A stretch of 64,000 nucleotides of DNA, taken from Hyphomicrobium methylovorum (GTDB lineage Bacteria > Pseudomonadota > Alphaproteobacteria > Rhizobiales > Hyphomicrobiaceae). The notes beneath the pieces are model-generated. The model searched no databases. It had not been told where the DNA came from and saw only the letters and a list, made by a program, of their open reading frames with translations. The position numbers and the translations under genes were made by a program. The DNA lies in the NCBI RefSeq assembly GCF_013626205.1, contig NZ_QHJE01000001.1:1612001-1676000 (forward strand). Reading direction: 5' to 3'. Shown piece by piece: positions 1-64,000 of the stretch (position 1 is its first letter; each line of letters opens with the position of its first letter).

Positions 1-2313
1 ACGAAGCTCGGGTTTTATCCGCTTTCTGTGCTTGCTATTTCGGGAGCGATATCGGCGCTGCCTCTGTTTGAGGGTTGGCCGCTGCGTCATGGCTACGGCG
101 GGCTGCTGGGCGACGGCGTGTTGCATCTCTTTACGAAAGTCTTCTCCTTCATCAATGCGGACCGCGCGGGATTGGCGGCGGGCGTTATTCTCGGCGCGGC
201 GGCGGTGCAGATGGCTGGAAAGGCCATCGGCTTTGAGGGCGAGTCTCTCATCAAGGGTCTTTTGAGTGCTCTTCGTTCTCTGGTTACGCGCTCGCAGGCG
301 GCGGCCAAGGAAAGCGTTGTTGCGGCTCGCGTGCATCGTTCGTCATTCGACTCACTTGAGCTGGCGGAGCCGTCCATCGAACATGAGGCGGCAACCGATC
401 GCCAGGAGCCTGCGTTCGAGCGTCGAAGCAGTTCGCGTCCTACGTTGTCGATCGACGATCCCGTCGAGACTTTTGCGCCTCAGCCAAAGGCGAGACCTAG
501 CCTGTCCGCCGGGCTGCAGACGGTCGAGCGTCGTCGCTCCGACGACGATGGCCTGGAAGACTTCGTTGACGACGAGATCGAAGTGGATCTTGGCTCAGAC
601 GCAAGTAGCATCGCAATTGCACGCCGCTTTGCGCCGGAATCGGCAAAGAATGCGCGGCCACATGCGCCGTTAGAAGAGTCGCTGCCGATTGCAGCCCCGG
701 TTCGGACACCACGCCCCGCGCCGCGCGCTGCGGAGCCGCCTTCGCCTCCTCCTCCTCCGCCGCCACCTGAGGCAGCTCTCGCAAAAGCGAGCGGATTACT
801 TGGTGGATTTGTGCGCGGTCGCGCGGAGTCGGAATGGAAGCGGCCGTCGCTGAATGTGTTCAAGCGGCCAGGCCCATCGAAACCGAAGCCCGAACTTTCG
901 CAGACGGTTATGCGCGGCAATGCGCGGCTGCTTGAAGACGTGCTGGCGGATTTCGGCGTCAAGGGCGAAGTGAGAGATATTCGGCCGGGTCCGGTCGTGA
1001 CGCTGTTCGAGTTCGAGCCGTCGCGCGGAACGAAGTCATCGCGTGTCATTGGTCTTGCAGAAGACATTGCGCGCTCGATGAGCATCGGAAGCGTGCGTGC
1101 GGCTGTTGTCTCGGGCCGGAATGCGATCGGATTGGAATTGCCGAACGCGCGGCGCGAAACGGTTCTGTTACGCGAAATTCTTGAGTCCGATACGTTCAAA
1201 TCGGATGGCGCTGGGTTGCCGCTTGGTCTTGGCAAGTCGATCGGTGGCGATCCCGTCGTTGTCGATCTCGCACGCATGCCGCATCTGCTGGTGGCTGGTA
1301 CGACCGGCTCCGGTAAATCGGTCGGCATCAACTCGATGGTGCTTTCGCTGCTCTATCGGCACGCGCCGGAAGACTGCCGCATGCTGATGATCGATCCGAA
1401 AATGCTGGAGCTTTCCGTCTACAATGGAATTCCGCATCTGTTGACGCCCGTCATCACCGACCCGCACAAGGCGGTGGCCGCACTCAACTGGGTCGTGCGC
1501 GAGATGGAAGAGCGCTACAAGCGCATGGCGGCAATCTCGGTTCGTAACATCGACGTCTTCAACAACCGCGTTCGCAACGCGAAGAAGCGCGGCGAAATTC
1601 TGTCTCGCACGGTTCAGACCGGATTCGATAAGTCGGGACAGGCGCGTTTCGAAACGCAGCAGATGGAACTCGAGCCGTTCCCGCGCATCGTTGTCATCGT
1701 CGATGAGTTCGCCGACCTGATGCTGGTTGCAGGGCGCGAAGTCGAAGGTTCCGTGCAGCGGTTGGCGCAGATGGCGCGGGCGGCGGGCATTCATCTCATC
1801 ATGGCGACGCAGCGTCCGTCGGTCGATATCATCACCGGTACGATCAAGGCGAATTTCCCGACGCGCATCTCTTTCAAGGTCACGTCGAAGATCGATAGCC
1901 GGACGATCCTCAACGAGCAGGGCGCAGAGCAGCTGCTCGGTCAGGGCGATATGCTCTATTCGAACGGGGCGGGGCAGTCTGTGCGTGTACACGGTGCCTT
2001 CGTGTCGGACGAGGAAGTCGTTGCGTTCTCGGATGCGTTGCGCGCTGCGGCGCCGCCTAATTATGTCGAAGGCATCACCGACGCGCCGCCGCAATCAGAG
2101 ATTGCGCCGAGCGGACGCGAAGGGGGCGATCAGGATCTCTATGATCGCGCCGTTGCCATTGTGCTCAAAGATGGCAAAGCCTCGACGAGCTACATCCAGC
2201 GTCGTCTTTCGATCGGCTACAATCGCGCCGCCGACTTGATTGAGCGCATGGAGCGTGAGGGTTTGATCTCGGCGGCGAACAGCGTGGGCAAGCGGGAAAT
2301 TCTTGCTGCCTGA
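1..2313 (+). CDS. ftsK: DNA translocase FtsK, 5' end outside window
   Basis: Hexameric ATPase that pumps DNA at the closing septum and helps resolve chromosome dimers. The frame is open from base 1, so the true start and most of the four-helix membrane domain lie upstream; a GTG at 28 is not the real start. About 770 residues are visible: one membrane segment near 165-230, an acidic and proline-rich linker (eight-proline run near 745), then the motor. Walker A GTTGSGKS is encoded at 1297-1320 and Walker B VVIVDEFADL starts near 1690. The C-terminal winged-helix gamma domain, which reads KOPS sites, covers about 2130-2310. The linker is shorter than in E. coli, as usual in alphaproteobacteria. 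Identification is very secure. Confidence 0.97.
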   Translation, partial: TKLGFYPLSVLAISGAISALPLFEGWPLRHGYGGLLGDGVLHLFTKVFSFINADRAGLAAGVILGAAAVQMAGKAIGFEGESLIKGLLSALRSLVTRSQAAAKESVVAARVHRSSFDSLELAEPSIEHEAATDRQEPAFERRSSSRPTLSIDDPVETFAPQPKARPSLSAGLQTVERRRSDDDGLEDFVDDEIEVDLGSDASSIAIARRFAPESAKNARPHAPLEESLPIAAPVRTPRPAPRAAEPPSPPPPPPPPEAALAKASGLLGGFVRGRAESEWKRPSLNVFKRPGPSKPKPELSQTVMRGNARLLEDVLADFGVKGEVRDIRPGPVVTLFEFEPSRGTKSSRVIGLAEDIARSMSIGSVRAAVVSGRNAIGLELPNARRETVLLREILESDTFKSDGAGLPLGLGKSIGGDPVVVDLARMPHLLVAGTTGSGKSVGINSMVLSLLYRHAPEDCRMLMIDPKMLELSVYNGIPHLLTPVITDPHKAVAALNWVVREMEERYKRMAAISVRNIDVFNNRVRNAKKRGEILSRTVQTGFDKSGQARFETQQMELEPFPRIVVIVDEFADLMLVAGREVEGSVQRLAQMARAAGIHLIMATQRPSVDIITGTIKANFPTRISFKVTSKIDSRTILNEQGAEQLLGQGDMLYSNGAGQSVRVHGAFVSDEEVVAFSDALRAAAPPNYVEGITDAPPQSEIAPSGREGGDQDLYDRAVAIVLKDGKASTSYIQRRLSIGYNRAADLIERMEREGLISAANSVGKREILAA

Positions 2314-2319
2314 CGCGAA

Positions 2320-2353
2320 GAGTCATCCGCGTAGTCGCGTTCGCGGATAACTC
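2320..2353 (+). terminator. Hairpin just after ftsK
   Basis: Inverted repeat 2320-2331 / 2342-2353 (GAGTCATCCGCG with CGCGGATAACTC, one C-A mismatch) starting 7 bases after the ftsK stop. There is no T tract, so it is a terminator-like or mRNA-stabilising hairpin rather than a classical Rho-independent terminator. Confidence 0.45.
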
Positions 2354-2510
2354 ACACCGATGACACACAGATTGAGTTGCCATTTCGATGGTTGCCGGGC
2401 TAGGCAGGCAACGAGCACGCTGATTTGCCAAGTTCTCGACGCAATCTTTGTTGAAACGGTAATCTGCGAATTGAGCCCGTGAGGGTTCGGGGGGCTGTGG
2501 GGGCCACGCA

Positions 2511-3257
2511 ATGGGATCAAGCATGAGATTTTGTCAGCGCCTTTTGGCGACCGCAGCACTTGTGACTCTCTGCGGGGGTGCCACGCTGGCCGAAGATGCG
2601 AATGGTCCAAGCGAAGCATTGAAATCAGTGCCCGCCGTCAAGGCGACGGCCGTGCAGGGATGGACCGGAAAGGTCGCCACCGCCAAGAACGAAGGCATCG
2701 TGCTCGACGATAGCCAAACGAAACTCGTTCATGATGTGAGCGCGTACTTTGGGTCGCTGACGAACCTGAAGGGTGCGTTCGTGCAGATCGATTCCGCGAA
2801 CAAGCGGATGCGCGGAAAATTTTTCGTCAAACGGCCAGGCCGATTCCGTTTTGACTACGCATTGCCGTCGCGCCAGGTCATCGTTTCCGATGGTCAAAAT
2901 CTAGCCATTCAGGATCTCGATCTGAACAACGAAGATCGTGTGTCGATCGATCAGACTCCTTTCCGGCTGCTCTTGCGCAAAGACGTCGATCTGTTGCGCG
3001 ATGCGAAAATCACCGAGGTGCAGCACTCGGACGACCTGATCGTGCTGGGTCTCGAAGATAAAAATCCCGACGCGCCGGGCCACATCAAGCTCTTCATCGC
3101 GACCAAGCCGACGATGGAATTGAAGGAGTGGGTGACGACGGACGCCCAGGGCTTGGACACGCGAATCGAAGTGTCGGGTCTGGTTCAAACAGACGATCTC
3201 GACGGAAATTTATTTAAAATTCAACCGCTTGGGCCGCATCGCACGACGCCAAACTGA
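2511..3257 (+). CDS. lolA: Outer-membrane lipoprotein carrier protein LolA-like
   Basis: Periplasmic chaperone that takes lipoproteins from LolCDE and delivers them to the outer membrane. The product (248 aa) begins with a signal peptide ending near ATLA-E. The mature part carries the LolA-family core, including SANKRMRGKFFVKRPGRFRF and FRLLLRKDVDLL, which form the half-barrel lipid pocket. Position right after ftsK is the classical ftsK-lolA arrangement of proteobacteria. A second ATG at 2523 gives a slightly shorter and equally good signal peptide; 2511 was kept because GGGGG lies about 8 bases upstream. The family call is secure, the exact start is not. Confidence 0.9.
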   Translation: MGSSMRFCQRLLATAALVTLCGGATLAEDANGPSEALKSVPAVKATAVQGWTGKVATAKNEGIVLDDSQTKLVHDVSAYFGSLTNLKGAFVQIDSANKRMRGKFFVKRPGRFRFDYALPSRQVIVSDGQNLAIQDLDLNNEDRVSIDQTPFRLLLRKDVDLLRDAKITEVQHSDDLIVLGLEDKNPDAPGHIKLFIATKPTMELKEWVTTDAQGLDTRIEVSGLVQTDDLDGNLFKIQPLGPHRTTPN

Positions 3258-3407
3258 CGATTCGTGAGCGAAATCAGTCCGTTGCGTATTTGCCGCTTGG
3301 CAATGCGCAATCTGTGGATATTTTTGTGTAGCCGATCACAATTTCGTGAAGTCCTCAAAGGCCCCCTATTGAATTTGCGGGCTTTGCGCTTAACTCATGA
3401 GCATGCA

Positions 3408-3545
3408 GGCGGCGTCACCCTGTATTCGGTAGTGCCCCCCGTCTAGCCGAAGACGCCGCCTCTGGTATCGGTTTCCCTCCCGATACCGAGCGCGATAAGC
3501 GCATAGCGCCCAGTCCCTCCCCCCGGGACTGGGCGCACTCTTTTC
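3408..3545 (+). ncRNA. Candidate small RNA: three hairpins with C-rich loops
   Basis: The 388-base gap between lolA and the next gene holds three consecutive hairpins. Hairpin 1 pairs 3408-3416 with 3452-3460 (9 bp, perfect) and continues 3425-3429 / 3447-3451, with CCCCCC in its loop. Hairpin 2 pairs 3464-3470 with 3481-3487 and has CCCUCC in the loop. Hairpin 3 pairs 3506-3517 with 3525-3536 (12 bp, perfect), has a UCCCCCC loop and is followed by a short T stretch. CCUCC-type loops can mask Shine-Dalgarno sequences; such loops are known in rhizobial trans-acting sRNAs (mmgR/suhB and the alpha-r families, CcsR/CuckoO RNAs in Rhodobacter). Which family, if any, this belongs to is not decided here. 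No clear promoter was assigned. Strand is inferred from the terminator. Confidence 0.6.
3506..3545 (+). terminator. Rho-independent-type terminator of the candidate sRNA
   Basis: Twelve-base perfect stem 3506-3517 / 3525-3536 with a 7-base loop, followed by ACTCTTTTC. It is the strongest terminator signal in the lolA downstream gap and sets the likely 3' end of the small RNA; it would also stop lolA readthrough. Confidence 0.65.
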
Positions 3546-3645
3546 AGGCACCCCTTTGATATTTTTTTTCGCAGCGTGCTCTCGTGAATTTTTTCCGAGA
3601 CGCAGTTTGTAAAATCCGATGACGTTGCGCGTGGTGTCGTAATCC

Positions 3646-4152
3646 TCAGGATAGAGAAAGACTGCTCAATTCAGAAACGCGTGGCAGACGTGCAGGGTCG
3701 GCTGCATTCGCGAGCACCGCATCGATCGTCGTCAGGTCTTCAGCCAACAGTTGTAATCGCGAAAGTATGCAGGACGAGAAATGCCTCGCGAGGCTTGGGT
3801 CCTGCATCATCGCGTCGTGCATTTTTTCCCGAGTCAATCTGAGCGCTCGCACCTGATCCTTCGCAATGATCGTTGCGGGGTGAACCGTTTCGACAACCAT
3901 TGCAAGCTCTGCAATCAGCGAGCCTTCCGGAACGATGTCTTCCCGCATCTCCGCGTCTTCACTCAATCGCACACACCGTCCTGACACAACGAGAATTGCC
4001 GCTTCGCTTGTGTGATTTTCCATAACGATCATATCGCCCGGACGATACACGATGCGCTCAGCACTGTTCACGATCGCTTCGAGCTGTGCTGGCTTCAAAT
4101 TGCGAAAAATCGGAAGCGCTAAAAATGGTTTGACCAGGGCTTCTATCGCCAT
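3646..4152 (-). CDS. Cyclic-nucleotide-binding-fold protein without DNA-binding domain
   Basis: A 168-residue protein whose residues about 10-120 follow the Crp-type beta-roll (LPIFRNLKPAQLEAIV, then YRPGDMIVMENHTSEAAILVVSGR). The segment that should be the phosphate-binding cassette reads EGSLIAELAMVVETVHPATI: the glutamate is there but the usual Arg that grips the cyclic phosphate is not, so nucleotide binding is doubtful. There is no C-terminal helix-turn-helix, only helices ending near residue 168. The frame stays open to 4251, but the start at 4152 (MAIEALVKPF) matches the usual N-terminus of the fold. It is convergent with the candidate sRNA and separated by 186 bases from the response regulator upstream. 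A role as a signal-sensing accessory protein is inference. Confidence 0.75.
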   Translation of the reverse strand: MAIEALVKPFLALPIFRNLKPAQLEAIVNSAERIVYRPGDMIVMENHTSEAAILVVSGRCVRLSEDAEMREDIVPEGSLIAELAMVVETVHPATIIAKDQVRALRLTREKMHDAMMQDPSLARHFSSCILSRLQLLAEDLTTIDAVLANAADPARLPRVSELSSLSLS

Positions 4153-4338
4153 TGGGTGAATCCATGGATGACTAAAACCGGACTCAAACACAACGAAACA
4201 GAAGCCATACGGGCCGCGCACTTCATACACCAACTGCGCGACGAGAGACACCCATAACCAATCGAAGGGTGTCGGCCTGTGGACGGACTTGGATGGCGTG
4301 TGGAGAGACTACATCGCGCGGCGTGCGCAACACGCGCG

Positions 4339-5025
4339 TCAAGGCGCGAGTTTGTAGCCGCCGCTTTCCGTGATCAGGAGCTCTGCGTTCGACGGATCTT
4401 TCTCGATCTTCTGGCGCAGGCGATAGATGTGGGTTTCGAGCGTGTGTGTCGTCACGCCCGCGTTATATCCCCAAACTTCGTGCAGCAGCACATCGCGCGA
4501 TACCACCTTGTCGCCTGAGCGATAGAGGTATTTCAGGATCGATGTTTCTTTCTCGGTCAGCCGGATTTTGTTGCCGGAGTGATCGACGAGAAGTTTCGAT
4601 GCGGGACGGAACGTGTAGTGGCCGATCGCGAATACGGCGTCTTCGCTCTGCTCGTGCTGACGCAACTGAGCACGCACTCGTGCGAGAAACACTGCGAATT
4701 TGAAAGGCTTCAGAACATAGTCATTGGCACCGGCGTCAAGGCCGAGGATCTGATCGGCGTCGGAGGTATTGCCGGTCAGCATGACGATCGGCGTTTTGAA
4801 TCCGGATTTGCGGAGCAGCTTGACGGCTTCGCGACCGTCCATATCCGGCAGGCCGACATCGAAAACGACGAGGTCGAACCGTCCGGCTTTTGCGGCTTCC
4901 ATGCCCTTGCTGGCCGTGCCCGCTTCGGAAACTTCGAATTCGTCGTGTAAGACCAGTTGATCCTTCAGCGAGGTGCGGAGATCTTCATCGTCGTCTACGA
5001 GGAGGACCTTGCGGGCCGTGCTCAT
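4339..5025 (-). CDS. OmpR/PhoB-family response regulator
   Basis: Two-component transcription factor of 228 aa. The receiver domain (1-120) has the acidic pair Asp11/Asp12, phospho-acceptor Asp56 in VVFDVGLPDMDG, the conserved Thr in MLTGNT and the Lys in YVLKPF. The C-terminal winged helix (about 130-228) contains LTEKETSILKYLYRSGDKVV and the recognition region HTLETHIYRLRQKIE. No histidine kinase gene lies next to it, so this is an orphan regulator here and its stimulus cannot be read from context. It is divergent from the L,D-transpeptidase-like gene, with 110 bases between the starts. Confidence 0.92.
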   Translation of the reverse strand: MSTARKVLLVDDDEDLRTSLKDQLVLHDEFEVSEAGTASKGMEAAKAGRFDLVVFDVGLPDMDGREAVKLLRKSGFKTPIVMLTGNTSDADQILGLDAGANDYVLKPFKFAVFLARVRAQLRQHEQSEDAVFAIGHYTFRPASKLLVDHSGNKIRLTEKETSILKYLYRSGDKVVSRDVLLHEVWGYNAGVTTHTLETHIYRLRQKIEKDPSNAELLITESGGYKLAP

Positions 5026-5135
5026 GGATCAAACTCCATTTTCTTTTGCGGTCGTTCGCAACGCCAAACACTAGCATCGCGTGCGAGGGCAACATAGGCT
5101 TTGATGGCGAACAGACAAGAGGATTGGCGGTTCCG

Positions 5136-5687
5136 ATGATCCGTCCCAAGCCGGAACACCAACAACGAACGGCGGGGCGGCTCATCGTTAGAGCCCTGAA
5201 TGCGTCCGCGCAGCGCGGATATTTGCAGTTTGGCACGAATTTGGTGCCGTGTGCGCTTGGGACCGGCGGAATTCGGGCGATCAAGCGCGAAGGCGATGGC
5301 GCTGCGCCGCGCGGGCGGTTTCGATTGCTCAGCGTTTTTTACCGGCCCGATGGCAAAAGGCCGCGCTCGGGTTTGCCGGTTAGGGCCATCCGCAAGATGG
5401 ATGGATGGTGCGATAGCGTCAATGATCGCAACTACAATCGCCGTGTTTCGCTGCCGTATCCGCAAAGCACGGAACCGCTATGGCGCGCGGATCGGCTTTA
5501 CGACGTTATCGTTGTGCTTGGATACAACGATGTGCCGCGCGTGCGTGGACGCGGCAGTGCGATCTTCATTCATGTTGCTCGCGAGGGATTTACGCCGACG
5601 GAAGGGTGCGTTGCTCTTCGTGCCAGCGATTTGCGACGTATGCTGTGCAACCTTCATCGTGGCAGCGATATCGTCATAGCGGTTTGA
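5136..5687 (+). CDS. L,D-transpeptidase-like (YkuD fold) protein
   Basis: Protein of 183 aa with the YkuD catalytic signature: His146 in FIHVAREG and Cys158 in TEGCVALRASDL. YkuD enzymes cross-link peptidoglycan through a Cys acyl-enzyme. Two things are odd. The usual SHGC motif is TEGC here, and no signal peptide or membrane anchor is visible although the known enzymes act in the periplasm. Related short proteins with the pattern GYNDxP..G.GSAIF.H occur in rhizobia. Start ATG 5136 was preferred over longer in-frame options because upstream sequence is not protein-like; GAGG lies 14 bases away, which is a weak site. Function as a transpeptidase is likely but not certain. Confidence 0.8.
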   Translation: MIRPKPEHQQRTAGRLIVRALNASAQRGYLQFGTNLVPCALGTGGIRAIKREGDGAAPRGRFRLLSVFYRPDGKRPRSGLPVRAIRKMDGWCDSVNDRNYNRRVSLPYPQSTEPLWRADRLYDVIVVLGYNDVPRVRGRGSAIFIHVAREGFTPTEGCVALRASDLRRMLCNLHRGSDIVIAV

Positions 5688-5693
5688 GCGTAT

Positions 5694-5723
5694 AAAAAAC
5701 CCGGCACTTGGGAAAGCGCCGGG
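5694..5723 (-). terminator. Rho-independent terminator of the glnK-amtB transcript
   Basis: On the minus strand, stem CCCGGC / GCCGGG (5718-5723 with 5700-5705) is followed by TTTTTT. It lies 94 bases after the amtB stop and faces the right way for it. Confidence 0.8.
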
Positions 5724-5816
5724 CAAGTTGAGCACGTGTTGTCGAGATGCGTGCTCGGGAGGGCGGGCAGCGCGGCCGCATCCGATTTGCGAATGCGACC
5801 GCGTTGGATTTGTGCG

Positions 5817-7142
5817 TTACGGAACGGTTTCGCCGTGGAGCCGAGCATCGAGACCTTCGATCTCGACGTCTTCCGGTACGCGCAAGCCCATGATGACCTT
5901 CAGCACCAGAAGGATCACGAACGTCGCGACCGCACACCAGATGATGGTGGCCAGAACGCCGTAGACCTGGATGCCAAACTGCGCCGCGTTGCCTTCCAGG
6001 ACGCCGGCAGTGCCGCCGATTTCCTTGACGGCGAAGACGCCGGTGAGAAGTGCGCCGATGATGCCGCCGACGCCGTGGACGCCGAAGACGTCAAGGCTGT
6101 CGTCGTAACCCAGGGCCTTCTTGAGAGTCGTCGCTGCGAAATAGCAGCCGACGCCTGCTGCGAGGCCGATGAGCATCGCGCCCTTGGCATCGACAAAGCC
6201 AGCTGCAGGCGTGATGGCGACGAGGCCAGCAACCGCACCCGACGTGATGCCGAGGATCGTCGGCTTACGATGGATCAGCCATTCGGTGAACATCCAGCCG
6301 AGAGCTGCTGCCGCCGTCGCGACCTGGGTGGCGAGCGCGGCCATCGATGCAGAGGTTCCTGCGCTGACGGCAGAACCCGCGTTGAAGCCGAACCAACCGA
6401 CCCACAGCAACGAGGCGCCGATCATCGTGAGCACGAGATTGTGCGGCATCATGTTTTCGTGGCCGTAGCCCTTGCGGCGTCCGACCATGATGCACGCCAC
6501 GAGACCGGCGATACCGGCGTTGATGTGCACGACTGTGCCGCCTGCGAAGTCAAGGACGCCGTCCTTGCTCAGGAAGCCGCCGCCCCATACCCAGTGGCAA
6601 ACAGGGAGGTAAACGATCACGAGCCAAAGGCACATGAAGACGAGCAATGTCGAAAACTTCATGCGGTCGACAACGGCACCGATGATGAGTGCCGGTGTGA
6701 TGGCTGCGAACGTCATCTGGAAGAAGACGAACAGCGCTTCCGGGATCGTTCCCTGCAGGCTGTCCTTGGTGACGCCTGCCAGCATGGCCTTGCTCAGGCC
6801 GCCGATGTAGGCGTTCATCTCGCCGCCATCCGTGAAGGCGAGCGAATAACCAAAGAACGTCCAGATGATCGACATCAGACAGACGGTCGCGAAGACCATC
6901 AGCGAGGTGTTGAGGATGTTCTTTTTGCGGACCATGCCGCCGTAGAACAACGCCAGTCCTGGCAAGCTCATCATCAGCACGATGACGGATGATGTCAGCA
7001 TCCATGCCGTGTCGCCGCTATCGAGCGTTGGAGCGGGTGCTGCTGCCGGAGCGGCTTCCTGAGCCAAAGCCGGACTGACCAACGCGATCGCGCCGAGGGC
7101 CCCTAGCACCCCTGCGCATCGCGCTATCTTTCTGAACTTCAT
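5817..7142 (-). CDS. amtB: Ammonium transporter AmtB
   Basis: Trimeric inner-membrane ammonium channel of 441 aa. It starts with a signal peptide (MKFRKIARCAGVLGALGAIA, cleaved near ALA-Q) and an Ala/Pro-rich spacer, then about 11 membrane helices. The two pore histidines are visible in GGTVVHINAGIAGL and in DVFGVHGVGGIIGA. Start 7142 was chosen because GGGAG sits 7-8 bases upstream (minus strand) and the signal peptide begins there; the open frame runs further up into the spacer after glnK. It is the second gene of a glnK-amtB operon, 46 bases after glnK; GlnK binds and closes the channel when nitrogen is plentiful. Confidence 0.96.
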   Translation of the reverse strand: MKFRKIARCAGVLGALGAIALVSPALAQEAAPAAAPAPTLDSGDTAWMLTSSVIVLMMSLPGLALFYGGMVRKKNILNTSLMVFATVCLMSIIWTFFGYSLAFTDGGEMNAYIGGLSKAMLAGVTKDSLQGTIPEALFVFFQMTFAAITPALIIGAVVDRMKFSTLLVFMCLWLVIVYLPVCHWVWGGGFLSKDGVLDFAGGTVVHINAGIAGLVACIMVGRRKGYGHENMMPHNLVLTMIGASLLWVGWFGFNAGSAVSAGTSASMAALATQVATAAAALGWMFTEWLIHRKPTILGITSGAVAGLVAITPAAGFVDAKGAMLIGLAAGVGCYFAATTLKKALGYDDSLDVFGVHGVGGIIGALLTGVFAVKEIGGTAGVLEGNAAQFGIQVYGVLATIIWCAVATFVILLVLKVIMGLRVPEDVEIEGLDARLHGETVP

Positions 7143-7188
7143 ATGGTGTTCTCCCTGATTGATGTCATGAAAGCTCGGTGGGGTGGGG

Positions 7189-7602
<414 letters not shown>

Positions 7603-7613
7603 TTAAGAGGGAG

Positions 7614-7629
7614 TCAAATCGCGTGCCAA
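7614..7629 (-). promoter_or_regulatory. Sigma-54 (RpoN) type promoter of glnK-amtB
   Basis: The minus strand reads TTGGCACGCGATTTGA. This matches the -24/-12 consensus TGGCACG-N4-TTGC in every position except the final C (A here), with correct spacing. The predicted transcript start is near 7602, about 75 bases before the glnK ATG. glnK-amtB is commonly RpoN/NtrC controlled, which supports the call. Confidence 0.7.
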
Positions 7630-7749
7630 CTGAGAGATATCTCAGCAAGCTATTGAAATATAATATAGAAAATAGATTCTTGGAATTTTGGGCGGGCGCG
7701 ATGAGCGCGATTTATGCTTGAAAATTATGCAATGAAAATGGTGTGCATA

Positions 7750-8649
7750 TTATTTCAGCATGAAGGCGGTCTCGCGGCGGCGCATCAAACCTTCCTGCGC
7801 GACGGACGCGATCAAGCGGCCCTCACGATCGAATACAGAGCCCCTGCAGAAGGCCCGGGCGCCATCGGCGCTGGGGCTGTCCTGGACGTACAGAAGCCAA
7901 TCATCGGCCCGGAAACTGCGATGAAACCACATCGCGTGATCGAGGCTCGCCAGTTGGACGTCGCTGTCGAAAAGAAGCTTCCCGTGCGCAATCAGCGCGG
8001 TGTCGAGCAGCGTGAAATCCGACGCATAGGCCAGGACGGCCTGGTGCAGGTAGGGGCTGTCCGGCAGGGTTCCGTTTGCTTTCAGCCATAGGGACTGGGC
8101 GGCGGCCTGCGGGCGGCGGCTGATGTAGCGCGAGGGGTCGACGATGCGGACGTCGATCGGGTGCTCGCGGCGCCAATAGGCGCTCATGTTCTCTGGAAGA
8201 TTGGCCATCATGCCCGTCATGAGATCCTTGGCGCTGGGCAAGGATTCCGGCGAGGGCACCTCCGGCATCGCCGATTGGTGTTGAAAGCCGTCTTCAGTCT
8301 TATGGAACGAGGCGCTCATCGAGAAGATGGCCTGCCCGTGCTGAATCGCGCGGACGCGGCGCGTCGTGAAGCTGCCGCCATCGCGGATGCGTTCGCTATC
8401 GTAGATGATCTCGCGCTTCGGATCGCCCGCGAGCAGGAAGTAGCCGTGCAACGAGTGGATGGTTCGCGTGGGGTCGACCGTTAACGCCGCGGCGACAAGG
8501 GATTGGCTTAGAACGAGCCCGCCGTATACCCGTTGCCAGCCTTCGTTCGACTTCGGGCCGCGAAAAAGGTTGTCTTCAAGCGGTTCGAGCGTCAGCGTTG
8601 CCAGCAGCGTATCGAGAGCCGAGCGGCCGGGAGCGGGCGTTGCGGTCAT
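7750..8649 (-). CDS. tesB: Acyl-CoA thioesterase II (TesB)
   Basis: Double-hotdog enzyme of 299 aa that hydrolyses medium- and long-chain acyl-CoA to fatty acid and CoA. The catalytic trio of the E. coli enzyme (Asp204, Thr228, Gln278) is represented by Asp211 in YASDFTLLDT, Ser236 in LASLDHAMWFHR and Gln285 in SVAQEGLMR; the Thr-to-Ser change is conservative. Length matches the family. It stands alone, about 100 bases upstream of the glnK promoter and divergent from the hydroxylase gene at 8759. Confidence 0.93.
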   Translation of the reverse strand: MTATPAPGRSALDTLLATLTLEPLEDNLFRGPKSNEGWQRVYGGLVLSQSLVAAALTVDPTRTIHSLHGYFLLAGDPKREIIYDSERIRDGGSFTTRRVRAIQHGQAIFSMSASFHKTEDGFQHQSAMPEVPSPESLPSAKDLMTGMMANLPENMSAYWRREHPIDVRIVDPSRYISRRPQAAAQSLWLKANGTLPDSPYLHQAVLAYASDFTLLDTALIAHGKLLFDSDVQLASLDHAMWFHRSFRADDWLLYVQDSPSADGARAFCRGSVFDREGRLIASVAQEGLMRRRETAFMLK

Positions 8650-8758
8650 AATCGATGTTCCGGTTCGTTCGGGGTGGACTGCGGCAGGCGGAGACAGTGC
8701 GCGTCGGACCGCCTAAGCTGGCACCGATATCGTGAAATGCAAGTTGAGGTAATGCCAC

Positions 8759-10003
8759 GTGCCAGGCGGCGCTGATACCACAAGATATGACGTTGCGATT
8801 GCCGGGGGCAGTTTCGCTGGCCTCGCGTTGGCGCGCGGGCTTTTGCAGGCGCTCGGACCGGATGTTCGGATCGCTATCGTGGATCGTTCCGCGGCGCCCG
8901 CTGCACCGATCAACGATGGCCGGGCGTTTGCCGTCTGGGCCGGTGCAAAGGCAACGCTCGATAGCCTTGGCGTGTGGAGCGCGATTGCAAATGTCGCGCA
9001 GCCGCTGACGTCCATCGAGATTTCGGATTCGGTTGTCTCGGACGGCATCAAGCAAACGCGCCTCACATACGACGCTAAAACGGAGAGCGGAGAGCCGGCG
9101 GCCTTTATGGTCCCGGCCTCGGTGTTGAGCGAAGCGCTGCGCGCAAGCATTGCCGATCGTCCGTCGATTACGTGGATCGCACCGGCGGAGGCCGAGACGC
9201 TGACGCTCGGTGAGCGCGGTGCGCGGATCGGTTTGCGTGATGGCCGCGTGATCGAGGCGGCGCTCTGTGTGGCGGCGGACGGAAAGACGTCGAAACTGCG
9301 CGACGCCGCGGGCATCAAGACCGTCGGGCATGGCTATGAGCAGACGGGCATCGTGGCCACCGTCGCATTCAGCGAGCCGCATGACGGCGTTGCGATTCAG
9401 CATTTTTTTCCGGGTGGACCGTTTGCCATTCTGCCGCTGCAGAACAATCGCGCGTGCATCACCTGGAGTGCAGCGCGGAGCGATGCGGAGCGTGTGCTCG
9501 CCCTCGACGACGCGGCTTTCCAGGCCGAACTCGATATGCGCATCGGCGGACGCTTTGGTGCGGTTTCGCTTGCCGGGCCGCGTCAGTCTTGGCCGCTCGA
9601 TATTGTTCTTCCGCGTGCGCTCATCGCGCGCCGGTTTGTGCTGATGGGTGACGCGGCGCACGGTGTGCATCCCGTCGCCGGGCAGGGTGTGAACCTTGCG
9701 TTACGTGATGCGGCTGCTTTGATTGAAGTTTTGTCGGATGCGGCGCGTGTCGGTGGCGATTTCGGAGATGGCGTGCATCTCGAGCGTTATCAGCGGTGGC
9801 GCCGGTTTGACTCTCTGATGTCGGCGTCGATTTACGACGGAATCAATCGGGTATTCGGCGTCGACGATATGATGCTGCGTGCTGGGCGTGGGGCTGCGCT
9901 GGGACTTGTTGACCGGCTTGGAGCGGTCAAGAAAACGATCCTGGCCGAAGCTGCCGGACTAACGGGTGAGTTACCGAAGCTGGCGCGCGGATTGCCGGTG
10001 TAG
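8759..10003 (+). CDS. UbiH/UbiF/COQ6-family FAD monooxygenase
   Basis: Flavoprotein hydroxylase of 414 aa. The N-terminal dinucleotide-binding motif is VAIAGGSFAGLALARGL (residues 12-28), and the second FAD motif GDAAHGVHPVAGQGVNLAL starts near residue 297. This pattern is typical of ring hydroxylases of ubiquinone synthesis (UbiH, UbiF, UbiL, COQ6), which use NAD(P)H and O2. Which ring carbon it hydroxylates cannot be told from sequence. The start is a GTG at 8759 with GAGG about 10 bases upstream. It is divergent from tesB and convergent with rimM, so it looks monocistronic. Confidence 0.88.
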   Translation: MPGGADTTRYDVAIAGGSFAGLALARGLLQALGPDVRIAIVDRSAAPAAPINDGRAFAVWAGAKATLDSLGVWSAIANVAQPLTSIEISDSVVSDGIKQTRLTYDAKTESGEPAAFMVPASVLSEALRASIADRPSITWIAPAEAETLTLGERGARIGLRDGRVIEAALCVAADGKTSKLRDAAGIKTVGHGYEQTGIVATVAFSEPHDGVAIQHFFPGGPFAILPLQNNRACITWSAARSDAERVLALDDAAFQAELDMRIGGRFGAVSLAGPRQSWPLDIVLPRALIARRFVLMGDAAHGVHPVAGQGVNLALRDAAALIEVLSDAARVGGDFGDGVHLERYQRWRRFDSLMSASIYDGINRVFGVDDMMLRAGRGAALGLVDRLGAVKKTILAEAAGLTGELPKLARGLPV

Positions 10004-10024
10004 CAACGGCGCGAGGCACGACTT

Positions 10025-10594
10025 TCAATTTTCGTCGTCACTCGAAGCGTCGACTTCGCCTTCGTCGTTTTCATCATTGCCTGTCGTGGTGGGTATGATG
10101 ATGACGGCGGTGCGCTGTTCGAGATCGATCGTGGGCACCCACTGAGTTTCGAAGGGGATGAACTCTGACGGCGCGCCGCTGGCTGGCTTCAGTTCCAGAA
10201 GATCGCCGCCGCCGAAGTTCTGCATCGATACGATTTCGCCGAGCGCGGACCCATCCGGATTAAGCGCTTTGAGGCCGATGAGATCGGCATGATAAAATTC
10301 CGACGCGCTGGCTTCCGGCAATTGGCTGCGCTCGACATAGAGCTTCGTGCCGCGCAGGCCCTCCGCGGCCGTGCGGTCCTTGATGCCCTCGACGCGTGCG
10401 ACGATGCCTTTGTCCGTCACGCGATGGACGGTGAGCGAAAGTTTCTTATTCCCCATTCCATCCAAAAGCGGACCGTATGTCGCAATTGCGTCTAAAGGGT
10501 CGGTATAGCTGCGAACCATTAGATCGCCGCGAATTCCATGCACGCCCGTTATTTCGCCGAGAAGTATGAGTTTGGCCTTTTGTTCATTTGCCAT
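10025..10594 (-). CDS. rimM: Ribosome maturation factor RimM
   Basis: Assists assembly of the 30S head by binding protein S19. The 189-residue product has the RimM N-terminal beta-barrel (LLGEITGVHGIRGDLMVRSYTD, residues about 10-32) and the PRC-barrel (about 95-170, with YHADLIGLKAL and GEIVSMQNFGGGDLLEL). The C-terminus is an acidic low-complexity tail. Start ATG 10594 is chosen because the family begins there and GGGAAG is 9 bases upstream; the frame is open further. The order ffh, rpsP, rimM on the minus strand is the usual ribosomal cluster, but trmD and rplS do not follow. Confidence 0.95.
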   Translation of the reverse strand: MANEQKAKLILLGEITGVHGIRGDLMVRSYTDPLDAIATYGPLLDGMGNKKLSLTVHRVTDKGIVARVEGIKDRTAAEGLRGTKLYVERSQLPEASASEFYHADLIGLKALNPDGSALGEIVSMQNFGGGDLLELKPASGAPSEFIPFETQWVPTIDLEQRTAVIIIPTTTGNDENDEGEVDASSDDEN

Positions 10595-10595
10595 T

Positions 10596-10898
10596 TTATC
10601 GTGCTTCCCGTGTATTTTGTTTGGGTTCGGAAAGATCGATTTCACCAGAAATCGGAATTCTCGTGACCGAGGCGGGCGTTCCCACACTTTGAGGCGATCT
10701 CCAGCGGGGCTGCTCACATACGGCACTGAGGCTGCTGCCGCGCTTCAGTTTGCCGCTATATATACGACCGCTGTAATCGGCTCCGAACAACTGCCCGCCG
10801 CGACATGCGATAATAACGTATCGCTTTGGCCTATTCGATGTGGGGCTTTTTCGAATTGCTATTTCATATAGCCCGTAAATGTCCTGGGTCCGAGTCAA
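10596..10898 (-). CDS. Small unknown protein directly upstream of rimM
   Basis: A 100-codon frame that starts at TTG 10898 with a good site (AAAAAGGA, 7 bases away) and ends with TAA one base before the rimM ATG. The first half reads like a compact beta-rich protein (IYGLYEIAIRKS, then GGQLFGADYSGRIYSGKL), a pattern loosely reminiscent of small GrlR-like proteins; the second half is less convincing. Codon use is less G+C-rich at third positions than in neighbouring genes, which could mean recent transfer or a spurious frame. The tight junction suggests translational coupling with rimM. No function is claimed. Confidence 0.45.
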   Translation of the reverse strand: MTRTQDIYGLYEIAIRKSPTSNRPKRYVIIACRGGQLFGADYSGRIYSGKLKRGSSLSAVCEQPRWRSPQSVGTPASVTRIPISGEIDLSEPKQNTREAR

Positions 10899-10902
10899 TT
10901 CC

Positions 10903-10928
10903 GTATCCTTTTTGGATAGTATCCTTTT
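10903..10928. repeat. Direct and inverted repeat before the small rimM-linked gene
   Basis: GTATCCTTTT occurs at 10903-10912 and again at 10919-10928, and GGATA at 10914-10918 is the inverse of the TATCC in both copies. It sits just upstream of the TTG start at 10898, includes that gene's ribosome-binding site, and could be an operator or a translational control hairpin. Confidence 0.35.
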
Positions 10929-10971
10929 GAATCGATATCTCCAAGTCTCGGGCCAATTGGGTCGTTAAATG

Positions 10972-11001
10972 CAAAAAACCCCTCGGAAGTTATCCGAGAG
11001 G
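10972..11001 (-). terminator. Rho-independent terminator after rpsP
   Basis: Minus strand: hairpin CTCGGA / TCCGAG (10982-10987 with 10993-10998), flanked by a further CC/GG pair, followed by TTTTTTGC. It starts 29 bases after the rpsP stop, so it separates rpsP from the genes downstream. Confidence 0.85.
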
Positions 11002-11029
11002 TTACATTTGCAATTGTAATAAAATTCGA

Positions 11030-11407
11030 TCAGGTGGCGTCGGCCGGTGCTGCGGCGGCCTCTGCTGCTGCCTTTGCCTTTTCTTCGGCAGCGGCGGCGC
11101 GTTCCTGAGCCTTCTTCTTCGGCTTTGCTTTGTTCGGATTGTTGGACGGCGTGCGCTTTGCGAGGCCTTGCGCGTCGAGCAGACGCAGCACGCGATCGGT
11201 CGGCTGCGCGCCAACGCTGATCCAATGCTTCACGCGGTCTTCGAGAAACTTCGCGCGGTTGGGATCGTCCTTCTTGAGCATCGGATCGAACGTGCCGATC
11301 TGCTCGATGTAGCGTCCGTCACGCGGGCTCGTGGCGTGTGCAACGACGACGTAATAGTAAGGGCGCTTCTTGGCGCCGCCGCGCGAAAGACGAATTTTTA
11401 CGGCCAT
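11030..11407 (-). CDS. rpsP: 30S ribosomal protein S16
   Basis: Small-subunit protein of 125 aa. The core (residues 1-80) is typical: [20 protein letters not shown], then [15 protein letters not shown] and the [21 protein letters not shown] stretch. A lysine- and alanine-rich tail of about 45 residues extends beyond the E. coli length (82 aa), as is common in alphaproteobacteria. It lies 46 bases downstream of ffh and is closed by a strong terminator. Confidence 0.97.
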
Positions 11408-11453
11408 TCTCGTTTCTCCTGATGATCAGTTTGTTCTGTGTATGCGTATGCGT

Positions 11454-13022
11454 TTATTTCTTCTTCCCAGGCAGCCCTGGGAATTTCGGTAGTGAGCCGC
11501 CGAGGCCCGGTAATCCTTTGGGAAGTCCGCCGCCAAGACCGGCAAGGCCGCGTCCGATGGACGGCAGTGAGCCGCCCAGTCCTTTAGCCACCTGATCCTT
11601 GAGTTCTGGCGGCAATTGCTCCAGCGCCTTGGGATCCATCTTGGCGAGTTCGGCCTGCATCGACTGCATGTCGGCTTCCGAAGGACCAGCGCCGGTGCGG
11701 CCGAGAAACTTGTTCAGCATGCCGCCGTTCTTGCCCATCGTCTTCATCATGTCCGCCATCTGACGGTGCATCTTCAGAAGCTTGTTGATGTCCTCGACTT
11801 TGGTTCCGGATCCGGCCGCGATGCGCCGCTTCCTTTTGGCGTCGAGAACTTTCGGGCTGCGGCGCTCCTGCGGCGTCATCGAAGAGATGATGGCGCGTTG
11901 GTGCACGAGGCTCTTGTCGAGGCCCGCTTCGTTGATCTTGCCTTTGATTTTCGAGACGCCCGGCATCATGCCGAGGATGCCGCCCATGCCGCCGAGCTTC
12001 TGCATCTGCTTGAGCTGCTCGGAAAGATCTTCGAGGTCGAACGACCCCTTCTTCATTTTTTCGGCGATCTTCGTCGCTTTTTCGACGTCGATCGTTTGTG
12101 CGGCTTTCTCGACGAGGCTGACGACGTCGCCCATGCCGAGGATGCGCGAAGCAATGCGGCCTGGGTGGAAGTCTTCGAGTGCGTCCCAGCGTTCGCCGGT
12201 ACCGATCAGCTTGATCGGCTTGCCGGTGACGGCGCGCATCGAAAGCGCGGCGCCGCCGCGTCCGTCACCGTCGGCGCGGGTCAGCACGATGCCGGTGACA
12301 CCGATGCGGCCATCGAATGCTTTCGCGGTGTTGACCGCGTCTTGGCCGGTTAGCGAGTCTGCGACGAGCAGTACTTCGTGCGGATGGGTTGCGGCTTTGA
12401 CGTCGCGAACCTCATCCATCAACTCGTCGTCGACCGTTACGCGGCCTGCGGTGTCGTAGATGATAACGTCGAAGCCGCCGAGCTTTGCAGCGTCTTCAGC
12501 GCGCCGCGCGATCTGCAGCGGCGTTTGCCCGGCGATGATCGGAAGCGTTGCGACGTTGGTCTGCTCGCCGAGAACGCGAAGCTGCTCCTGCGCAGCCGGG
12601 CGGCGTGTGTCGAGCGACGCCATAAGAACTTTTTTGCGGTCGCGGTTCGTCAGGCGGTAAGCGATTTTCGCCGTGGTCGTGGTTTTACCGGAGCCTTGCA
12701 GGCCGACCATCAGGATGCCGAGGGGCGGAGTGGCGCGCAGGTCGATCGGGTCCGCTTCGGAGCCCAGAACCGCAACGAGTTCGTCGTTGACGATCTTGAC
12801 GACCATCTGGCCTGGCGTGACCGAGCGCAGGACTTCCGAGCCGATAGCCTTGGCTTTGACCTTCTCGGTGAAGTCTTTGACGACGTCGAGCGCCACGTCG
12901 GCTTCCAGCAGCGCGCGGCGAACTTCGCGCATTGCTTCCGCGACGTCGCTTTCTGTGAGCGCGCCGCGGCGCGTCAGCTTATCGAGAACACCAGAAAGTC
13001 GGTCTGAGAGGCTTTGAAACAT
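11454..13022 (-). CDS. ffh: Signal recognition particle protein Ffh
   Basis: GTPase that binds 4.5S RNA and signal peptides to bring ribosomes to the SecYEG translocon. The 522 residues comprise the N domain (1-90), the G domain with P-loop GLQGSGKTTTTAK starting at residue 107, DTAGR and LTRADGDGRGGAALS motifs, and the methionine-rich M domain (about 325-450), followed by a glycine/proline/leucine-rich tail that is longer than in E. coli. The receptor gene ftsY is also in this window (16640-17749). Its 4.5S RNA gene was not seen here. Confidence 0.97.
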   Translation of the reverse strand: MFQSLSDRLSGVLDKLTRRGALTESDVAEAMREVRRALLEADVALDVVKDFTEKVKAKAIGSEVLRSVTPGQMVVKIVNDELVAVLGSEADPIDLRATPPLGILMVGLQGSGKTTTTAKIAYRLTNRDRKKVLMASLDTRRPAAQEQLRVLGEQTNVATLPIIAGQTPLQIARRAEDAAKLGGFDVIIYDTAGRVTVDDELMDEVRDVKAATHPHEVLLVADSLTGQDAVNTAKAFDGRIGVTGIVLTRADGDGRGGAALSMRAVTGKPIKLIGTGERWDALEDFHPGRIASRILGMGDVVSLVEKAAQTIDVEKATKIAEKMKKGSFDLEDLSEQLKQMQKLGGMGGILGMMPGVSKIKGKINEAGLDKSLVHQRAIISSMTPQERRSPKVLDAKRKRRIAAGSGTKVEDINKLLKMHRQMADMMKTMGKNGGMLNKFLGRTGAGPSEADMQSMQAELAKMDPKALEQLPPELKDQVAKGLGGSLPSIGRGLAGLGGGLPKGLPGLGGSLPKFPGLPGKKK

Positions 13023-13346
13023 ATTATCCGCTTATGCCGAGATCACTTGGCTGCCCGCTTGGGGCGGCATTTTTTCGAGGTGATGTCGTCACTCTGCTCC
13101 TTCAAGACCGCGCAAAACACGAACGCACCCGGGGGCGCCACGCGCTGCCGGATGTTAACCCCCCTGCCTCCCGGACCAGTTCTGGCCATGTGCAGGGCGG
13201 CGGCTCTGGGTTCAGGGCCGTCGGAATGGCGTGGATATGCGGGAAGGAGGGCGGAAAGTCAATTGCGCGCCCGGTCGCCGGTTTTCCCCCGCCCAAGGCT
13301 GCCCAAGAGGGTTAACAGCGGTTAACGGGGCCCGGTCGACACGTGC
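13023..13346. other. Gene-free gap between pagL-like gene and ffh
   Basis: This 324-base stretch lies downstream of the PagL-like gene and upstream of ffh on the minus strand, so it should hold the ffh promoter. Short frames in it are not protein-like. It contains GGTTAAC twice (near 13309 and 13319). No RNA gene or clear promoter was recognised. Confidence 0.5.
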
Positions 13347-13898
13347 CTAGAAGCGGTATCCGTAGCGGACACCAATGCGGTCCAGGCCCTCGTTGTATTT
13401 CTGGGTGTAGGCGTTCGAGGTGTGCTCGAAATAGACCGAGAGATCGTTGTGCTCATCAAGGTGATAGCCAACTTCGGCGGGGATATGGAAGAGCACGCGT
13501 GAGCCCAGCCATTTGCTGTCTGGATCGGCATTGACGCCGCCGGTCTCGCCGTCATGCACGGCCGCGCCGAGGCCTATGCCGAAAAACAGGCCGGATGGGC
13601 AGTCGCCCTGCCACCGGGCGTCGATGTAGGCATGACTGGTGTCGCCGCGGGTGTTGATCGTGCCGCCGATGACGGGGCGGATCGCACCCCAGGGAAGCGC
13701 CCAGGCGGCCGCGAACTGCGCTTCGATATTGATGTCGACCGTGTCGTGTTCGACTTGGAAGCCGCTCCAAAGATCGGGAACATCGTGCGCAAGTGCGCCG
13801 AGTTTTACGGCGTACAGCAAATCACCCGCTTCGGCAGGGACTGCGATGAGGCAAACTAGAACCGCGATCCCGATGACAAGCCGAGCGAGCGCGATCAT
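13347..13898 (-). CDS. PagL-like lipid A 3-O-deacylase (acyloxyacyl hydrolase)
   Basis: Outer-membrane beta-barrel of 183 aa with a signal peptide (MIALARLVIGIAVLVCLIAV, cleaved near AEA-G) and a C-terminal Phe typical of barrel proteins. The last strand region reads YFEHTSNAY, giving His159 and Ser161 in the H-x-S spacing of PagL, whose Ser-His-Glu triad removes the 3-O acyl chain of lipid A. Glu170 is the candidate third residue, although its spacing is shorter than in the Pseudomonas enzyme. The gene stands alone. Lipid A trimming is a reasonable inference; the substrate is not proven. Confidence 0.8.
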   Translation of the reverse strand: MIALARLVIGIAVLVCLIAVPAEAGDLLYAVKLGALAHDVPDLWSGFQVEHDTVDINIEAQFAAAWALPWGAIRPVIGGTINTRGDTSHAYIDARWQGDCPSGLFFGIGLGAAVHDGETGGVNADPDSKWLGSRVLFHIPAEVGYHLDEHNDLSVYFEHTSNAYTQKYNEGLDRIGVRYGYRF

Positions 13899-14020
13899 TG
13901 GCGGCCGTTTCCCCTAATAGACGCGCAGGAAGATGTGCGCCCATTTTTAGCGGGTCACAAGCGGCGCCAATCGAAATCTCGGCCGCGTGGGGTGCACGCC
14001 ACAGCCAGAGATTGTCGTGT

Positions 14021-14251
14021 TCAGGAGGCGTGTTTGAGACGTTCGTGCGCGAGGCGATCGGCTTCGTATTTCAATGCCCGGCTCCATGCGCGGGCCAGCC
14101 GGAATACGCGGCGTTCGTAGCGGCGTTCTTCGCGCGTGAGGCAGATGCAGCCGTAGCAGTAGCACGGCCGGGCGCGGGCATAGGCAACGCGGAAAAGCAG
14201 TGACCGGGGGCGGTCGCGCAGGGGAGATTGACGGGCGGGAGGTAGGGCCAT
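14021..14251 (-). CDS. Possible small Arg- and Cys-rich protein
   Basis: A 76-codon frame in the 539-base gap between the PagL-like gene and dapF. Third positions are strongly G/C and the protein has a CYCYGCIC cluster near residue 34 followed by a basic amphipathic helix (REERRYERRVFRLARAWSRA). These features favour coding. Against it, no good ribosome-binding site precedes the ATG at 14251 and nothing about the family is recognised. The remaining parts of the gap (13899-14020 and 14252-14437) show no other gene. Confidence 0.4.
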   Translation of the reverse strand: MALPPARQSPLRDRPRSLLFRVAYARARPCYCYGCICLTREERRYERRVFRLARAWSRALKYEADRLAHERLKHAS

Positions 14252-14437
14252 GCGGCTGCTCGCGATTGCGGTCTCAAAAAAGGCGTTGGGCTCAAGGAAG
14301 GCGTGGGGATGATCGGCTAACGGCGGGTTGCTGACGATTGTTCCGATTTACGGTGGCGCAGCCATGGGATTACAAGAAATTCGCTCTGGGGCCGCAGCGA
14401 ATTGTCAATTGCAACGCTTCTCGCCATATATGGCGAC

Positions 14438-15304
14438 ATGAGCCCGACCCCGCCCCTTCCCTTTCTGAAAATGAACGGCCTCGGAAACGAGATTGTCGTC
14501 GTGGATCTGCGTGGCAGCTCGAAGATTTTTGCGCCGGGCGAAGCGGCGGCGATCGCCGCGGATCGCGGGTCGCGGTTCGACCAGCTCATGGTGCTGCACG
14601 ATCCAAAGCTCTCCGGCACCGAGGCGTTCGTTCGCATCTACAATGCGGATGGATCGGAGGCTGGTGCGTGCGGAAATGGCATGCGCTGTGTCGCCTGGAT
14701 GCTGGAGCGCGCGGGCAGCGGCAAGACGTTCGCGGTTGAGACGCGGGCAGGGCGGCTTTCTGCAGTCGTCGCTGACGAAACCGCGATCACGGTCGACATG
14801 GGGAAGCCGCGGTTCGATTGGCAGGATATTCCGCTCGCAGAAGAGTTTCGCGATACGCGCTCGATTGAGCTGCAGGTTGGTCCGATTGATGATCCCGTGC
14901 TGCATTCGCCGTCTGTCGTGAATGTCGGCAATCCGCATGCGATTTTTTGGGTCGATGACGTCGAGGCCTACGATCTTGAGCGCTTCGGACCGCTGCTGGA
15001 AAATCATCCGATCTTTCCGGAGCGAGCGAACATATCGCTTGCGCAAGTGTTGTCGCGCGATGCGTTGCGGGTCAGGACATGGGAACGCGGAGCGGGCCTC
15101 ACCAAGGCCTGTGGATCGGCGGCTTGTGCAAGTGCGGTGACGGCGGCGCGCAAGCGGCTGACCGATCGCAAGGTAAATGTGATGCTGCCGGGTGGATCGC
15201 TTACTATCGAGTGGCGGCCCGACGATCATATTCTCATGACCGGACCGGTCGAATTCGAGTACGAAGGCGCTATCGATCTTTCGAAGTTGGCCGCAGCGGT
15301 TTAA
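14438..15304 (+). CDS. dapF: Diaminopimelate epimerase
   Basis: Converts LL- to meso-diaminopimelate for lysine and peptidoglycan synthesis. The 288-residue enzyme uses two cysteines as acid and base: Cys78 in [13 protein letters not shown] and Cys225 in [13 protein letters not shown]. Start ATG 14438 is used because [10 protein letters not shown], the family N-terminus, follows it closely; the frame opens 12 codons earlier. It heads a plus-strand run with mtaB and ftsY downstream, an arrangement common in Hyphomicrobiales. The other lysine genes here, dapB and asd, are at separate places in the window. Confidence 0.97.
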
Positions 15305-15380
15305 TCGCGGCATCAGCGCATGCTCACGCGTTCGGCTTCATCTCGCATAGGTACTACATTGCACACGCGAAATTCACGTC

Positions 15381-16643
15381 ATGCGTGATCCAGAAGTCAT
15401 AACGCTCGGTTGCCGGCTCAATGCGTATGAGTCGGAGGTGATGGGCCGACACGCGCGCGAAGCGGGGCTCGACGATGCGATCATCGTCAACACTTGCGCC
15501 GTTACCGCCGAAGCGGTGCGTCAGGCCGCGCAAACAATCCGGCGGCTGCGGCGCGATAAGCCGAACGCGCGGATCATCGTGACGGGATGCGCGGCGCAGA
15601 CGGAAGCGCAGCGGTTCGCGGCTATGCCGGAGGTCGATCATGTGATCGGCAACGCGGAGAAGATGCGGGCGGAAACATTCGCGGGGCTTTCAACGGAAAC
15701 GAGCGCGCGGGTGCAAGTCAACGACATCATGCGCGTGCGTGAGCAGGCTCTGCACATGATCGACGGATTTGGATCGCAGACGCGGGCCTACGTCGAAATT
15801 CAGAACGGTTGCGATCACCGTTGCACGTTTTGCATCATCCCATTCGGCCGCGGCCCGTCGCGCTCCGTACCGGCTGGCGCCGTCGTCGATCAGGTGCGGC
15901 GGCTGGTCCAGAACGGTTACGCAGAGATTGTATTGACCGGCGTCGATGTTACATCCTACGGGCGAGAGCTTCCCGGCGAGATGACGCTCGGAACGCTCGT
16001 GCGCCAGGTTCTGAAGCATGTGCCGGAGCTTGCGCGCCTGCGGCTATCGTCCATCGATCAGGTGGAAGTTGATGCCGATCTGATGCGCGCGCTTGCCGAG
16101 GAAGACCGGTTTATGCCGCATCTGCATTTGTCGCTTCAGGCAGGCGACGACATGACACTCAAGCGTATGAAACGCCGCCATAGCCGCGCCGAAGCGATTG
16201 CGTTCTGCCGAGACGCTCGAGCGCTTCGACCAGACGTCGTGTTTGGCGCGGATCTGATTGCAGGGTTTCCGACGGAAACGGATGAGATGTTTGAAAATTC
16301 GCGACGTATCGTCGATGAGTGCGGTTTGACCTACCTTCACGTTTTCCCCTATTCAGCGCGCGAGGGAACGCCCGCGGCGCGCATGCCGCGTGTTCCTGGT
16401 CCGGTAATCAAAGAGCGTGCGATGCGGCTTCGTGCTGAAGGTGAGCGGGTGCTCGGGGATTATTTCTCTGGGCAAATTGGCCAGGTCGCCGACATTCTGA
16501 TGGAAAAAGGCGGCAAAGGACGCACGCCGCAATTTGCGGAAGTTGAAATGCCAGGTCTCAACGCGTACCGCGTTGGCGCCGTAGTTCGAGCGCGCATCAC
16601 CGGCAAAACGGCGACGCGCTTGATGGGTGAGGCCGTGCAGTGA
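15381..16643 (+). CDS. mtaB: tRNA t6A37 methylthiotransferase MtaB
   Basis: Radical-SAM enzyme of 420 aa that adds a methylthio group to t6A at position 37 of ANN-decoding tRNAs. The N-terminal domain has the three Fe-S cysteines Cys11, Cys39 and Cys70 (TLGCRLN, NTCAVT, VTGCAAQ). The radical-SAM cluster is Cys144-x3-Cys148-x2-Cys151 (NGCDHRCTFCIIPFGRG). A TRAM-like C-terminus follows. The short motif set and NTCAVT place it with MtaB rather than MiaB. It overlaps ftsY by four bases (GTGA), so the two are translationally coupled. Confidence 0.94.
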   Translation: MRDPEVITLGCRLNAYESEVMGRHAREAGLDDAIIVNTCAVTAEAVRQAAQTIRRLRRDKPNARIIVTGCAAQTEAQRFAAMPEVDHVIGNAEKMRAETFAGLSTETSARVQVNDIMRVREQALHMIDGFGSQTRAYVEIQNGCDHRCTFCIIPFGRGPSRSVPAGAVVDQVRRLVQNGYAEIVLTGVDVTSYGRELPGEMTLGTLVRQVLKHVPELARLRLSSIDQVEVDADLMRALAEEDRFMPHLHLSLQAGDDMTLKRMKRRHSRAEAIAFCRDARALRPDVVFGADLIAGFPTETDEMFENSRRIVDECGLTYLHVFPYSAREGTPAARMPRVPGPVIKERAMRLRAEGERVLGDYFSGQIGQVADILMEKGGKGRTPQFAEVEMPGLNAYRVGAVVRARITGKTATRLMGEAVQ

Positions 16644-17749
16644 CGGAACCGCGTGAAAAGAAGGGATTGTTCGGGCGGCTTCTTGGCGTCGGACGTTCGA
16701 CGGCTCCCGATCCGGCGCAAGAGACGCCGGAAGTTGCCGCGGATACACCCGCAGAGACGGTGACGCCGACTGAGCCGGTGAAAGCCGTTGTTGTCGCTCC
16801 GGCGGCTACCGTCCCCGCTGCTCCTGCAGCGGCGTCTGGCGGATGGTTTCAACGGCTGAAATCTGGCCTCGGCCGGACGTCGTCGAAGCTGACGACCGGC
16901 ATCACGGATCTGTTTTCCAAGAAGAAGCTCGACGCGGAGACGATCGACGATCTCGAAGATCTGCTGATCCAGTCGGATCTTGGCATCGCGACGGCGTCGC
17001 GCATCACGGCGGCCATCGGCAAGGGCCGTTTTGAAAAGGGGATCCCGCCCGAAGAGGTTCGCGGGATTCTGGCGCGCGAAGTTGAGCGCGTGCTGCAGCC
17101 GGTGGCGAAGCCCTTATCGATTTCATCAGAGCGCAAGCCGCACGTCGTGATGATGGTGGGCGTGAACGGTACCGGCAAGACGACGACGATCGGCAAACTT
17201 GCGCAGAAACTTCGGGCCGAGGGTAAGTCTGTGGTCCTGGCGGCGGGCGATACCTTTCGCGCTGCAGCGATCGACCAGCTCAAGGTTTGGGGCGAGCGCA
17301 CGGGGTGTCCAGTTGTCGCGCGCGAGGTTGGCGGTGACGCCGCGGGGCTCGCGTATGACGCGCTGAAATCCGCGCAAGCCTCTGGCGCCGATGTGCTTTT
17401 GCTCGATACCGCAGGTCGGCTCCAGAACAAACAAGCACTTATGGAAGAACTTGAAAAAGTCATCCGCGTTCTAAAAAAGCTCGATTCAACTGCTCCGCAT
17501 GACGTCGTTCTCGTGCTTGATGCGACCACCGGGCAAAATGCGCTGCAGCAGGTCGAGGTGTTCCGCGATCGCGCGGGTGTCACCGGGTTGGTTATGACGA
17601 AGCTCGACGGCACCGCGCGCGGCGGAATTCTGGTCGCTATTGCGGAGAAGTTTGCTTTGCCAGTGCATGCCATTGGTATTGGGGAGGGCGTGGACGACCT
17701 GCAGCCATTCGCGGCGGGTGAGTTCGCGCAGGCTATTGCCGGCACCTGA
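16640..17749 (+). CDS. ftsY: Signal recognition particle receptor FtsY
   Basis: Membrane-associated GTPase that receives the Ffh-ribosome complex. The 369 aa start with a basic amphipathic segment (GLFGRLLGVGRS), then an Ala/Pro/Glu-rich linker to about residue 68, a second membrane-binding helix and the NG domain. P-loop GVNGTGKTTTIGKL begins at residue 174; DTAGRLQNK and TKLDGTARGG are further GTPase motifs. The GTG start at 16640 overlaps the mtaB stop. Two YciB paralogues follow within 26 bases and are likely in the same transcript. Confidence 0.97.
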   Translation: MTEPREKKGLFGRLLGVGRSTAPDPAQETPEVAADTPAETVTPTEPVKAVVVAPAATVPAAPAAASGGWFQRLKSGLGRTSSKLTTGITDLFSKKKLDAETIDDLEDLLIQSDLGIATASRITAAIGKGRFEKGIPPEEVRGILAREVERVLQPVAKPLSISSERKPHVVMMVGVNGTGKTTTIGKLAQKLRAEGKSVVLAAGDTFRAAAIDQLKVWGERTGCPVVAREVGGDAAGLAYDALKSAQASGADVLLLDTAGRLQNKQALMEELEKVIRVLKKLDSTAPHDVVLVLDATTGQNALQQVEVFRDRAGVTGLVMTKLDGTARGGILVAIAEKFALPVHAIGIGEGVDDLQPFAAGEFAQAIAGT

Positions 17750-17774
17750 GATGACGAGGGGAACTGAGGCTCGA

Positions 17775-18443
17775 ATGACGCAAGACGCCAACATGGGGAC
17801 GACCACGAACAGGCCCGCGCGCAAGCGCTGGTTTCCCTTCAATGCTGAGCAGACGATCAACCTGCTGAGCGAGTTCGGCCCGCTCGTGACGATGTTCGTC
17901 ATAAATGCCTTCTACGGCATCAACGCGGGCACGTGGGCGCTGATTGTCACGACCGTGATGGCGATCGCGGTGATGTTTTATATGTTCCGCCGCCCGCCGA
18001 TCTTTCCGCTCATCGCATCGACCGTGACGGTGGTGTTTGGCGCGCTCACGATCGCGACGCAGGATCCGATGTGGATCCAAATCAAGGTGACGATCTTCAA
18101 CGCGCTGTTCGGTGCGTTCCTGGTTTCGGGCCTTTGGCTGAAGAAGAACTTTTTCAAGTATGTCTTCGAGAAGACGTTCCACTACACCGACGAAGGTTGG
18201 AATAAGTTCACCTGGAGCTTTGCGATCTTCTTTTTCCTGACAGCCATCGCGAATGAGTATGTGCGCCGCGTCTATCACGACGATCAGTTCTACAACCTGT
18301 TCGGACATGAAATGAATGGCGTGAACGTCTGGATTTTGTTCAAGGTTGCGATCGTGCTGCCGGTGACGGGACTCTATGCCTGGGTCATGACGCGGCACCT
18401 TCAGAAATATCGGATTCCCGATCCGTCCCAAGAGCGAGGCTGA
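17775..18443 (+). CDS. YciB / septation protein A family membrane protein, copy 1
   Basis: Inner-membrane protein of 222 aa with about five or six helices. It matches the IspZ/YciB family through NLLSEFGPLVTMFVINAFYGI, DPMWIQIKVTIFNALFGAFL and WNKFTWSFAIFFFLTAIANE. YciB affects septation and envelope integrity in E. coli and Shigella. The start at 17775 is preferred because CTGAGG precedes it by five bases; earlier ATG 17751 is possible. It follows ftsY by 26 bases and precedes a second YciB copy by 6 bases. Confidence 0.9.
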   Translation: MTQDANMGTTTNRPARKRWFPFNAEQTINLLSEFGPLVTMFVINAFYGINAGTWALIVTTVMAIAVMFYMFRRPPIFPLIASTVTVVFGALTIATQDPMWIQIKVTIFNALFGAFLVSGLWLKKNFFKYVFEKTFHYTDEGWNKFTWSFAIFFFLTAIANEYVRRVYHDDQFYNLFGHEMNGVNVWILFKVAIVLPVTGLYAWVMTRHLQKYRIPDPSQERG

Positions 18444-18449
18444 GCGGCT

Positions 18450-19064
18450 ATGAGCGAGCAAGACAAACCGTCCGGCGCCGAGGCCGAGGAGAACAGCGGG
18501 CCGCAGTTCGATCGCAAGCAACTCCTCAAGATGGCGATCGAGTTTGGGCCGCTGGTGGTGTTCTTCTTCGCGAACAGTCAGTACGGCATCTTCGCCGGAA
18601 CCGCGGCGTTTATGGTGGCGACCGTGGTGTCGCTGATTGCGTCGTGGTCGCTGCTCGGCAAGATCGCAACGATGCCGCTGGTCACCGGCGTGTTTGTCAT
18701 GGTGTTCGGCGCGCTGACGCTATGGCTGCAGGACGATCACTTCATCAAGGTGAAGCCGACGATCGTGAACGGCTTGTTTGCTGCCATTCTGTTTGGCGGG
18801 CTCTTGGCCAACCGGCTGTTTCTCAAAATCGTATTTGGCGACGTTATGCGTTTGGAAGAGGAAGGCTGGCGCATTCTTACCGTGCGCTGGGCGCTGTTCT
18901 TCGTGTTTCTCGCCGGGCTGAATGAAGTGGTTTGGCGGACGTGCACCACCGATACGTGGGTCGCCTTCAAGGTGTTCGCGATTATGCCGATCACCTTTGT
19001 TTTTGCGCTAGCACAAGTTGGGATACTGAAAAAATATGAGCTTTCAACCTCAGGAAGCAGATAA
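18450..19064 (+). CDS. YciB / septation protein A family membrane protein, copy 2
   Basis: Second YciB-family protein (204 aa), six bases downstream of the first and collinear with it: LLKMAIEFGPLVVFFFANSQYGI aligns with the first copy's N-terminus, DDHFIKVKPTIVNGLFAAILF with its middle, and EEGWRILTVRWALFFVFLAGLNEVVWR with its Trp-rich third part. Identity between the copies is clearly partial, so the duplication is old. Ends before a Rho-independent terminator. Paired copies could form a heteromeric membrane unit (inference). Confidence 0.9.
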   Translation: MSEQDKPSGAEAEENSGPQFDRKQLLKMAIEFGPLVVFFFANSQYGIFAGTAAFMVATVVSLIASWSLLGKIATMPLVTGVFVMVFGALTLWLQDDHFIKVKPTIVNGLFAAILFGGLLANRLFLKIVFGDVMRLEEEGWRILTVRWALFFVFLAGLNEVVWRTCTTDTWVAFKVFAIMPITFVFALAQVGILKKYELSTSGSR

Positions 19065-19105
19065 TTGTAAGTGTATTTTACGTATTTAACTTGGCGTTTA
19101 TCAGT

Positions 19106-19140
19106 ATGCGTCGGGTTCCCTTGCGCATTAGATTTTTTTT
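19106..19140 (+). terminator. Rho-independent terminator after the yciB pair
   Basis: Stem ATGCG / CGCAT (19106-19110 with 19124-19128) with inner GGG/CCC pairs, followed after three bases by TTTTTTTT at 19133-19140. It ends the mtaB-ftsY-yciB-yciB transcript. Confidence 0.75.
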
Positions 19141-19299
19141 CTTGTAGAATAGAAATTCGACTAGACGAGATGCTGCTCATCGTGTTTTTGAGCTGAAGGA
19201 AAACTTCTCAAAAGAAGCGTTTCACTTTGCGAAACCTGCGGGACGGGCGGGTGCTCGCAGGGATTCTGGGCGCGTGAGCGAAACGTGTGGGGCACATGA

Positions 19300-19776
19300 A
19301 TGGGACGAGATTCTCCGAACAACCGTCTGGAGCGTTCGCCGCTGCATTTGTTGCATCGGGCAGGACAATGCGCGGCGGAGCTTTTTCAGCTGGAGACTGC
19401 AGGCGAGACGCTGACACCTCGGCAGTATGCGTTGCTGGTGGTTGTCGCCAATAACGAGGGCTTGAGCCAGACGCAGCTTGTCGAGTTGACCGGTATCGAT
19501 CGTTCGACGCTCGCCGACGTGGTGCGGCGGATGATGAAGAAGGGTTTGCTACAGCGGCGACGGACGCGGGACGATGCGCGAGCTTACGCTGTGAAGCTGA
19601 CGGAGCTCGGCGTTAAGACGCTGAAGAGCCATGATCCGCTGGCGCGTCGTGTCGACGAGCGCCTGCTTTCGACGCTGTCCGCTTCGGATCGCGATCGTTT
19701 CGTCAAAAACCTGAACGCGATTGTTCAGGCGACGGGTCGGACGAAGACGAAAGTTGACGGGAAGGCAAAGTATTGA
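19300..19776 (+). CDS. MarR-family transcriptional regulator
   Basis: Winged-helix repressor-type protein of 158 aa. The DNA-binding part is visible as LTPRQYALLVVVANNEGLSQTQLVELTGIDRSTLADVVRRMMKKGLLQRRRTRDDAR-type sequence (about residues 42-98), including the Asp-Asp-Arg wing. Helices at both ends (LLHRAGQCAAELF and LLSTLSASDRDRFVKNL) form the dimer. It stands alone between a terminator and the convergent asd gene, so no target gene or ligand can be read from context. Confidence 0.9.
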   Translation: MGRDSPNNRLERSPLHLLHRAGQCAAELFQLETAGETLTPRQYALLVVVANNEGLSQTQLVELTGIDRSTLADVVRRMMKKGLLQRRRTRDDARAYAVKLTELGVKTLKSHDPLARRVDERLLSTLSASDRDRFVKNLNAIVQATGRTKTKVDGKAKY

Positions 19777-19852
19777 GGCTGGTGTCACCACCAGCCTCGC
19801 AGCATATTTAGCGATGCTTTCATACGGCGCCGATCTGACGATCCGGCGCCGT
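19775..19852. terminator. Two hairpins between convergent marR and asd
   Basis: GAGGCTGGT / ACCAGCCTC (19775-19783 with 19790-19798) overlaps the marR stop, and ACGGCGCCG / CGGCGCCGT (19824-19832 with 19844-19852) sits 8 bases after the asd end. Both stems are perfect 9-mers without T tracts; they probably protect or end the two convergent mRNAs. Confidence 0.55.
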
Positions 19853-19859
19853 AAACGTA

Positions 19860-20888
19860 TCAAGCGGCCTGACGCACAAGACGCTGGTTGATGAGCGTTT
19901 CGGCGATCTGCACCGCGTTGAGGGCGGCGCCCTTCAAGAGGTTGTCCGATACGATCCACATCGAGAGGCCGTTCTCGACCGTTGCGTCTTCGCGGATGCG
20001 GGACACGAACGTCGAGAATTCGCCAGCCGACTCGACCGGCGTGACGTAGCCGCCGGGTTCACGCTTATCGACAACCATGATGCCAGGCGCCGAGCGCAGA
20101 ATCTCGCGGGCCTCATCCGATGAAATCGGCTTTTCGAATTCGATGTTGACCGCTTCCGAATGGCCGACGAACACCGGCACGCGCACGCACGTGGCCGTGA
20201 GCTTGATCTTGGGATCGAGAATCTTCTTCGTCTCGACCAGCATCTTCCATTCCTCTTTCGTGTAGCCGTCTTCCATGAAGACGTCGATGTGAGGAATGCA
20301 GTTGAAGGCGATCTGCTTCGGAAACTTCTTCGGTTCGACTTCCTGGCCGGGCACATACTTGCCCTTGGTCTGCTGCCAGAGTTCGTCCATTGCGTCCTTG
20401 CCCGCACCTGACACCGACTGATAGGTCGAGACGGTGACGCGCTTGATCGTTGCAGCATCGTGCAACGGCTTCAGCGTGACGACGAGCTGCGCGGTGGAGC
20501 AGTTCGGATTGGCAATGATGTTCTTCTTCGTGAAGCCAGCCAGCGCGTCGGCGTTGACCTCAGGCACGACCAACGGCACGTCCTGGTCGTAGCGCCAGCA
20601 CGACGAGTTATCGATGACGATCGTGCCCTGCGCACCAATGCGCGGCGACCATTCCTTCGAGACGGTCGAACCGGCCGACATGAGGCAGAAGTCGACGCCC
20701 TTGAAGTCGAACGTCTCAAGGTCGCGGCATTTGAGAACCTTATCGCCGTAGGAGACTTCCGTTCCGATGGAACGGCGCGAGGCGAGGGGATAGAGTTCGC
20801 TAACCGGGAAATTACGTTCCGCGAGCACGTTCAGCATTTCGCGGCCGACGTTACCGGTAGCGCCGACGATGGCGACCTTGTAGCCCAT
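19860..20888 (-). CDS. asd: Aspartate-semialdehyde dehydrogenase
   Basis: NADPH enzyme that reduces aspartyl phosphate to aspartate semialdehyde for lysine, threonine and methionine. The 342-aa protein has the nucleotide-binding motif GATGNVGREML (residues 9-19) and the active-site Cys130 in ANPNCSTAQLV; SGAGKDAMDEL and the later GHSEAVNIEF are further family motifs. Start ATG 20888 is the family N-terminus (MGYKVAIVG); the frame remains open upstream without protein-like sequence. Divergent from the small secreted protein gene at 21070. Confidence 0.97.
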   Translation of the reverse strand: MGYKVAIVGATGNVGREMLNVLAERNFPVSELYPLASRRSIGTEVSYGDKVLKCRDLETFDFKGVDFCLMSAGSTVSKEWSPRIGAQGTIVIDNSSCWRYDQDVPLVVPEVNADALAGFTKKNIIANPNCSTAQLVVTLKPLHDAATIKRVTVSTYQSVSGAGKDAMDELWQQTKGKYVPGQEVEPKKFPKQIAFNCIPHIDVFMEDGYTKEEWKMLVETKKILDPKIKLTATCVRVPVFVGHSEAVNIEFEKPISSDEAREILRSAPGIMVVDKREPGGYVTPVESAGEFSTFVSRIREDATVENGLSMWIVSDNLLKGAALNAVQIAETLINQRLVRQAA

Positions 20889-21069
20889 AAGTGCATGTCC
20901 TTGAATTGCCGGGGTGCGCGGACGTCCGATCCGCGCGACGCATAGTTCCGGTTCGATCACATACGCGGCCCGGGTTCGAGATTCAAGGTCAGCGCGGGTG
21001 TCGCCAGCGTCACGCGTCACATTCTATTCACCATTTGGCGCTCCAATCACAGTGATCGCGAGGGATGCC

Positions 21070-21519
21070 ATGCTGCCGAGACTAGCTGCCGTTTTTCTTG
21101 CGTTGGCGCTTGTTGGCGCTGGGTTGAGCCAGCGGGCGCAGGCGGTGCAGACCGTTTGGCTGACCGACAGCGAGATAACCGAGCATTTCGCCGATACGAC
21201 GATCGATGGCCGCTATGCCAGCGGACGGGCGTTTACGGAGCGCTATGATCGCGATGGGCGGCTGACATACATCGAGCGCGGGGTGACGATGACGGGCCAT
21301 TGGTCCGCCACCGAAGGCACGCTGTGCACGATCTACCAGTCTGACGCGTCCGGCGGCTGTTACCGGGTGGCGCGTGTCGATACCAACTGCTTCGAGTTCT
21401 ATTTCGTATCCCGCACCGAGGAAGCGGCGCCGGGTCCGCCGGGTGGCAAACCACGCTGGACGGCGCGGGGAGCCATCCAAGGCCGCCCAAGCGCGTGCCG
21501 GGACGAACCGTCGGTTTGA
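21070..21519 (+). CDS. Secreted protein of unknown function
   Basis: A 149-residue protein with a clear signal peptide (MLPRLAAVFLALALVGAGLS, cleaved near AQA-V). GAGGGA lies about 6 bases before the ATG at 21070, which fixes the start. The mature domain (about 27-125) has the pattern TDSEITEHFADTTIDGRYAS, then GHWSATEGTLCTIYQ and GGCYRVARVDTNCFEFYFVS, similar in style to the small periplasmic proteins annotated DUF995 in rhizobia. Cys residues near 98, 109 and 119 may form a disulfide. Function unknown. Confidence 0.75.
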   Translation: MLPRLAAVFLALALVGAGLSQRAQAVQTVWLTDSEITEHFADTTIDGRYASGRAFTERYDRDGRLTYIERGVTMTGHWSATEGTLCTIYQSDASGGCYRVARVDTNCFEFYFVSRTEEAAPGPPGGKPRWTARGAIQGRPSACRDEPSV

Positions 21520-21602
21520 TGGTCGAGTTTTCGGTTGCGCCTTCCGACCTTCCGACCTTCTTAGAGAGAGCCAGCCGGAAGGCGCGAACGCGGATTGTGG
21601 GC

Positions 21603-22718
21603 TTAGGCCGCGAGTGCCTTGAGCTCGGTTTCGATCGCTTGGCCCATGCCGCTCGTGCCGACTTTGGTCATGCCGTCCTGCATGATGTCGCTCGTGCGAA
21701 GCCCCTTATCGAGCACGCGCGCGATGGCCTGATCCACGAGATCGGCTTCGGCACCCATATCGAAGGAGTAGCGCAGGGCCATGCCGAAGGAGGCAATGGT
21801 GGCTATCGGATTGGCGAGGCCCTTGCCTGCGATGTCGGGAGCGGAGCCGTGCACCGGCTCGTAAAGTGCTTTGCGGCGGCCCGTTTCGGGATCAACTGAA
21901 CCGAGAGAAGCGGACGGCAGCATGCCGAGCGAGCCCGTCATCATCGCGGCTTCATCGGACAGCACGTCGCCGAAGAGATTGTCGGTGACGATGACGTCGA
22001 ACTGCTTCGGATTGCGAATGAGCTGCATGGCGCAGTTATCAGCCAAGATGTGCTCAAGCTGCACGTCCGGCGCGTAAGCCGCGTGTACGGCCGTCACGAC
22101 TTCCTTCCAGAGGACGCCGGTGCGCATGACGTTGTGCTTCTCAGCGGAGTGCACCTTGCCGCCGCGCTTGCGGGCGAGGTCGAAGGCGACCTTGGCGATG
22201 CGCTCGATTTCATGCGTGCTGTAGATCTGCGTATCGACGGCGCGTTTTTCACCGTTTTCGAGCGTGACGATTTCCTTCGGCTCTCCGAAGTAAACGCCGC
22301 CGGTCAGTTCGCGCACGATCATCAGGTCGAGGCCTTCGACGAGTTCGCGCTTCAGGCTCGATGCGTCCGCGAGGGCCGGATAGCAGATTGCCGGGCGCAA
22401 GTTGGCGAAGAGACCGAGATCCTTGCGCAGGCGCAGAAGACCCGCTTCCGGGCGATGCTGATAGGGAACGCCGGCCCACTTCGGTCCACCGACCGAGCCG
22501 AAAATGACGGCCCCGGCACGCTCGGCCTTGGCCATCGCTGCGTCAGTGATCGCCACGCCGTGCGCGTCATAGGCGGCACCACCGACCAGATCGCGATCGA
22601 TTTCAAAGCGCGCTGTGTTGCTGCGGGCGTTGAAGAACGCGATCACGCGTTCGACTTCGGCGATGGTCTCGACGCCAATGCCGTCACCTGGAAGGAGAAG
22701 AAGCGCGTGTGTGGTCAT
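21603..22718 (-). CDS. leuB: 3-isopropylmalate dehydrogenase
   Basis: Third step of leucine synthesis: NAD-dependent oxidation and decarboxylation of 3-isopropylmalate. The 371-aa product shows [12 protein letters not shown] at the N-terminus, the substrate-binding arginines in [19 protein letters not shown], and metal-binding Asp residues in [38 protein letters not shown] matches the NAD site. The pathway is scattered in this genome: leuD is at 55.3 kb and leuC at 59.4 kb in the window. Confidence 0.97.
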
Positions 22719-22880
22719 GGAGGAAAGCCTCTGGCAGGGCTGCGGAGGAATGGAGTGGTCCGAGTGCTAGCCCTCCGACCCGCGCCGAGCAAGCGGCTCA
22801 GGGAAAAAAGAACACTTTGGCGCATGTCACGGTGAAGGCGGCGTGATGTGCGGGATGTGGCACAGCGGGGTGCGCCGTGC

Positions 22881-23477
22881 CTAGCCCGCGAACGGCAAGG
22901 GGAAGGCCAGCGTGAAGCCGCCGACCGTCGAGAGGATTCCCAACCCACCGAGAAGGAAGCTGCCAAATAGCAGGAAGTTTCCGCCCGAGATGATCGCCAC
23001 GGATGCCAACACGATTGCGATCTGCAACAGCGCTTGTCCGTAATCGAAATACGGTCCGCGTTTGATCGCTTCATCGCGCTCGCCCTCGAGCGCCTTGCCC
23101 TTATTGAAGAGTTCGTCGAGGCCCTCGCCGCTTACGGGATCGGACGTGAGCTTCTTGTCCTGCTCTTTGTAGTCGCTGATTTTTGCTTCGATGAGTTTGC
23201 GGACGTCTTCGGGCATTCCCGGCGTCGCTTTCAAGCGGATGTCGAGTTCGTCAACGTGCAGCCGGAGAGCCTGGCGGCGCGCATTCTTGGCTTGAAAAAA
23301 GGCCCAGACGTTCGAAGCGGCGATGTTCTGGCGATTGGAGTCTTGATCGGCGTTGCTGGCGCCTAAGCTGCAAATCGCGAGGATGACGGCGAGAATGCCG
23401 ATATAGACGCCGACGAGCCGGTCGCGCGTTCTCATGTTCTCGCGGTCTGAGTCGAGCCCCAATTCCTCCAAAGCCAT
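22881..23477 (-). CDS. DUF4337-type membrane protein
   Basis: A 198-residue protein with one membrane helix near residues 22-42 (LVGVYIGILAVILAICSLGA), a soluble helical middle rich in charged residues (NVWAFFQAKNARRQALRLHVDELD, 55-140), and two C-terminal helices (about 148-196). This layout and the ASNVWAFFQAKN motif fit the DUF4337 family. No function is known. It lies between gpmA and leuB on the same strand, 27 bases upstream of gpmA. Confidence 0.75.
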   Translation of the reverse strand: MALEELGLDSDRENMRTRDRLVGVYIGILAVILAICSLGASNADQDSNRQNIAASNVWAFFQAKNARRQALRLHVDELDIRLKATPGMPEDVRKLIEAKISDYKEQDKKLTSDPVSGEGLDELFNKGKALEGERDEAIKRGPYFDYGQALLQIAIVLASVAIISGGNFLLFGSFLLGGLGILSTVGGFTLAFPLPFAG

Positions 23478-23504
23478 CTCGCGTTTCCCCCTCTCAGACA
23501 GCTT

Positions 23505-24179
23505 TTAAATGATGCGATCTTCCGGTGGCGCCGCGAGTGATCGCGCGGGCAGCAGATCCTTGCGGTCGATGGCGCGGCCGTCGGCGCCGAGGCGATAGAG
23601 AATGGGGGCCCCAGTCGCGAGTTCGCGCTGCAGGATTTCGTCGCCTGACAAGCCCTCGAGGATCATGAGGAGTGCGCGCAGCGAATTGCCGTGCGCGGTG
23701 ATGATGACGTTCTTGCCCTGCGTAATCTGCGGCCAGATCGCCTTGTCGTAATAAGGCTGCACGCGCGCGAGCGTATCTTTCAGACTTTCGCCGCCGGGCG
23801 GGGGAATGTCGTACGAGCGGCGCCAGAGCTGCACCTGCGGTTCGCCCCACTTCTTGCGCGCTTCGTCTTTGTTCAAGCCGGACAGTTCGCCGTAGTCGCG
23901 TTCGTTGAGCGCCTCGTTTCGAATGATGGGAAGATCCGTCTGATGAAGTTCGGACAGGATGATGTCGAGTGTGCGCTGGGCGCGCTTGAGCGAACTCGTA
24001 AAGCCGATATCGAATTTGACGCGATGGTCGCGGATCATGCGGCCTGCGACGCGTGCTTCGATGACACCCTTCTCGGTGAGATCTGGATTGCGCCAACCGG
24101 TGAAAAGGTTGAGGCGATTCCATTCGCTTTCGCCATGGCGAACAAGAACGAGGATATTGTCTGTGAGCGCGTCTGTCAT
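23505..24179 (-). CDS. gpmA: 2,3-bisphosphoglycerate-dependent phosphoglycerate mutase
   Basis: Interconverts 3- and 2-phosphoglycerate in glycolysis. The 224-aa protein carries the phospho-histidine motif VRHGESEWN (His15), the catalytic Glu in [12 protein letters not shown], and the second histidine in [14 protein letters not shown]. It is slightly shorter than the 250-aa E. coli enzyme, as is typical in alphaproteobacteria. It follows dapB on the same strand with a 42-base gap, so the two are probably co-transcribed. Confidence 0.94.
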
Positions 24180-24221
24180 ATCGCAGTCAGTTATTACCTC
24201 AGCGTTGTGTTTCTACGTCGA

Positions 24222-25019
24222 TCAGATCCCGAGAACGTCAGCCATGCTGTAGAGACCGGGCGGCCGGTCCTTCGTCCAGACGGCGGCTTTCACGGCACCG
24301 CGGGCGAATATTCCGCGGTCGGTGGCGCGGTGCGTGAGTTCGATCCGTTCGCCCGGCCCGGCGAAATAAACGGTGTGCTCGCCGACGACATTGCCGCCGC
24401 GCAAGGTGGCGAACCCGATGTCTCCGGGTTTGCGTGCGCCCGTATGCCCGTCACGGACGCGGACGGAATGGTCTTCAAGGCCGATGTTGCGTCCGGCAGC
24501 CGCCGCGTCTCCGAGCATAAGCGCCGTTCCGGAGGGCGCGTCGACCTTCATCCGGTGATGCATTTCTACTATTTCGATGTCGTATTCGTTCCCGAGCACG
24601 GCCGCGACGCGCTTCGTCAGCGCGGCAAGCAGATTGACACCGAGGCTCATGTTTCCGGCTTTGACGATCGCTGTCTGCTTCGCAGCGTCTGCGATTGCGC
24701 GCTCGCCTGCCGCATCGAAACCTGTGGTTCCCAAAATATGCGCGGTGCGCGATTGCGCGGCGAGGCGCGCGAATTCAACGCTGGCTTTCGGAACCGTGAA
24801 ATCGACGATGGCGTCGGCGGCGGCGATGACAGCGGCCGCGTCGCTCGTGACGGTTACGCCGAGACGTTCGGTGCCGGCGAGCTCGCCCGCATCCTTGCCA
24901 AGCTCCGGAGAGCCAGCGCTTTCGGTTGCGCCACTAACGGTACAGCCGGGCTCAGCTGCGATCGCCAAGATCAGTTCGCGACCCATACGGCCGGCCGCGC
25001 CCATGACGGCAATCTTCAT
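24222..25019 (-). CDS. dapB: 4-hydroxy-tetrahydrodipicolinate reductase
   Basis: NAD(P)H reductase of the lysine/diaminopimelate pathway, 265 aa. The Rossmann motif [10 protein letters not shown] is at residues 7-16, and the substrate-binding signature [16 protein letters not shown] holds the catalytic His and Lys. Start ATG 25019 follows the family N-terminus ([10 protein letters not shown]); an upstream in-frame ATG adds ten residues without support. dapB is followed by gpmA, a frequent pair in Hyphomicrobiales. Confidence 0.96.
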
Positions 25020-25145
25020 TGCTGCTCCATTCGTGTCGTGAACCGGCAACCCCGGCGAGCCGATATAGCAATGCTACCGGGTGAGAGGAAGGCTGGCGGC
25101 GCTGAAATTGTCTGTTCAGAGTGTTTCAGCGCTCGCGCGACCGCT

Positions 25146-25688
25146 TTAAACCGGGGATTTCTGCCCCGAGACGCGGCCCATCGCCTCGACGATCAGCGAC
25201 TTGGCTTCGTCGACATGGCCCCAGTGCTTGATCTTCACCCACTTGCCGGGTTCGAGGTCTTTGTAGTGGGCGAAAAAGTGCTCGATCTGTTCCAGCGAAA
25301 TCGGCGGCAGATCGGTGAAGGTTTTGATCGAGTCGTAGCGCTTCGTGAGGGCTCTTGACGGTACGGCAATAATTTTCTCGTCGCCGCCGCCGTCATCTTC
25401 CATCACCAGGACGCCGACAGGCCGGCAATTGATGACCGCGCCCGGGACGATTGCGCGCGTATTGCAGACGAGAACGTCGATCGGGTCGCCGTCGCGGGAG
25501 AGGGTGTGGGGTACGAAGCCGTAGTTCCCGGGATAGCGCATTGGCGTGTAGAGGAAGCGGTCGACGACGAGCGCGCCGGATGCTTTGTCCATCTCATATT
25601 TAATCGGCTCGCCACCGACGGGTACTTCGACAACGACATTGATGTCTTCGGGGGGCGTGATGCCGACTTTGATCGCGTCGAGACGCAT
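25146..25688 (-). CDS. ppa: Inorganic pyrophosphatase
   Basis: Soluble family I pyrophosphatase (180 aa) that drives biosynthesis by hydrolysing PPi. Metal-binding motif DGDPIDVLV is present, as are [18 protein letters not shown] and [19 protein letters not shown] that line the active site, and [13 protein letters not shown] near the C-terminus. Length is standard for the hexameric bacterial form. It ends 127 bases before dapB on the same strand. Confidence 0.97.
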
Positions 25689-25813
25689 GGCTGGCCTTCT
25701 TCATGTTTCTGGTGGTGTGCTTGAGCGATGGAATGCAGCGAAACGCCATCCCGTACAACCGAGCTTAAGTCGCACCCTGGAGGGGGCGCTGCCGTGTCAC
25801 AAGGGCGTCGTTC

Positions 25814-26320
25814 TTACCACTCGTAGGAAATGCGTGTGGTGATGACTTTTCCGGTGCGTATGCACGAGCTGCGGCCGGGGCGGCCGCCGCATCGAAGGTA
25901 AAAATTGCGCGCGCCTTCGTTCTCGGTCAGAGCCCAGACGACGAGGCGTTCGAACCCAAGGTCGTCCAGGGTGGCGCGGCAGGTCTCGAACAAATGCTCT
26001 CCGAGGCCAAAGCCTTGGTAAACGGGAGCAAGATACAGCTCATAGATTTCCCCGGTATCGCGCCGCCCGCCGCGGGCGCGGCCGCAGGACGCGTAACCGA
26101 CGACGAACTCGCCATGCTGCAGCACGATGAGGTTGCGTTCGGTCGAGATCGTGCGCCGCCACCAGGCGGGATCGCGCCGCAGGATCTCATGCTCGATATG
26201 CTGGGAGGGGAGGATGCCAGTGTAGGCAAGGCGCCAGGATTCGGAAAAAATGCGGGCGAGTGCCGAAGCGTCGCTCGGGAGTGCATGTCGGACTGAAACA
26301 TCGAGACGTTGGTTCAACAT
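25814..26320 (-). CDS. GNAT-family N-acetyltransferase
   Basis: A 168-aa acetyltransferase-fold protein. The acetyl-CoA pyrophosphate loop region reads YQGFGLGEHLFETCRATLDD (about residues 98-117), preceded by strand IYELYLAPV, and ALTENEGARNFYLRCGGRPG follows as motif B. These are standard GNAT features. The substrate cannot be told; it may be a protein, antibiotic or small amine. Start ATG 26320 is followed by VSVRHALPSDASALARIFSE, the normal beta1-alpha1 of the fold. Confidence 0.88.
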   Translation of the reverse strand: MLNQRLDVSVRHALPSDASALARIFSESWRLAYTGILPSQHIEHEILRRDPAWWRRTISTERNLIVLQHGEFVVGYASCGRARGGRRDTGEIYELYLAPVYQGFGLGEHLFETCRATLDDLGFERLVVWALTENEGARNFYLRCGGRPGRSSCIRTGKVITTRISYEW

Positions 26321-26377
26321 GGGCGCAGTCTAGCGCCAACTTGAGCTTTGTGCATCTCTCGTATCGAGGGATCGGCA

Positions 26378-26409
26378 ATAAAAAACGCGAGGCAATATTA
26401 GCCTCGCGT
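26378..26409 (-). terminator. Rho-independent terminator after the phasin gene
   Basis: Minus strand: perfect stem ACGCGAGGC / GCCTCGCGT (26401-26409 with 26385-26393) and loop TAATATT, followed by TTTTTATT. It lies 57 bases after the phasin stop and faces that gene. Confidence 0.88.
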
Positions 26410-26466
26410 CGAGTAACGTCGTGGAGTGCCCCGTTACGAAGCCCCCGCAGAGCGGGAGCGTCGAAA

Positions 26467-26952
26467 TCAGCCGGCGTTCTTGAACTGGTCGAAGGACTTC
26501 GTCGTCGCGGCGCCAACCGTTTCGAGAGCCTGCTTCGTAACCTTGCTCGACAGTTCGAAGAGTTCCTTCGACTGCGAACCGGCGACTGCAAACTGCTGCT
26601 GCCAGTAGTTGGCCTGGAGACGGGCGATTTCCGGGAACGTGCGTGCACGAGCAATTGCCTGAGCAGCTTCGAAAGCGGCTTCGGTGTTTGCGAACGTGTT
26701 GGCGACGATCTTCTCGCTGATCGACTTAGCGCCAGCCTGCGTCGTCAGGAGGACTTCCTCAGCGACCTTGGCGTTGTCTTTCGCGAGCGAAGCGAACTTG
26801 TGGTACGCGTCGCGCGACTTAGCGATCGCGTCTTCTGCGAAAGCCGAAATGTTTTCCGGAACCTTGGCGTCTTTGCCAGCGGTAAACATCTCTTGAGCCT
26901 GACGGGTAAAGTCTTGGACTTGACGGGTGAAGACGTCGTTCATGGGGGACAC
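26467..26952 (-). CDS. Phasin-family protein
   Basis: A 161-residue, almost fully helical protein with the phasin pattern (FTRQVQDFTRQAQEMFTAGK, then AIARARTFPEIARLQANYWQQQF and a C-terminal ELSSKVTKQALETV). Phasins coat polyhydroxyalkanoate granules and also act as stress-related surface proteins. AGGAG precedes the ATG at 26952 by 7 bases. It is monocistronic, with its own terminator and a 244-base upstream gap. No PHA synthase gene is in the window, so a PHA role is family inference. Confidence 0.9.
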   Translation of the reverse strand: MSPMNDVFTRQVQDFTRQAQEMFTAGKDAKVPENISAFAEDAIAKSRDAYHKFASLAKDNAKVAEEVLLTTQAGAKSISEKIVANTFANTEAAFEAAQAIARARTFPEIARLQANYWQQQFAVAGSQSKELFELSSKVTKQALETVGAATTKSFDQFKNAG

Positions 26953-27196
26953 TCCTAATCTCTGAAAAGCGGCTTGTGTCTTGAATGCTGCGGGTGGACG
27001 CCCTGCGGCGAAACCATGCCCGTGATATAGCTCAGTCCGTTGTGCAGCGCAATATGTTTTTTGCGGTGCCTTCCAAAAAGCGGTCTGCGGAAGCCGATTT
27101 TTAAGACATTATGTCTCGACTATAGTCCTATATTAACTCTTCTGGGCAGGTTTGTCCCTACCCCACGCTTCGCATTTGCGAAACGGAGTCTGCGAC

Positions 27197-28507
27197 TCAA
27201 TGTGCAGCTGCAAGTCTCGGAAATACATCACGATACCCAAGTGCCTCTGGATCGAACATGACGTCGCGGCGGGTTAGCGGACGGGCCAGAGCGAGGCCTT
27301 CGAGGGTCCGGCACCGCGACAAAGCTACATAAGTCTGGCCATGCGCGAAGGTTCCCCCGCCCAGATCAACATAGACCTTGTCGAGCGTCAGCCCCTGCGC
27401 CTTGTGAATCGTGAGAGCCCAAGCGAGGCGCAGCGGAAACTGCTTGAAGGTGCCGGCGACCGTCTCGACAATTTTTTCCGACGCTTGGTCGAAGGCGTAA
27501 CGCCGATGTTCCCACGCGGCGGGTTCGACCTCATGCTCGCGGTCACCAATCTCAACGAACACCTGATTGTGTGTGAGGCGAGAAATGCGGGCAATCGTTC
27601 CGTTCACCCAACGCTTGTCGGGATCGTTCCGCAGCAACATCACTTTGGCGCCGGGCTTGAGTTCAAGTGCTGTTTCGGCCGGTTCGACGGTGGTTGAAAA
27701 GTCGCCGGTTACCGTCGCGTCGAAACGCTGGACGGGCCCTTCGAGGGCTGCGAGATAGCGGCTGTTGATGCGGCGCGCGGCGGCGTTGGTGGTGGTCAGG
27801 ATGACATAAGGTTCGCCTTCCGAAAGCGTTCGGATCGGGCTGACGCGTTTGTTGATGAAAGCGAGATCTTCGTCGCTGACGTTGCCGTCACGGACGGCGT
27901 TAAGGACACGGATCAGGCTTGAATCCGTCTGGCGGAAGATCTGTTCGAGTTCCAGCAGTGCCGTGCCAGGTCCTTCCTGCAGAGCGGGCACGCGAAAGAA
28001 AAAGGGACTGCCATGGGTTTCGATCAGGTGCGTCAGGACTTCGGGTTCCTGCACGACAGGCGGCAGTTGATGCAGATCGGCAAATAGCAGCATTCGCACG
28101 CCGCCGAACGGTTCGCGCGCGCGTCCGCGATTTACTCTCAGTGCTTTGTCGATTGCCCACATCAGGTCGGAGCGGACCATCGATGCTTCGTCGATGACGA
28201 GGTATTCGAGTTTGCGCATCACGCGGCCGTTGCGGCTCCGGCGAATGTCGCTTTCCTGCACGAGACGCGGTGGAAATCCGAAAAACGAATGGATCGTCTG
28301 TCCGCCGATGTTGATCGCGGCGAGACCGGTCGGCGCCAGAACAACCATGCGTTCGGCATAGGCGTCGCGGAGCGCTTTCAGCAGGGTTGATTTGCCGGTG
28401 CCCGCGCGTCCCGTCACGAATAGATTGCCGCCGCCGCGCTCTTCAAGAAAAGCCGCCGCGCGCTCGAATGCGGGAGTGGGCGTCACGTCTTTTGGCCAAG
28501 CGATCAC
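27197..28507 (-). CDS. Pif1/RecD-like superfamily 1 helicase (short form)
   Basis: ATPase of 436 aa. Walker A is GRAGTGKST (residues 33-41), followed by the Pif1 motif APTGLAAINIGGQTIHSFFGFP, Walker B YLVIDEASMVRSDLM, the ATQ-type motif QLPPV and the C-terminal UvrD-C-like motif LAWALTIHKAQGLTLDKVYVDLGG. This is the compact bacterial Pif1-like layout: no nuclease or RecD N-terminal domain. Such enzymes unwind 5' to 3' and can deal with G-quadruplex or R-loop structures, but the cellular role is not known. It is monocistronic. Confidence 0.88.
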   Translation of the reverse strand: MIAWPKDVTPTPAFERAAAFLEERGGGNLFVTGRAGTGKSTLLKALRDAYAERMVVLAPTGLAAINIGGQTIHSFFGFPPRLVQESDIRRSRNGRVMRKLEYLVIDEASMVRSDLMWAIDKALRVNRGRAREPFGGVRMLLFADLHQLPPVVQEPEVLTHLIETHGSPFFFRVPALQEGPGTALLELEQIFRQTDSSLIRVLNAVRDGNVSDEDLAFINKRVSPIRTLSEGEPYVILTTTNAAARRINSRYLAALEGPVQRFDATVTGDFSTTVEPAETALELKPGAKVMLLRNDPDKRWVNGTIARISRLTHNQVFVEIGDREHEVEPAAWEHRRYAFDQASEKIVETVAGTFKQFPLRLAWALTIHKAQGLTLDKVYVDLGGGTFAHGQTYVALSRCRTLEGLALARPLTRRDVMFDPEALGYRDVFPRLAAAH

Positions 28508-28654
28508 GCTACCATCCGGAAAATTGGGTCATGGAAGCGGAGCTGGCCTTGGGCGCTCGCCGGGCAATGGCCCAGCGGCCGATTCAGTTGGATTGTCAAA
28601 AGAGAAACAAAGCAGCCCGGAGAAGTCAAATCCAGAGAGTGGCTGGACGCGATA

Positions 28655-28683
28655 CAAAACGGGCGGCCCGATTGGGACCGCCC
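28655..28683 (-). terminator. Rho-independent-type terminator
   Basis: Minus strand: GGGCGG / CCGCCC (28678-28683 with 28661-28666) with inner G/C pairs, followed by GTTTTG. It ends the small secreted-protein gene at 28706-28963. Confidence 0.65.
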
Positions 28684-28705
28684 GCGAAAATGACTGTCGG
28701 AGAGA

Positions 28706-28963
28706 TTAGTCAGCCGAGAGGACGATCAACTTGAAGTCCTTGTCGAACTTCAGGTCGTAGTTGCGGCCGTCCTTGCACTTGGCGTCGTCAAGTTCATACA
28801 CGCCGGTGCCTTCGGTTTCCTTTTCCCACTTGCCGCCTTCGCAGCCCCAGGCTGCAGCCGCTGCGGTTGCGCTTTTCGCTTCCTCATCGCTGAGTGGTGT
28901 GTCTGCGAACGCAGGGGCAGACAGAGCGAACAAAGCACAAGCTGCAATTGCAGAACGGTTCAT
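28706..28963 (-). CDS. Small secreted protein, PepSY-like size
   Basis: An 85-residue protein with a clean signal peptide (MNRSAIAACALFALSAPAFA, cleaved before DTPLS). GGAG is 6-7 bases upstream of ATG 28963. The mature 65 residues contain AAAAWGCEGGKWEKETEGTG and a paired Cys in DDAKCKDGRNYDLKFDKDFKLI, a pattern seen in short periplasmic proteins annotated as PepSY-like in rhizobia. Two cysteines probably form a disulfide. It has its own terminator. Function unknown. Confidence 0.75.
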   Translation of the reverse strand: MNRSAIAACALFALSAPAFADTPLSDEEAKSATAAAAAWGCEGGKWEKETEGTGVYELDDAKCKDGRNYDLKFDKDFKLIVLSAD

Positions 28964-29073
28964 GGAGGTCTCCTTCGGTAGGGTTCGAAGTTTAACACAT
29001 GGAGCGGGAACAAGTTCCCGACGTGTTTCTATAAGTTCCCTAGCGAGACTCACTCATGAGGCACGGCGGCGCA

Positions 29074-30909
29074 TTAAGCTGCGCCGCGTTCCGTTTCACG
29101 TTTGCGTTCTTGACGTTTGCGCTCATTGGGATCGAGCCAACGCTTCCGCAGGCGGATCGATTTCGGCGTGATCTCCACCAACTCTTCGTCGGTGATGTAG
29201 CTCATTGCCTTTTCAAGCGTGAGGCGCATCGGCGGTGTCAGCAACACAGCATCGTCTTTGCCGGAAGCGCGGACGTTCGTGAGCTTCTTGCCTTTGAGAA
29301 CGTTGACCTCGAGATCATTCTCGCGCGAGTGCTCGCCGACGATCATACCTTCGTAGACGCGATCTTGCGGGCTGACCATGAAGGGGCCGCGGTCCTGCAA
29401 ATTGAAGATCGCGTAAGCAACTGCTTCGCCTGTTCCGTTCGAAATAAGCACGCCTGTGCGGCGTCCGGCGATGTCGCCTTTGAACGGTTTGTAGGCGTGA
29501 AAGAGCTTGTTCATGATGCCAGTGCCGCGCGTGTCCGACAGCAGCTCTGCCTGATAGCCAAGCAGGCCGCGCGTCGGAACATGAAGCACCATGCGCGTGC
29601 GTCCGCCGCCTGACGGGCGCATTTCCAGCAAGTCGCCTTTGCGCTCGGAGAGCTTCGATACGACGACGCCGGTATATCCGTCGTCGACGTCGACGATGAC
29701 TTCTTCGATGGGTTCGAGGCGCTGCCCGGATTCGGGATCGATTTCAAACACGACCTTGGGTCGCGAGACCGTCAGCTCGAAGCCTTCGCGGCGCATGTTC
29801 TCAAGCAGAATTGCAAGCTGAAGCTCGCCGCGGCCGGAGACGGTGAAGCTGTCCTTGTCTTCATTTTCAACAACGCGGATGGCGATGTTGCGCTCAGCTT
29901 CCTTCAGCAAGCGGTCGCGGATCACGCGGCTCTGAACCTTGTCGCCTTCCTGACCGGCAAAGGGGCCGTCGTTGATGCGGAAGTTCATCGACAGCGTCGG
30001 CGGATCGACGGGCTGCGCGGGAAGCGGCTCTTCGACAGAAGGATCGCACAACGTATCGGCGACGTTCGCCAAGCTCATTCCGGCCAGTGCGATGATGTCT
30101 CCAGCGCCAGCGGATTCGACCGGACTTCTTTCCAAGCCGCGAAACGCAAGCACTTTTTGCACGCGGAACTGCTCAAGCACGTTGCCGTCGCGATCGAGGG
30201 CTTTGAGAGATTGGTTCGGCTTGACGGTTCCCGATGTGACGCGGCCGGTCAGAATTCGACCGAGGAACGGGTCGGCGTCGAGGGTCGTCGCAAGCATGCG
30301 GAACGGACCGTCGTCGACTGCCGGCGGCGGCACGTGATCGAGGATGAGATCGAACATCGGCGCGAGGTTTTCTTGCGGACCCGAAGGATCGCGCGCCATC
30401 CAGCCGTTGCGGCCGGATCCGTAGAGAATGGGAAAGTCGAGCTGCTCGTCGGTGGCGTCGAGATTGGCGAACAGGTCGAAGACTTCATTGAGCACGTCGA
30501 GGTGGCGCTCGTCGGGGCGGTCGATCTTGTTGATGGCGACGATCGGGCGGAGACCGCGCTTCAGCGCTTTGGAGACGACGAATTTCGTCTGCGGAAGCGG
30601 GCCTTCCGAAGCGTCGACCAGAACGATGACGCCGTCGACCATGTTGAGGATGCGTTCGACCTCGCCGCCGAAGTCGGCGTGGCCCGGCGTATCAACGATG
30701 TTGATGTGCGTGCCTTTCCACTCGACGCTCGTGCACTTGGCGAGAATGGTAATGCCGCGCTCGCGCTCGATGTCGTTGGAGTCCATGGCCCGTTCCGCGA
30801 CCTTCTGATTCTCGCGGAAGGAGCCGGACTGTTTCAGAAGTTCGTCGACGAGTGTCGTTTTGCCATGGTCGACGTGTGCAATGATCGCGATGTTGCGAAG
30901 GGCTGCCAT
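29074..30909 (-). CDS. typA: Ribosome-associated GTPase TypA/BipA
   Basis: Translational GTPase of 611 aa, related to EF-G and LepA, which helps 50S assembly at low temperature and under stress. G1 is AHVDHGKTT (residues 11-19), G3 [16 protein letters not shown]4 NKIDRPDER. Domains II-III and V and the BipA-specific C-terminus ([18 protein letters not shown], then [20 protein letters not shown]) are complete. Start ATG 30909 is the family N-terminus. Single gene; no operon partner is evident. Confidence 0.97.
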
Positions 30910-31032
30910 CTTTATCCCGAATTCAGAAGCGCCAGCTGCTGCGGCGCAATAAGGGTTGGCAACTAGCACAGCCAATGGGTGCGCGGCTAGGCGCGCGTGC
31001 GAGACGCGCCCTGCGGCGTATCTGTCGCAGGG

Positions 31033-31800
31033 TCAGCTCCGGGGGCGCTCATCCTGCTCGTTGGCCCGAAGTCCGTTCAAAAAGGTGTCCAAGTCCGGTC
31101 TGGACGTCGGATCGCGCTCCAAGCGGCGGCGCTGGTTTTCTTCCATCACGCGAGCGGACACGTCCGCCCCAGCGGTCTTCAGGCGCCGTGCTCCCGAAAT
31201 CAGCAGAGGGTGGTTTGGCTCTTCGAGGTCCAGTTCTTCGAGGAACGTTTCGCGCAGGGCATAGAACGCCTGGAGGATCGCGTCGCGGACGAGGGTCTTT
31301 TGCTCGATCGTCACTTCGCCCGCCGTGCGGCGCGGATCGAGCGTTTCAAGCGCCCGGCGCATGTCGTGCAGCGGGGCATAGGGGTAGAGGCCGATCAGGC
31401 CGCCGGTTTCGCCCGCGTTGCGGTAGACGATGCGCATCGTGTCGATGGTTTCGCTGACCTTGTAGAAGGCCGCGAGATAGTCATCGGTCGCGAGATAAGG
31501 CTTCTCGCAGGTGCTGAGCAGCAGCGATTTGGTGCGGACGATGTTGCGCCATTCCTCTTCGAGGCTTTCGACGAACTTCGAGCGCTTCTGGAAAATGTTG
31601 GAAATGTAGGCGACGCCGCCGGTGGCAATCAGCAACGACATATCGCGCATGAAGTCGTAGATTTTGTTGGCTGCGGAAATGACGAACGGCGGCAGGCCGG
31701 GGACGTCTTCGGCGAACTTCGACGCGAGCAAAAGTATCAATACGATCGCCAGCAGCCAGTAAAGGCGCGTCAGCGTGCGGTTTACGGAAACGCGGGTCAT
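31033..31800 (-). CDS. Membrane protein of unknown function
   Basis: A 255-residue protein with two N-terminal membrane helices (about 12-28 and 53-70), then a helical cytoplasmic domain with FQKRSKFVESLEEEWRNIVRTK, LAAFYKVSETIDTMRIVYRNAGETGGLIGLYPYAP-type sequence near 110-145, and AFYALRETFLEELDLEEPNHP. The family is not recognised. The C-terminus is charged (ENQRRRLERDPTSRPDL). It lies between typA and the frameshifted gene on the same strand. It may be a small membrane sensor, but there is no direct evidence. Confidence 0.7.
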   Translation of the reverse strand: MTRVSVNRTLTRLYWLLAIVLILLLASKFAEDVPGLPPFVISAANKIYDFMRDMSLLIATGGVAYISNIFQKRSKFVESLEEEWRNIVRTKSLLLSTCEKPYLATDDYLAAFYKVSETIDTMRIVYRNAGETGGLIGLYPYAPLHDMRRALETLDPRRTAGEVTIEQKTLVRDAILQAFYALRETFLEELDLEEPNHPLLISGARRLKTAGADVSARVMEENQRRRLERDPTSRPDLDTFLNGLRANEQDERPRS

Positions 31801-31986
31801 GGGTTCGCCGTTGGGGATGCCATCGAGATTGGCCGTGATGGCGCACCTTAGCCCTCTCGCGAGGGGAGCGGGGGCGTCGGGTCAAGTTTGACGGACGTTT
31901 CAAGGCCGCGTTATGGCCGCAGAGCAACCCTCCGCGGCCTGAAGGCCTGAACTCCGGCCCGATCCGGGATCAAATTCGATCCTCCG

Positions 31987-32521
31987 CTACTCGGCGCGGC
32001 GGATCGTGAACTTGATCGCGTCTTCGCCGAAGCCACTCAATTCGACCGCGAAGGGGCCGGGCGCAATCTCAAAGCGGACACTCTTTCGCAGGCCCTCACA
32101 ATCGGTTTTGCCTGAGTGAAGACGACGACTTAAGCGCTTTGCCGTTCTGGACGACGTTGATCCAGCCCTTCTTCGGCAGCGAGATTTGATACGTGGCTGC
32201 GTCTGACAGGCCTGCAAAATGCACGACACCGCCCAAGGCGTCCGCTGGCGCGTCCTTGGCTTTGTCGGAATCCGCCGCTGTTAAGCCCGCCTTTGCAATT
32301 GGCACGAGGCTCAGCGCGATGGCTTTGCCCGGCAAGGTGGCAAGCGTGGCACCGGACGCGGCGGGCTCGGCGTCGGACGCCTTCAACCATTCGATTTCCG
32401 TTGTAACGGGCCAGGCAAATGACGCGCAGCCGCCCGGCTCGGCAGCAAACGTGCCGACGCTGAGCGGAAGGGCGAACAAACCTGCGCAGATGATCCGCGC
32501 GCAAACGGTATTGTGTTTCAT
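31987..32521 (-). pseudogene. Secreted protein gene broken by a one-base frameshift
   Basis: The first frame (32521 down to 32119) gives a signal peptide and KKGWINVVQNGKALKSSS; the continuing family sequence HSGKTDCEGLRKSVRFEIAP, ending in IKFTIRRAE at 31987, is in another frame. Removing one T near 32119-32120 (minus strand TCGTCTTCACTCAGG) restores a 177-residue protein with no gap in the expected motif GKAL-xxx-H[ST]GKTDC. It is therefore a recent insertion, a sequencing error, or a site of programmed slippage. The intact form is a periplasmic protein of unknown role, probably linked to the Mop-type gene whose stop overlaps its start (TGATG). Confidence 0.82.
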
Positions 32522-32727
32522 CAGTCGATCGCAACCATAACGTCCGACGACTTGATGATAGCAGAGGCGGTCTGGCCCTTCTTCAAGCCGAGGTCATCAA
32601 CCGATTCATTGGTGATCGACGCGGTTACGATTGCGCCGCCAACATCAATGCGGACGTGAGCCGTCGTCGTTCCTTTGACGACGTCGACGATTGTGCCTTT
32701 GAGGACGTTTCGTGCGCTGATCTTCAT
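32521..32727 (-). CDS. Mop-type molybdate-binding (TOBE) protein
   Basis: A 68-residue single TOBE/Mop domain (SARNVLKGTIVDVVKGTTTAHVRIDVGGAIVTA, then SVDDLGLKKGQTASAIIKSSDVMVAI), the fold that binds molybdate or tungstate as a hexamer (molbindin). It probably buffers molybdate in the cytoplasm. The stop overlaps the start of the next gene as TGATG, so the two are translationally coupled. No mod transporter or molybdoenzyme gene is nearby. Confidence 0.9.
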   Translation of the reverse strand: MKISARNVLKGTIVDVVKGTTTAHVRIDVGGAIVTASITNESVDDLGLKKGQTASAIIKSSDVMVAID

Positions 32728-32772
32728 GGGGGACTCCAGGTCTCATCAGTTGTGAACGGCAGGCTAGCAAAG

Positions 32773-32784
32773 AATTCGCGAATT
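32773..32784. promoter_or_regulatory. Perfect 12-bp palindrome upstream of the Mop-type gene
   Basis: AATTCGCGAATT lies 46 bases before the Mop-gene start and inside the gap after aguB. It could be an operator; the regulator is unknown and chance occurrence is not excluded. Confidence 0.25.
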
Positions 32785-32808
32785 GGCTCCTGAGTTTTCC
32801 ATCAGATC

Positions 32809-33675
32809 CTAGATGATGCTTTTTGCGTAGAGGTCTGTGCGGCGATCGCGGAAGAAACCCCAGTCGGCGCGGTAGTTCGCAATCTCATCGAGATTGAAGG
32901 TGTGCGCGAGAGTGCCTTCGTCGGTCGCGCCGAGCGACTCAACAACTTCGCCTGTGTGATCGACGATGAACGAGTGGCCGTAGAATTTCTGACGCGCGCC
33001 GTCGTTGTCTTCCTCGCCGAGGCGGTTGGCTGCAACGACCGGAATTGCGTTTGAAACAGCGTGGCCCTGCATGGCGCGCTGCCATTGCAGATGGGTATCG
33101 AGTGTCGAGTCGTAAGGCTCCGATCCGATCGCGGTTGGATAGAACAGAATTTCCGCGCCTTCGAGCACCATTGCGCGTGCGCATTCCGGGTACCACTGGT
33201 CCCAGCAGATGCCGACGCCGATCCGTCCATGCTTCGTCGTCCAGGCTTTGAAGCCGGTATCGCCAGGACGGAAGTAATATTTCTCCTGGTAGCCCGGGCC
33301 ATCAGGAATATGGCTTTTGCGATAGATGCCAAGGATCGTGCCGTCAGCGTCGGCAATTGCGATGCTGTTGTAATAACGCGGGCCGTCCTTCTCGAAGAAC
33401 GAGATCGGAATGACGACGCCGAGTTCTTTGGCGAGATCCTTGAATCTCAGGACGCAGGGATGCTCGGCGGCCGCGTGAGCCGTTGCGAACCATTTCGGAT
33501 CCTGGCGCGTGCAGAAGTAGATGCCCTGGAACAGTTCCGACGGCAGAATGACTTGCGCGCCCTTCTTCGCAGCGTCGCGAACGAGGCGCTCGGTCTTGGC
33601 GATGTTGGCTTCGAGATCATGTCCGTAGGAGGTTTGAATCGCTCCGACGGTGATCTCACGAGTCCGCTTCGACAT
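32809..33675 (-). CDS. aguB: N-carbamoylputrescine amidase
   Basis: Nitrilase-superfamily hydrolase (288 aa) that converts N-carbamoylputrescine to putrescine, CO2 and ammonia. The Glu-Lys-Cys triad is Glu47 (LPSELFQG), Lys120 (YRKSHIPDGPGYQEK) and Cys157 (GICWDQWYPE). IPDGPGYQEKYYFRPGD is characteristic of AguB. Start ATG 33675 overlaps the aguA stop as TGATG, so the two are translationally coupled and read as one polyamine-synthesis operon. Confidence 0.96.
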   Translation of the reverse strand: MSKRTREITVGAIQTSYGHDLEANIAKTERLVRDAAKKGAQVILPSELFQGIYFCTRQDPKWFATAHAAAEHPCVLRFKDLAKELGVVIPISFFEKDGPRYYNSIAIADADGTILGIYRKSHIPDGPGYQEKYYFRPGDTGFKAWTTKHGRIGVGICWDQWYPECARAMVLEGAEILFYPTAIGSEPYDSTLDTHLQWQRAMQGHAVSNAIPVVAANRLGEEDNDGARQKFYGHSFIVDHTGEVVESLGATDEGTLAHTFNLDEIANYRADWGFFRDRRTDLYAKSII

Positions 33676-34703
33676 CAGGCCGGCTCCTGCTGGGTGATGC
33701 AATGAAAAGATCCGCCGCCCGCTGTGCCGCATCCAAGAAGGCCGCGCGAAGATACTCCGACGACGGCGCGGGTGGTGAAGACGGTTTGCAGTGCTTGAAG
33801 CGCTGCGGCTTCCGTTTCGGTGCCATAGATTGGAACGACGACGACGCCATTGGCGATGACGAAATTCATATGCGAGGCCGGTGAGATGTCGCCCAAAGCA
33901 TTGCGGTAAAGTCCGACGCCCGGAATGCGCACGACTTCGAGCTTGCGGCCGGTTGCATCGGTTTCGCGTTCAAGTGTTGCAGCGATCGCGTCGAGCGTCG
34001 CAGCGTTGGGGTCATCGGGACCGGCGGGCGCCTGGCAGACAACGCGACCCGGAGCGACGAAGCGGGCGATGTTATCGATGTGACCATCGGTGTGGTCGTT
34101 CTGAAGTCCTTCGTCGATCCAGATGATCTTTTTCGCACCAAAGGCTTCGGTGAGGGCCGCTTCCGCGTCCGCGTTGGACCATCCGTTGCGATTGGGATTC
34201 AGCAGCGTCTGTCGCGTCGTTAGAATGGTGCCCTGGCCGTCATGATCGACCGCGCCGCCTTCGAGCACGAACGGAAAGCGGCGGACGTTCGTTTTCGCTA
34301 AGCGAGCGATGTCGTCGCCCACGGTCGCGTCGTCCGGCAAATCGTATTTGCCACCCCAGCTATTGGTCGCAAAACGGAGGGCGACGGGCGCTGCGCCGTC
34401 GTGCGCGAAAATCGGACCCGTATCGCGTAGCCAGATGTCGCCGTACTTGGCCGGGATGACTTCGGCGATGTCGGTTGAGAACGCGGCGTGTGCAGTCGCC
34501 TCGGCCTCAGGGCCGTTGGCGAGGATGCGAACTTTATTGCCTGCCACGCTGAGCGCGCGTACGAGGGCCGCCACGTCACGCCGCGGCGTTTCGAGGTCGC
34601 CGTTCCATTCGTCGGCGTTCGCGGGCCATGCCGTCCAGATTGCTTTCTGCGGCGCCCATTCGGCGGGGGTCGTGACGGCGGCGCTGGACAATGCAGTCTC
34701 CAT
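33675..34703 (-). CDS. aguA: Agmatine deiminase
   Basis: Guanidino-modifying enzyme of 342 aa that turns agmatine into N-carbamoylputrescine and ammonia. Nucleophile Cys335 sits in the C-terminal GGGSFHCITQQ motif; EGGAVDHDGQGTILTT, WIDEGLQNDHTDGHIDNIARF and YGDIWLRDTGPIF supply the acid and substrate contacts. Start ATG 34703 (METALSS) is preferred; the frame opens 25 codons earlier with Arg-rich sequence. With aguB it gives a complete arginine-decarboxylase-dependent putrescine route, but no adc/speA gene is in the window. Confidence 0.96.
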   Translation of the reverse strand: METALSSAAVTTPAEWAPQKAIWTAWPANADEWNGDLETPRRDVAALVRALSVAGNKVRILANGPEAEATAHAAFSTDIAEVIPAKYGDIWLRDTGPIFAHDGAAPVALRFATNSWGGKYDLPDDATVGDDIARLAKTNVRRFPFVLEGGAVDHDGQGTILTTRQTLLNPNRNGWSNADAEAALTEAFGAKKIIWIDEGLQNDHTDGHIDNIARFVAPGRVVCQAPAGPDDPNAATLDAIAATLERETDATGRKLEVVRIPGVGLYRNALGDISPASHMNFVIANGVVVVPIYGTETEAAALQALQTVFTTRAVVGVSSRGLLGCGTAGGGSFHCITQQEPA

Positions 34704-34829
34704 GACTTCAGCGGGTCTTCGGCTTTTGGTGGGCGTAGCACGGCGCAACGCGCGCCGCCTGGTGCCGCGTGACCGCATGTCGTGGACCGCGCGCGAGGTG
34801 TCAAGCCCAACGGCTCAAGGCATTTATTA

Positions 34830-36491
34830 TCAGGTTACCATGACGACCATTGCGTCAGCGATTTCCTGCGGTCCCTGGACCACATGAGTTGCGCCACAGG
34901 CCGTCAGATGGTCGACCTCGTCGTCGGAGCGGCCGCGGGCGATGATCGGCAGCGTCGGATTGGCGGCTCGCGCCTGAGCCACGATCTGGCCGCCTTCGAA
35001 GCCGTCGGGCACTGCCACCAGCAGCCACCTTGCCTGCTCGATGTTGGAATACTGCAGCAGTTCGACGCCGTTTCCAGCCACGGCTTCGACGTTGCGCTCG
35101 TTGAGCTTGGCAACGGCGCCGTCGTTTTCGTCGATGACGTAAAGCGCTATGCCGCGACTTTCGAGTGCGTCGCCGATGCGATGACCAACCCGGTCGTAAC
35201 CAACCAAAACCGCATGCCCGGTCAGCGTCGACTTATCGATTTTGACGACCGGATCGTCCGGCTCGGGCGCCGCGAGTTCGGGCGGCGCGTGCTTGGCCCT
35301 GTAGGCTTGATAGCGATCGAGTGCATGGAACAGGAACGGGTTCAACATGATCGACACGAGCGCACCGGCGAGAATCAACTCGCGGCCGAGATCCGGCAAG
35401 ACACCGAGCGCGGTGCCAAGGCCTGCGAGGATAAATGAGAACTCGCCGATCTGCGCCAGACTGACGGAGATCGTCAGCGCCGTCATCGTGCTGTAGCCGA
35501 AAATGCGCACAATGGCGAAGGCCGCTATCGATTTGCCGAACAGGATGATCCCTAGCGTCGCGAGCACGATGAGAGGTTCGCGCACCAGGATCGCGGGGTC
35601 GAACAGCATGCCGACGGATATGAAGAAGAGCACGGCAAACGCGTCGCGCAGAGGCAGCGTCTCGGTGGCGGCCTGCTGACTGAGCGTCGATTCACTCAGG
35701 ATCATGCCGGCGAAGAACGCACCAAGCGCAAACGACACGCCGAACAGGTGAGCCGACACGAACGCCGTTCCGAGCGCGATGGCCAACACGGCGAGGCGGA
35801 ACAACTCGCGGGATCCCGTGTGCGCGGCGTAGTGGAGGATCCAGGGGATGACGCGACGGCCGATAAACAGCATCGCGATAAAGAACGTCACGATCTGAGC
35901 CATCGTGAATGCGAACGTCATCAGGACGTCGCTCTGGGGCATCTTTCCGGCAGATTTTCCAGCGCCGAGCAGGCCGACGATCGCGGGCAGAAGGACCAGC
36001 GTCAGAACCATGACGAGGTCTTCGACGATCAGCCAGCCGACGGCAATGCGACCGCGGTCGGTGTTGAGCAGGCGCCGGGCCTGCATCGCGCGCAGCAGAA
36101 CGACTGTGCTGGCGCAAGAGAGCGAGAGGCCAAGCACGAAGCCAGCGCCCGGGTCCCAGCCGATGAAGTACGAAAGTAGGACGCCAAGAATGGTGGCGAC
36201 GCAGATTTGAACGATGGCGCCGGGGATCGCGATTTTGCGGACCGACCAAAGCTCCTGCAGCGAAAAATGCAGGCCGACGCCAAACATCAGAAGGATGATG
36301 CCGACTTCGGCCAACTCTGACGCGATGGCCTGGTCGGCAACGAAGCCGGGGGTTCTTGGCCCCAGGACGACGCCTGCGAGCAGGTATCCGACCAGTGGAG
36401 ATGCACGAAGCCGCTGAGCGATAGCCCCGAAAATGAACGCGAGGCTCAATCCGGCGACAATTGTAGCGACTAGCGGTGTTTCGTGCACCAT
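34830..36491 (-). CDS. ybaL: YbaL-like CPA2 cation:proton antiporter
   Basis: Inner-membrane transporter of 553 aa with about 12 helices (Na/H exchanger domain, 1-380) and a C-terminal Rossmann TrkA-N domain (about 400-520) that reads HAVLVGYDRVGHRIGDALES. The start ETPLVATIVAGLSLAFIFGAIAQRLR closely follows E. coli YbaL, so ATG 36491 is used although the frame continues to an ATG at 36533. The family exports K+ or H+ and the TrkA-N part senses nucleotide. A strong hairpin sits just before the start. Confidence 0.9.
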   Translation of the reverse strand: MVHETPLVATIVAGLSLAFIFGAIAQRLRASPLVGYLLAGVVLGPRTPGFVADQAIASELAEVGIILLMFGVGLHFSLQELWSVRKIAIPGAIVQICVATILGVLLSYFIGWDPGAGFVLGLSLSCASTVVLLRAMQARRLLNTDRGRIAVGWLIVEDLVMVLTLVLLPAIVGLLGAGKSAGKMPQSDVLMTFAFTMAQIVTFFIAMLFIGRRVIPWILHYAAHTGSRELFRLAVLAIALGTAFVSAHLFGVSFALGAFFAGMILSESTLSQQAATETLPLRDAFAVLFFISVGMLFDPAILVREPLIVLATLGIILFGKSIAAFAIVRIFGYSTMTALTISVSLAQIGEFSFILAGLGTALGVLPDLGRELILAGALVSIMLNPFLFHALDRYQAYRAKHAPPELAAPEPDDPVVKIDKSTLTGHAVLVGYDRVGHRIGDALESRGIALYVIDENDGAVAKLNERNVEAVAGNGVELLQYSNIEQARWLLVAVPDGFEGGQIVAQARAANPTLPIIARGRSDDEVDHLTACGATHVVQGPQEIADAMVVMVT

Positions 36492-36498
36492 TAGGGTT

Positions 36499-36525
36499 TG
36501 TGCGTCTCCAATAGGAAGACGCACA
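36499..36525 (-). promoter_or_regulatory. 9-bp hairpin just upstream of ybaL start
   Basis: Perfect inverted repeat 36499-36507 / 36517-36525 (TGTGCGTCT with AGACGCACA). In the mRNA it would form a hairpin 7 bases before the AUG at 36491, where the ribosome-binding site should be; no other Shine-Dalgarno is visible. It may reduce translation of this antiporter. If the start is at 36533 the hairpin is inside the coding region. Confidence 0.45.
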
Positions 36526-36532
36526 CTCTTCA

Positions 36533-36544
36533 TTACGCGCGTAA
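36533..36544. promoter_or_regulatory. Palindrome TTACGCGCGTAA upstream of ybaL
   Basis: Perfect 12-base palindrome about 42 bases upstream of the chosen ybaL start, in a short A+T-richer stretch; GGTTACGC follows at 36559. Possibly an operator; no regulator is assigned. Confidence 0.3.
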
Positions 36545-36603
36545 CGATTGCAACCGGTTACGCAATTATTCTCGCGCGACTAATTTGTGACGCATAGAGA
36601 CGA

Positions 36604-37830
36604 TCAACGATCGCGTTTTCCCAGCGTCCTCAGGCGGAGCGCATTGAGCTTGATGAAGCCCTGGGCGTCCTTCTGGTCGTAGGCGCCCTTGTCGTCCTCG
36701 AACGTGACGAGCGTTGGCGCATAAAGGGATTTCGGACTTTCGCGGCCGGTGACGATGACGTTGCCCTTGTAGAGTTCGAGGGTAACTTCGCCTTCGACAT
36801 GCTCCTGGCTCTTGTCGATGAGGGCTTGAAGCATCTCGCGCTCGGGGGCGAACCAGAAGCCATTGTAAATCAGCTCGGCGTAGCGCGGCATGATCTCGTC
36901 CTTGAGATGGGCCGCGCCACGGTCGAGCGTGACGGACTCGATGGCGCGGTGCGCCGTCAAAAGGATCGTGCCGCCGGGGGTTTCATACACGCCGCGAGAT
37001 TTCATGCCGACGAAGCGGTTTTCGACGAGGTCGAGGCGGCCGATGCCGTTGTCGCGGCCGAGGTCATTCAGGGCCTTCAACAAAGTCGCGGGCGAGAGCT
37101 TCTTGCCGTCGATAGAGACGGCATCGCCCTTCGAGAAGCCGATGCGGATCGTCGTCACCTTGTCGGGAGCGTCCATCGGCGAGATGGTGCGCTGATAGAC
37201 GATCTCGGGCGCTTTCTTGGCCGGGTCTTCCAGCACTTTGCCCTCGGAGGAGGAGTGCAGCAGGTTGGCGTCAACCGAGAACGGCGCTTCGCCTTCCTTG
37301 TCCTTGGCAACGGGAATCTGATTGCGGCGTGCGAAGTCCAGCAGGTCATCGCGACCCTTGAACGTCCATTCGCGCCAGGGGGCAATAATCTTGATGCCCG
37401 GCTCCAGCGCATAGTAGCCGAGTTCGAAACGAACCTGGTCGTTGCCCTTGCCGGTCGCGCCGTGACAGACGGCATCGGCGCCAACCTTGCGGGCGATCTC
37501 AATCTGCTTTTTCGAGATCAGCGGCCGGGCGATCGAGGTGCCGAGAAGGTAGACGCCCTCGTAGACGGCGTTGGCGCGGAACATCGGGAACACGTAGTCA
37601 CGAACGAATTCCTCGCGCAGGTCTTCGATGAAGATGTTCTCTTCCTTGATGCCGAGCATCAGGGCCTTTTCCCGGGCGGGGGCAAGTTCTTCGCCCTGAC
37701 CAAGATCGGCCGTGAAGGTTACGACTTCGGCGCCGTAGGTTTCCTGCAGCCATTTCAGAATAATCGACGTATCGAGGCCGCCCGAATAGGCGAGAACGAC
37801 TTTCTTTACGGATTTGGAGGCGGCGCTCAT
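36604..37830 (-). CDS. argG: Argininosuccinate synthase
   Basis: Joins citrulline and aspartate with ATP in arginine synthesis. The 408-aa protein has the N-type ATP pyrophosphatase motif [10 protein letters not shown] (residues 13-22) and conserved [18 protein letters not shown] and [22 protein letters not shown] segments. Start ATG 37830 is the family N-terminus. Its arginine could feed agmatine for the nearby aguA-aguB pair, but ybaL lies between and there is no sign of shared transcription. Confidence 0.97.
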
Positions 37831-37972
37831 AGGTGATCTGACTTTCGCGAATGGCTTAAGGGAAACGCGCGGCACTATAGGGAGAGAGCCGCGCCTCGCA
37901 AGAGTCTCGAAAGCGGCAACGCGACACGGCTCAGCCGTTAAGACAGATGCATGACAGGATTATGAGGGTCAA

Positions 37973-38578
37973 ATGCAGCCCACGGTTCAGTTCTGGTATG
38001 AATTTGCTTCGACTTATAGCTATCTCGCCGCGATGCGGATCGAGGCGGTGGCGAAACGCAGTGGCGTTCGCGTTGTCTGGCGGCCATTTCTGCTCGGGCC
38101 GATATTCAAATCGCAGGGGTGGACGACGTCGCCTTTCAATATCTACCCGCTCAAGGGCCGCTACATGGTTCGGGATATCGAACGCGTTGCGGCCGCGCGT
38201 GGGCTCGAGTTTCAAATGCCGCCGGTCTTTCCCGCGAATGGGTTAAAAGCGGCGCGGCTTGCAATCGCGGCTTCGCATTGGGATGGCACGGCGGACTTTT
38301 CGCGCGCCGTCTATGGGGCTGCGTTCGGGCGTGGCTTGGATATTGGCAACGATGATGTGTTGCGGGGTTGCCTTGCCGCTGCGCAGCTTCCGGTGGAAAG
38401 CGTTTGGGCCGAGAGCCTCGGAGACGATGTGAAGGGGGCGCTGCGGTCAAACACCGAAGACGCTCAGGCTCGGGGTATTTTCGGGGCGCCGAGTTTCACG
38501 ACGGACGACAACGAGCTCTTTTGGGGCGATGACCGTTTGGACCAAGCCATTGCCTGGGCCGCGCGCGCCGCCGCCTAA
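37973..38578 (+). CDS. DsbA-fold 2-hydroxychromene-2-carboxylate isomerase-like protein
   Basis: Kappa-class glutathione-transferase-like protein of 201 aa. The N-terminus VQFWYEFASTYSYLAAMRIEAVAKRSG has Ser/Thr rather than a CxxC pair, and FNIYPLKGRYMVRDIER and ARGIFGAPSFTTDDNELFWGDDRLDQA (GxPxF cis-Pro loop) are typical of the HCCA-isomerase family. Known members isomerise hydroxychromene carboxylates in naphthalene breakdown or conjugate glutathione. No aromatic-degradation genes are close, so the substrate is open. Divergent from argG. Confidence 0.87.
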   Translation: MQPTVQFWYEFASTYSYLAAMRIEAVAKRSGVRVVWRPFLLGPIFKSQGWTTSPFNIYPLKGRYMVRDIERVAAARGLEFQMPPVFPANGLKAARLAIAASHWDGTADFSRAVYGAAFGRGLDIGNDDVLRGCLAAAQLPVESVWAESLGDDVKGALRSNTEDAQARGIFGAPSFTTDDNELFWGDDRLDQAIAWAARAAA

Positions 38579-38754
38579 TTGGCCGGGCAAACGTCGTGCC
38601 CGACTGACTATATTCATTTTCCGCCCGGTATTTAGCGGATCGTATTGCACCGCACATATTGCGAAAGGCAAAAAGGCGCGGAAAAGCTCGATTTTTCGTG
38701 TCTCTGCTCAATTTGAGGTGATAAACGGACGGGAATAATTCTGCGGGGTGAATC

Positions 38755-39444
38755 GTGTCGAGAAATATCGGATTTCTTTCAGCGTTCCTTCTGGCAGGCG
38801 CTGTCGCGGTGTTTCCGGCGATGGCCGAGGAAATCACCGTAACTGTTCCGATGGATACGCCTGCTGAAGCTCCTGCCGAGGCGGCAGAGACGCACGAAGT
38901 CGAATACGCGGAACCGGCGGCGCCAGCTTCTGTTGCGGAAGATACGTCCGGCGCATCGGCGGCACCCGACGTCGAAGAGGCTCCCGCTGCTGCTCCGGCC
39001 GCAGAGGCCGAGGCTCCGGCTCCGGTGGTCGAGGCACCTGCGCCTGCCGCCGAACCTCAGCATGCTGTAGAAGAAGCACCAGCGCCCGCCGAAAAGAGCG
39101 TGGCGCCTAAGGCGGCGATTGCTCCGGCGAAGCCCAAGAAGACGGCAAAGTCCTGCAAGGATCTCGACGCAGACGCATGCGGGAAAAACAAGCTTTGCAT
39201 CTGGGTGGTCGATGCGACCGCCGTGAAAACGACCGGCACAACCGCCGCGAATGACGACACGAAGGCGAGCTGTCGCTCACTGGCTCTCATGAAGAAAGAA
39301 GCGAAAAAGCACGCGAAAGCTGCGAAAGACGAAGTGCTGCCGTGGGCAGCTGCACCGGCCGCGCCATCGGGCTCGGGCAATAAGGCTGCGGCTGTGCATG
39401 GCACCACCGGCGCTTCAGAGGCGGCACCGGCCGCCGCTCAGTGA
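38755..39444 (+). CDS. Secreted Ala/Pro/Glu-rich protein with a four-Cys C-terminal motif
   Basis: A 229-residue protein starting at GTG 38755 (GGGGTGA about 4 bases before). A signal peptide of about 23 residues (ending VFPAMA) is followed by a low-complexity acidic Ala/Pro region to about residue 120. Then comes a folded-looking part with Cys residues in SCKDLDADACGKNKLCIWVV (near 139-157) and a fourth Cys in SCRSLALMKK. The motif CxxLDxxACxxNxxCxWV suggests a small disulfide domain seen in envelope proteins of related bacteria. Function unknown. Confidence 0.72.
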   Translation: MSRNIGFLSAFLLAGAVAVFPAMAEEITVTVPMDTPAEAPAEAAETHEVEYAEPAAPASVAEDTSGASAAPDVEEAPAAAPAAEAEAPAPVVEAPAPAAEPQHAVEEAPAPAEKSVAPKAAIAPAKPKKTAKSCKDLDADACGKNKLCIWVVDATAVKTTGTTAANDDTKASCRSLALMKKEAKKHAKAAKDEVLPWAAAPAAPSGSGNKAAAVHGTTGASEAAPAAAQ

Positions 39445-39475
39445 TGCCGTTGCGGGCGCAGCGGTCGATATGTCC

Positions 39476-40132
39476 CTAGTGAACGGACACAGACCAGCCC
39501 ATCGGTGACATCAACTGTCGGATGGTGGACGAAGGATCGTTCTTGCCCGTCAGCATCAATCGCCATTGCGCGCACGCCGCATCCGCAGCGTCCATGGCCG
39601 ATGTGCTGGCTCGGGCGGTCGGCGCGGCGACGGCATAGGGCACGCCATACGACAGCATGAACGCCATCATCGGCGCTTGGTAGAAGCTGCGCGGCGTGTT
39701 GTTCCAGATCGCCATTGCGACGGACGATTGCCATTCCATCATTGCTGCGGTGAGACCGGTCGGGTCGTTGGCGCAGAATGCTTGCGCTGCGGGCTGTGGT
39801 GTAACCCAATTGGGTGTGAACGATGGGAGCGCGGGTTTTGCCGGCTGACCGGCCCACGCCTCGAACCACGATTTCCAGGCCGCGCAGCCGTCGGCTGCTG
39901 CCTGCCAGGCTCCGGCCGGGTCCATCGGGATCGCGACATGCACCGGCTCCGGCCGACGCGGTTGGGGTATATCCCATGCGCTCGCGACCGGCCCAGTGCC
40001 GAAGGCTGAGTTAAACTGATTGTGGAGACTGCTCTGCCACGCGAGGTTCGCCGCGACAGAGGCTTGCGATAGTTCGAAAAAGGCTTCCGTTGCCTTTTCC
40101 ATGAACCGGAAGTGGAGCGCGAAATCGAACAC
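39476..40132 (-). CDS. Unknown Trp/Ala-rich protein, phasin-like in style
   Basis: A 218-residue protein with no signal peptide or membrane segment. The first 45 residues look helical (FRFMEKATEAFFELSQASVAAN), followed by many Trp, Pro and Ala (AAWKSWFEAWAGQPAKPALP) and a C-terminal half with MMEWQSSVAMAIWNNTPRSF. This composition is reminiscent of granule-associated proteins, but no family is recognised. Start GTG 40132 is preceded by GGGGGC; ATG 40102 is an alternative. It is convergent with the secreted protein before it. Confidence 0.6.
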   Translation of the reverse strand: MFDFALHFRFMEKATEAFFELSQASVAANLAWQSSLHNQFNSAFGTGPVASAWDIPQPRRPEPVHVAIPMDPAGAWQAAADGCAAWKSWFEAWAGQPAKPALPSFTPNWVTPQPAAQAFCANDPTGLTAAMMEWQSSVAMAIWNNTPRSFYQAPMMAFMLSYGVPYAVAAPTARASTSAMDAADAACAQWRLMLTGKNDPSSTIRQLMSPMGWSVSVH

Positions 40133-40251
40133 AGCGATGCCCCCGAAAAATTACCCATAGCAGATCTGTTGCATCGCAGCAACGATAAGATGGTTAATTG
40201 TTCGCACGCTGTAAATTTCTTGGGCGAGGGCACCAAGCGCGCGTCCGAAAT

Positions 40252-40983
40252 TCAGGTCGCTTCGCGACGCTCGGCACCGGCTTCGTGTCTGCTTTCTTCG
40301 TCGTCTTCGGCCTTGGCCGAAGACGTAGCGTGCTGTGAAAGCTTGAGGCGATTCAGCAGGGATGCGGAGTTGAATGTCCGCTCTGTTGCGGGCTCAGGAT
40401 CGGCGACGACGGGTTTGGTTTCAGCATCGCTCGCGTCGGCCATGCGGCTCGTAGTTCTGGAGTCGATCGGCACGATTTCAACCGGATCCGAGTTTCGCGC
40501 ATCTTGCGGAGCGCGCCCTGCAAATTGACCAGCGGCGAGCCAATAGACGAATCCGCCGAAGAAGCCCGACGTCAGGAATGTCTTCAAAGCGTAGTTGTTC
40601 AGGATGGTCGGTTGGCCGGAAACTTCGCTCGAGTACTGGGCGAAAAAGCCGAGTGCGGAAATGGCGGCACCTGCGATCAGATAATAGGGTAGGCTGCGCA
40701 CCGAGAGCCATTCCGCCATCGCCGCGATGATCAGCACGAATACGAAGGCGAACAGCGCAGTGTGCGTCGCCGTCAAAAGAGCGAGATCGAAGATTTCGCT
40801 TGCTGTTTGAGGTAGCCGATCGATCGGCTCGGCCAGAACGCCGATCGGCGTATTGACGAACAGAACCGTCACGAATCCGGCTGCGATGCAGGCAAGCACG
40901 AATCCAAATAGCACGCGCGCCAACGCCGCAAGGAACTTCAACACCGCGACCCCCGTACGCACGCGACCCCAAGACGGGGTCAT
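40252..40983 (-). CDS. Four-helix membrane protein of unknown function
   Basis: A 243-aa protein with four predicted helices (about 19-42, 68-88, 98-115 and 133-150) and a hydrophilic C-terminal tail of 90 residues rich in Glu, Ala and Asp (SSAKAEDDEESRHEAGAE). The family is not recognised. It starts 73 bases downstream of rlmN on the same strand. A role as an accessory membrane protein is only inferred from topology. Confidence 0.68.
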   Translation of the reverse strand: MTPSWGRVRTGVAVLKFLAALARVLFGFVLACIAAGFVTVLFVNTPIGVLAEPIDRLPQTASEIFDLALLTATHTALFAFVFVLIIAAMAEWLSVRSLPYYLIAGAAISALGFFAQYSSEVSGQPTILNNYALKTFLTSGFFGGFVYWLAAGQFAGRAPQDARNSDPVEIVPIDSRTTSRMADASDAETKPVVADPEPATERTFNSASLLNRLKLSQHATSSAKAEDDEESRHEAGAERREAT

Positions 40984-41055
40984 TTAATGGGGGCTTCGGC
41001 CCGGTCTCAATAGGAATATAGGCAGCGTCGTGCGAGTGCAGATCGACTGTTGCCT

Positions 41056-42246
41056 TCAGGCCGGATCGGCATCGCGGCGTTCGCTTGCACGCAATTTGAG
41101 GCTTTCCGATCGTAGCTGACCGCAAGCTGCGAGAATATCGCGCCCACGCGGTGTGCGGACGGGGCTCGCGTAGCCTGCATGATTGACGACCTCGGCGAAG
41201 CGCTCGATCGTTTCCCAGTCCGAGCACTCGTAGCGTGTTGCGGGCCAAGGATTGAACGGGATCAGGTTGATCTTCGCCGGAATGCCTGCGAGCAGCTTCA
41301 CGAGCGCGCGGGCTTCGGCCAGGCTGTCGTTCACGCCTTTCAGCATGACGTATTCGAACGTGATGCGGCGCGCGTTGGAGAGACCGGGGTAATTCCGGCA
41401 GGCGTCCATCAATTGTGCGATCGGGTATTTGCGATTGATCGGCACGAGTTCGTCGCGCAGCGCGTCATTGGTGGCGTGCAGCGAAATTGCGAGCATCGTG
41501 TCGGCTTCTTCGCCCCAACGAGGAATTTCGGGAACGACGCCAGACGTCGAAAGCGTGATGCGCCGCTTCGACAGCGACAGCCCTTCGCCGTCGGACGCGA
41601 CTTCCATCGCGGCGCGCACGTTGTCGAAATTATAGAGCGGTTCGCCCATGCCCATCAGAACGACGTTGGTGATCTTGCGGTCGCTGTTGGGAAGCAGCCG
41701 CCCGTCGGCAGGGCCTGCCGCGCCCGGCCAATCGCCAATGCGGTCGCGCGCCAGCATGATCTGCGCAACGATCTCGGCCGCATCAAGATTGCGCACAAGG
41801 CGCTGGGTTCCGGTGTGGCAGAACGAGCAGGTGAGCGTGCAGCCGATCTGGCTCGAAATGCAAAGCGTGCCGCGGCCGCTTTCGGGGATGTAGACAGTTT
41901 CGATTTCCGGCGCTCGGGCTTCATGTCCGCGCTTCGCCAAGCGGAGCAGCCATTTGCGCGTACCGTCGATAGAGATCTGTTCGGACACGATCTCAGGGCG
42001 ATCGAGCGTGTAGGCCGTCTTGAGGTGTGCGCGCAGATCTCTCGACACGTCGGTCATCTGATCGAAGTCGGTGACGCCGCGAACATAGATCCAGCTCCAG
42101 AGCTGGCCGACGCGCATGCGAAGCTGCTTTTCAGGCACGCCCGCGGCGGTGAGCGCGGCCTTCAGCCCGTCGCGCGTCAGCCCCGCCAGCGAGGGTTTCG
42201 CGGAGGCTGGCACGGCATCGAGATTGATGAGCGGCGCGGCGGTCAT
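41056..42246 (-). CDS. rlmN: Dual-specificity RNA methyltransferase RlmN
   Basis: Radical-SAM enzyme that methylates C2 of A2503 in 23S rRNA and A37 in some tRNAs. The 396-aa protein has the CxxxCxxC cluster in [18 protein letters not shown] (about residues 128-145) and the C-terminal catalytic Cys in [30 protein letters not shown] and the [15 protein letters not shown]-terminal helix are further family marks. Activity proofreads translation. Standard length and complete. Confidence 0.96.
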
Positions 42247-42329
42247 GACGGTCTAATGCTGTCCGGAATTTCAGGGTTCCAGCGTCTTCTATAACCGTTC
42301 GGGGATTGTGAATAGCTGGCGCATGGTCG

Positions 42330-42354
42330 CCGGGGGCGCGCTCGACGCCCCCGG
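42330..42354 (-). terminator. Terminator-like hairpin after hslU
   Basis: Perfect 9-bp stem CCGGGGGCG / CGCCCCCGG (42330-42338 with 42346-42354), 11 bases beyond the hslU stop. No T tract follows on either strand, so it is a very stable hairpin likely to stop or protect the mRNA end. Confidence 0.6.
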
Positions 42355-42365
42355 AGCGCCCACGA

Positions 42366-43673
42366 TTAGAGGATGAACCGGCTCAGATCGGCGTTTTTCG
42401 ACAGTGCGCCGACGCGGTCTGTGACGTAGGCACGGTCGATAACCAAGGTTTGCCCGGTTCTGTCTGACGCCTCGAACGAGATGTCGTCCAGCACGCGTTC
42501 GAGGATCGTTTGCAGCCTGCGCGCTCCGATGTTCTCGACGGTTGAATTTACTTCGACGGCAGCATCCGCCAAAGCGTCGATGGCGTCCGGCGTGAACTCG
42601 AGTGTAAAGCCTTCCGTCGCCATCAGAGCGATGTACTGCTTGATAAGGCTCGCCTGGGGTTCGGTGAGAATGCGTTTCATGTCGTCACGCGTGAGAGCGC
42701 TTAACTCGACGCGGATCGGCAATCGCCCCTGCAGTTCGGGGAGCAAGTCCGACGGTTTGGCAACGTGAAATGCGCCCGACGCAATGAAGAGGATGTGGTC
42801 TGTTTTGACGGGGCCGTGCTTGGTCGTGACGGTGGTGCCCTCGATGAGAGGAAGCAGGTCGCGTTGCACGCCTTCGCGCGAGACGTCTGCGCCGCCGCGT
42901 GTGCCATCGCCGCGCGAGCAGATCTTGTCGAGTTCATCCAGGAACACGATGCCGTTGTTTTGAACGGCGGCAACCGCATCGGCCGTGATTTGCTCGTTGT
43001 CGATCAGCTTGTCGCTTTCGTCTGCGATCAGAATTTCATAGCTGTCCTTGACGGTCACGTGGCGCGGCTTGGTGCGCTGACCGAGGGCCTTGCCGAGCAT
43101 TTCACCGATGTTGATCGAGGCCATCGACGCGCCGCCCGGCATATCGAACATCGGGATCTGCGGCGCCTGATCGGCGACGAGAATGTCGATTTCCTTGTCG
43201 TTCAGCTCATTGTTGCGCAGCTTTTTGCGGAAGCTTTCGCGCGTTGCCGGGGATGCGTTGCTGCCGACCAGCGCATCAATCACGCGTTCTTCGGCGACCT
43301 TCTCGGCGCGTGCACGTACGTCTTTTCGTTTCATGTCACGGACGAGCACGATGCCGACTTCGACGAGATCGCGGATGATGCTTTCGACGTCGCGGCCGAC
43401 GTAGCCGACTTCGGTGAACTTGGTCGCCTCGATCTTGAGAAACGGTGCGCCTGCGAGCTTCGCCAGTCGTCGTGAGATTTCTGTTTTGCCGACGCCAGTC
43501 GGGCCGATCATCAGAATGTTTTTCGGCAGCACTTCGTCACGCAGATCGCCCGTCAACTGCTGGCGGCGCCAGCGGTTGCGGAGTGCGATTGCGACGGCGC
43601 GCTTGGCGTCGTTCTGGCCGACGATGTAGCGATCGAGTTCGGATACGATTTCACGCGGAGAAAAGTTGGTCAT
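42366..43673 (-). CDS. hslU: HslU, ATPase of the HslUV protease
   Basis: AAA+ unfoldase of 435 aa that feeds proteins into HslV. Walker [10 protein letters not shown] is at residues 57-65, Walker [12 protein letters not shown] near 247, and the intermediate domain lies between about 110 and 240. The C-terminal ADLSRFIL tail docks into HslV. Its ATG overlaps the stop of the membrane-protein gene by four bases (ATGA), so translation is coupled; hslV is the gene before that. Confidence 0.97.
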
Positions 43674-44782
43674 TGCCTTGCCGGTGGGAGATGACGGGCG
43701 AGCCCGGTGGATTGAAACAAGGAGAGGAGGCGCTTCCGGATCGGATGCCAGAAAACGCCAAGCAGCAGCACGAAGCCGCCAACGCAGGCGAGCGTCATTA
43801 CAAACGACGACGGTATTCCAGTTGCGCTCTGGCTGATGTCGCCTCGGCTCAGAATGTCATAAACGGCGATCGTAAACGCGAACAGCGACGATACCAGGAT
43901 CGCGCGCCGGTCAATCAGCAATGCGATGAGCCCGAGGATTAGAACGGTGAGCAGGACGGCGCCGGATGTGCTTGGTCCGTTGGTCGATTCCTTCACCATC
44001 GCGAGAACGGGCGAAACGATCATCGGGGCTGCAACGAGGTGCAGCCAGAACGCGCAATCGGAGAGGCGCGTGCGGCGCTCCTTGTCGTGTGAATCGTAGA
44101 CAAGCGCGATGGCGAAGAGCGCGAGGCCGTAACCGAAGGCGAGTAGCGTCCAGCCGGTCGTGGCGGCGATGAGCCAGTTCAAGACGAAGTAACCAAAGCA
44201 GGCGATCAGCGCGAGCGCGAATGGCAGGCGGAAGCGGGCATAGTAAAGCGTGGCGGCAATCAGTGCAGGTGTCGCGAACAGCAGTGTCGGGTTTCGCCAG
44301 AATACCAGGTCGGAATAGAGGTCACGGTTCGCGTCGGCAAATATTTGCGCGTGATACTGGATCACGACGGCAGCGGCTGCGAAGACCGTGAACAGGACCG
44401 CGAGGACCATGCCGGGAAGCACGGCGCGTAGACGGCGAACGAGCAATTCACTCAAGAGCCAGAACGTCACCGCAGCAACCGCGACGATGCTCAGCGAGAA
44501 AGCCGGAGCGGCGGCGGAGAGAAACGCGCCGGCGACGAGCAGAACACCAATCGTCAGAAAGACGTCGTTGAAGCCATTCAGGAAGCGGAAGCGTTCTTCG
44601 TCGGCGAGCGCCGGCTCACCGTCGGGACCGATTTGCGTTGCCTCACGCGGGACGTTTGGATTGTTCGCGCGCAGGGCGCGTAACTTTTCGGCTTGAGCGG
44701 CATCGATAACCCCTGCGTCCACGGCCGCTTGCAGGTCGTCGGGCGTCGAGGCGCCGGGTGTTGAAGCGTTCGGCATCGTCAT
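43670..44782 (-). CDS. Multi-helix membrane protein between hslV and hslU
   Basis: A 370-residue protein whose first 55 residues are cytosolic and hydrophilic ([20 protein letters not shown], a DUF2157-like helical start), followed by about ten hydrophobic helices. No catalytic motif is seen. It is sandwiched in the hslV-hslU operon, 53 bases after hslV and overlapping hslU by four bases, so it is made together with the protease. This could mean a membrane partner for HslUV, but the family has no known function. Conservation of the position needs checking. Confidence 0.75.
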
Positions 44783-44835
44783 CCTTGAGGCAACGGAGCG
44801 AGGAGGGCCATCGTCATATCGTTCGGAGACTGAGG

Positions 44836-45423
44836 TTACGCTTGGGTTGGGTCGGATACGCTCGATTCCAGCGATTCAAGCACGAGGCTGGTGTTCGTGT
44901 AGACGCAGATTTCAGCGGCGATTGCCATGGCTTTCCTGGCGATCGCTTCGGCGTCGAGCGGTTGATCCAGGAGTGCGCGGGCGGCGGAAAGTGCATAGTT
45001 GCCGCCGGAGCCGATGCCCATGACATAGTTTTCCGGTTCGAGCACGTCGCCGGTGCCGGTCAGGACAAGCGTCGTGCTGGCGTCGGCAACGATCATCATG
45101 GCTTCGAGGCGGCGCAGGAAACGGTCCGTTCGCCAGTCCTTCGCGAGTTCGACGGCGGCGCGTGTGAGCTGTCCGGGATATTGCTCGAGCTTGCCTTCGA
45201 GGCGTTCGAACAGCGTGAACGCGTCGGCGGTTGCTCCCGCGAACCCGCCGATCACGTCACCCTTGCCGAGGCGGCGGACCTTTTTGGCGTTCGATTTGAT
45301 GATCGTCTGGCCGAGGCTGACCTGACCGTCGCCCGCGATTACGACGCGCCCGCCCTTGCGGACGGTCAGGATCGTGGTGGCGTGCCAGGAGGCGTGGGAA
45401 GAATTTGGGCTGGTTTGGGTCAT
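44836..45423 (-). CDS. hslV: HslV, peptidase of the HslUV protease
   Basis: Proteasome-like threonine peptidase of 195 aa, forming a double hexamer. The catalytic N-terminal Thr is probably Thr16 in [13 protein letters not shown], so a 15-residue propeptide must be removed; E. coli HslV has only the initiator Met. Family motifs [22 protein letters not shown] and [16 protein letters not shown] are intact. First gene of hslV-membrane protein-hslU and divergent from hisB. Confidence 0.96.
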
Positions 45424-45605
45424 GTGTGCCGGTCAATTAAGGTTTTGCGGGCAAGATACAAGTCGTTCCCGGGTTTGTGCGGCTTTCGGGCCTTGAGGTC
45501 CAGCTTGGCGGGACGGGACGGTTCCTGATACATGCTCGGGTGCCGGTTCGGGCTTGCTTTAGCGCGACCCGGCAGGACGAATTGTGACGTGAGGCGGAGA
45601 GACTT

Positions 45606-46196
45606 GTGAAGCGCCAGGCGACGATAACGCGAAAGACTAAGGAGACTGAAATCTCCGCGACCGTTAATCTCGACGGAAACGGGGCTTACGACATCCAGAC
45701 GGGTATCGGCTTTCTCGATCATATGCTTGAGCAACTCGCTCGCCATTCGTTGATCGACATCACGCTGCGCGCCAAGGGCGACCTGCACATCGATTTTCAC
45801 CATACCGCCGAAGATACCGGCATCGTCATCGGGCAAGCGATCGCACAGGCGCTCGGCGACAAGGCGGGGATCGTGCGGTATGCGGACGTCCATTTGCCGA
45901 TGGACGAGACGCTGACGCGCGTCGCGCTCGACGTGTCGGGGCGGCCGTTTCTGATCTGGAAGGCAGAGTTTTCTCGCCACAAGGTCGGGGAAATGGATAC
46001 CGAACTCTTTCGCGAGTGGTTCCAGGCGTTTGCGCAGAACGCTGGGATTACGCTGCACGTCGAGAATCTCTACGGCGAGAACAATCACCATATAGCCGAG
46101 ACTTGCTATAAGGGGCTGGCCCGGGCACTTCGGACGGCCATTTCGCTCGATCCGAGGCAGGCGGGGCGCATTCCTTCGACAAAGGGTTCGCTTTAG
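45606..46196 (+). CDS. hisB: Imidazoleglycerol-phosphate dehydratase
   Basis: Manganese-dependent dehydratase of the histidine pathway, 196 aa. The two repeated metal-binding HxxxH-type motifs are [17 protein letters not shown] and [15 protein letters not shown], with [18 protein letters not shown] near the C-terminus. Start is GTG 45606 with GGAGAG about 6 bases upstream. It heads hisB-DUF2628-hisH. Note that the monofunctional form (no phosphatase domain) is present, the usual alphaproteobacterial state. Confidence 0.97.
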
Positions 46197-46244
46197 GCCC
46201 GCGTTTCGCAGACTGACAACACTTCGCTCCAGGAGCCAAAGCCC

Positions 46245-46724
46245 GTGGTGACCTATACCGTTCATGAGCCGTTGACGCCGGGTTCCGATCGCGTCGATCG
46301 CGGCGTTGAACTCGCGTTCATCAAAGACGGCTTTTCGTGGCTGACGGCGATTTGTCCGCCACTCGGTTTTCTGGCGAACGGACTTTGGCTGTTCGCCATC
46401 GGCTATTTCTTTTTGGCGGGTGTGCTCGCGTGGGCGCTCAGCGCGTGGAAAGTCGATCCGCAGGTGACGGGCTTGCTGTTTTTGGGGCTCAACTTCTATC
46501 TCGGGTTTGAAGTGTCCTCGCTGAAGCGGTGGATGCTGTCGCAAACGGGATGGCAGACGCTGGGCGTCGTGACCGGCAAGACAATTGCGGATTGCGAGCG
46601 CCGGTTCTTCGAGAGCTGGCTTCCGAATCAGCCGATCCTTTCGAACGAGCCGAGCAACACTCGCGCCGCCGACACAGCTCCTCGACGCGGCTCGCGGTTC
46701 TGGCCGTTCGGAGCGCGCGGCTAA
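46245..46724 (+). CDS. DUF2628 membrane protein of the his cluster
   Basis: A 159-residue protein with two or three helices (about 30-75 and 80-100), starting with the DUF2628 pattern [29 protein letters not shown] and containing [15 protein letters not shown]. It is conserved between hisB and hisH in Hyphomicrobiales, which suggests a link to the operon, but its function is unknown. Start GTG 46245 has AGGAG 9 bases upstream. The C-terminal 35 residues are polar and rich in Arg and Pro. Confidence 0.88.
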
Positions 46725-46734
46725 GCTGAAATCC

Positions 46735-47388
46735 ATGCAGAACGTCGTCATCATCGATTATGGCTCGGGCAATCTCCACTCGGCGGCGAAGGCCTTCGAG
46801 AGCGCGGCGCGCGAGAGCGAGATCGCTTCCAACATCGTCGTCAGTTCGCGTGCGGAGGACGTGCTGCGGGCTGATCGCGTCGTGCTTCCCGGCGTCGGTG
46901 CTTACGCCGACTGCAAGCGCGGGCTGGAGCGCGTTCCCGGGATGATCGCGGCGCTCGAAGAAACTGTACGCCAAAACGGACGGCCTTTTCTGGGCATTTG
47001 CGTCGGTATGCAGCTGTTGAGTGAACGAGGGCGCGAATTCGCGGTCACTGACGGGCTCGGTTGGATTAAGGGTGAGGTTCGGGCGATCGAGCCCTCAGAT
47101 CCCGCGCTCAAGATTCCGCATATGGGATGGAACACGCTCGCGGTTGAGCACGAGCACGCGCTGCTTGATGGCATCCCTACAGGGCGCGACGGCTGGCACG
47201 CGTATTTCGTGCATTCGTTCCAACTCGCGCCAACCGACCGGCGCGTGGTGGTGGCGGATACGGATTACGGTGGGGCGATCACGGCGCTCGTTGCGGATGG
47301 CAACATCGCGGGCACTCAGTTTCACCCCGAGAAGAGCCAGAAGCTCGGGCTGAAGTTGATCGCGAATTTTCTGAACTGGAAGCCGTAA
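46735..47388 (+). CDS. hisH: Imidazole glycerol phosphate synthase, glutaminase subunit
   Basis: Class I glutamine amidotransferase of 217 aa that supplies ammonia to HisF. Catalytic Cys89 ([11 protein letters not shown]), His197 and Glu199 (TQFHPEKSQ) are present; the oxyanion region PGVGAYADC is intact. Start ATG 46735 is preferred because [16 protein letters not shown] is the family N-terminus; the open frame begins inside the DUF2628 gene. hisA, which normally follows, is displaced 2 kb by an inverted block. Confidence 0.96.
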
Positions 47389-47513
47389 GCAAGCGCTTCT
47401 TTCGCGCGGTAGGGGCTAGCCAAACAATTCCGGGATGCGAAGAGCGTGCGCGTGGCGGGCGCATCAGAGGCGCCTCGGCAGTTTTATTTTCTGTTCAATC
47501 ATCGAGCCTATTC

Positions 47514-47593
47514 GAGCGAGCGTTATATCGACTCGCTCCAACGGCAACGCGTGGGCTCAAGCCGGGCCGTGCTGATCCGGCTTCGGCTTGAGC
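47514..47593. repeat. Two hairpins downstream of the second Cas2-like gene
   Basis: GAGCGAG / CTCGCTC (47514-47520 with 47532-47538) and GCTCAAGCCG / CGGCTTGAGC (47555-47564 with 47584-47593, plus inner GCCG/CGGC). They lie in the 265-base gap between hisH and the 47654-48010 gene and follow the latter on the minus strand by 61 bases. No T tract; they may end both convergent transcripts. No gene is seen in the rest of the gap. Confidence 0.55.
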
Positions 47594-47653
47594 TTGGCGT
47601 TTGGCGCTGGCGAACCCACTCCGCAGAGCCGGCCGCCAGCGCGGGGTGCCTAT

Positions 47654-48010
47654 CTATGTCGCCGGGCGGGCGACGGCTTGCACAGCAGATTGAAAGACAG
47701 ACCAGACGCCACGCGGCATCTGCCAGTTGACGACGGGCTCGTCATCTTCGAGGCGGCCCTGCAGCCACTTCAGTCGCGAGGCGACCGCGGCGTCGGTGCG
47801 GCCGAGCTCGTGGACACCGAGTTCGTCGGGGGAATCAAACAGGATCGCGAGGCGACGCTTGATCTGATCGGCACCGAGCCACGTCCGGATGTACCAGACG
47901 CCGGGGCTTACGGGAGCGTACTCGGCGGCGATGTAGGGAAGCGAGAACGAAACGGCCCAGGTGTCCTGATCGGCGGTTCGTGGGGTGTGATGGATGAGGA
48001 AGGTTTTCAT
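47654..48010 (-). CDS. Diverged Cas2-like (SinR-type) protein, second copy
   Basis: A 118-residue protein that aligns with the 120-residue product at 48269-48631: GVWYIRTWLGADQIKRRLAI matches NTWYVASDRDETDLEAELRE, and RTDAAVASRLKWL matches KRDAVLTNTSLRW. The first strand is MKTFLIHHTP here, where the other copy has MRTYLISYDL, so the Asp9 that Cas2-fold nucleases use as metal ligand has become Thr9. It is thus a probable non-catalytic paralogue, perhaps a dimer partner. It is preceded by two large hairpins. No known family member with an established role is claimed. Confidence 0.68.
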   Translation of the reverse strand: MKTFLIHHTPRTADQDTWAVSFSLPYIAAEYAPVSPGVWYIRTWLGADQIKRRLAILFDSPDELGVHELGRTDAAVASRLKWLQGRLEDDEPVVNWQMPRGVWSVFQSAVQAVARPAT

Positions 48011-48126
48011 GCCGGCATTCCGGAGCGTTGGGGGGCTTTTTGGGGGAGCGGGGTACGCAAGAACGCAACAGCTACAGACTTCTGACGTGATGGTCCGGAG
48101 CCGAGGCTACGGAGAAGCGAGAAAGT

Positions 48127-48235
48127 GGGAGCCCGGAACCGGGGGGCGGAACTCCGGGCTCCCCGGGACTGGGTCTTTGAGCGGGACGAACCCGGTGGGA
48201 ACGGAAGGGGGAGAAGCTCGCCCCGCCCAAAGACC
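48127..48235. repeat. Two large stable hairpins between the Cas2-like genes
   Basis: Hairpin one pairs 48127-48137 with 48153-48163 (11 bp, perfect, GGGAGCCCGGA with TCCGGGCTCCC, 15-base loop). Hairpin two pairs 48172-48179 with 48228-48235 and 48181-48185 with 48222-48226 (13 bp with one A-C mismatch). They fill the middle of the 258-base gap between the two Cas2-like genes. They could be a stable RNA, a terminator pair or a processing signal on the minus-strand transcript. No short protein frame fits. Confidence 0.6.
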
Positions 48236-48268
48236 AGAACACTCTTGAGCGCGTACAGCGAGGCTTTC

Positions 48269-48631
48269 TCAGACGGCCTCTGCGAACGGCAATTCCGGCT
48301 CGACAGGTTCCGGCATCGGCGGCGCGGGGAACGCGATCACATTACCATCGGGCGCGAGGTCAAACGCTGCGCGGCGCTGGCGGAACCAGCGGAGAGACGT
48401 ATTCGTCAGAACGGCGTCGCGCTTCGTTGCCTGGATCAGCAAGCCATCGTCTTCCGAGAGCAACTCGCGGAGTTCGGCTTCGAGATCGGTTTCATCGCGA
48501 TCGGAGGCGACGTACCAGGTGTTGACGAGAGGGCGGGCCCACTTGTCGCCGAGGCCCATGATCACTTGCGCGAGCACGTGCTGATTGCGGTTCGGCTTGG
48601 CGAGATCGTACGAGATGAGATAGGTGCGCAT
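48269..48631 (-). CDS. Cas2-like (SinR-type) protein, first copy
   Basis: A 120-residue protein with the ferredoxin-like Cas2 pattern: strand MRTYLISYDL with Asp9, helix NQHVLAQVIMGLGDKWARP, strand VNTWYVAS, helix TDLEAELRELLSE, strand DGLLIQATKR. A Pro-rich tail of 30 residues follows. Free-standing relatives are usually annotated SinR or Cas2-like. No cas1 or CRISPR array is present. Start ATG 48631 is chosen over the longer frame because AGGAGA lies 6 bases upstream. It is directly preceded by a cluster of LexA-type boxes, so it is probably damage-induced. Activity (nuclease or not) is unknown. Confidence 0.72.
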   Translation of the reverse strand: MRTYLISYDLAKPNRNQHVLAQVIMGLGDKWARPLVNTWYVASDRDETDLEAELRELLSEDDGLLIQATKRDAVLTNTSLRWFRQRRAAFDLAPDGNVIAFPAPPMPEPVEPELPFAEAV

Positions 48632-48706
48632 CGGGGGTCTCCTAGTCACGAGGGGGAGGGTCGTTACGCAACTCTGACCCGTGATTGGGCTCTTTTGGGG
48701 CGCCCG

Positions 48707-48721
48707 GAACATAGGAAGAAC
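48707..48721. promoter_or_regulatory. LexA (SOS) box 1
   Basis: GAAC-ATAGGAA-GAAC, the exact alphaproteobacterial LexA pattern (GTTC-N7-GTTC on the minus strand). It lies 76 bases before the Cas2-like start at 48631. Confidence 0.65.
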
Positions 48722-48753
48722 ATGACACGACTCAGGGGCGTTGTCTAGTGAAT

Positions 48754-48779
48754 GTTCTAAAAATGTTCTTGTGAAGTTC
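48754..48779. promoter_or_regulatory. LexA (SOS) boxes 2 and 3, overlapping
   Basis: Three GTTC tetramers spaced by exactly seven bases (48754, 48765, 48776) make two overlapping GTTC-N7-GTTC boxes. With box 1 this gives three boxes in 73 bases, all in the gap upstream of the Cas2-like gene. A single box is expected about twice per 64 kb by chance on both strands; three together are not. Confidence 0.75.
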
Positions 48780-48807
48780 TTAACGCAGTGGTAGAGCCAA
48801 GCTGCCG

Positions 48808-49122
48808 TTAGGCCTCGGAAAACAGGCTCAATTGGTCGGGGTGCGGGCTCAGCGGGATGCGGCGATGCGGGCCGGGATCGAAGCGCGGTTCCAGGCCAGG
48901 GAAACGTGCGGAGAACTCGATCAGCGCGCGCCTGCGGCTGCCGGGAAAGCGCGATTCTTCCCAGATCTCATAGAGACGGCGCGGATCGCACGCGTAGCGG
49001 CGCTGCAGATCGACGGGGCGGATGCGGAGCCAGCGGGCGATCCAGATATCGACAGCGTCGTCTTCGGTTAATGAGCGACGCGCAATCGCGGGCGGCGGGC
49101 TATCGAGAAATATGGTGGCCAT
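48808..49122 (-). CDS. Small protein ending in a sliding-clamp-binding motif
   Basis: A 104-residue soluble protein. The middle has a helical segment (EDDAVDIWIARWLRIRPVDLQRRYACDPRRLYEIWEE) that resembles a small helix-turn-helix, and a second basic helix (SRRRALIEFSARF). The last eight residues are QLSLFSEA: Gln97-Leu-Ser-Leu-Phe101 matches the QL[SD]LF consensus by which polymerases, MutS and others bind the beta clamp DnaN. It is the first gene of the inverted block in the his cluster and ends just before the SOS boxes. Function unknown; clamp binding is inference from the motif. Confidence 0.72.
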   Translation of the reverse strand: MATIFLDSPPPAIARRSLTEDDAVDIWIARWLRIRPVDLQRRYACDPRRLYEIWEESRFPGSRRRALIEFSARFPGLEPRFDPGPHRRIPLSPHPDQLSLFSEA

Positions 49123-49421
49123 ACGCGGAACTCAGTCTTTTTCGCGGGCTGCGGGCAACGAGATGCGGCCGGATCAGCTTCGATTCGGCGCGCCCGTCGT
49201 GCTCGGACCTTGACGGATGCGCCGAAGCGCTATTGATCGCCCCTGAAGATAGCAAACTGATGGCCGTTTGTTCTCCTTTTCGGAAAAGGTGGCCGTGACC
49301 GGACGAGGCAAGGGTCACACCCCTCACCGGGCCCTCGCCAAAGTGAAGAGGGTGAGCCGACGCGGCCAAGGCCTTTCTGTTTTGGAAAGCGCAAGGCAAG
49401 CACAGCGTATTTGAGGACCAA
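49123..49421. other. Gap between the inverted block and hisA
   Basis: A 299-base stretch with no convincing gene; frames on both strands are short and low in quality. It contains CTCACC and GGTGAG arms near 49321-49360, a loose inverted repeat similar in style to dispersed intergenic repeats of rhizobia. It should also hold the hisA promoter, since hisA is cut off from hisH; a TTGAGGACC ribosome site is at its end. Confidence 0.4.
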
Positions 49422-50147
49422 TTGATCTTATTTCCTGCGATTGATTTGAAGGATGGGCAGTGCGTCAGGCTGAAGCTCGGTGAGATGGACGCGGCCACCG
49501 TGTTCAATGACGACCCGGCGGCGCAGGCGGCTTCGTTCGAAGCTCAAGGCTTCAAATATCTGCACATCGTCGATCTCAATGGGGCGTTCGCCGGAAAGCC
49601 GGTCAATGCCACCGCCGTCGAGGCGATCCTCAAAGCCATTTCGATGCCCGCACAGCTCGGCGGCGGCATTCGCGATCTGGCGACGGTGGAAAGCTGGCTC
49701 GAAAAGGGTATTCGCCGGGTGATCCTTGGCACCATCGCCGTGCGCGATCCGGCGCTTGTGAAGGAGGCCGCGCGGCGGTTTCCGGGTCAGGTCGCAGTCG
49801 GCATCGATGCGAAGGGCGGCAAGGTCGCGGTCGAAGGCTGGGCCGAGACGTCGGAGCTCACAGCGATCGAGCTTGCGAAGCGCTTCGAGGATGCTGGCGT
49901 CGCCGCCATCATTTATACCGACATCGAGCGCGACGGCGTGCTGAAGGGCTTGAACCTTCCGGCGACGGCCGAGTTGGCGCGGGCGACGCGAATACCGGTC
50001 ATTGCGTCTGGCGGGCTTGCGTCCATCGACGATGTGCGCGAGCTGATGCGTCCCGAATATGCGATGCTTGAAGGCGCCATTACCGGGCGTGCTCTTTATG
50101 ACGGGCGTATCGACCCCAAAGCGGCGCTCGAACTTTTGGAGGCGTGA
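49422..50147 (+). CDS. hisA: Phosphoribosylformimino-AICAR isomerase HisA
   Basis: Beta/alpha barrel isomerase of histidine synthesis, 241 aa. The start is TTG 49422 with GAGGA about 5 bases upstream, giving [17 protein letters not shown], the family N-terminus with catalytic Asp8. The second Asp is in [14 protein letters not shown]. Half-barrel repeats and phosphate loops ([26 protein letters not shown]) are intact. A 74-aa gene overlaps its stop (TGATG). Confidence 0.96.
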
Positions 50148-50371
50148 TGAACATCGGCGACATGGTTCGCGTAGAGCGCGTTCCGGATGGATTGCCGCCA
50201 GATGACAAGCATCTTGCGGCGTTGTTTCAAGGCTGCGTCGGCCGCACGTTTCCGATCATCAATTTCGATGGTGATCTGGTCGAGCTGCACGTCGGCGAAG
50301 TTTTCGGCAAACCTGCCAAACAGCATCAAATCTGGCTCGCACCGAGCCAACTGACTCTCATCGAGGCCTGA
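50147..50371 (+). CDS. Small unknown protein coupled to hisA
   Basis: A 74-residue protein whose ATG overlaps the hisA stop (TGATG); GGAGG lies 4-5 bases ahead. It looks like a compact beta domain: [20 protein letters not shown], then GCVGRTFPIINFDGDLVELHVG and HQIWLAPSQLTLIEA. The pattern of alternating hydrophobics and the ending resemble an SH3-like barrel as in some nitrile hydratase or carbon-storage proteins, but no family is recognised. prfC starts 3 bases after it. Coupling suggests co-expression with hisA. Confidence 0.72.
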   Translation: MNIGDMVRVERVPDGLPPDDKHLAALFQGCVGRTFPIINFDGDLVELHVGEVFGKPAKQHQIWLAPSQLTLIEA

Positions 50372-50374
50372 CAT

Positions 50375-51997
50375 TTGAATTCGACGCTGCAAGCTGCTCC
50401 GGCCGAGCCCGGCATGCCGCCCGAGATTGCGCGACGGCGCACGTTCGCGATCATTTCGCATCCGGATGCCGGTAAGACGACGCTGACCGAAAAGCTTCTG
50501 CTGTTCGGTGGCGCTATTCAGATGGCCGGGGCGGTGAAGGCGCGCGGCGAGCGCCGGCGCACGCGCTCGGATTGGATGCAGATCGAGCAGCAGCGCGGCA
50601 TCTCCGTGACGTCTTCGGTGATGACGTTCGAGCGCAATGGCATCGTCTTCAACCTGCTCGACACGCCGGGCCACTCCGATTTCAGCGAAGATACCTATCG
50701 CACGTTGTCGGCTGTCGACGCGGCTGTGATGGTGATGGACGCGGCGAAGGGCATCGAAGCGCAGACGCGCAAGCTGTTCGAAGTTTGCCGCTTGCGCGAT
50801 ATTCCGATCATCACGTTCATCAACAAGATCGACCGCGAGGCGGAAGATCCGCTGACGTTGTTGGATCAGATTGCGGCTGACCTTGCGCTCGACCTCGTGC
50901 CGATGGCGTGGCCGGTTGGGATGGGTACCGATTTTCGCGGTGTGCTCGATCTGGTCGGCAAACGCTTGCTGATGCCGGAGAGCAAAGAGCGCGGCGCTCC
51001 GTATGGCCGGGTCGTAGCGCTCGATTCGCTCGAAGATATTCGCAAGATCGAAGGGATCGACGAGCGCATCGCGGACCGCACGCTCGAAGGCGTTGAGCTG
51101 GCGCAGGGTGCGTTGCCGACGTTCGATCTCGAAGCGTTCCGCGAAGGGCATCTGTCGCCGGTCTTTTTCGGAAGCGCACTCAAGAATTTCGGAGTCGAGC
51201 AATTGCTCGATGCGCTCGGTGCGTGGGCTCCGAGCCCGTTGCCGCGAAAGGCGACGCAGCGGACTGTCAACGCCAGTGAAGATCAGGTGACGGGCTTCGT
51301 GTTCAAGGTCCAAGCCAACATGGACCCGAACCACCGTGACCGCGTCGCGTTTGTGCGGCTGTGCTCGGGCAAGTTCCGGCGCGGCATGCGACTGCTTCAC
51401 GTGCGCGATAACAAAGCGATGACGGTGTCTTCGCCGACGTTCTTTTTTGGTCAAGGGCGCGAGACGGCGGACGAAGCCTATGCGGGCGACATCATCGGCG
51501 TGCCGAATCACGGAACGCTGCGAGTCGGCGATACGCTGACGGAAAAAGAGAGCCTGAAATTTACTGGCATTCCGAACTTCGCGCCCGAGCTTTTGCGCCG
51601 CGTTGTCATTGCGGATGCGATGAAAGCGAAGCAGCTCAACCGCGCGCTGGACGACCTCGCGGAAGAAGGCATCGTTCAGGTGTTCACACCGATCGCGGGC
51701 GGGCGGCAGATTCTCGGAGTTGTCGGGCAACTGCAGTTCGAAGTGCTGCAGTCGCGTGTCTCAGTCGAATACGGCGTGCCGGTGATGCTTGAACAATCGC
51801 CATTCGAACTTGCGCGCTGGGTTTCGGCCGACGATCCGGCAAAGCTTGACGCGTTCATCAATGCGCATCGCGGCGAGATTGCACGTGACCGTGACGACGC
51901 GCTGGTGTTCCTGGCGGAGAGCGCGTGGATGCTGAAGTATAAAAGCGAGAAGTTCCCGGATATCAAATTCGCCGCACTCAGGGAGCGCGGCGAATAA
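50375..51997 (+). CDS. prfC: Peptide chain release factor 3
   Basis: Translational GTPase of 540 aa that frees RF1/RF2 from the ribosome after termination. G1 is SHPDAGKTTLTEKLL, switch I region carries QRGISVTSSVM, and G3 is DTPGHSDFSEDTYR. Domains II and III are complete and the length fits the E. coli protein (529). Start TTG 50375 has GAGG 8 bases upstream. It probably belongs to the hisA transcript; hisF follows after an inverted gene. Confidence 0.95.
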   Translation: MNSTLQAAPAEPGMPPEIARRRTFAIISHPDAGKTTLTEKLLLFGGAIQMAGAVKARGERRRTRSDWMQIEQQRGISVTSSVMTFERNGIVFNLLDTPGHSDFSEDTYRTLSAVDAAVMVMDAAKGIEAQTRKLFEVCRLRDIPIITFINKIDREAEDPLTLLDQIAADLALDLVPMAWPVGMGTDFRGVLDLVGKRLLMPESKERGAPYGRVVALDSLEDIRKIEGIDERIADRTLEGVELAQGALPTFDLEAFREGHLSPVFFGSALKNFGVEQLLDALGAWAPSPLPRKATQRTVNASEDQVTGFVFKVQANMDPNHRDRVAFVRLCSGKFRRGMRLLHVRDNKAMTVSSPTFFFGQGRETADEAYAGDIIGVPNHGTLRVGDTLTEKESLKFTGIPNFAPELLRRVVIADAMKAKQLNRALDDLAEEGIVQVFTPIAGGRQILGVVGQLQFEVLQSRVSVEYGVPVMLEQSPFELARWVSADDPAKLDAFINAHRGEIARDRDDALVFLAESAWMLKYKSEKFPDIKFAALRERGE

Positions 51998-52045
51998 GGT
52001 TTCCGTCATGATCGCTTGCCGTATCCGGCCGTGCGTCAGATGCGC

Positions 52046-52357
52046 CTACACCGAAGCGGAAGGCTTACGCGGAGTTGGGTCGTTGAATTTGTGTTCGATG
52101 GATTCGAGCCACCGGTGCAGCGACTTTTCGAGCGCGTCCGTTTGCGCCGATGCTTTGCTATGGTGAAGCTCTGTTACCGTCGCTACGCCGTCGAGTGATC
52201 CGCGGATTGCGTCGTGCTCTGCTACAAGCTCCGTTAACGCATCGGAATGGTCGCCGATAGCGCCGTGAGCCTCAAGCTGGGTCCGCGCCTGCGCAATACG
52301 ATCTTGCAGAGACGCCAAACGCGCGCGGAGGTTTAGAGGTGCGAATTCGTCGCCCAT
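52046..52357 (-). CDS. Small helical protein of unknown function
   Basis: A 103-residue protein, nearly all helical, with coiled-coil character in residues 10-40 (LRARLASLQDRIAQARTQLEA) and 60-90. No signal peptide or Cys. It lies inverted between prfC and hisF, convergent with prfC. Start ATG 52357 is chosen because the upstream part of the frame (LLLHKEIL) looks random. Function unknown; it might be a small DNA- or protein-binding factor. Confidence 0.6.
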   Translation of the reverse strand: MGDEFAPLNLRARLASLQDRIAQARTQLEAHGAIGDHSDALTELVAEHDAIRGSLDGVATVTELHHSKASAQTDALEKSLHRWLESIEHKFNDPTPRKPSASV

Positions 52358-52523
52358 CGAGAGAATTTCCTTGTGCAATAGCAACTCCAAAGTTTGCGCA
52401 ATTCCGCAAAACACACAAACTCTGAGTTGAAGAAAGAGTTCCAGTTGGTGTTGGTTTATAAGATACCCCGCTGATGAGCATCATACCTCTGTTCGCGCCC
52501 GCGGTTTAGGAAAATAAAAGCCT

Positions 52524-53300
52524 ATGCTGAAAGTTCGGATCATTCCCTGCCTCGACGTTAAGGACGGTCGCGTCGTGAAAGGCGTGAATTTCGTTGATCT
52601 TATCGATGCGGGCGACCCAGTCGAAGCTGCCGCAGCCTATGATGCGGCAGGTGCAGACGAGCTTTGCTTCCTCGACATCACTGCGAGCCACGAGAACCGC
52701 GATACGATTTTCGATGTGGTGGAGCGGACAGCGAACCGCTGCTTCATGCCTCTAACCGTTGGCGGCGGCGTCCGGACCGTCGAAGACATCCGCAAGCTGC
52801 TCGAGGCGGGCGCGGACAAAGTTTCGATCAACACGGCGGCCGTCAACAATCCAGAGTTCGTCAAAGAAGCGAGTGAGAAGTTTGGTACGCAGTGCATCGT
52901 CGTTGCTATCGACGCCAAAAAAGTCTCGGCTGACGGCGAGACGGCGCGCTGGGAAATTTTCACACACGGCGGACGCAAGCCGACGGGCATCAACGCGGTC
53001 GACTTTGCGCGCCAGGTTGCGTCTCTCGGTGCCGGCGAAATTCTGCTGACGTCGATGGACCGGGATGGCACCAAGGCGGGCTTCGACGTTGCGCTAACGC
53101 GTGCCGTTGCAGACGCTGTTCCGATTCCCGTGATCGCCTCGGGGGGTGTTGGCACGCTCGATCATCTCGTGGCGGGAGTACGAGATGGACACGCGAGCGC
53201 GGTGCTGGCGGCCTCGATCTTCCATTTCGGAACGTATTCGATCCCCGAAGCCAAGGCGCATCTCGCGAAGGCAGGTTTGGCGGTGCGGCTCGATTCCTGA
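52524..53300 (+). CDS. hisF: Imidazole glycerol phosphate synthase cyclase subunit HisF
   Basis: Beta/alpha barrel partner of HisH, 258 aa; it joins PRFAR and ammonia to imidazole glycerol phosphate and AICAR. Catalytic Asp11 is in [18 protein letters not shown] and the second Asp in [22 protein letters not shown] precedes ATG 52524. It ends one base before the convergent nth stop. hisE and hisI are not in the window. Confidence 0.97.
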
Positions 53301-53301
53301 A

Positions 53302-54069
53302 TTAGGCTGTGGCCGCCGGTGCGGGCGTCTTGTCGGGAAAGCGGCAGATGTCTGCGATCAGGCAGCGCCAGCATTCGGGTTTGCGCGCCTTGCAGAGATA
53401 GCGGCCATGCAGAATCAGCCAATGGTGCGCGTGCATCGCATAGTCTGCCGGAATGATGCGAACGAGGTCTTCCTCGACGGCCAGTGGCGTTGCGCCTCGC
53501 GATAGGCCGATACGATTGGAGACGCGAAAGACGTGCGTGTCGACCGCCATCGTTGGATGCCCGAAGGCGATGTTCATCACGACGTTCGCCGTCTTGCGGC
53601 CGACGCCCGGAAGGGTTTCCAGAATGTCTCGATCGTCCGGCACCGTGCTGTCGAATTCCTCGACGAGGCGCTGGGAGAGGGCGATGACGTTCTTCGCCTT
53701 GGTGCGATAGAGTCCGATCGTCTTGATGTAGTCGCGGAGGCTCTCTTCGCCGAGCGCGAACATGGCGGCAGGCGTCGGTGCAACTTCAAACAGAGCGCGC
53801 GTGGCTTTGTTAACGCCTGCGTCCGTTGCCTGCGCCGAGAGGACAACGGCAACCAGCAGCGTAAACGAATTGATGTGTTCCAGTTCGCCCTTGGGTTCCG
53901 GGTTTTCCGAATGGAAGCGGCGAAAGATTTCGCGGATTTCGGACGCGCTGAGAGGAGAGCGGCCCCGCTTGCCCGATTTTGCGGCAGAAGGTGCGGGCTT
54001 TCCCGTATTGTCTTTTGCCTTGGAACCGGAGAAGTTCCGCTGACGTATTGGTTCGGCGGCCTTGGCCAT
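53302..54069 (-). CDS. nth: Endonuclease III (DNA glycosylase/AP lyase)
   Basis: Removes oxidised pyrimidines in base excision repair. The 255-aa protein has a basic 40-residue N-terminal extension, the helix-hairpin-helix LPGVGRKTANVV with catalytic Lys159, catalytic Asp177 in MAVDTHVFRVSNR, and a 4Fe-4S cluster formed by Cys226, Cys233, Cys236 and Cys242 (spacing C-x6-C-x2-C-x5-C). The extension is longer than in E. coli but usual for this group. Convergent with hisF; divergent from the DUF2244 gene at 54142. Confidence 0.96.
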   Translation of the reverse strand: MAKAAEPIRQRNFSGSKAKDNTGKPAPSAAKSGKRGRSPLSASEIREIFRRFHSENPEPKGELEHINSFTLLVAVVLSAQATDAGVNKATRALFEVAPTPAAMFALGEESLRDYIKTIGLYRTKAKNVIALSQRLVEEFDSTVPDDRDILETLPGVGRKTANVVMNIAFGHPTMAVDTHVFRVSNRIGLSRGATPLAVEEDLVRIIPADYAMHAHHWLILHGRYLCKARKPECWRCLIADICRFPDKTPAPAATA

Positions 54070-54141
54070 TCGCTTTCATCCGGTACGGCGTCGGGAACTC
54101 GACGCACTATGGCTGTATCCTAGATTCAAAGAAACGCTCTC

Positions 54142-54639
54142 ATGACGAACGAGTCTTTTGAACAGAGATCCGAGCGCGAAAGGCGGTTCGTGCTGCATCC
54201 GCATAGATCCCTGTCGCCGACGGGATTTCTCATTCTTATGAGTTTCATCGGCGCGGTGTGCTTTAGCATGGGTCTCGTTTTCTTTCTGCTTGGCGCTTGG
54301 CCGATTGTGGGCTTTTGCGGCCTTGATGTGCTGCTGGTCTATCTCGCCTTCCGGCTGAATTATCGTGCGGGCCGTATCTACGAGACCATTTCATTGACGC
54401 GGGAGAAACTCATTCTAACGCGTGTGCATCCGTCGGGCCGGCAGGAGACGTTTGGCTTCAACCCGTATTGGGCGCGTGTGCGCTGCACGACGGATCGGCC
54501 GGACGGGAGAACGTCTCTTCGGCTCATGGAGCGGGGGAAAGCGGTGTTGTTCGGTCAGTTCCTGACGGATGACGAGCGGCGCGAGTTTGCCGATGCTTTG
54601 TCCGGTGCGCTGGTGACGACACGAGGCGCTGTATTCTGA
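54142..54639 (+). CDS. DUF2244 membrane protein
   Basis: A 165-aa protein with two membrane helices (about 30-52 and 54-73; FLILMSFIGAVCFSMGLVFF and GFCGLDVLLVYLAF) and a cytosolic beta-rich part (about 78-160, RRFVLHPHRSLSPTG earlier). The motif NYRAGRIYETISLTREKLIL fits DUF2244. Its function is not known. It is common beside nth in Hyphomicrobiales, which fits the layout here. Confidence 0.88.
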   Translation: MTNESFEQRSERERRFVLHPHRSLSPTGFLILMSFIGAVCFSMGLVFFLLGAWPIVGFCGLDVLLVYLAFRLNYRAGRIYETISLTREKLILTRVHPSGRQETFGFNPYWARVRCTTDRPDGRTSLRLMERGKAVLFGQFLTDDERREFADALSGALVTTRGAVF

Positions 54640-54686
54640 CGTGTGCCCGTGAGTTCCGTCCATGGAGCTTGGCACCAATGCGCGCG

Positions 54687-54899
54687 CTAGTCCGAAAGCA
54701 TCGTCAGCGCGGCGCGACGATCGCCCGGCTTCAGCTTTAGAAACTCCTTGCGCGCAGCCTTGATGTCTTTGTCGCTGCCGGTTTCGGACGCGGTTTTCAA
54801 CGCCTTGGTCGCGGCATGCGTGGCGCCGACGATGAACGACAGCGCGCCGGAGAGACGGCCGAGCATCGCCGCGTCAAACTTAAAGTCGTCGTCCGCCAT
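54687..54899 (-). CDS. Small unknown cytosolic protein
   Basis: A 70-residue Ala/Lys-rich helical protein: MADDDFKFDAAMLGRLSGAL, then KDIKAARKEFLKLKPGDRRA. Codon use is like neighbouring genes. It follows gloA by 17 bases and is probably co-transcribed. No family is recognised; proteins of this kind in rhizobia carry no annotation. Confidence 0.62.
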   Translation of the reverse strand: MADDDFKFDAAMLGRLSGALSFIVGATHAATKALKTASETGSDKDIKAARKEFLKLKPGDRRAALTMLSD

Positions 54900-54916
54900 C
54901 GCTATTGATCTTCCTG

Positions 54917-55312
54917 TTACTGGAACCGGCCGCCGCGTTCGAGGACTTCGATTTTGTAGCCGTCCGGATCGTCGATGAAGAAGAATTTGCCGAACGGCTT
55001 GCCGTCGTGGCTCATCGATTTGATGTCTTTCGGCTGGTAGCCCGCGGCGACGATGCGGGCGCGCTCGGCCTCCAGATCATCGACGACGAACGCGATGTGG
55101 CCGTAACCGTTGCCAAGGTCGTAGGCGTCGGTGCGGCCCTTGTTGACGGTGAGCTCGAGTTCGAAATCGTTCTCGGCGTTCTTCAGATAGATGAGGGTGA
55201 AGTCCGGCCAGTCGCGGCGCTCGGAGATTTTGAGGCCGAAGCAGTCTTCGTAGAATTTCACCGAGCGCGCTTCGTCGAGAACGCGCACCATCATGTGAAT
55301 TGCTTTTGCCAT
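54917..55312 (-). CDS. gloA: Lactoylglutathione lyase (glyoxalase I)
   Basis: Metal-dependent enzyme of 131 aa that turns the methylglyoxal-glutathione hemithioacetal into lactoylglutathione. Metal ligands are visible as His6, Glu53 (in FELELT), His72 (GYGHIAFVV) and Glu122 (YKIEVLERG). Length fits the short bacterial class. Start ATG 55312 replaces a longer frame with Arg-rich N-terminus. It follows leuD by 19 bases, suggesting co-transcription. Confidence 0.93.
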   Translation of the reverse strand: MAKAIHMMVRVLDEARSVKFYEDCFGLKISERRDWPDFTLIYLKNAENDFELELTVNKGRTDAYDLGNGYGHIAFVVDDLEAERARIVAAGYQPKDIKSMSHDGKPFGKFFFIDDPDGYKIEVLERGGRFQ

Positions 55313-55331
55313 GCTTCTTCTCCGTCTCGGC

Positions 55332-55940
55332 TTAAAGCCAGGGGCGCTCCGAGGCGGTAGACGATTCAAACGATGAGATCGCCTTACCCTTTTCGAGCGT
55401 CAGTCCGATGTTATCCAGGCCGTTCAGCAAGCAGTGCTTGCGGAAGGGATCGATATCGAAACGGACAACGCCGCCATCGGGGCCGCGAATTTCCTGCGCT
55501 TCGAGATCGATCGTGATCGTCGCGTTGGCGCCGCGCGAGGCGTCATCCAACAGCTTGTCGACGTCGCTCTGCTGCAGTCGGATCGGCAGAATGCCATTCT
55601 GGAAACAGTTGTTGTAGAAAATGTCGGCGAAGTCGGTTGCGATTACGCATCGGATGCCGAAGTCGAGCAGGGCCCAGGGCGCGTGCTCACGCGAGGAGCC
55701 GCAGCCGAAGTTGTCGCCGGTCACGAGGATCGTGGCGTTGCGGTACTGCGGTTTGTTCAGCACGAAGTCCGGCAGTTCTTCGCCCGTCGCGGGGTCGTAT
55801 CGCATTTCGTAGAACAGCGATTTTCCGAGGCCTGTGCGTTTGATCGTTTTCAGGAACTGCTTCGGAATAATCATGTCGGTATCGACATTGCGGATCGGCA
55901 TCGGGGCGGCGACGCCTGTCAAAACCGTGAATTTTTCCAT
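55332..55940 (-). CDS. leuD: 3-isopropylmalate dehydratase small subunit
   Basis: Small subunit of the leucine-pathway isomerase, 202 aa. The swivelling-domain motifs [16 protein letters not shown] and [22 protein letters not shown] are intact and the length matches the family. Its partner leuC is at 59.4-60.8 kb on the same strand, about 3.5 kb upstream, with five unrelated genes between; the usual leuCD pair is split here. Confidence 0.97.
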
Positions 55941-55956
55941 CGTCGTCTCCTGTCGT

Positions 55957-56388
55957 TCAAATGCGTAACGTATCGGCGAGGGCGCGGAAATAGCCCTCCG
56001 CCGCCGTCAGCCGCCGGGCGTGCCGGAAAGCGCCCACCTCCCGGATCGCCTTTTCGAGGTCGAAAGGTTCCAGGTGTTCCAGGCGCCGTTTAATGCCCGC
56101 GCGCTTCCTGCCGTCAAGCTGGTCTTCGAGCGCGCTCATGATGGTTTCTACATAGCCTGAAACCCGGCCAAGTTCACGTGCGGCGGAGAGGATCGCCGAG
56201 CGGTCGCCTGGGGAGGTTTCGAGCGTGCCGAGCGCGGCTGCGGCACGGGCAAGGGTTGCTGCGATTTCCTCGGCGTAAAGGGCGACCTTCTCTCGTCCCT
56301 GCCGGTCGAGGCGCGCGAGCTCCGCCAGCCAGCGGTGGACCGTTTGGGCAAGTTCAGACAGGCGCTGGACGTAGTGAGCGAACCGCAT
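55957..56388 (-). CDS. Helical protein of unknown function upstream of leuD
   Basis: A 143-residue, charged, all-helical protein ([48 protein letters not shown], then [21 protein letters not shown]). Start ATG 56388 is used; six extra residues are possible. No signal peptide or known motif. It lies 17 bases upstream of leuD. Function unknown. Confidence 0.65.
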
Positions 56389-56472
56389 CGAAAAAGCCCC
56401 AGGCAAACAACCACAAGACTTTAACGCCGCGCATCAGGGCGGGGATAAGTAATGCCGGCAACCGTCGTTGCG

Positions 56473-57021
56473 TTAACGGATGCTTGGGTCCGCGAAGCAT
56501 TTGCGCATGTAATCGCAGCGGTAGGAGCCGGAAAAGTGCATCGCGTCACCTTTCGCTGGGGCGATGAACGAGCAGACTTCTTCCAGCCCTTCCTGAGTCA
56601 GCCAGCCGTAGCGGCGTCCGCGTTGCACGGCGAAACAGTCTGCGGTTTGCTCGTCCGGACCGCGAAACTGGTGGCCGCATTCGTGCGCGTAAATCCACAT
56701 TTTGACGGGCGTCGAGACCTTGGCGAGGTACTTCGGGTTCATGATGATGAAGCCCGGGTAGGCGGCGCCATAGTCGTCGAGCTTGCTGTCCACCACGGTC
56801 GGTCGGTGTCCGCACTGCGGCCGATGTCCATCGAGAACGAATTCGCCCTTCTGCAGGATGCGACTGTCTCCGCCCGCGGTCGCGACATACTGCTCAGGCG
56901 TCGGGACGCCGTCCTTCGGTGCGTTCAAGTCTTGTGCAACTGCGGCAACAGTCACCGCGAGCGTCAGCGCAAGACCCGCACCGATACGCCGTGCGATCCG
57001 GCCAGAGAACCGTATTGTCAT
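56473..57021 (-). CDS. Secreted putative zinc metallopeptidase (HECGH)
   Basis: A 182-residue protein with a signal peptide (about 30 residues; ARRIGAGLALTLAVTVAAVA). Residues 113-117 are HECGH, the HExxH zinc motif, in WIYAHECGHQFRGPDEQTADCFAVQRGRRYGW; Glu124 or Asp128 is a likely third ligand as in M48-type and similar minimal peptidases. Seven or more Cys (for example Cys70, Cys115, Cys129) suggest disulfides in the periplasm. No neighbour points to a substrate. The catalytic assignment is inference from the motif. Confidence 0.72.
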   Translation of the reverse strand: MTIRFSGRIARRIGAGLALTLAVTVAAVAQDLNAPKDGVPTPEQYVATAGGDSRILQKGEFVLDGHRPQCGHRPTVVDSKLDDYGAAYPGFIIMNPKYLAKVSTPVKMWIYAHECGHQFRGPDEQTADCFAVQRGRRYGWLTQEGLEEVCSFIAPAKGDAMHFSGSYRCDYMRKCFADPSIR

Positions 57022-57124
57022 CCCGCTTCCACTTCAGAAAAACGCCCCGTACCGAACAGGCCCCTACAACATGGCGTGAAACCTGTTTCGGCTCAACTCT
57101 ACCGGACTTGTAACTTCAATGAGG

Positions 57125-57559
57125 TTAAGCGTCTGTGGCGCCCGTGCCCTCAGATGCTGCCAGTTCTTCTATGGCTTCCATATCCTCATCGGAAAAGCCG
57201 AAATGGTGGCCGATCTCGTGAATGAGCACATGGGCGACGAGATGTCCGAGCTCTTCCTCGCCTGAAGCCCATTCGTCGAGGATAGGGCGACGGTAGAGGA
57301 ATACCATTTCGGGCTCGCGCGCCACGTCCGACAGGCTTTGCCGGTCCAGGCTGACACCCTGGTACAGACCCGTCAGTTCGAACTGATCTTCAATACCCAG
57401 GCTTTCGAGCACCTCGGTCGTTGCAAATTCCTCGACGCGAATCACGACGTCATTCGCCAATTCGCGGAATTCCGCTGGAAGACTCTCCCAGGCCGTGGCG
57501 ACGAGTATTTCGAAATCCGCGAGCGACGGCGATTTGGCGTGCATCCATTGTGCAGACAT
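57125..57559 (-). CDS. Small metallopeptidase-family protein (zincin fold)
   Basis: A 144-residue cytosolic protein. VAHVLIHEIGHHFGFSDEDMEAI holds the zinc motif His114-Glu115-x2-His118 and Asp124 as probable third ligand, as in the minimal metallopeptidase family (MPN-like short zincins). EDQFELTGLYQGVSLDR and MVFLYRRPILDEWA are conserved around it. Start ATG 57559 fits the family; the frame extends further but GGAG with 9-base spacing supports this one. Substrate is unknown. It follows the methyltransferase gene by 62 bases. Confidence 0.85.
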   Translation of the reverse strand: MSAQWMHAKSPSLADFEILVATAWESLPAEFRELANDVVIRVEEFATTEVLESLGIEDQFELTGLYQGVSLDRQSLSDVAREPEMVFLYRRPILDEWASGEEELGHLVAHVLIHEIGHHFGFSDEDMEAIEELAASEGTGATDA

Positions 57560-57621
57560 TGGGTGGAACTCCAAATTGGCGGCGCGGAAAGACAGTCGTG
57601 TCATTCGCTTCGCCATTTGGC

Positions 57622-58434
57622 TCAAGCATTTTTCGTTCCGACGAGCAACAATTCCTGCAGCGTGAAATATAAAGCACCGCTTTCTTCGTGGCGGGGGCGC
57701 AGAAATTCGCGGAGTCGCGGTGCGCCCTCGGTTAGAATATGGCGGAGTTTCTCGATTGTTTTTTCTGAGCAACGCATTCGGGTCACCCACGAATCAAAAT
57801 CGAGGTCTTTGCCGAATTGCTCGCGCGCGATGACGTTTATGTGAGCGTCAGCAAGTAAGCGAAGCCAAACCGACGGGGGTGGCGCGTTGCCGTGACTCGG
57901 GTCGCGAAGTTTTTCGAACGCGTTATAGGCAGCGGTTGCTTCAGCCAGATCCGTTTCGTTCGCGTCGGGAAGCGTTTCCACGCTTGGTGCCACGTTGTCT
58001 ACGAGTGCAAAGCGGCCGCCGATTTTCAGCACTCGTTGCACTTCCGCGACGAACGCCTTGAGATCTGGGAAGTGATGCGCAGCCAAACGGCAGCAGACAA
58101 GATCGAACGAAGTATCGGGAAACGGCAGTGCGCTTGCTTCGGCAGTTGCCGTCGTCATGTTGGTGAGATTGCGAGAAGCGGCCAGCGTCGCCGTTTCGCG
58201 AAGCATTTCGGGGGTGATATCGCTCGCGATAATTTCTCGAACGAATGGCGCGAACGCGGCAGCCATATGCCCCGCGCCGGTGGCGACGTCCAAGGCGCGC
58301 CAATTCGCTTGCGGCGCAGCAAGTTCAACGATTCGATCGAGACTTTCACCTTTGGCATGAACGTCGGATGAAGCGTAATCGGCGGCCGCTACACCGAATT
58401 GTGATTTCACCAGCGCATTTGAATCAGAGGCCAA
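57622..58434 (-). CDS. Class I SAM-dependent methyltransferase
   Basis: A 270-aa methyltransferase. Motif I is ALDVATGAGHMAAAF (about residues 46-60), followed by motif II EIIASDITPEMLRETATLAA and motif IV SFDLVCCRLAAHHFPDLKAFVAEVQRVLKIGGRFALVDNV. It is of the UbiE/YcgJ-like type, acting on small molecules such as quinones or lipids. No neighbouring gene fixes the substrate. Start ATG 58434 is sound: FGVAAADYASSDVHAKGESL precedes motif I as in the YcgJ family. Confidence 0.85.
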   Translation of the reverse strand: MASDSNALVKSQFGVAAADYASSDVHAKGESLDRIVELAAPQANWRALDVATGAGHMAAAFAPFVREIIASDITPEMLRETATLAASRNLTNMTTATAEASALPFPDTSFDLVCCRLAAHHFPDLKAFVAEVQRVLKIGGRFALVDNVAPSVETLPDANETDLAEATAAYNAFEKLRDPSHGNAPPPSVWLRLLADAHINVIAREQFGKDLDFDSWVTRMRCSEKTIEKLRHILTEGAPRLREFLRPRHEESGALYFTLQELLLVGTKNA

Positions 58435-58612
58435 TTCCGTAATCCTTGTTTTAGTTAATACCGCCTTAAAAAAAAAGCCTTTGTGCTCAAGGCGTCACTA
58501 CGTAATGCTAATTCCCAAAAAGAAATTTTGCCGCATCGTTCTGCCGTTAGCCAATCTCTATTTCTTTCGAACTACATACGGGCCAATTCAAATTAGTTGA
58601 GACCTTTCATTC

Positions 58613-59362
58613 ATGTCCCAACCCCTGGCGTTTCGTCCCCGGCAAGACACCTTGCCGACTGAGGAAGGATCTTGGCACGGTGATGCCAAGAACTTCGATC
58701 TGCGCGCTCTGAGTTCCTCAAGCGACATTCGCGAAGCGCTTCGGTTGCGTGGACGGGCTTATTCGGGCATCGGCTACAACATTGATTGCGTCGACGGCGA
58801 GTATCGCGATGAATTCGATGATATGCCGACGACGGTGTTGCTCGGTGCGTACGATCAAAATCGCCTCGTCGGTTGCGTGCGCCTCTGTTTCTCGCATCCC
58901 CGGCAATCGCTTTCGACGCTGCCGTGTGCTTCGCATTATCCGGCGCTGAATGATGTGAAGGCTCAGCAGCCGAACGGTCTCGTCGAAGTTTCCCGGCTGT
59001 CGATTGAGCCGGGCCTTAACAATGTGTCTTACCGCACGACGCTGTATGCGTTCCTCGTGCGTGCTTCGCTCACGGCGGCTCTTGCGGCTGGTGTGTCGAT
59101 GCTGCTGATCGCTACGCGCCCGGACTGGGTGCGGTTTTACACGTATATGCTCGGCTTCAAGCAGATCGGCGACGCCGCGCTTTATCCGCCGGGTGATTTC
59201 AAGATCACGCTGCTTGGCGGCAGCCTGGAACAGGCGCAGATGCGGCAGAAGCTGCAGAACCGGTTCTTCAAGATTTCGAACGAAGAGATCGCGAGCATGG
59301 AGCGGGCGATTGCGCCTGCGATGGCGCGGACTGCGGCGCCGGAACTCCGCGTCGTCAGCTAA
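58613..59362 (+). CDS. FeeM-like N-acyl amino acid / acyl-signal synthase
   Basis: A 249-residue GNAT-like protein with the autoinducer-synthase layout: RGRAYSGIGYNIDCVDGEYRDEFDDMPTTVLLGAY near 47-80, VGCVRLCFSHP near 87-97, and EVSRLSIEPGL near 125-135. The Asp pairs and the E-x-SR-L pattern are those of LuxI/FeeM acyl transferases, which move acyl chains from acyl-ACP to an amino acid (FeeM: tyrosine). There is no luxR-type regulator next to it. It may make an N-acyl amino acid lipid or signal; the product is inference. The C-terminal tail resembles no domain. Confidence 0.75.
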   Translation: MSQPLAFRPRQDTLPTEEGSWHGDAKNFDLRALSSSSDIREALRLRGRAYSGIGYNIDCVDGEYRDEFDDMPTTVLLGAYDQNRLVGCVRLCFSHPRQSLSTLPCASHYPALNDVKAQQPNGLVEVSRLSIEPGLNNVSYRTTLYAFLVRASLTAALAAGVSMLLIATRPDWVRFYTYMLGFKQIGDAALYPPGDFKITLLGGSLEQAQMRQKLQNRFFKISNEEIASMERAIAPAMARTAAPELRVVS

Positions 59363-59437
59363 CCTGCCAAGGACGTTCTTTTTGATTGAGCTCGGCGACT
59401 CCCGATCCGGGATTTGGCCGCCGAGCTTAGATGCGTA

Positions 59438-60847
59438 TCAGGCGTCGCCCCAAGACCTCACATCGACGAAGTGACCTTCGAGCGCCGCCGCCGCTGCCAT
59501 GACCGGCGAGACGAGGTGCGTGCGGCCCTTGTAGCCTTGGCGGCCTTCGAAGTTCCGGTTCGAGGTCGAAGCGCAGCGCTGGCCCGGCTTCAACTGATCC
59601 GGGTTCATGCCGAGGCACATGGAGCAGCCCGGCTCACGCCATTCGAATCCGGCTTCCTTGAAGATCTTGTCCAGACCTTCCGCTTCCGCCTGTTCCTTCA
59701 CGAGACCCGAGCCTGGGACGATCATTGCGTAGTCCAGGCGAGACGATATTTTCTTGCCGTCTACGATGCGGGCGATGGCGCGCAGGTCTTCGATGCGGCC
59801 GTTGGTGCAGCTACCGATCCAGACAACATCCAGCGGGATGTCCGTCATCTTGGTGCCGGGCGCGAGGCCCATATAGTCCAACGCGCGCAGGATCGAAGCC
59901 TTCTTGTTCTCATCGTGCACAATCGCGGGGTCCGGCACCGTTCCGGTGACGGCCATGACGTCCTCAGGGCTTGTGCCCCAGGACACGATTGGTGGCAGTT
60001 TGGCTGCGTCGAGGCGAACTTCGCGATCGAAGTGGGCGCCATCGTCGGTCTTGAGCGTCTCCCAATAGCGAAGCGCAGCATCCCAGTTCGCACCCTTGGG
60101 TGACTTGGGACGATCCTTGATGAAGGCGTATGTTTTCTCGTCCGGCGCGATCATGCCGGCGCGAGCACCGCCTTCGATCGACATATTGCAAACCGTCATG
60201 CGGCCTTCCATCGATAGCGCGCGAATGGCTTCGCCCGCATATTCGATGACCGAGCCGGTTCCGCCCGCCGTGCCGATTTCGCCGATGATCGCGAGGATGA
60301 TGTCTTTCGCGCCGACGCCGTTCGGCGCAACGCCGTCCACGGTCACGAGCATGTTCTTCGCCTTGCGCTGGATCAGCGTCTGAGTCGCGAGAACGTGCTC
60401 GACCTCGGATGTGCCGATGCCATGCGCGAGCGCACCGAATGCGCCGTGCGTTGAGGTGTGGCTGTCGCCGCAGACGATCGTCGTGCCCGGCAGGGTGAAG
60501 CCCTGCTCTGGGCCCACGACGTGGACGATGCCCTGGCGCTTGTCGCGCTCGTTGAAATATTCGATCCCGAAGTCGCGCGCGTTCTGCGCCAGCGTTTCGA
60601 CCTGGATGCGGCTCTCTTCGTCTGCGATGCCCTTCGAGCGATCGGTCGTCGGCACGTTATGGTCGACGACAGCGAGCGTTTTTTCGGGTGCGCGAACCTT
60701 GCGGCCGGCCATGCGCAAGCCTTCGAAGGCTTGCGGGCTCGTTACCTCGTGCACGAGATGACGATCGATGTAGAGCAGGCACGTTCCGTCGGGAGCGCGC
60801 TCCACGACGTGATCGTCGAAGATTTTATCGTAAAGGGTCTTTGCCAT
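59438..60847 (-). CDS. leuC: 3-isopropylmalate dehydratase large subunit
   Basis: Aconitase-family enzyme of 469 aa with a 4Fe-4S cluster; together with LeuD it isomerises 2- to 3-isopropylmalate. Cluster cysteines are in [14 protein letters not shown] and in [47 protein letters not shown]-type sequence (residues about 125-160) carries active-site residues. Complete and of standard length. Separated from leuD by about 3.5 kb on the same strand. Confidence 0.97.
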
Positions 60848-60994
60848 TGGGTTTCTGTGGCTTTAGCCGAGCTGGACAGTGCACGAGCACAAGGTGGTTA
60901 GATAGCGTCAGAGGGGCGATAGCACAAATCAACCGTGGTCGCAGCGCCGATCAGGGGAATTCTGGCCCCTGGGGCCAATCTGCAGTCCCGATGC

Positions 60995-61879
60995 CTATTT
61001 CCTCGGAATCTTGGAGATCAGAAAGTCGCGCAAGAGCTGGACTTTCTTGGAATTCCGCAATTCCTCAGGGTAGGCGAACACCATATTGAGCGACGGCTGC
61101 TCAATATCCGCCAGGACCGGGACGAGGTCCGATTGCTGGTCGGTCATGTAGTCGGGCAGCATGCCAATTCCAATACCGGCCTTGATCGCGTATTTGATGG
61201 CCACCACGCTGTTGACCCTAAGCGCCGCTTCGCGGGGGCCGAGGCCATCCCGTCCGGCGGTTTCGATCCAGGCCATCGTGTCGAGATGGACAGCCGGAAT
61301 GCCCGAGTAGGCGATGATGCGGTGGCTATCGAGATCCGTCAGTGATTGCGGTGTGCCGTACTTGCGAAGGTACTGGGACGAGGCGAACGCGCGCAGGCGG
61401 CTCTCGAACAGCGGGCGGCGAATGAGATCGATCTGTTCCGGTTCGCGCGTCCATATGGCGGCGTCGGCCGCGCGCATGCCGATATCGACCTGCTCGTCGT
61501 TCAAGATCAGCTCGACGCGGATGTCGGGATAGAGTTCGCCGAACTCTTGCAAGCGCGGTGTCAGCCAGATCGTGCCGAAGCCGATCGGCGCGGTGACGCG
61601 CAAATCGCCCGACGGCTTCGATGTCGAATCCGACAGCAACGTTTCGGCCGTCTGCAATTTGGCGAAGACTTCCGAGACGGTGCGATTGAGAAGCTCGCCC
61701 TGCTCAGTCAGCACCAGGCCGCGGGCGTGGCGATGAAACAGCGTGACTTTCAACGCAGCTTCAAGCGCCGAGATCTGCCGGCTAACGGCAGACTGGCTCA
61801 TGTGAAGCTGTTCGCCTGCGTGCGTAAAGCTGCCTGCCTCCGCTGCGGCGTGGAAGATGCGTAATTTATCCCAGTCCAT
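60995..61879 (-). CDS. LysR-family transcriptional regulator
   Basis: A 294-residue regulator. The N-terminal winged helix is clear (IFHAAAEAGSFTHAGEQLHMSQSAVSRQISALEAAL, about 8-42), then a linker helix and the periplasmic-binding-like effector domain (about 90-290, DLRVTAPIGFGTIWLTPRL). It lies between leuC and trxB on the same strand; LysR proteins often act on the neighbouring divergent gene, but here none is divergent. Target and ligand are unknown. Confidence 0.92.
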   Translation of the reverse strand: MDWDKLRIFHAAAEAGSFTHAGEQLHMSQSAVSRQISALEAALKVTLFHRHARGLVLTEQGELLNRTVSEVFAKLQTAETLLSDSTSKPSGDLRVTAPIGFGTIWLTPRLQEFGELYPDIRVELILNDEQVDIGMRAADAAIWTREPEQIDLIRRPLFESRLRAFASSQYLRKYGTPQSLTDLDSHRIIAYSGIPAVHLDTMAWIETAGRDGLGPREAALRVNSVVAIKYAIKAGIGIGMLPDYMTDQQSDLVPVLADIEQPSLNMVFAYPEELRNSKKVQLLRDFLISKIPRK

Positions 61880-61988
61880 TTTTGGGGGAGCTTTCGCTGA
61901 GATAACTTTTCAGGGGGATTTTACGAAACGGCGGGCAAGTCTATCCCAAGGCAATTGGGTTGCAACGCTGTAGACTTATCAAGGTATC

Positions 61989-63008
<1,020 letters not shown>

Positions 63009-63088
63009 TCAATGTTGGGCGGGCAAGCTGTGGCAATTGGGGCGACGCGAATTGCCGAATTACCCGTCCATTCCTAGGGATCAGCCGC

Positions 63089-64000
63089 GTGAAAGAGACT
63101 GCCGAGGGATCGACGGAAAGTGAACCGAGCGTTCACCAAGAAGCGCCGCTCACCACAGCGAAGCGAATCAAGGCGATCCTCGTCGGGTCGTCCGGCAATC
63201 TTGTCGAATGGTACGATTTCTACGTTTACGCGGCTTTCTCGCTTTATTTCGCCAAGGCATTTTTTCCTGAAGGCGACCAGACTGCACAATTGCTCAATAC
63301 GGCCGCGATATTTGCAGTCGGCTTTTTGATGCGGCCTGTCGGAGCCTGGTATTTCGGCCGTCTCGCGGACCGGCGGGGGCGTCGACTATCGCTGACGGCT
63401 GCTGTGCTGCTGATGTGCTTCGGGTCGGCGGTCATTGCCGTTACGCCGGTCTACGAAACCATCGGGATCGCTGCGCCGATCATTCTGCTTCTCGCGCGGA
63501 TGATTCAGGGGCTGAGCCTTGGCGGCGAGTACGGTGCGAGCGCGACGTATCTCTCGGAGATGGCGACGCCGGAGCGGCGCGGCTTTTATTCTAGCTTTCA
63601 GTACGTCACGCTGATCGGCGGGCAGCTTTCGGCGATGACGGTGCTCATCATTCTGCAGAAGTTCGTTTTGACTGGTGAAGAGATCGAGGATTGGGGTTGG
63701 CGCATTCCATTCGCTATCGGAGCCGTTCTTGCGGCGATCGCGTATTTCATGCGCCGCGATCTCGTTGAGACGGAAGCCTTCCGACGTTCGACGAAACGTG
63801 AGGGATCGCTGCGCGCGCTGTTCGCGCATCCGCGCGAGGTCGCGATTGTGGTTGGACTGACGCTCGGCGGCACGCTCGCGTTTTACACGTACACCACGTA
63901 CATGCAGAAATTCCTCGTCAATACGTCGGGCTTTCCGAAAGACACCGCGACGCTCATTTCCGCGTCGGCGCTGTTCATCTACATGCTGATGCAGCCGGTC
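63089..64000 (+). CDS. MFS transporter of the metabolite:H+ symporter (KgtP-like) family, 3' end outside window
   Basis: At least 304 residues are visible and the frame is open at the window end. GTG 63089 has AGGGA 8-9 bases upstream. Pattern: KAILVGSSGNLVEWYDFYVYAAFSLYFAKAFFP, then GRLADRRGRRLSLT between helices 2 and 3, and QGLSLGGEYGASATYLSEMATPERRGFYSSFQ. These are hallmarks of the metabolite:H+ symporters of the KgtP, ShiA and ProP group. KgtP-like 2-oxoglutarate or similar dicarboxylate uptake is the best guess; the substrate is not fixed. Divergent from trxB. Confidence 0.9.
   Translation, partial: MKETAEGSTESEPSVHQEAPLTTAKRIKAILVGSSGNLVEWYDFYVYAAFSLYFAKAFFPEGDQTAQLLNTAAIFAVGFLMRPVGAWYFGRLADRRGRRLSLTAAVLLMCFGSAVIAVTPVYETIGIAAPIILLLARMIQGLSLGGEYGASATYLSEMATPERRGFYSSFQYVTLIGGQLSAMTVLIILQKFVLTGEEIEDWGWRIPFAIGAVLAAIAYFMRRDLVETEAFRRSTKREGSLRALFAHPREVAIVVGLTLGGTLAFYTYTTYMQKFLVNTSGFPKDTATLISASALFIYMLMQPV

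Follow-up and report, generated by a model that had tools for sequence, protein, structure and literature searches.

A probable double LexA operator around the promoter of a Cas2-like gene in Hyphomicrobium methylovorum

Three copies of a LexA-type motif, GTTC-N7-GTTC, are clustered upstream of a small Cas2-like gene in Hyphomicrobium methylovorum, and the cluster is likely to be a double LexA operator set around one promoter of this gene (we put the probability at about 0.85). The boxes, their spacing, the promoter-like elements and a GANTC site that lies between them are shown by sequence and conservation; LexA binding and induction are inferred. The stretch of DNA analysed, called the window below, is 64,000 nucleotides long.

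Operator boxes and promoter-like elements

The proximal box, GAACATAGGAAGAAC at 48707-48721, is a GAAC-N7-GAAC. The distal boxes are formed by GTTC tetramers starting at 48754, 48765 and 48776; with this 11-base spacing, the three tetramers make two overlapping boxes, in the opposite orientation to the proximal one. Along the gene strand the order is GAACTTCACAAGAAC/GAACATTTTTAGAAC (48779-48754), TAGACA, GAGTC, CATGTT and GTTCTTCCTATGTTC (48721-48707), followed by 75 bases up to the start codon at 48631. The -35-like and -10-like hexamers are 17 bases apart, with GAGTC inside the spacer. The putative promoter is bracketed: one box lies shortly before the -35-like element and another covers the -10-like element. 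A scan for E. coli-type promoters reported neither hexamer, both being weak by E. coli rules, and a search of Rfam for a known RNA element in 47380-49500, with E values up to 1 admitted, returned nothing.

Table 1. Positions in the window of the operator boxes, promoter-like elements and genes discussed in the text.
Feature	Position	Strand	Remarks
Proximal LexA-type box	48707..48721	-	gene strand GTTCTTCCTATGTTC; overlaps the -10-like element
Distal LexA-type box	48754..48768	-	gene strand GAACATTTTTAGAAC; lies shortly before the -35-like element
Second distal box	48765..48779	-	gene strand GAACTTCACAAGAAC; overlaps the first distal box; less conserved
-35-like hexamer TAGACA	48742..48747	-	from an alignment of 37 loci; commonest family form TGGACA
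-10-like hexamer CATGTT	48719..48724	-	from an alignment of 37 loci; overlaps the proximal box
GANTC (gene strand GAGTC)	48729..48733	-	CcrM methylation motif; in the -35/-10 spacer
Cas2-like gene (first)	48269..48631	-	120 aa and stop; conserved start MRTYLISYDL
Second Cas2-like gene	47654..48010	-	118 aa; starts MKTFLIHHTP
104-aa neighbour gene	48808..49122	-	C-terminus QLSLF and SEA

The window contains four exact matches to GTTC-N7-GTTC, compared with a mean of 2.47 in 100 shuffles; since four or more were reached in 23 of the shuffles, the count by itself is unremarkable. Three of the four fall within the 73-base cluster (the fourth is at 48188-48202), and first-order Markov simulations of the window, 1500 in number, never produced three motifs inside 73 bases. 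Genome-wide, the motif is barely enriched, with 110 matches against 97 for a reversed control, and the GTTC triple alone, found once against twice for its own reversed control, is no rarer than that control. As the genome-wide enrichment is slight, the weight of the argument rests on the cluster and above all on its conservation.

A protein profile search detected the Cas2-like gene in 89 of the 103 genomes examined from the family Hyphomicrobiaceae, representing 24 of 25 genera. Among the 76 family genomes of good quality the gene is present in 70 and missing from six; in one further genome (G368), which is outside the 89, the promoter and the first codons are present and the gene is cut by the contig end. 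Of the 89 family genes, 88 have an exact proximal box, and the remaining one (G352) differs from it by a single base. A distal box, again exact, is present within the 75 bases upstream of the proximal box in 77 genes, and in 70 it stands 45-49 bases before the proximal box, mostly at 47; two or more distal boxes are found in ten. Across the 37 aligned loci the conserved parts are the boxes, CATGTTC and the CTGGAC of the -35-like element, much of the remaining gap being variable, and the two loci without an exact distal box have degenerate boxes there. The family genomes are related, and these counts are not independent events.

Outside the family, homologues came from 16 genomes, of which one (L055) was omitted because it was wrongly anchored and 15 were tested. 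An exact box within 500 bases upstream was found for three of these 15 distant homologues, in one case only 30 bases before the start; our own estimate of the expectation, at the motif density of the window, is about 0.3. SOS control outside the family is suggestive at most, and is not shown.

A preliminary description, made from the sequence alone, had placed a GAAC-N7-GAAC at 48707-48721 and three GTTC at 48754-48779, and these coordinates held. The 52-150 bases that it gave between boxes and start codon were wrong, the boxes standing 76-148 bases before 48631. The claim that the clustering of three boxes exceeds chance held, on the simulations and on family conservation. It had also stated that loss of the GTTC spacing in relatives that keep the gene would count against LexA; this check was run, and the spacing is retained, supporting the LexA interpretation.

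LexA, GcrA and the intervening GANTC

The alphaproteobacterial LexA motif has been described as a degenerate GTTC-N7-GTTC (PMC7987155). One LexA is encoded in the genome, and one RecA match is over the cut-off, with a second below it. From 100 listed motif places of the 110 found, 20 were picked by eye for AT-rich centres or GTTCT; five of these precede lexA, an imuA-like gene, ssb, a ribonucleotide reductase gene and a radical-SAM gene, and a sixth is about 126 bases before a recQ-like gene. The boxes of lexA and of the imuA-like gene are exact. The latter gene, which we take to be imuA from its position, encodes a protein without a Pfam match and is followed by an ImuB-like gene. No exact box precedes recA, which has the variant GAACAAATCATGTAC; this form, GAAC-N7-GTAC, also occurs at the distal site of one family genome (G024). 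The motif lies directly before the ribonucleotide reductase and radical-SAM genes (L075 and L076), which are candidates for further Hyphomicrobium SOS genes.

Because family-conserved boxes are located at the promoter, LexA is encoded in the genome and the motif is also found upstream of lexA and the imuA-like gene, we consider it highly probable that the first Cas2-like gene is under LexA control. This is inferred from sequence and conservation, without binding or induction data. The preliminary description had proposed LexA regulation and damage induction for this gene, which the comparison supports, binding and induction being inferred; in extending damage induction to the Cas2-like genes in the plural it went too far, as SOS induction of the second gene is unsupported.

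The arrangement resembles the alphaproteobacterial LexA/SOS regulon (lexA, imuAB-dnaE2, recA) in having a GTTC-N7-GTTC operator that overlaps a putative promoter, and a LexA in the genome. It differs in that the target is a gene of the Cas2 fold and in that two operators bracket a single promoter. Double operators are known elsewhere. In the open-access literature searched (PMC), neither a published SOS regulon containing such a Cas2-like gene nor a report linking LexA to one was found. DNA damage induces CRISPR/Cas genes in Acinetobacter baylyi (PMC3978071), which is a different case.

The conserved GANTC between the -35-like and -10-like elements is new beyond what the preliminary description had observed. 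In 73 of the 89 family genes it precedes the proximal box by 12 bases, and in 80 by 11 to 14; the nine genes without it at these offsets (G031, G024, G366, G035, G369, G157, G351, G026 and G365) indicate that the site is not indispensable. In 31 of the 37 aligned loci the GANTC is exactly 12 bases before the box, where about 0.05 in 37 would be expected from flanking DNA (0.00135 GANTC per base). The exact composite GANTC-N7-GTTC-N7-GTTC occurs in 72 of the 89 genes and in 19 of 24 genera, and its N is distributed almost evenly (T24, C18, G15, A15); the other four letters are fixed by the pattern, and only the frequency and the free N serve as evidence. A GANTC at the equivalent offset was found in none of the seven other candidate LexA-box promoters of this genome. 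The same composite, with similar flanks, was seen at L163 (446) and L164 (1468), in genomes G328 and G034, where it is not upstream of a Cas2-like gene.

Both GcrA and a CcrM-like methylase with a RAMA domain are encoded in the genome. GcrA is a sigma70 partner that acts at promoters with an adjacent methylation site, YGAKTCG being the activating form in C. crescentus (PMC7987155). As in the GcrA/CcrM-dependent sigma70 promoters of Caulobacter and its relatives, the GANTC described here is in the core promoter, and the TGAGTCG of the window fits the activating form; only 27 of the 73 family sites do. In the published case, conserved GANTC at SOS genes was explained by overlap with the LexA motif and was without apparent regulatory effect, which was ascribed to LexA occupancy (PMC7987155). 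Here, in contrast, the GANTC lies outside the boxes, and overlap with the LexA motif is therefore no explanation; it is possible, all the same, that the site has no regulatory effect under LexA occupancy. A link between GcrA and repair genes is already known, as the ChIP-seq targets of GcrA in B. abortus include lexA and uvrA; induction of B. abortus lexA after MMS is independent of GcrA (PMC6813329). On balance we lean, without great confidence, towards CcrM/GcrA control of this promoter, which is inferred in the absence of methylation or GcrA-dependence data.

The Cas2-like protein and its neighbours

The gene product is predicted to be a Cas2/VapD-like protein that keeps the presumed catalytic aspartate. 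The structure model behind this prediction is weak (mean pLDDT 53); the order of its secondary-structure elements fits the Cas2/VapD fold, with strand 1 at residues 2-9. The best Foldseek matches in the PDB are Cas2 proteins, BPSL1038 (ranks 3 and 4) and GhoS (rank 6), with probabilities of 1.00-0.99 and E values of 4.2e-3 or worse, no PDB match reaching E 0.001. At the sequence level, the protein matches PADLOC Cas2b (E 8.7e-6) and phrog_1090 (E 1.6e-10). Pfam and NCBIfam returned nothing for either Cas2-like protein or for the 104-aa protein, and a profile search among PDB sequences, with E values up to 1 admitted, found nothing. The conserved start is not the in-frame ATG at 48712, which lies inside the proximal box. 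Asp9, at the end of strand 1, is present in 88 of the 89 family proteins and replaced by Glu in one; Tyr8-Asp9, WARPL, Trp39, Gln67 and Trp82 are nearly or fully invariant. A scan of viral contigs found no relative, and phage and plasmid records hold only distant relatives (nine and seven records, respectively). Similar small proteins from outside the family (L057 and L060) resemble those called 'SinR family protein'.

The likeness to Cas2 consists of the fold (in a weak model), the PADLOC match and an Asp near the end of strand 1; the conserved WARPL..TWY and NT.LRWF motifs set the protein apart. Identity with a CRISPR Cas2 was rejected, as the genome yielded no match to Cas1, and 44000-53500 of the window, the only stretch scanned for arrays, contained nothing like a CRISPR array. 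BPSL1038, of the Cas2/VapD nuclease subfamily (PMC10491678), shares the stand-alone gene, the catalytic Asp and the high Foldseek rank; membership of its subfamily was rejected because the D(X20)SST of BPSL1038 is not met, the window protein having D9(X20)KWA. GhoS is likewise a small Cas2-fold protein outside CRISPR; the Cas2-like gene described here, unlike GhoS, has an SOS-type promoter. Whether the product has nuclease activity is inferred, with no nuclease data, and we would place this slightly on the doubtful side.

The penultimate residue is Ala in all 89 proteins (24 of 24 genera), and six of the nine proteins of one genus (g41) end in DEALAA, which is ssrA-like. Degrons of the ssrA type that are recognized by ClpX end in LAA. 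The penultimate Ala and the DEALAA ends are the grounds for the idea of a C-terminal degron; that the product is short-lived through such an Ala-type degron is an inference to which we give a little less than an even chance. A tail of the form E[LFY]P[FLM], which resembles the Hda clamp motif QLSLPL (PMC12309361), is found in 57 of the 89 proteins and is absent in 32.

The second Cas2-like gene is separated from the first by 258 bases, with a strong hairpin in between. This GC-rich hairpin (48171-48235, minus strand) has a CU-rich loop and stands right after the first gene; the pattern is seen at 12 of 19 Hyphomicrobium loci. The fourth match to the motif in the window, at 48188-48202, sits in the hairpin, and was absent from the corresponding 400 bases of all 12 other Hyphomicrobium loci examined. 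Because of the 258-base gap, the hairpin and the unconserved box, the second gene is not counted as SOS-controlled, and there is no support for such control.

The second gene is probably, although not provably, a paralogue of the first. The profile of the first protein detects a neighbour copy in five of the 19 gene-bearing genomes of the window's genus (G002, G005, G006, G009 and G010; best E 8e-10), the window's own copy going undetected, and the second protein reaches phrog_1090 with no better than E 0.22. The structure model of the second protein (mean pLDDT 67) matches RRM domains first and BPSL1038 at rank 6. Where Asp would be expected this protein has His (His-His, compared with Tyr-Asp in the first protein), and it is possible that it is an inactive paralogue.

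The C-terminus of the 104-aa neighbour contains QxxLF, the canonical sliding-clamp-binding motif (PMC12309361). In 61 of the 89 family genes the promoter is preceded by an open frame that has QxxLF close to its end, and the motif is similarly placed in relatives from four other families (L206-L209). Judged by this motif, the 104-aa protein looks like a small clamp-binding protein that has not yet been described. In 47389-49421 of the window, the three small genes lie in the reverse direction between hisH-like (glutamine amidotransferase) and hisA-like genes; in L206-L209 the relative is followed by antisense frames similar to those that overlie hisH in the window.

Alternative explanations and proposed mechanism

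One alternative concerns the product, which may be a Cas2-fold regulator or adaptor, such as a GhoS-like RNA-targeting antitoxin or a sliding-clamp binder acting through an ELPF/ELPL tail. The Foldseek match to GhoS and the resemblance of the tail to QLSLPL (PMC12309361) speak for it; against it, Asp9 is almost always kept, and the tail motif is missing from 32 of the 89 proteins, compared with a penultimate Ala in every one. We judge this reading to fall just short of probable.

That the GANTC is a promoter element or the decayed remnant of a third LexA half-site, rather than a methylation site, is unlikely. In favour of this reading, the ANTC keeps exactly to the 11-base register set by the GTTC half-sites, and the TC is compatible with one. 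However, a GTTC half-site would keep T at the N, which is instead almost evenly distributed, and GANTC is found at the offset in 73 of 89 genes even when its four letters are not demanded, while being rare in the flanks.

That the boxes bind another repressor with GTTC half-sites, and not LexA, appears very improbable. There are no LexA binding data, and the opposite orientation of the boxes could suit another dimeric regulator; however, GTTC-N7-GTTC is the published alphaproteobacterial LexA motif (PMC7987155), and it also precedes lexA and the imuA-like gene of this genome.

The possibility that the boxes serve the 104-aa gene, which is the nearest gene on their other side, is all but excluded. 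This gene is read in the same direction and ends at 48808, so that the boxes are behind its stop, and L206-L209, outside the family, have no exact box after the stop in the stretch examined; L206 has one exact box 472 bases before the stop of its relative of the 104-aa gene. A cluster formed by chance from a short degenerate motif, for which the near-equal genome-wide counts (110 and 97; triple, 1 and 2) and the 23 shuffles with four matches could be cited, was rejected and is virtually ruled out by the absence of such a cluster from 1500 simulations and by the fixed spacing in the family (proximal box in 88 of 89 genes, distal box at 45-49 bases in 70).

Under the preferred reading of a double LexA operator, the -10-like element would be covered by LexA on the proximal box, and the -35-like element would have LexA next to it, on the distal box or boxes. 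Bound LexA would exclude RNA polymerase until RecA-stimulated cleavage of LexA after DNA damage. CcrM may methylate the GANTC and GcrA-sigma70 may read it, which would tie the strength of the promoter to replication or the cell cycle; this step is less certain than that of LexA. The product would be a short-lived, nuclease-type damage effector, its lifetime limited by the C-terminal Ala-type degron. A bolder reading, which we regard as no more than possible, is of an SOS promoter shut by LexA, with a methylation site in the spacer through which GcrA-sigma70 sets its strength by recent replication of the locus, that drives a short-lived, stand-alone Cas2-fold nuclease acting as a damage-checkpoint effector.

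A protein of the Cas2 fold, usually studied in CRISPR, would here be a conserved damage-response gene product where no Cas1 was found. The promoter would be a compact natural case in which damage control by LexA and probable replication-linked control by CcrM/GcrA methylation are combined at fixed positions, so that the interplay of LexA and methylation can be tested by single changes in a reporter. The product of the gene holds promise as a newly recognized participant in the bacterial response to DNA damage; if the bolder reading is true, Hyphomicrobium and its family would have a new class of SOS effector.
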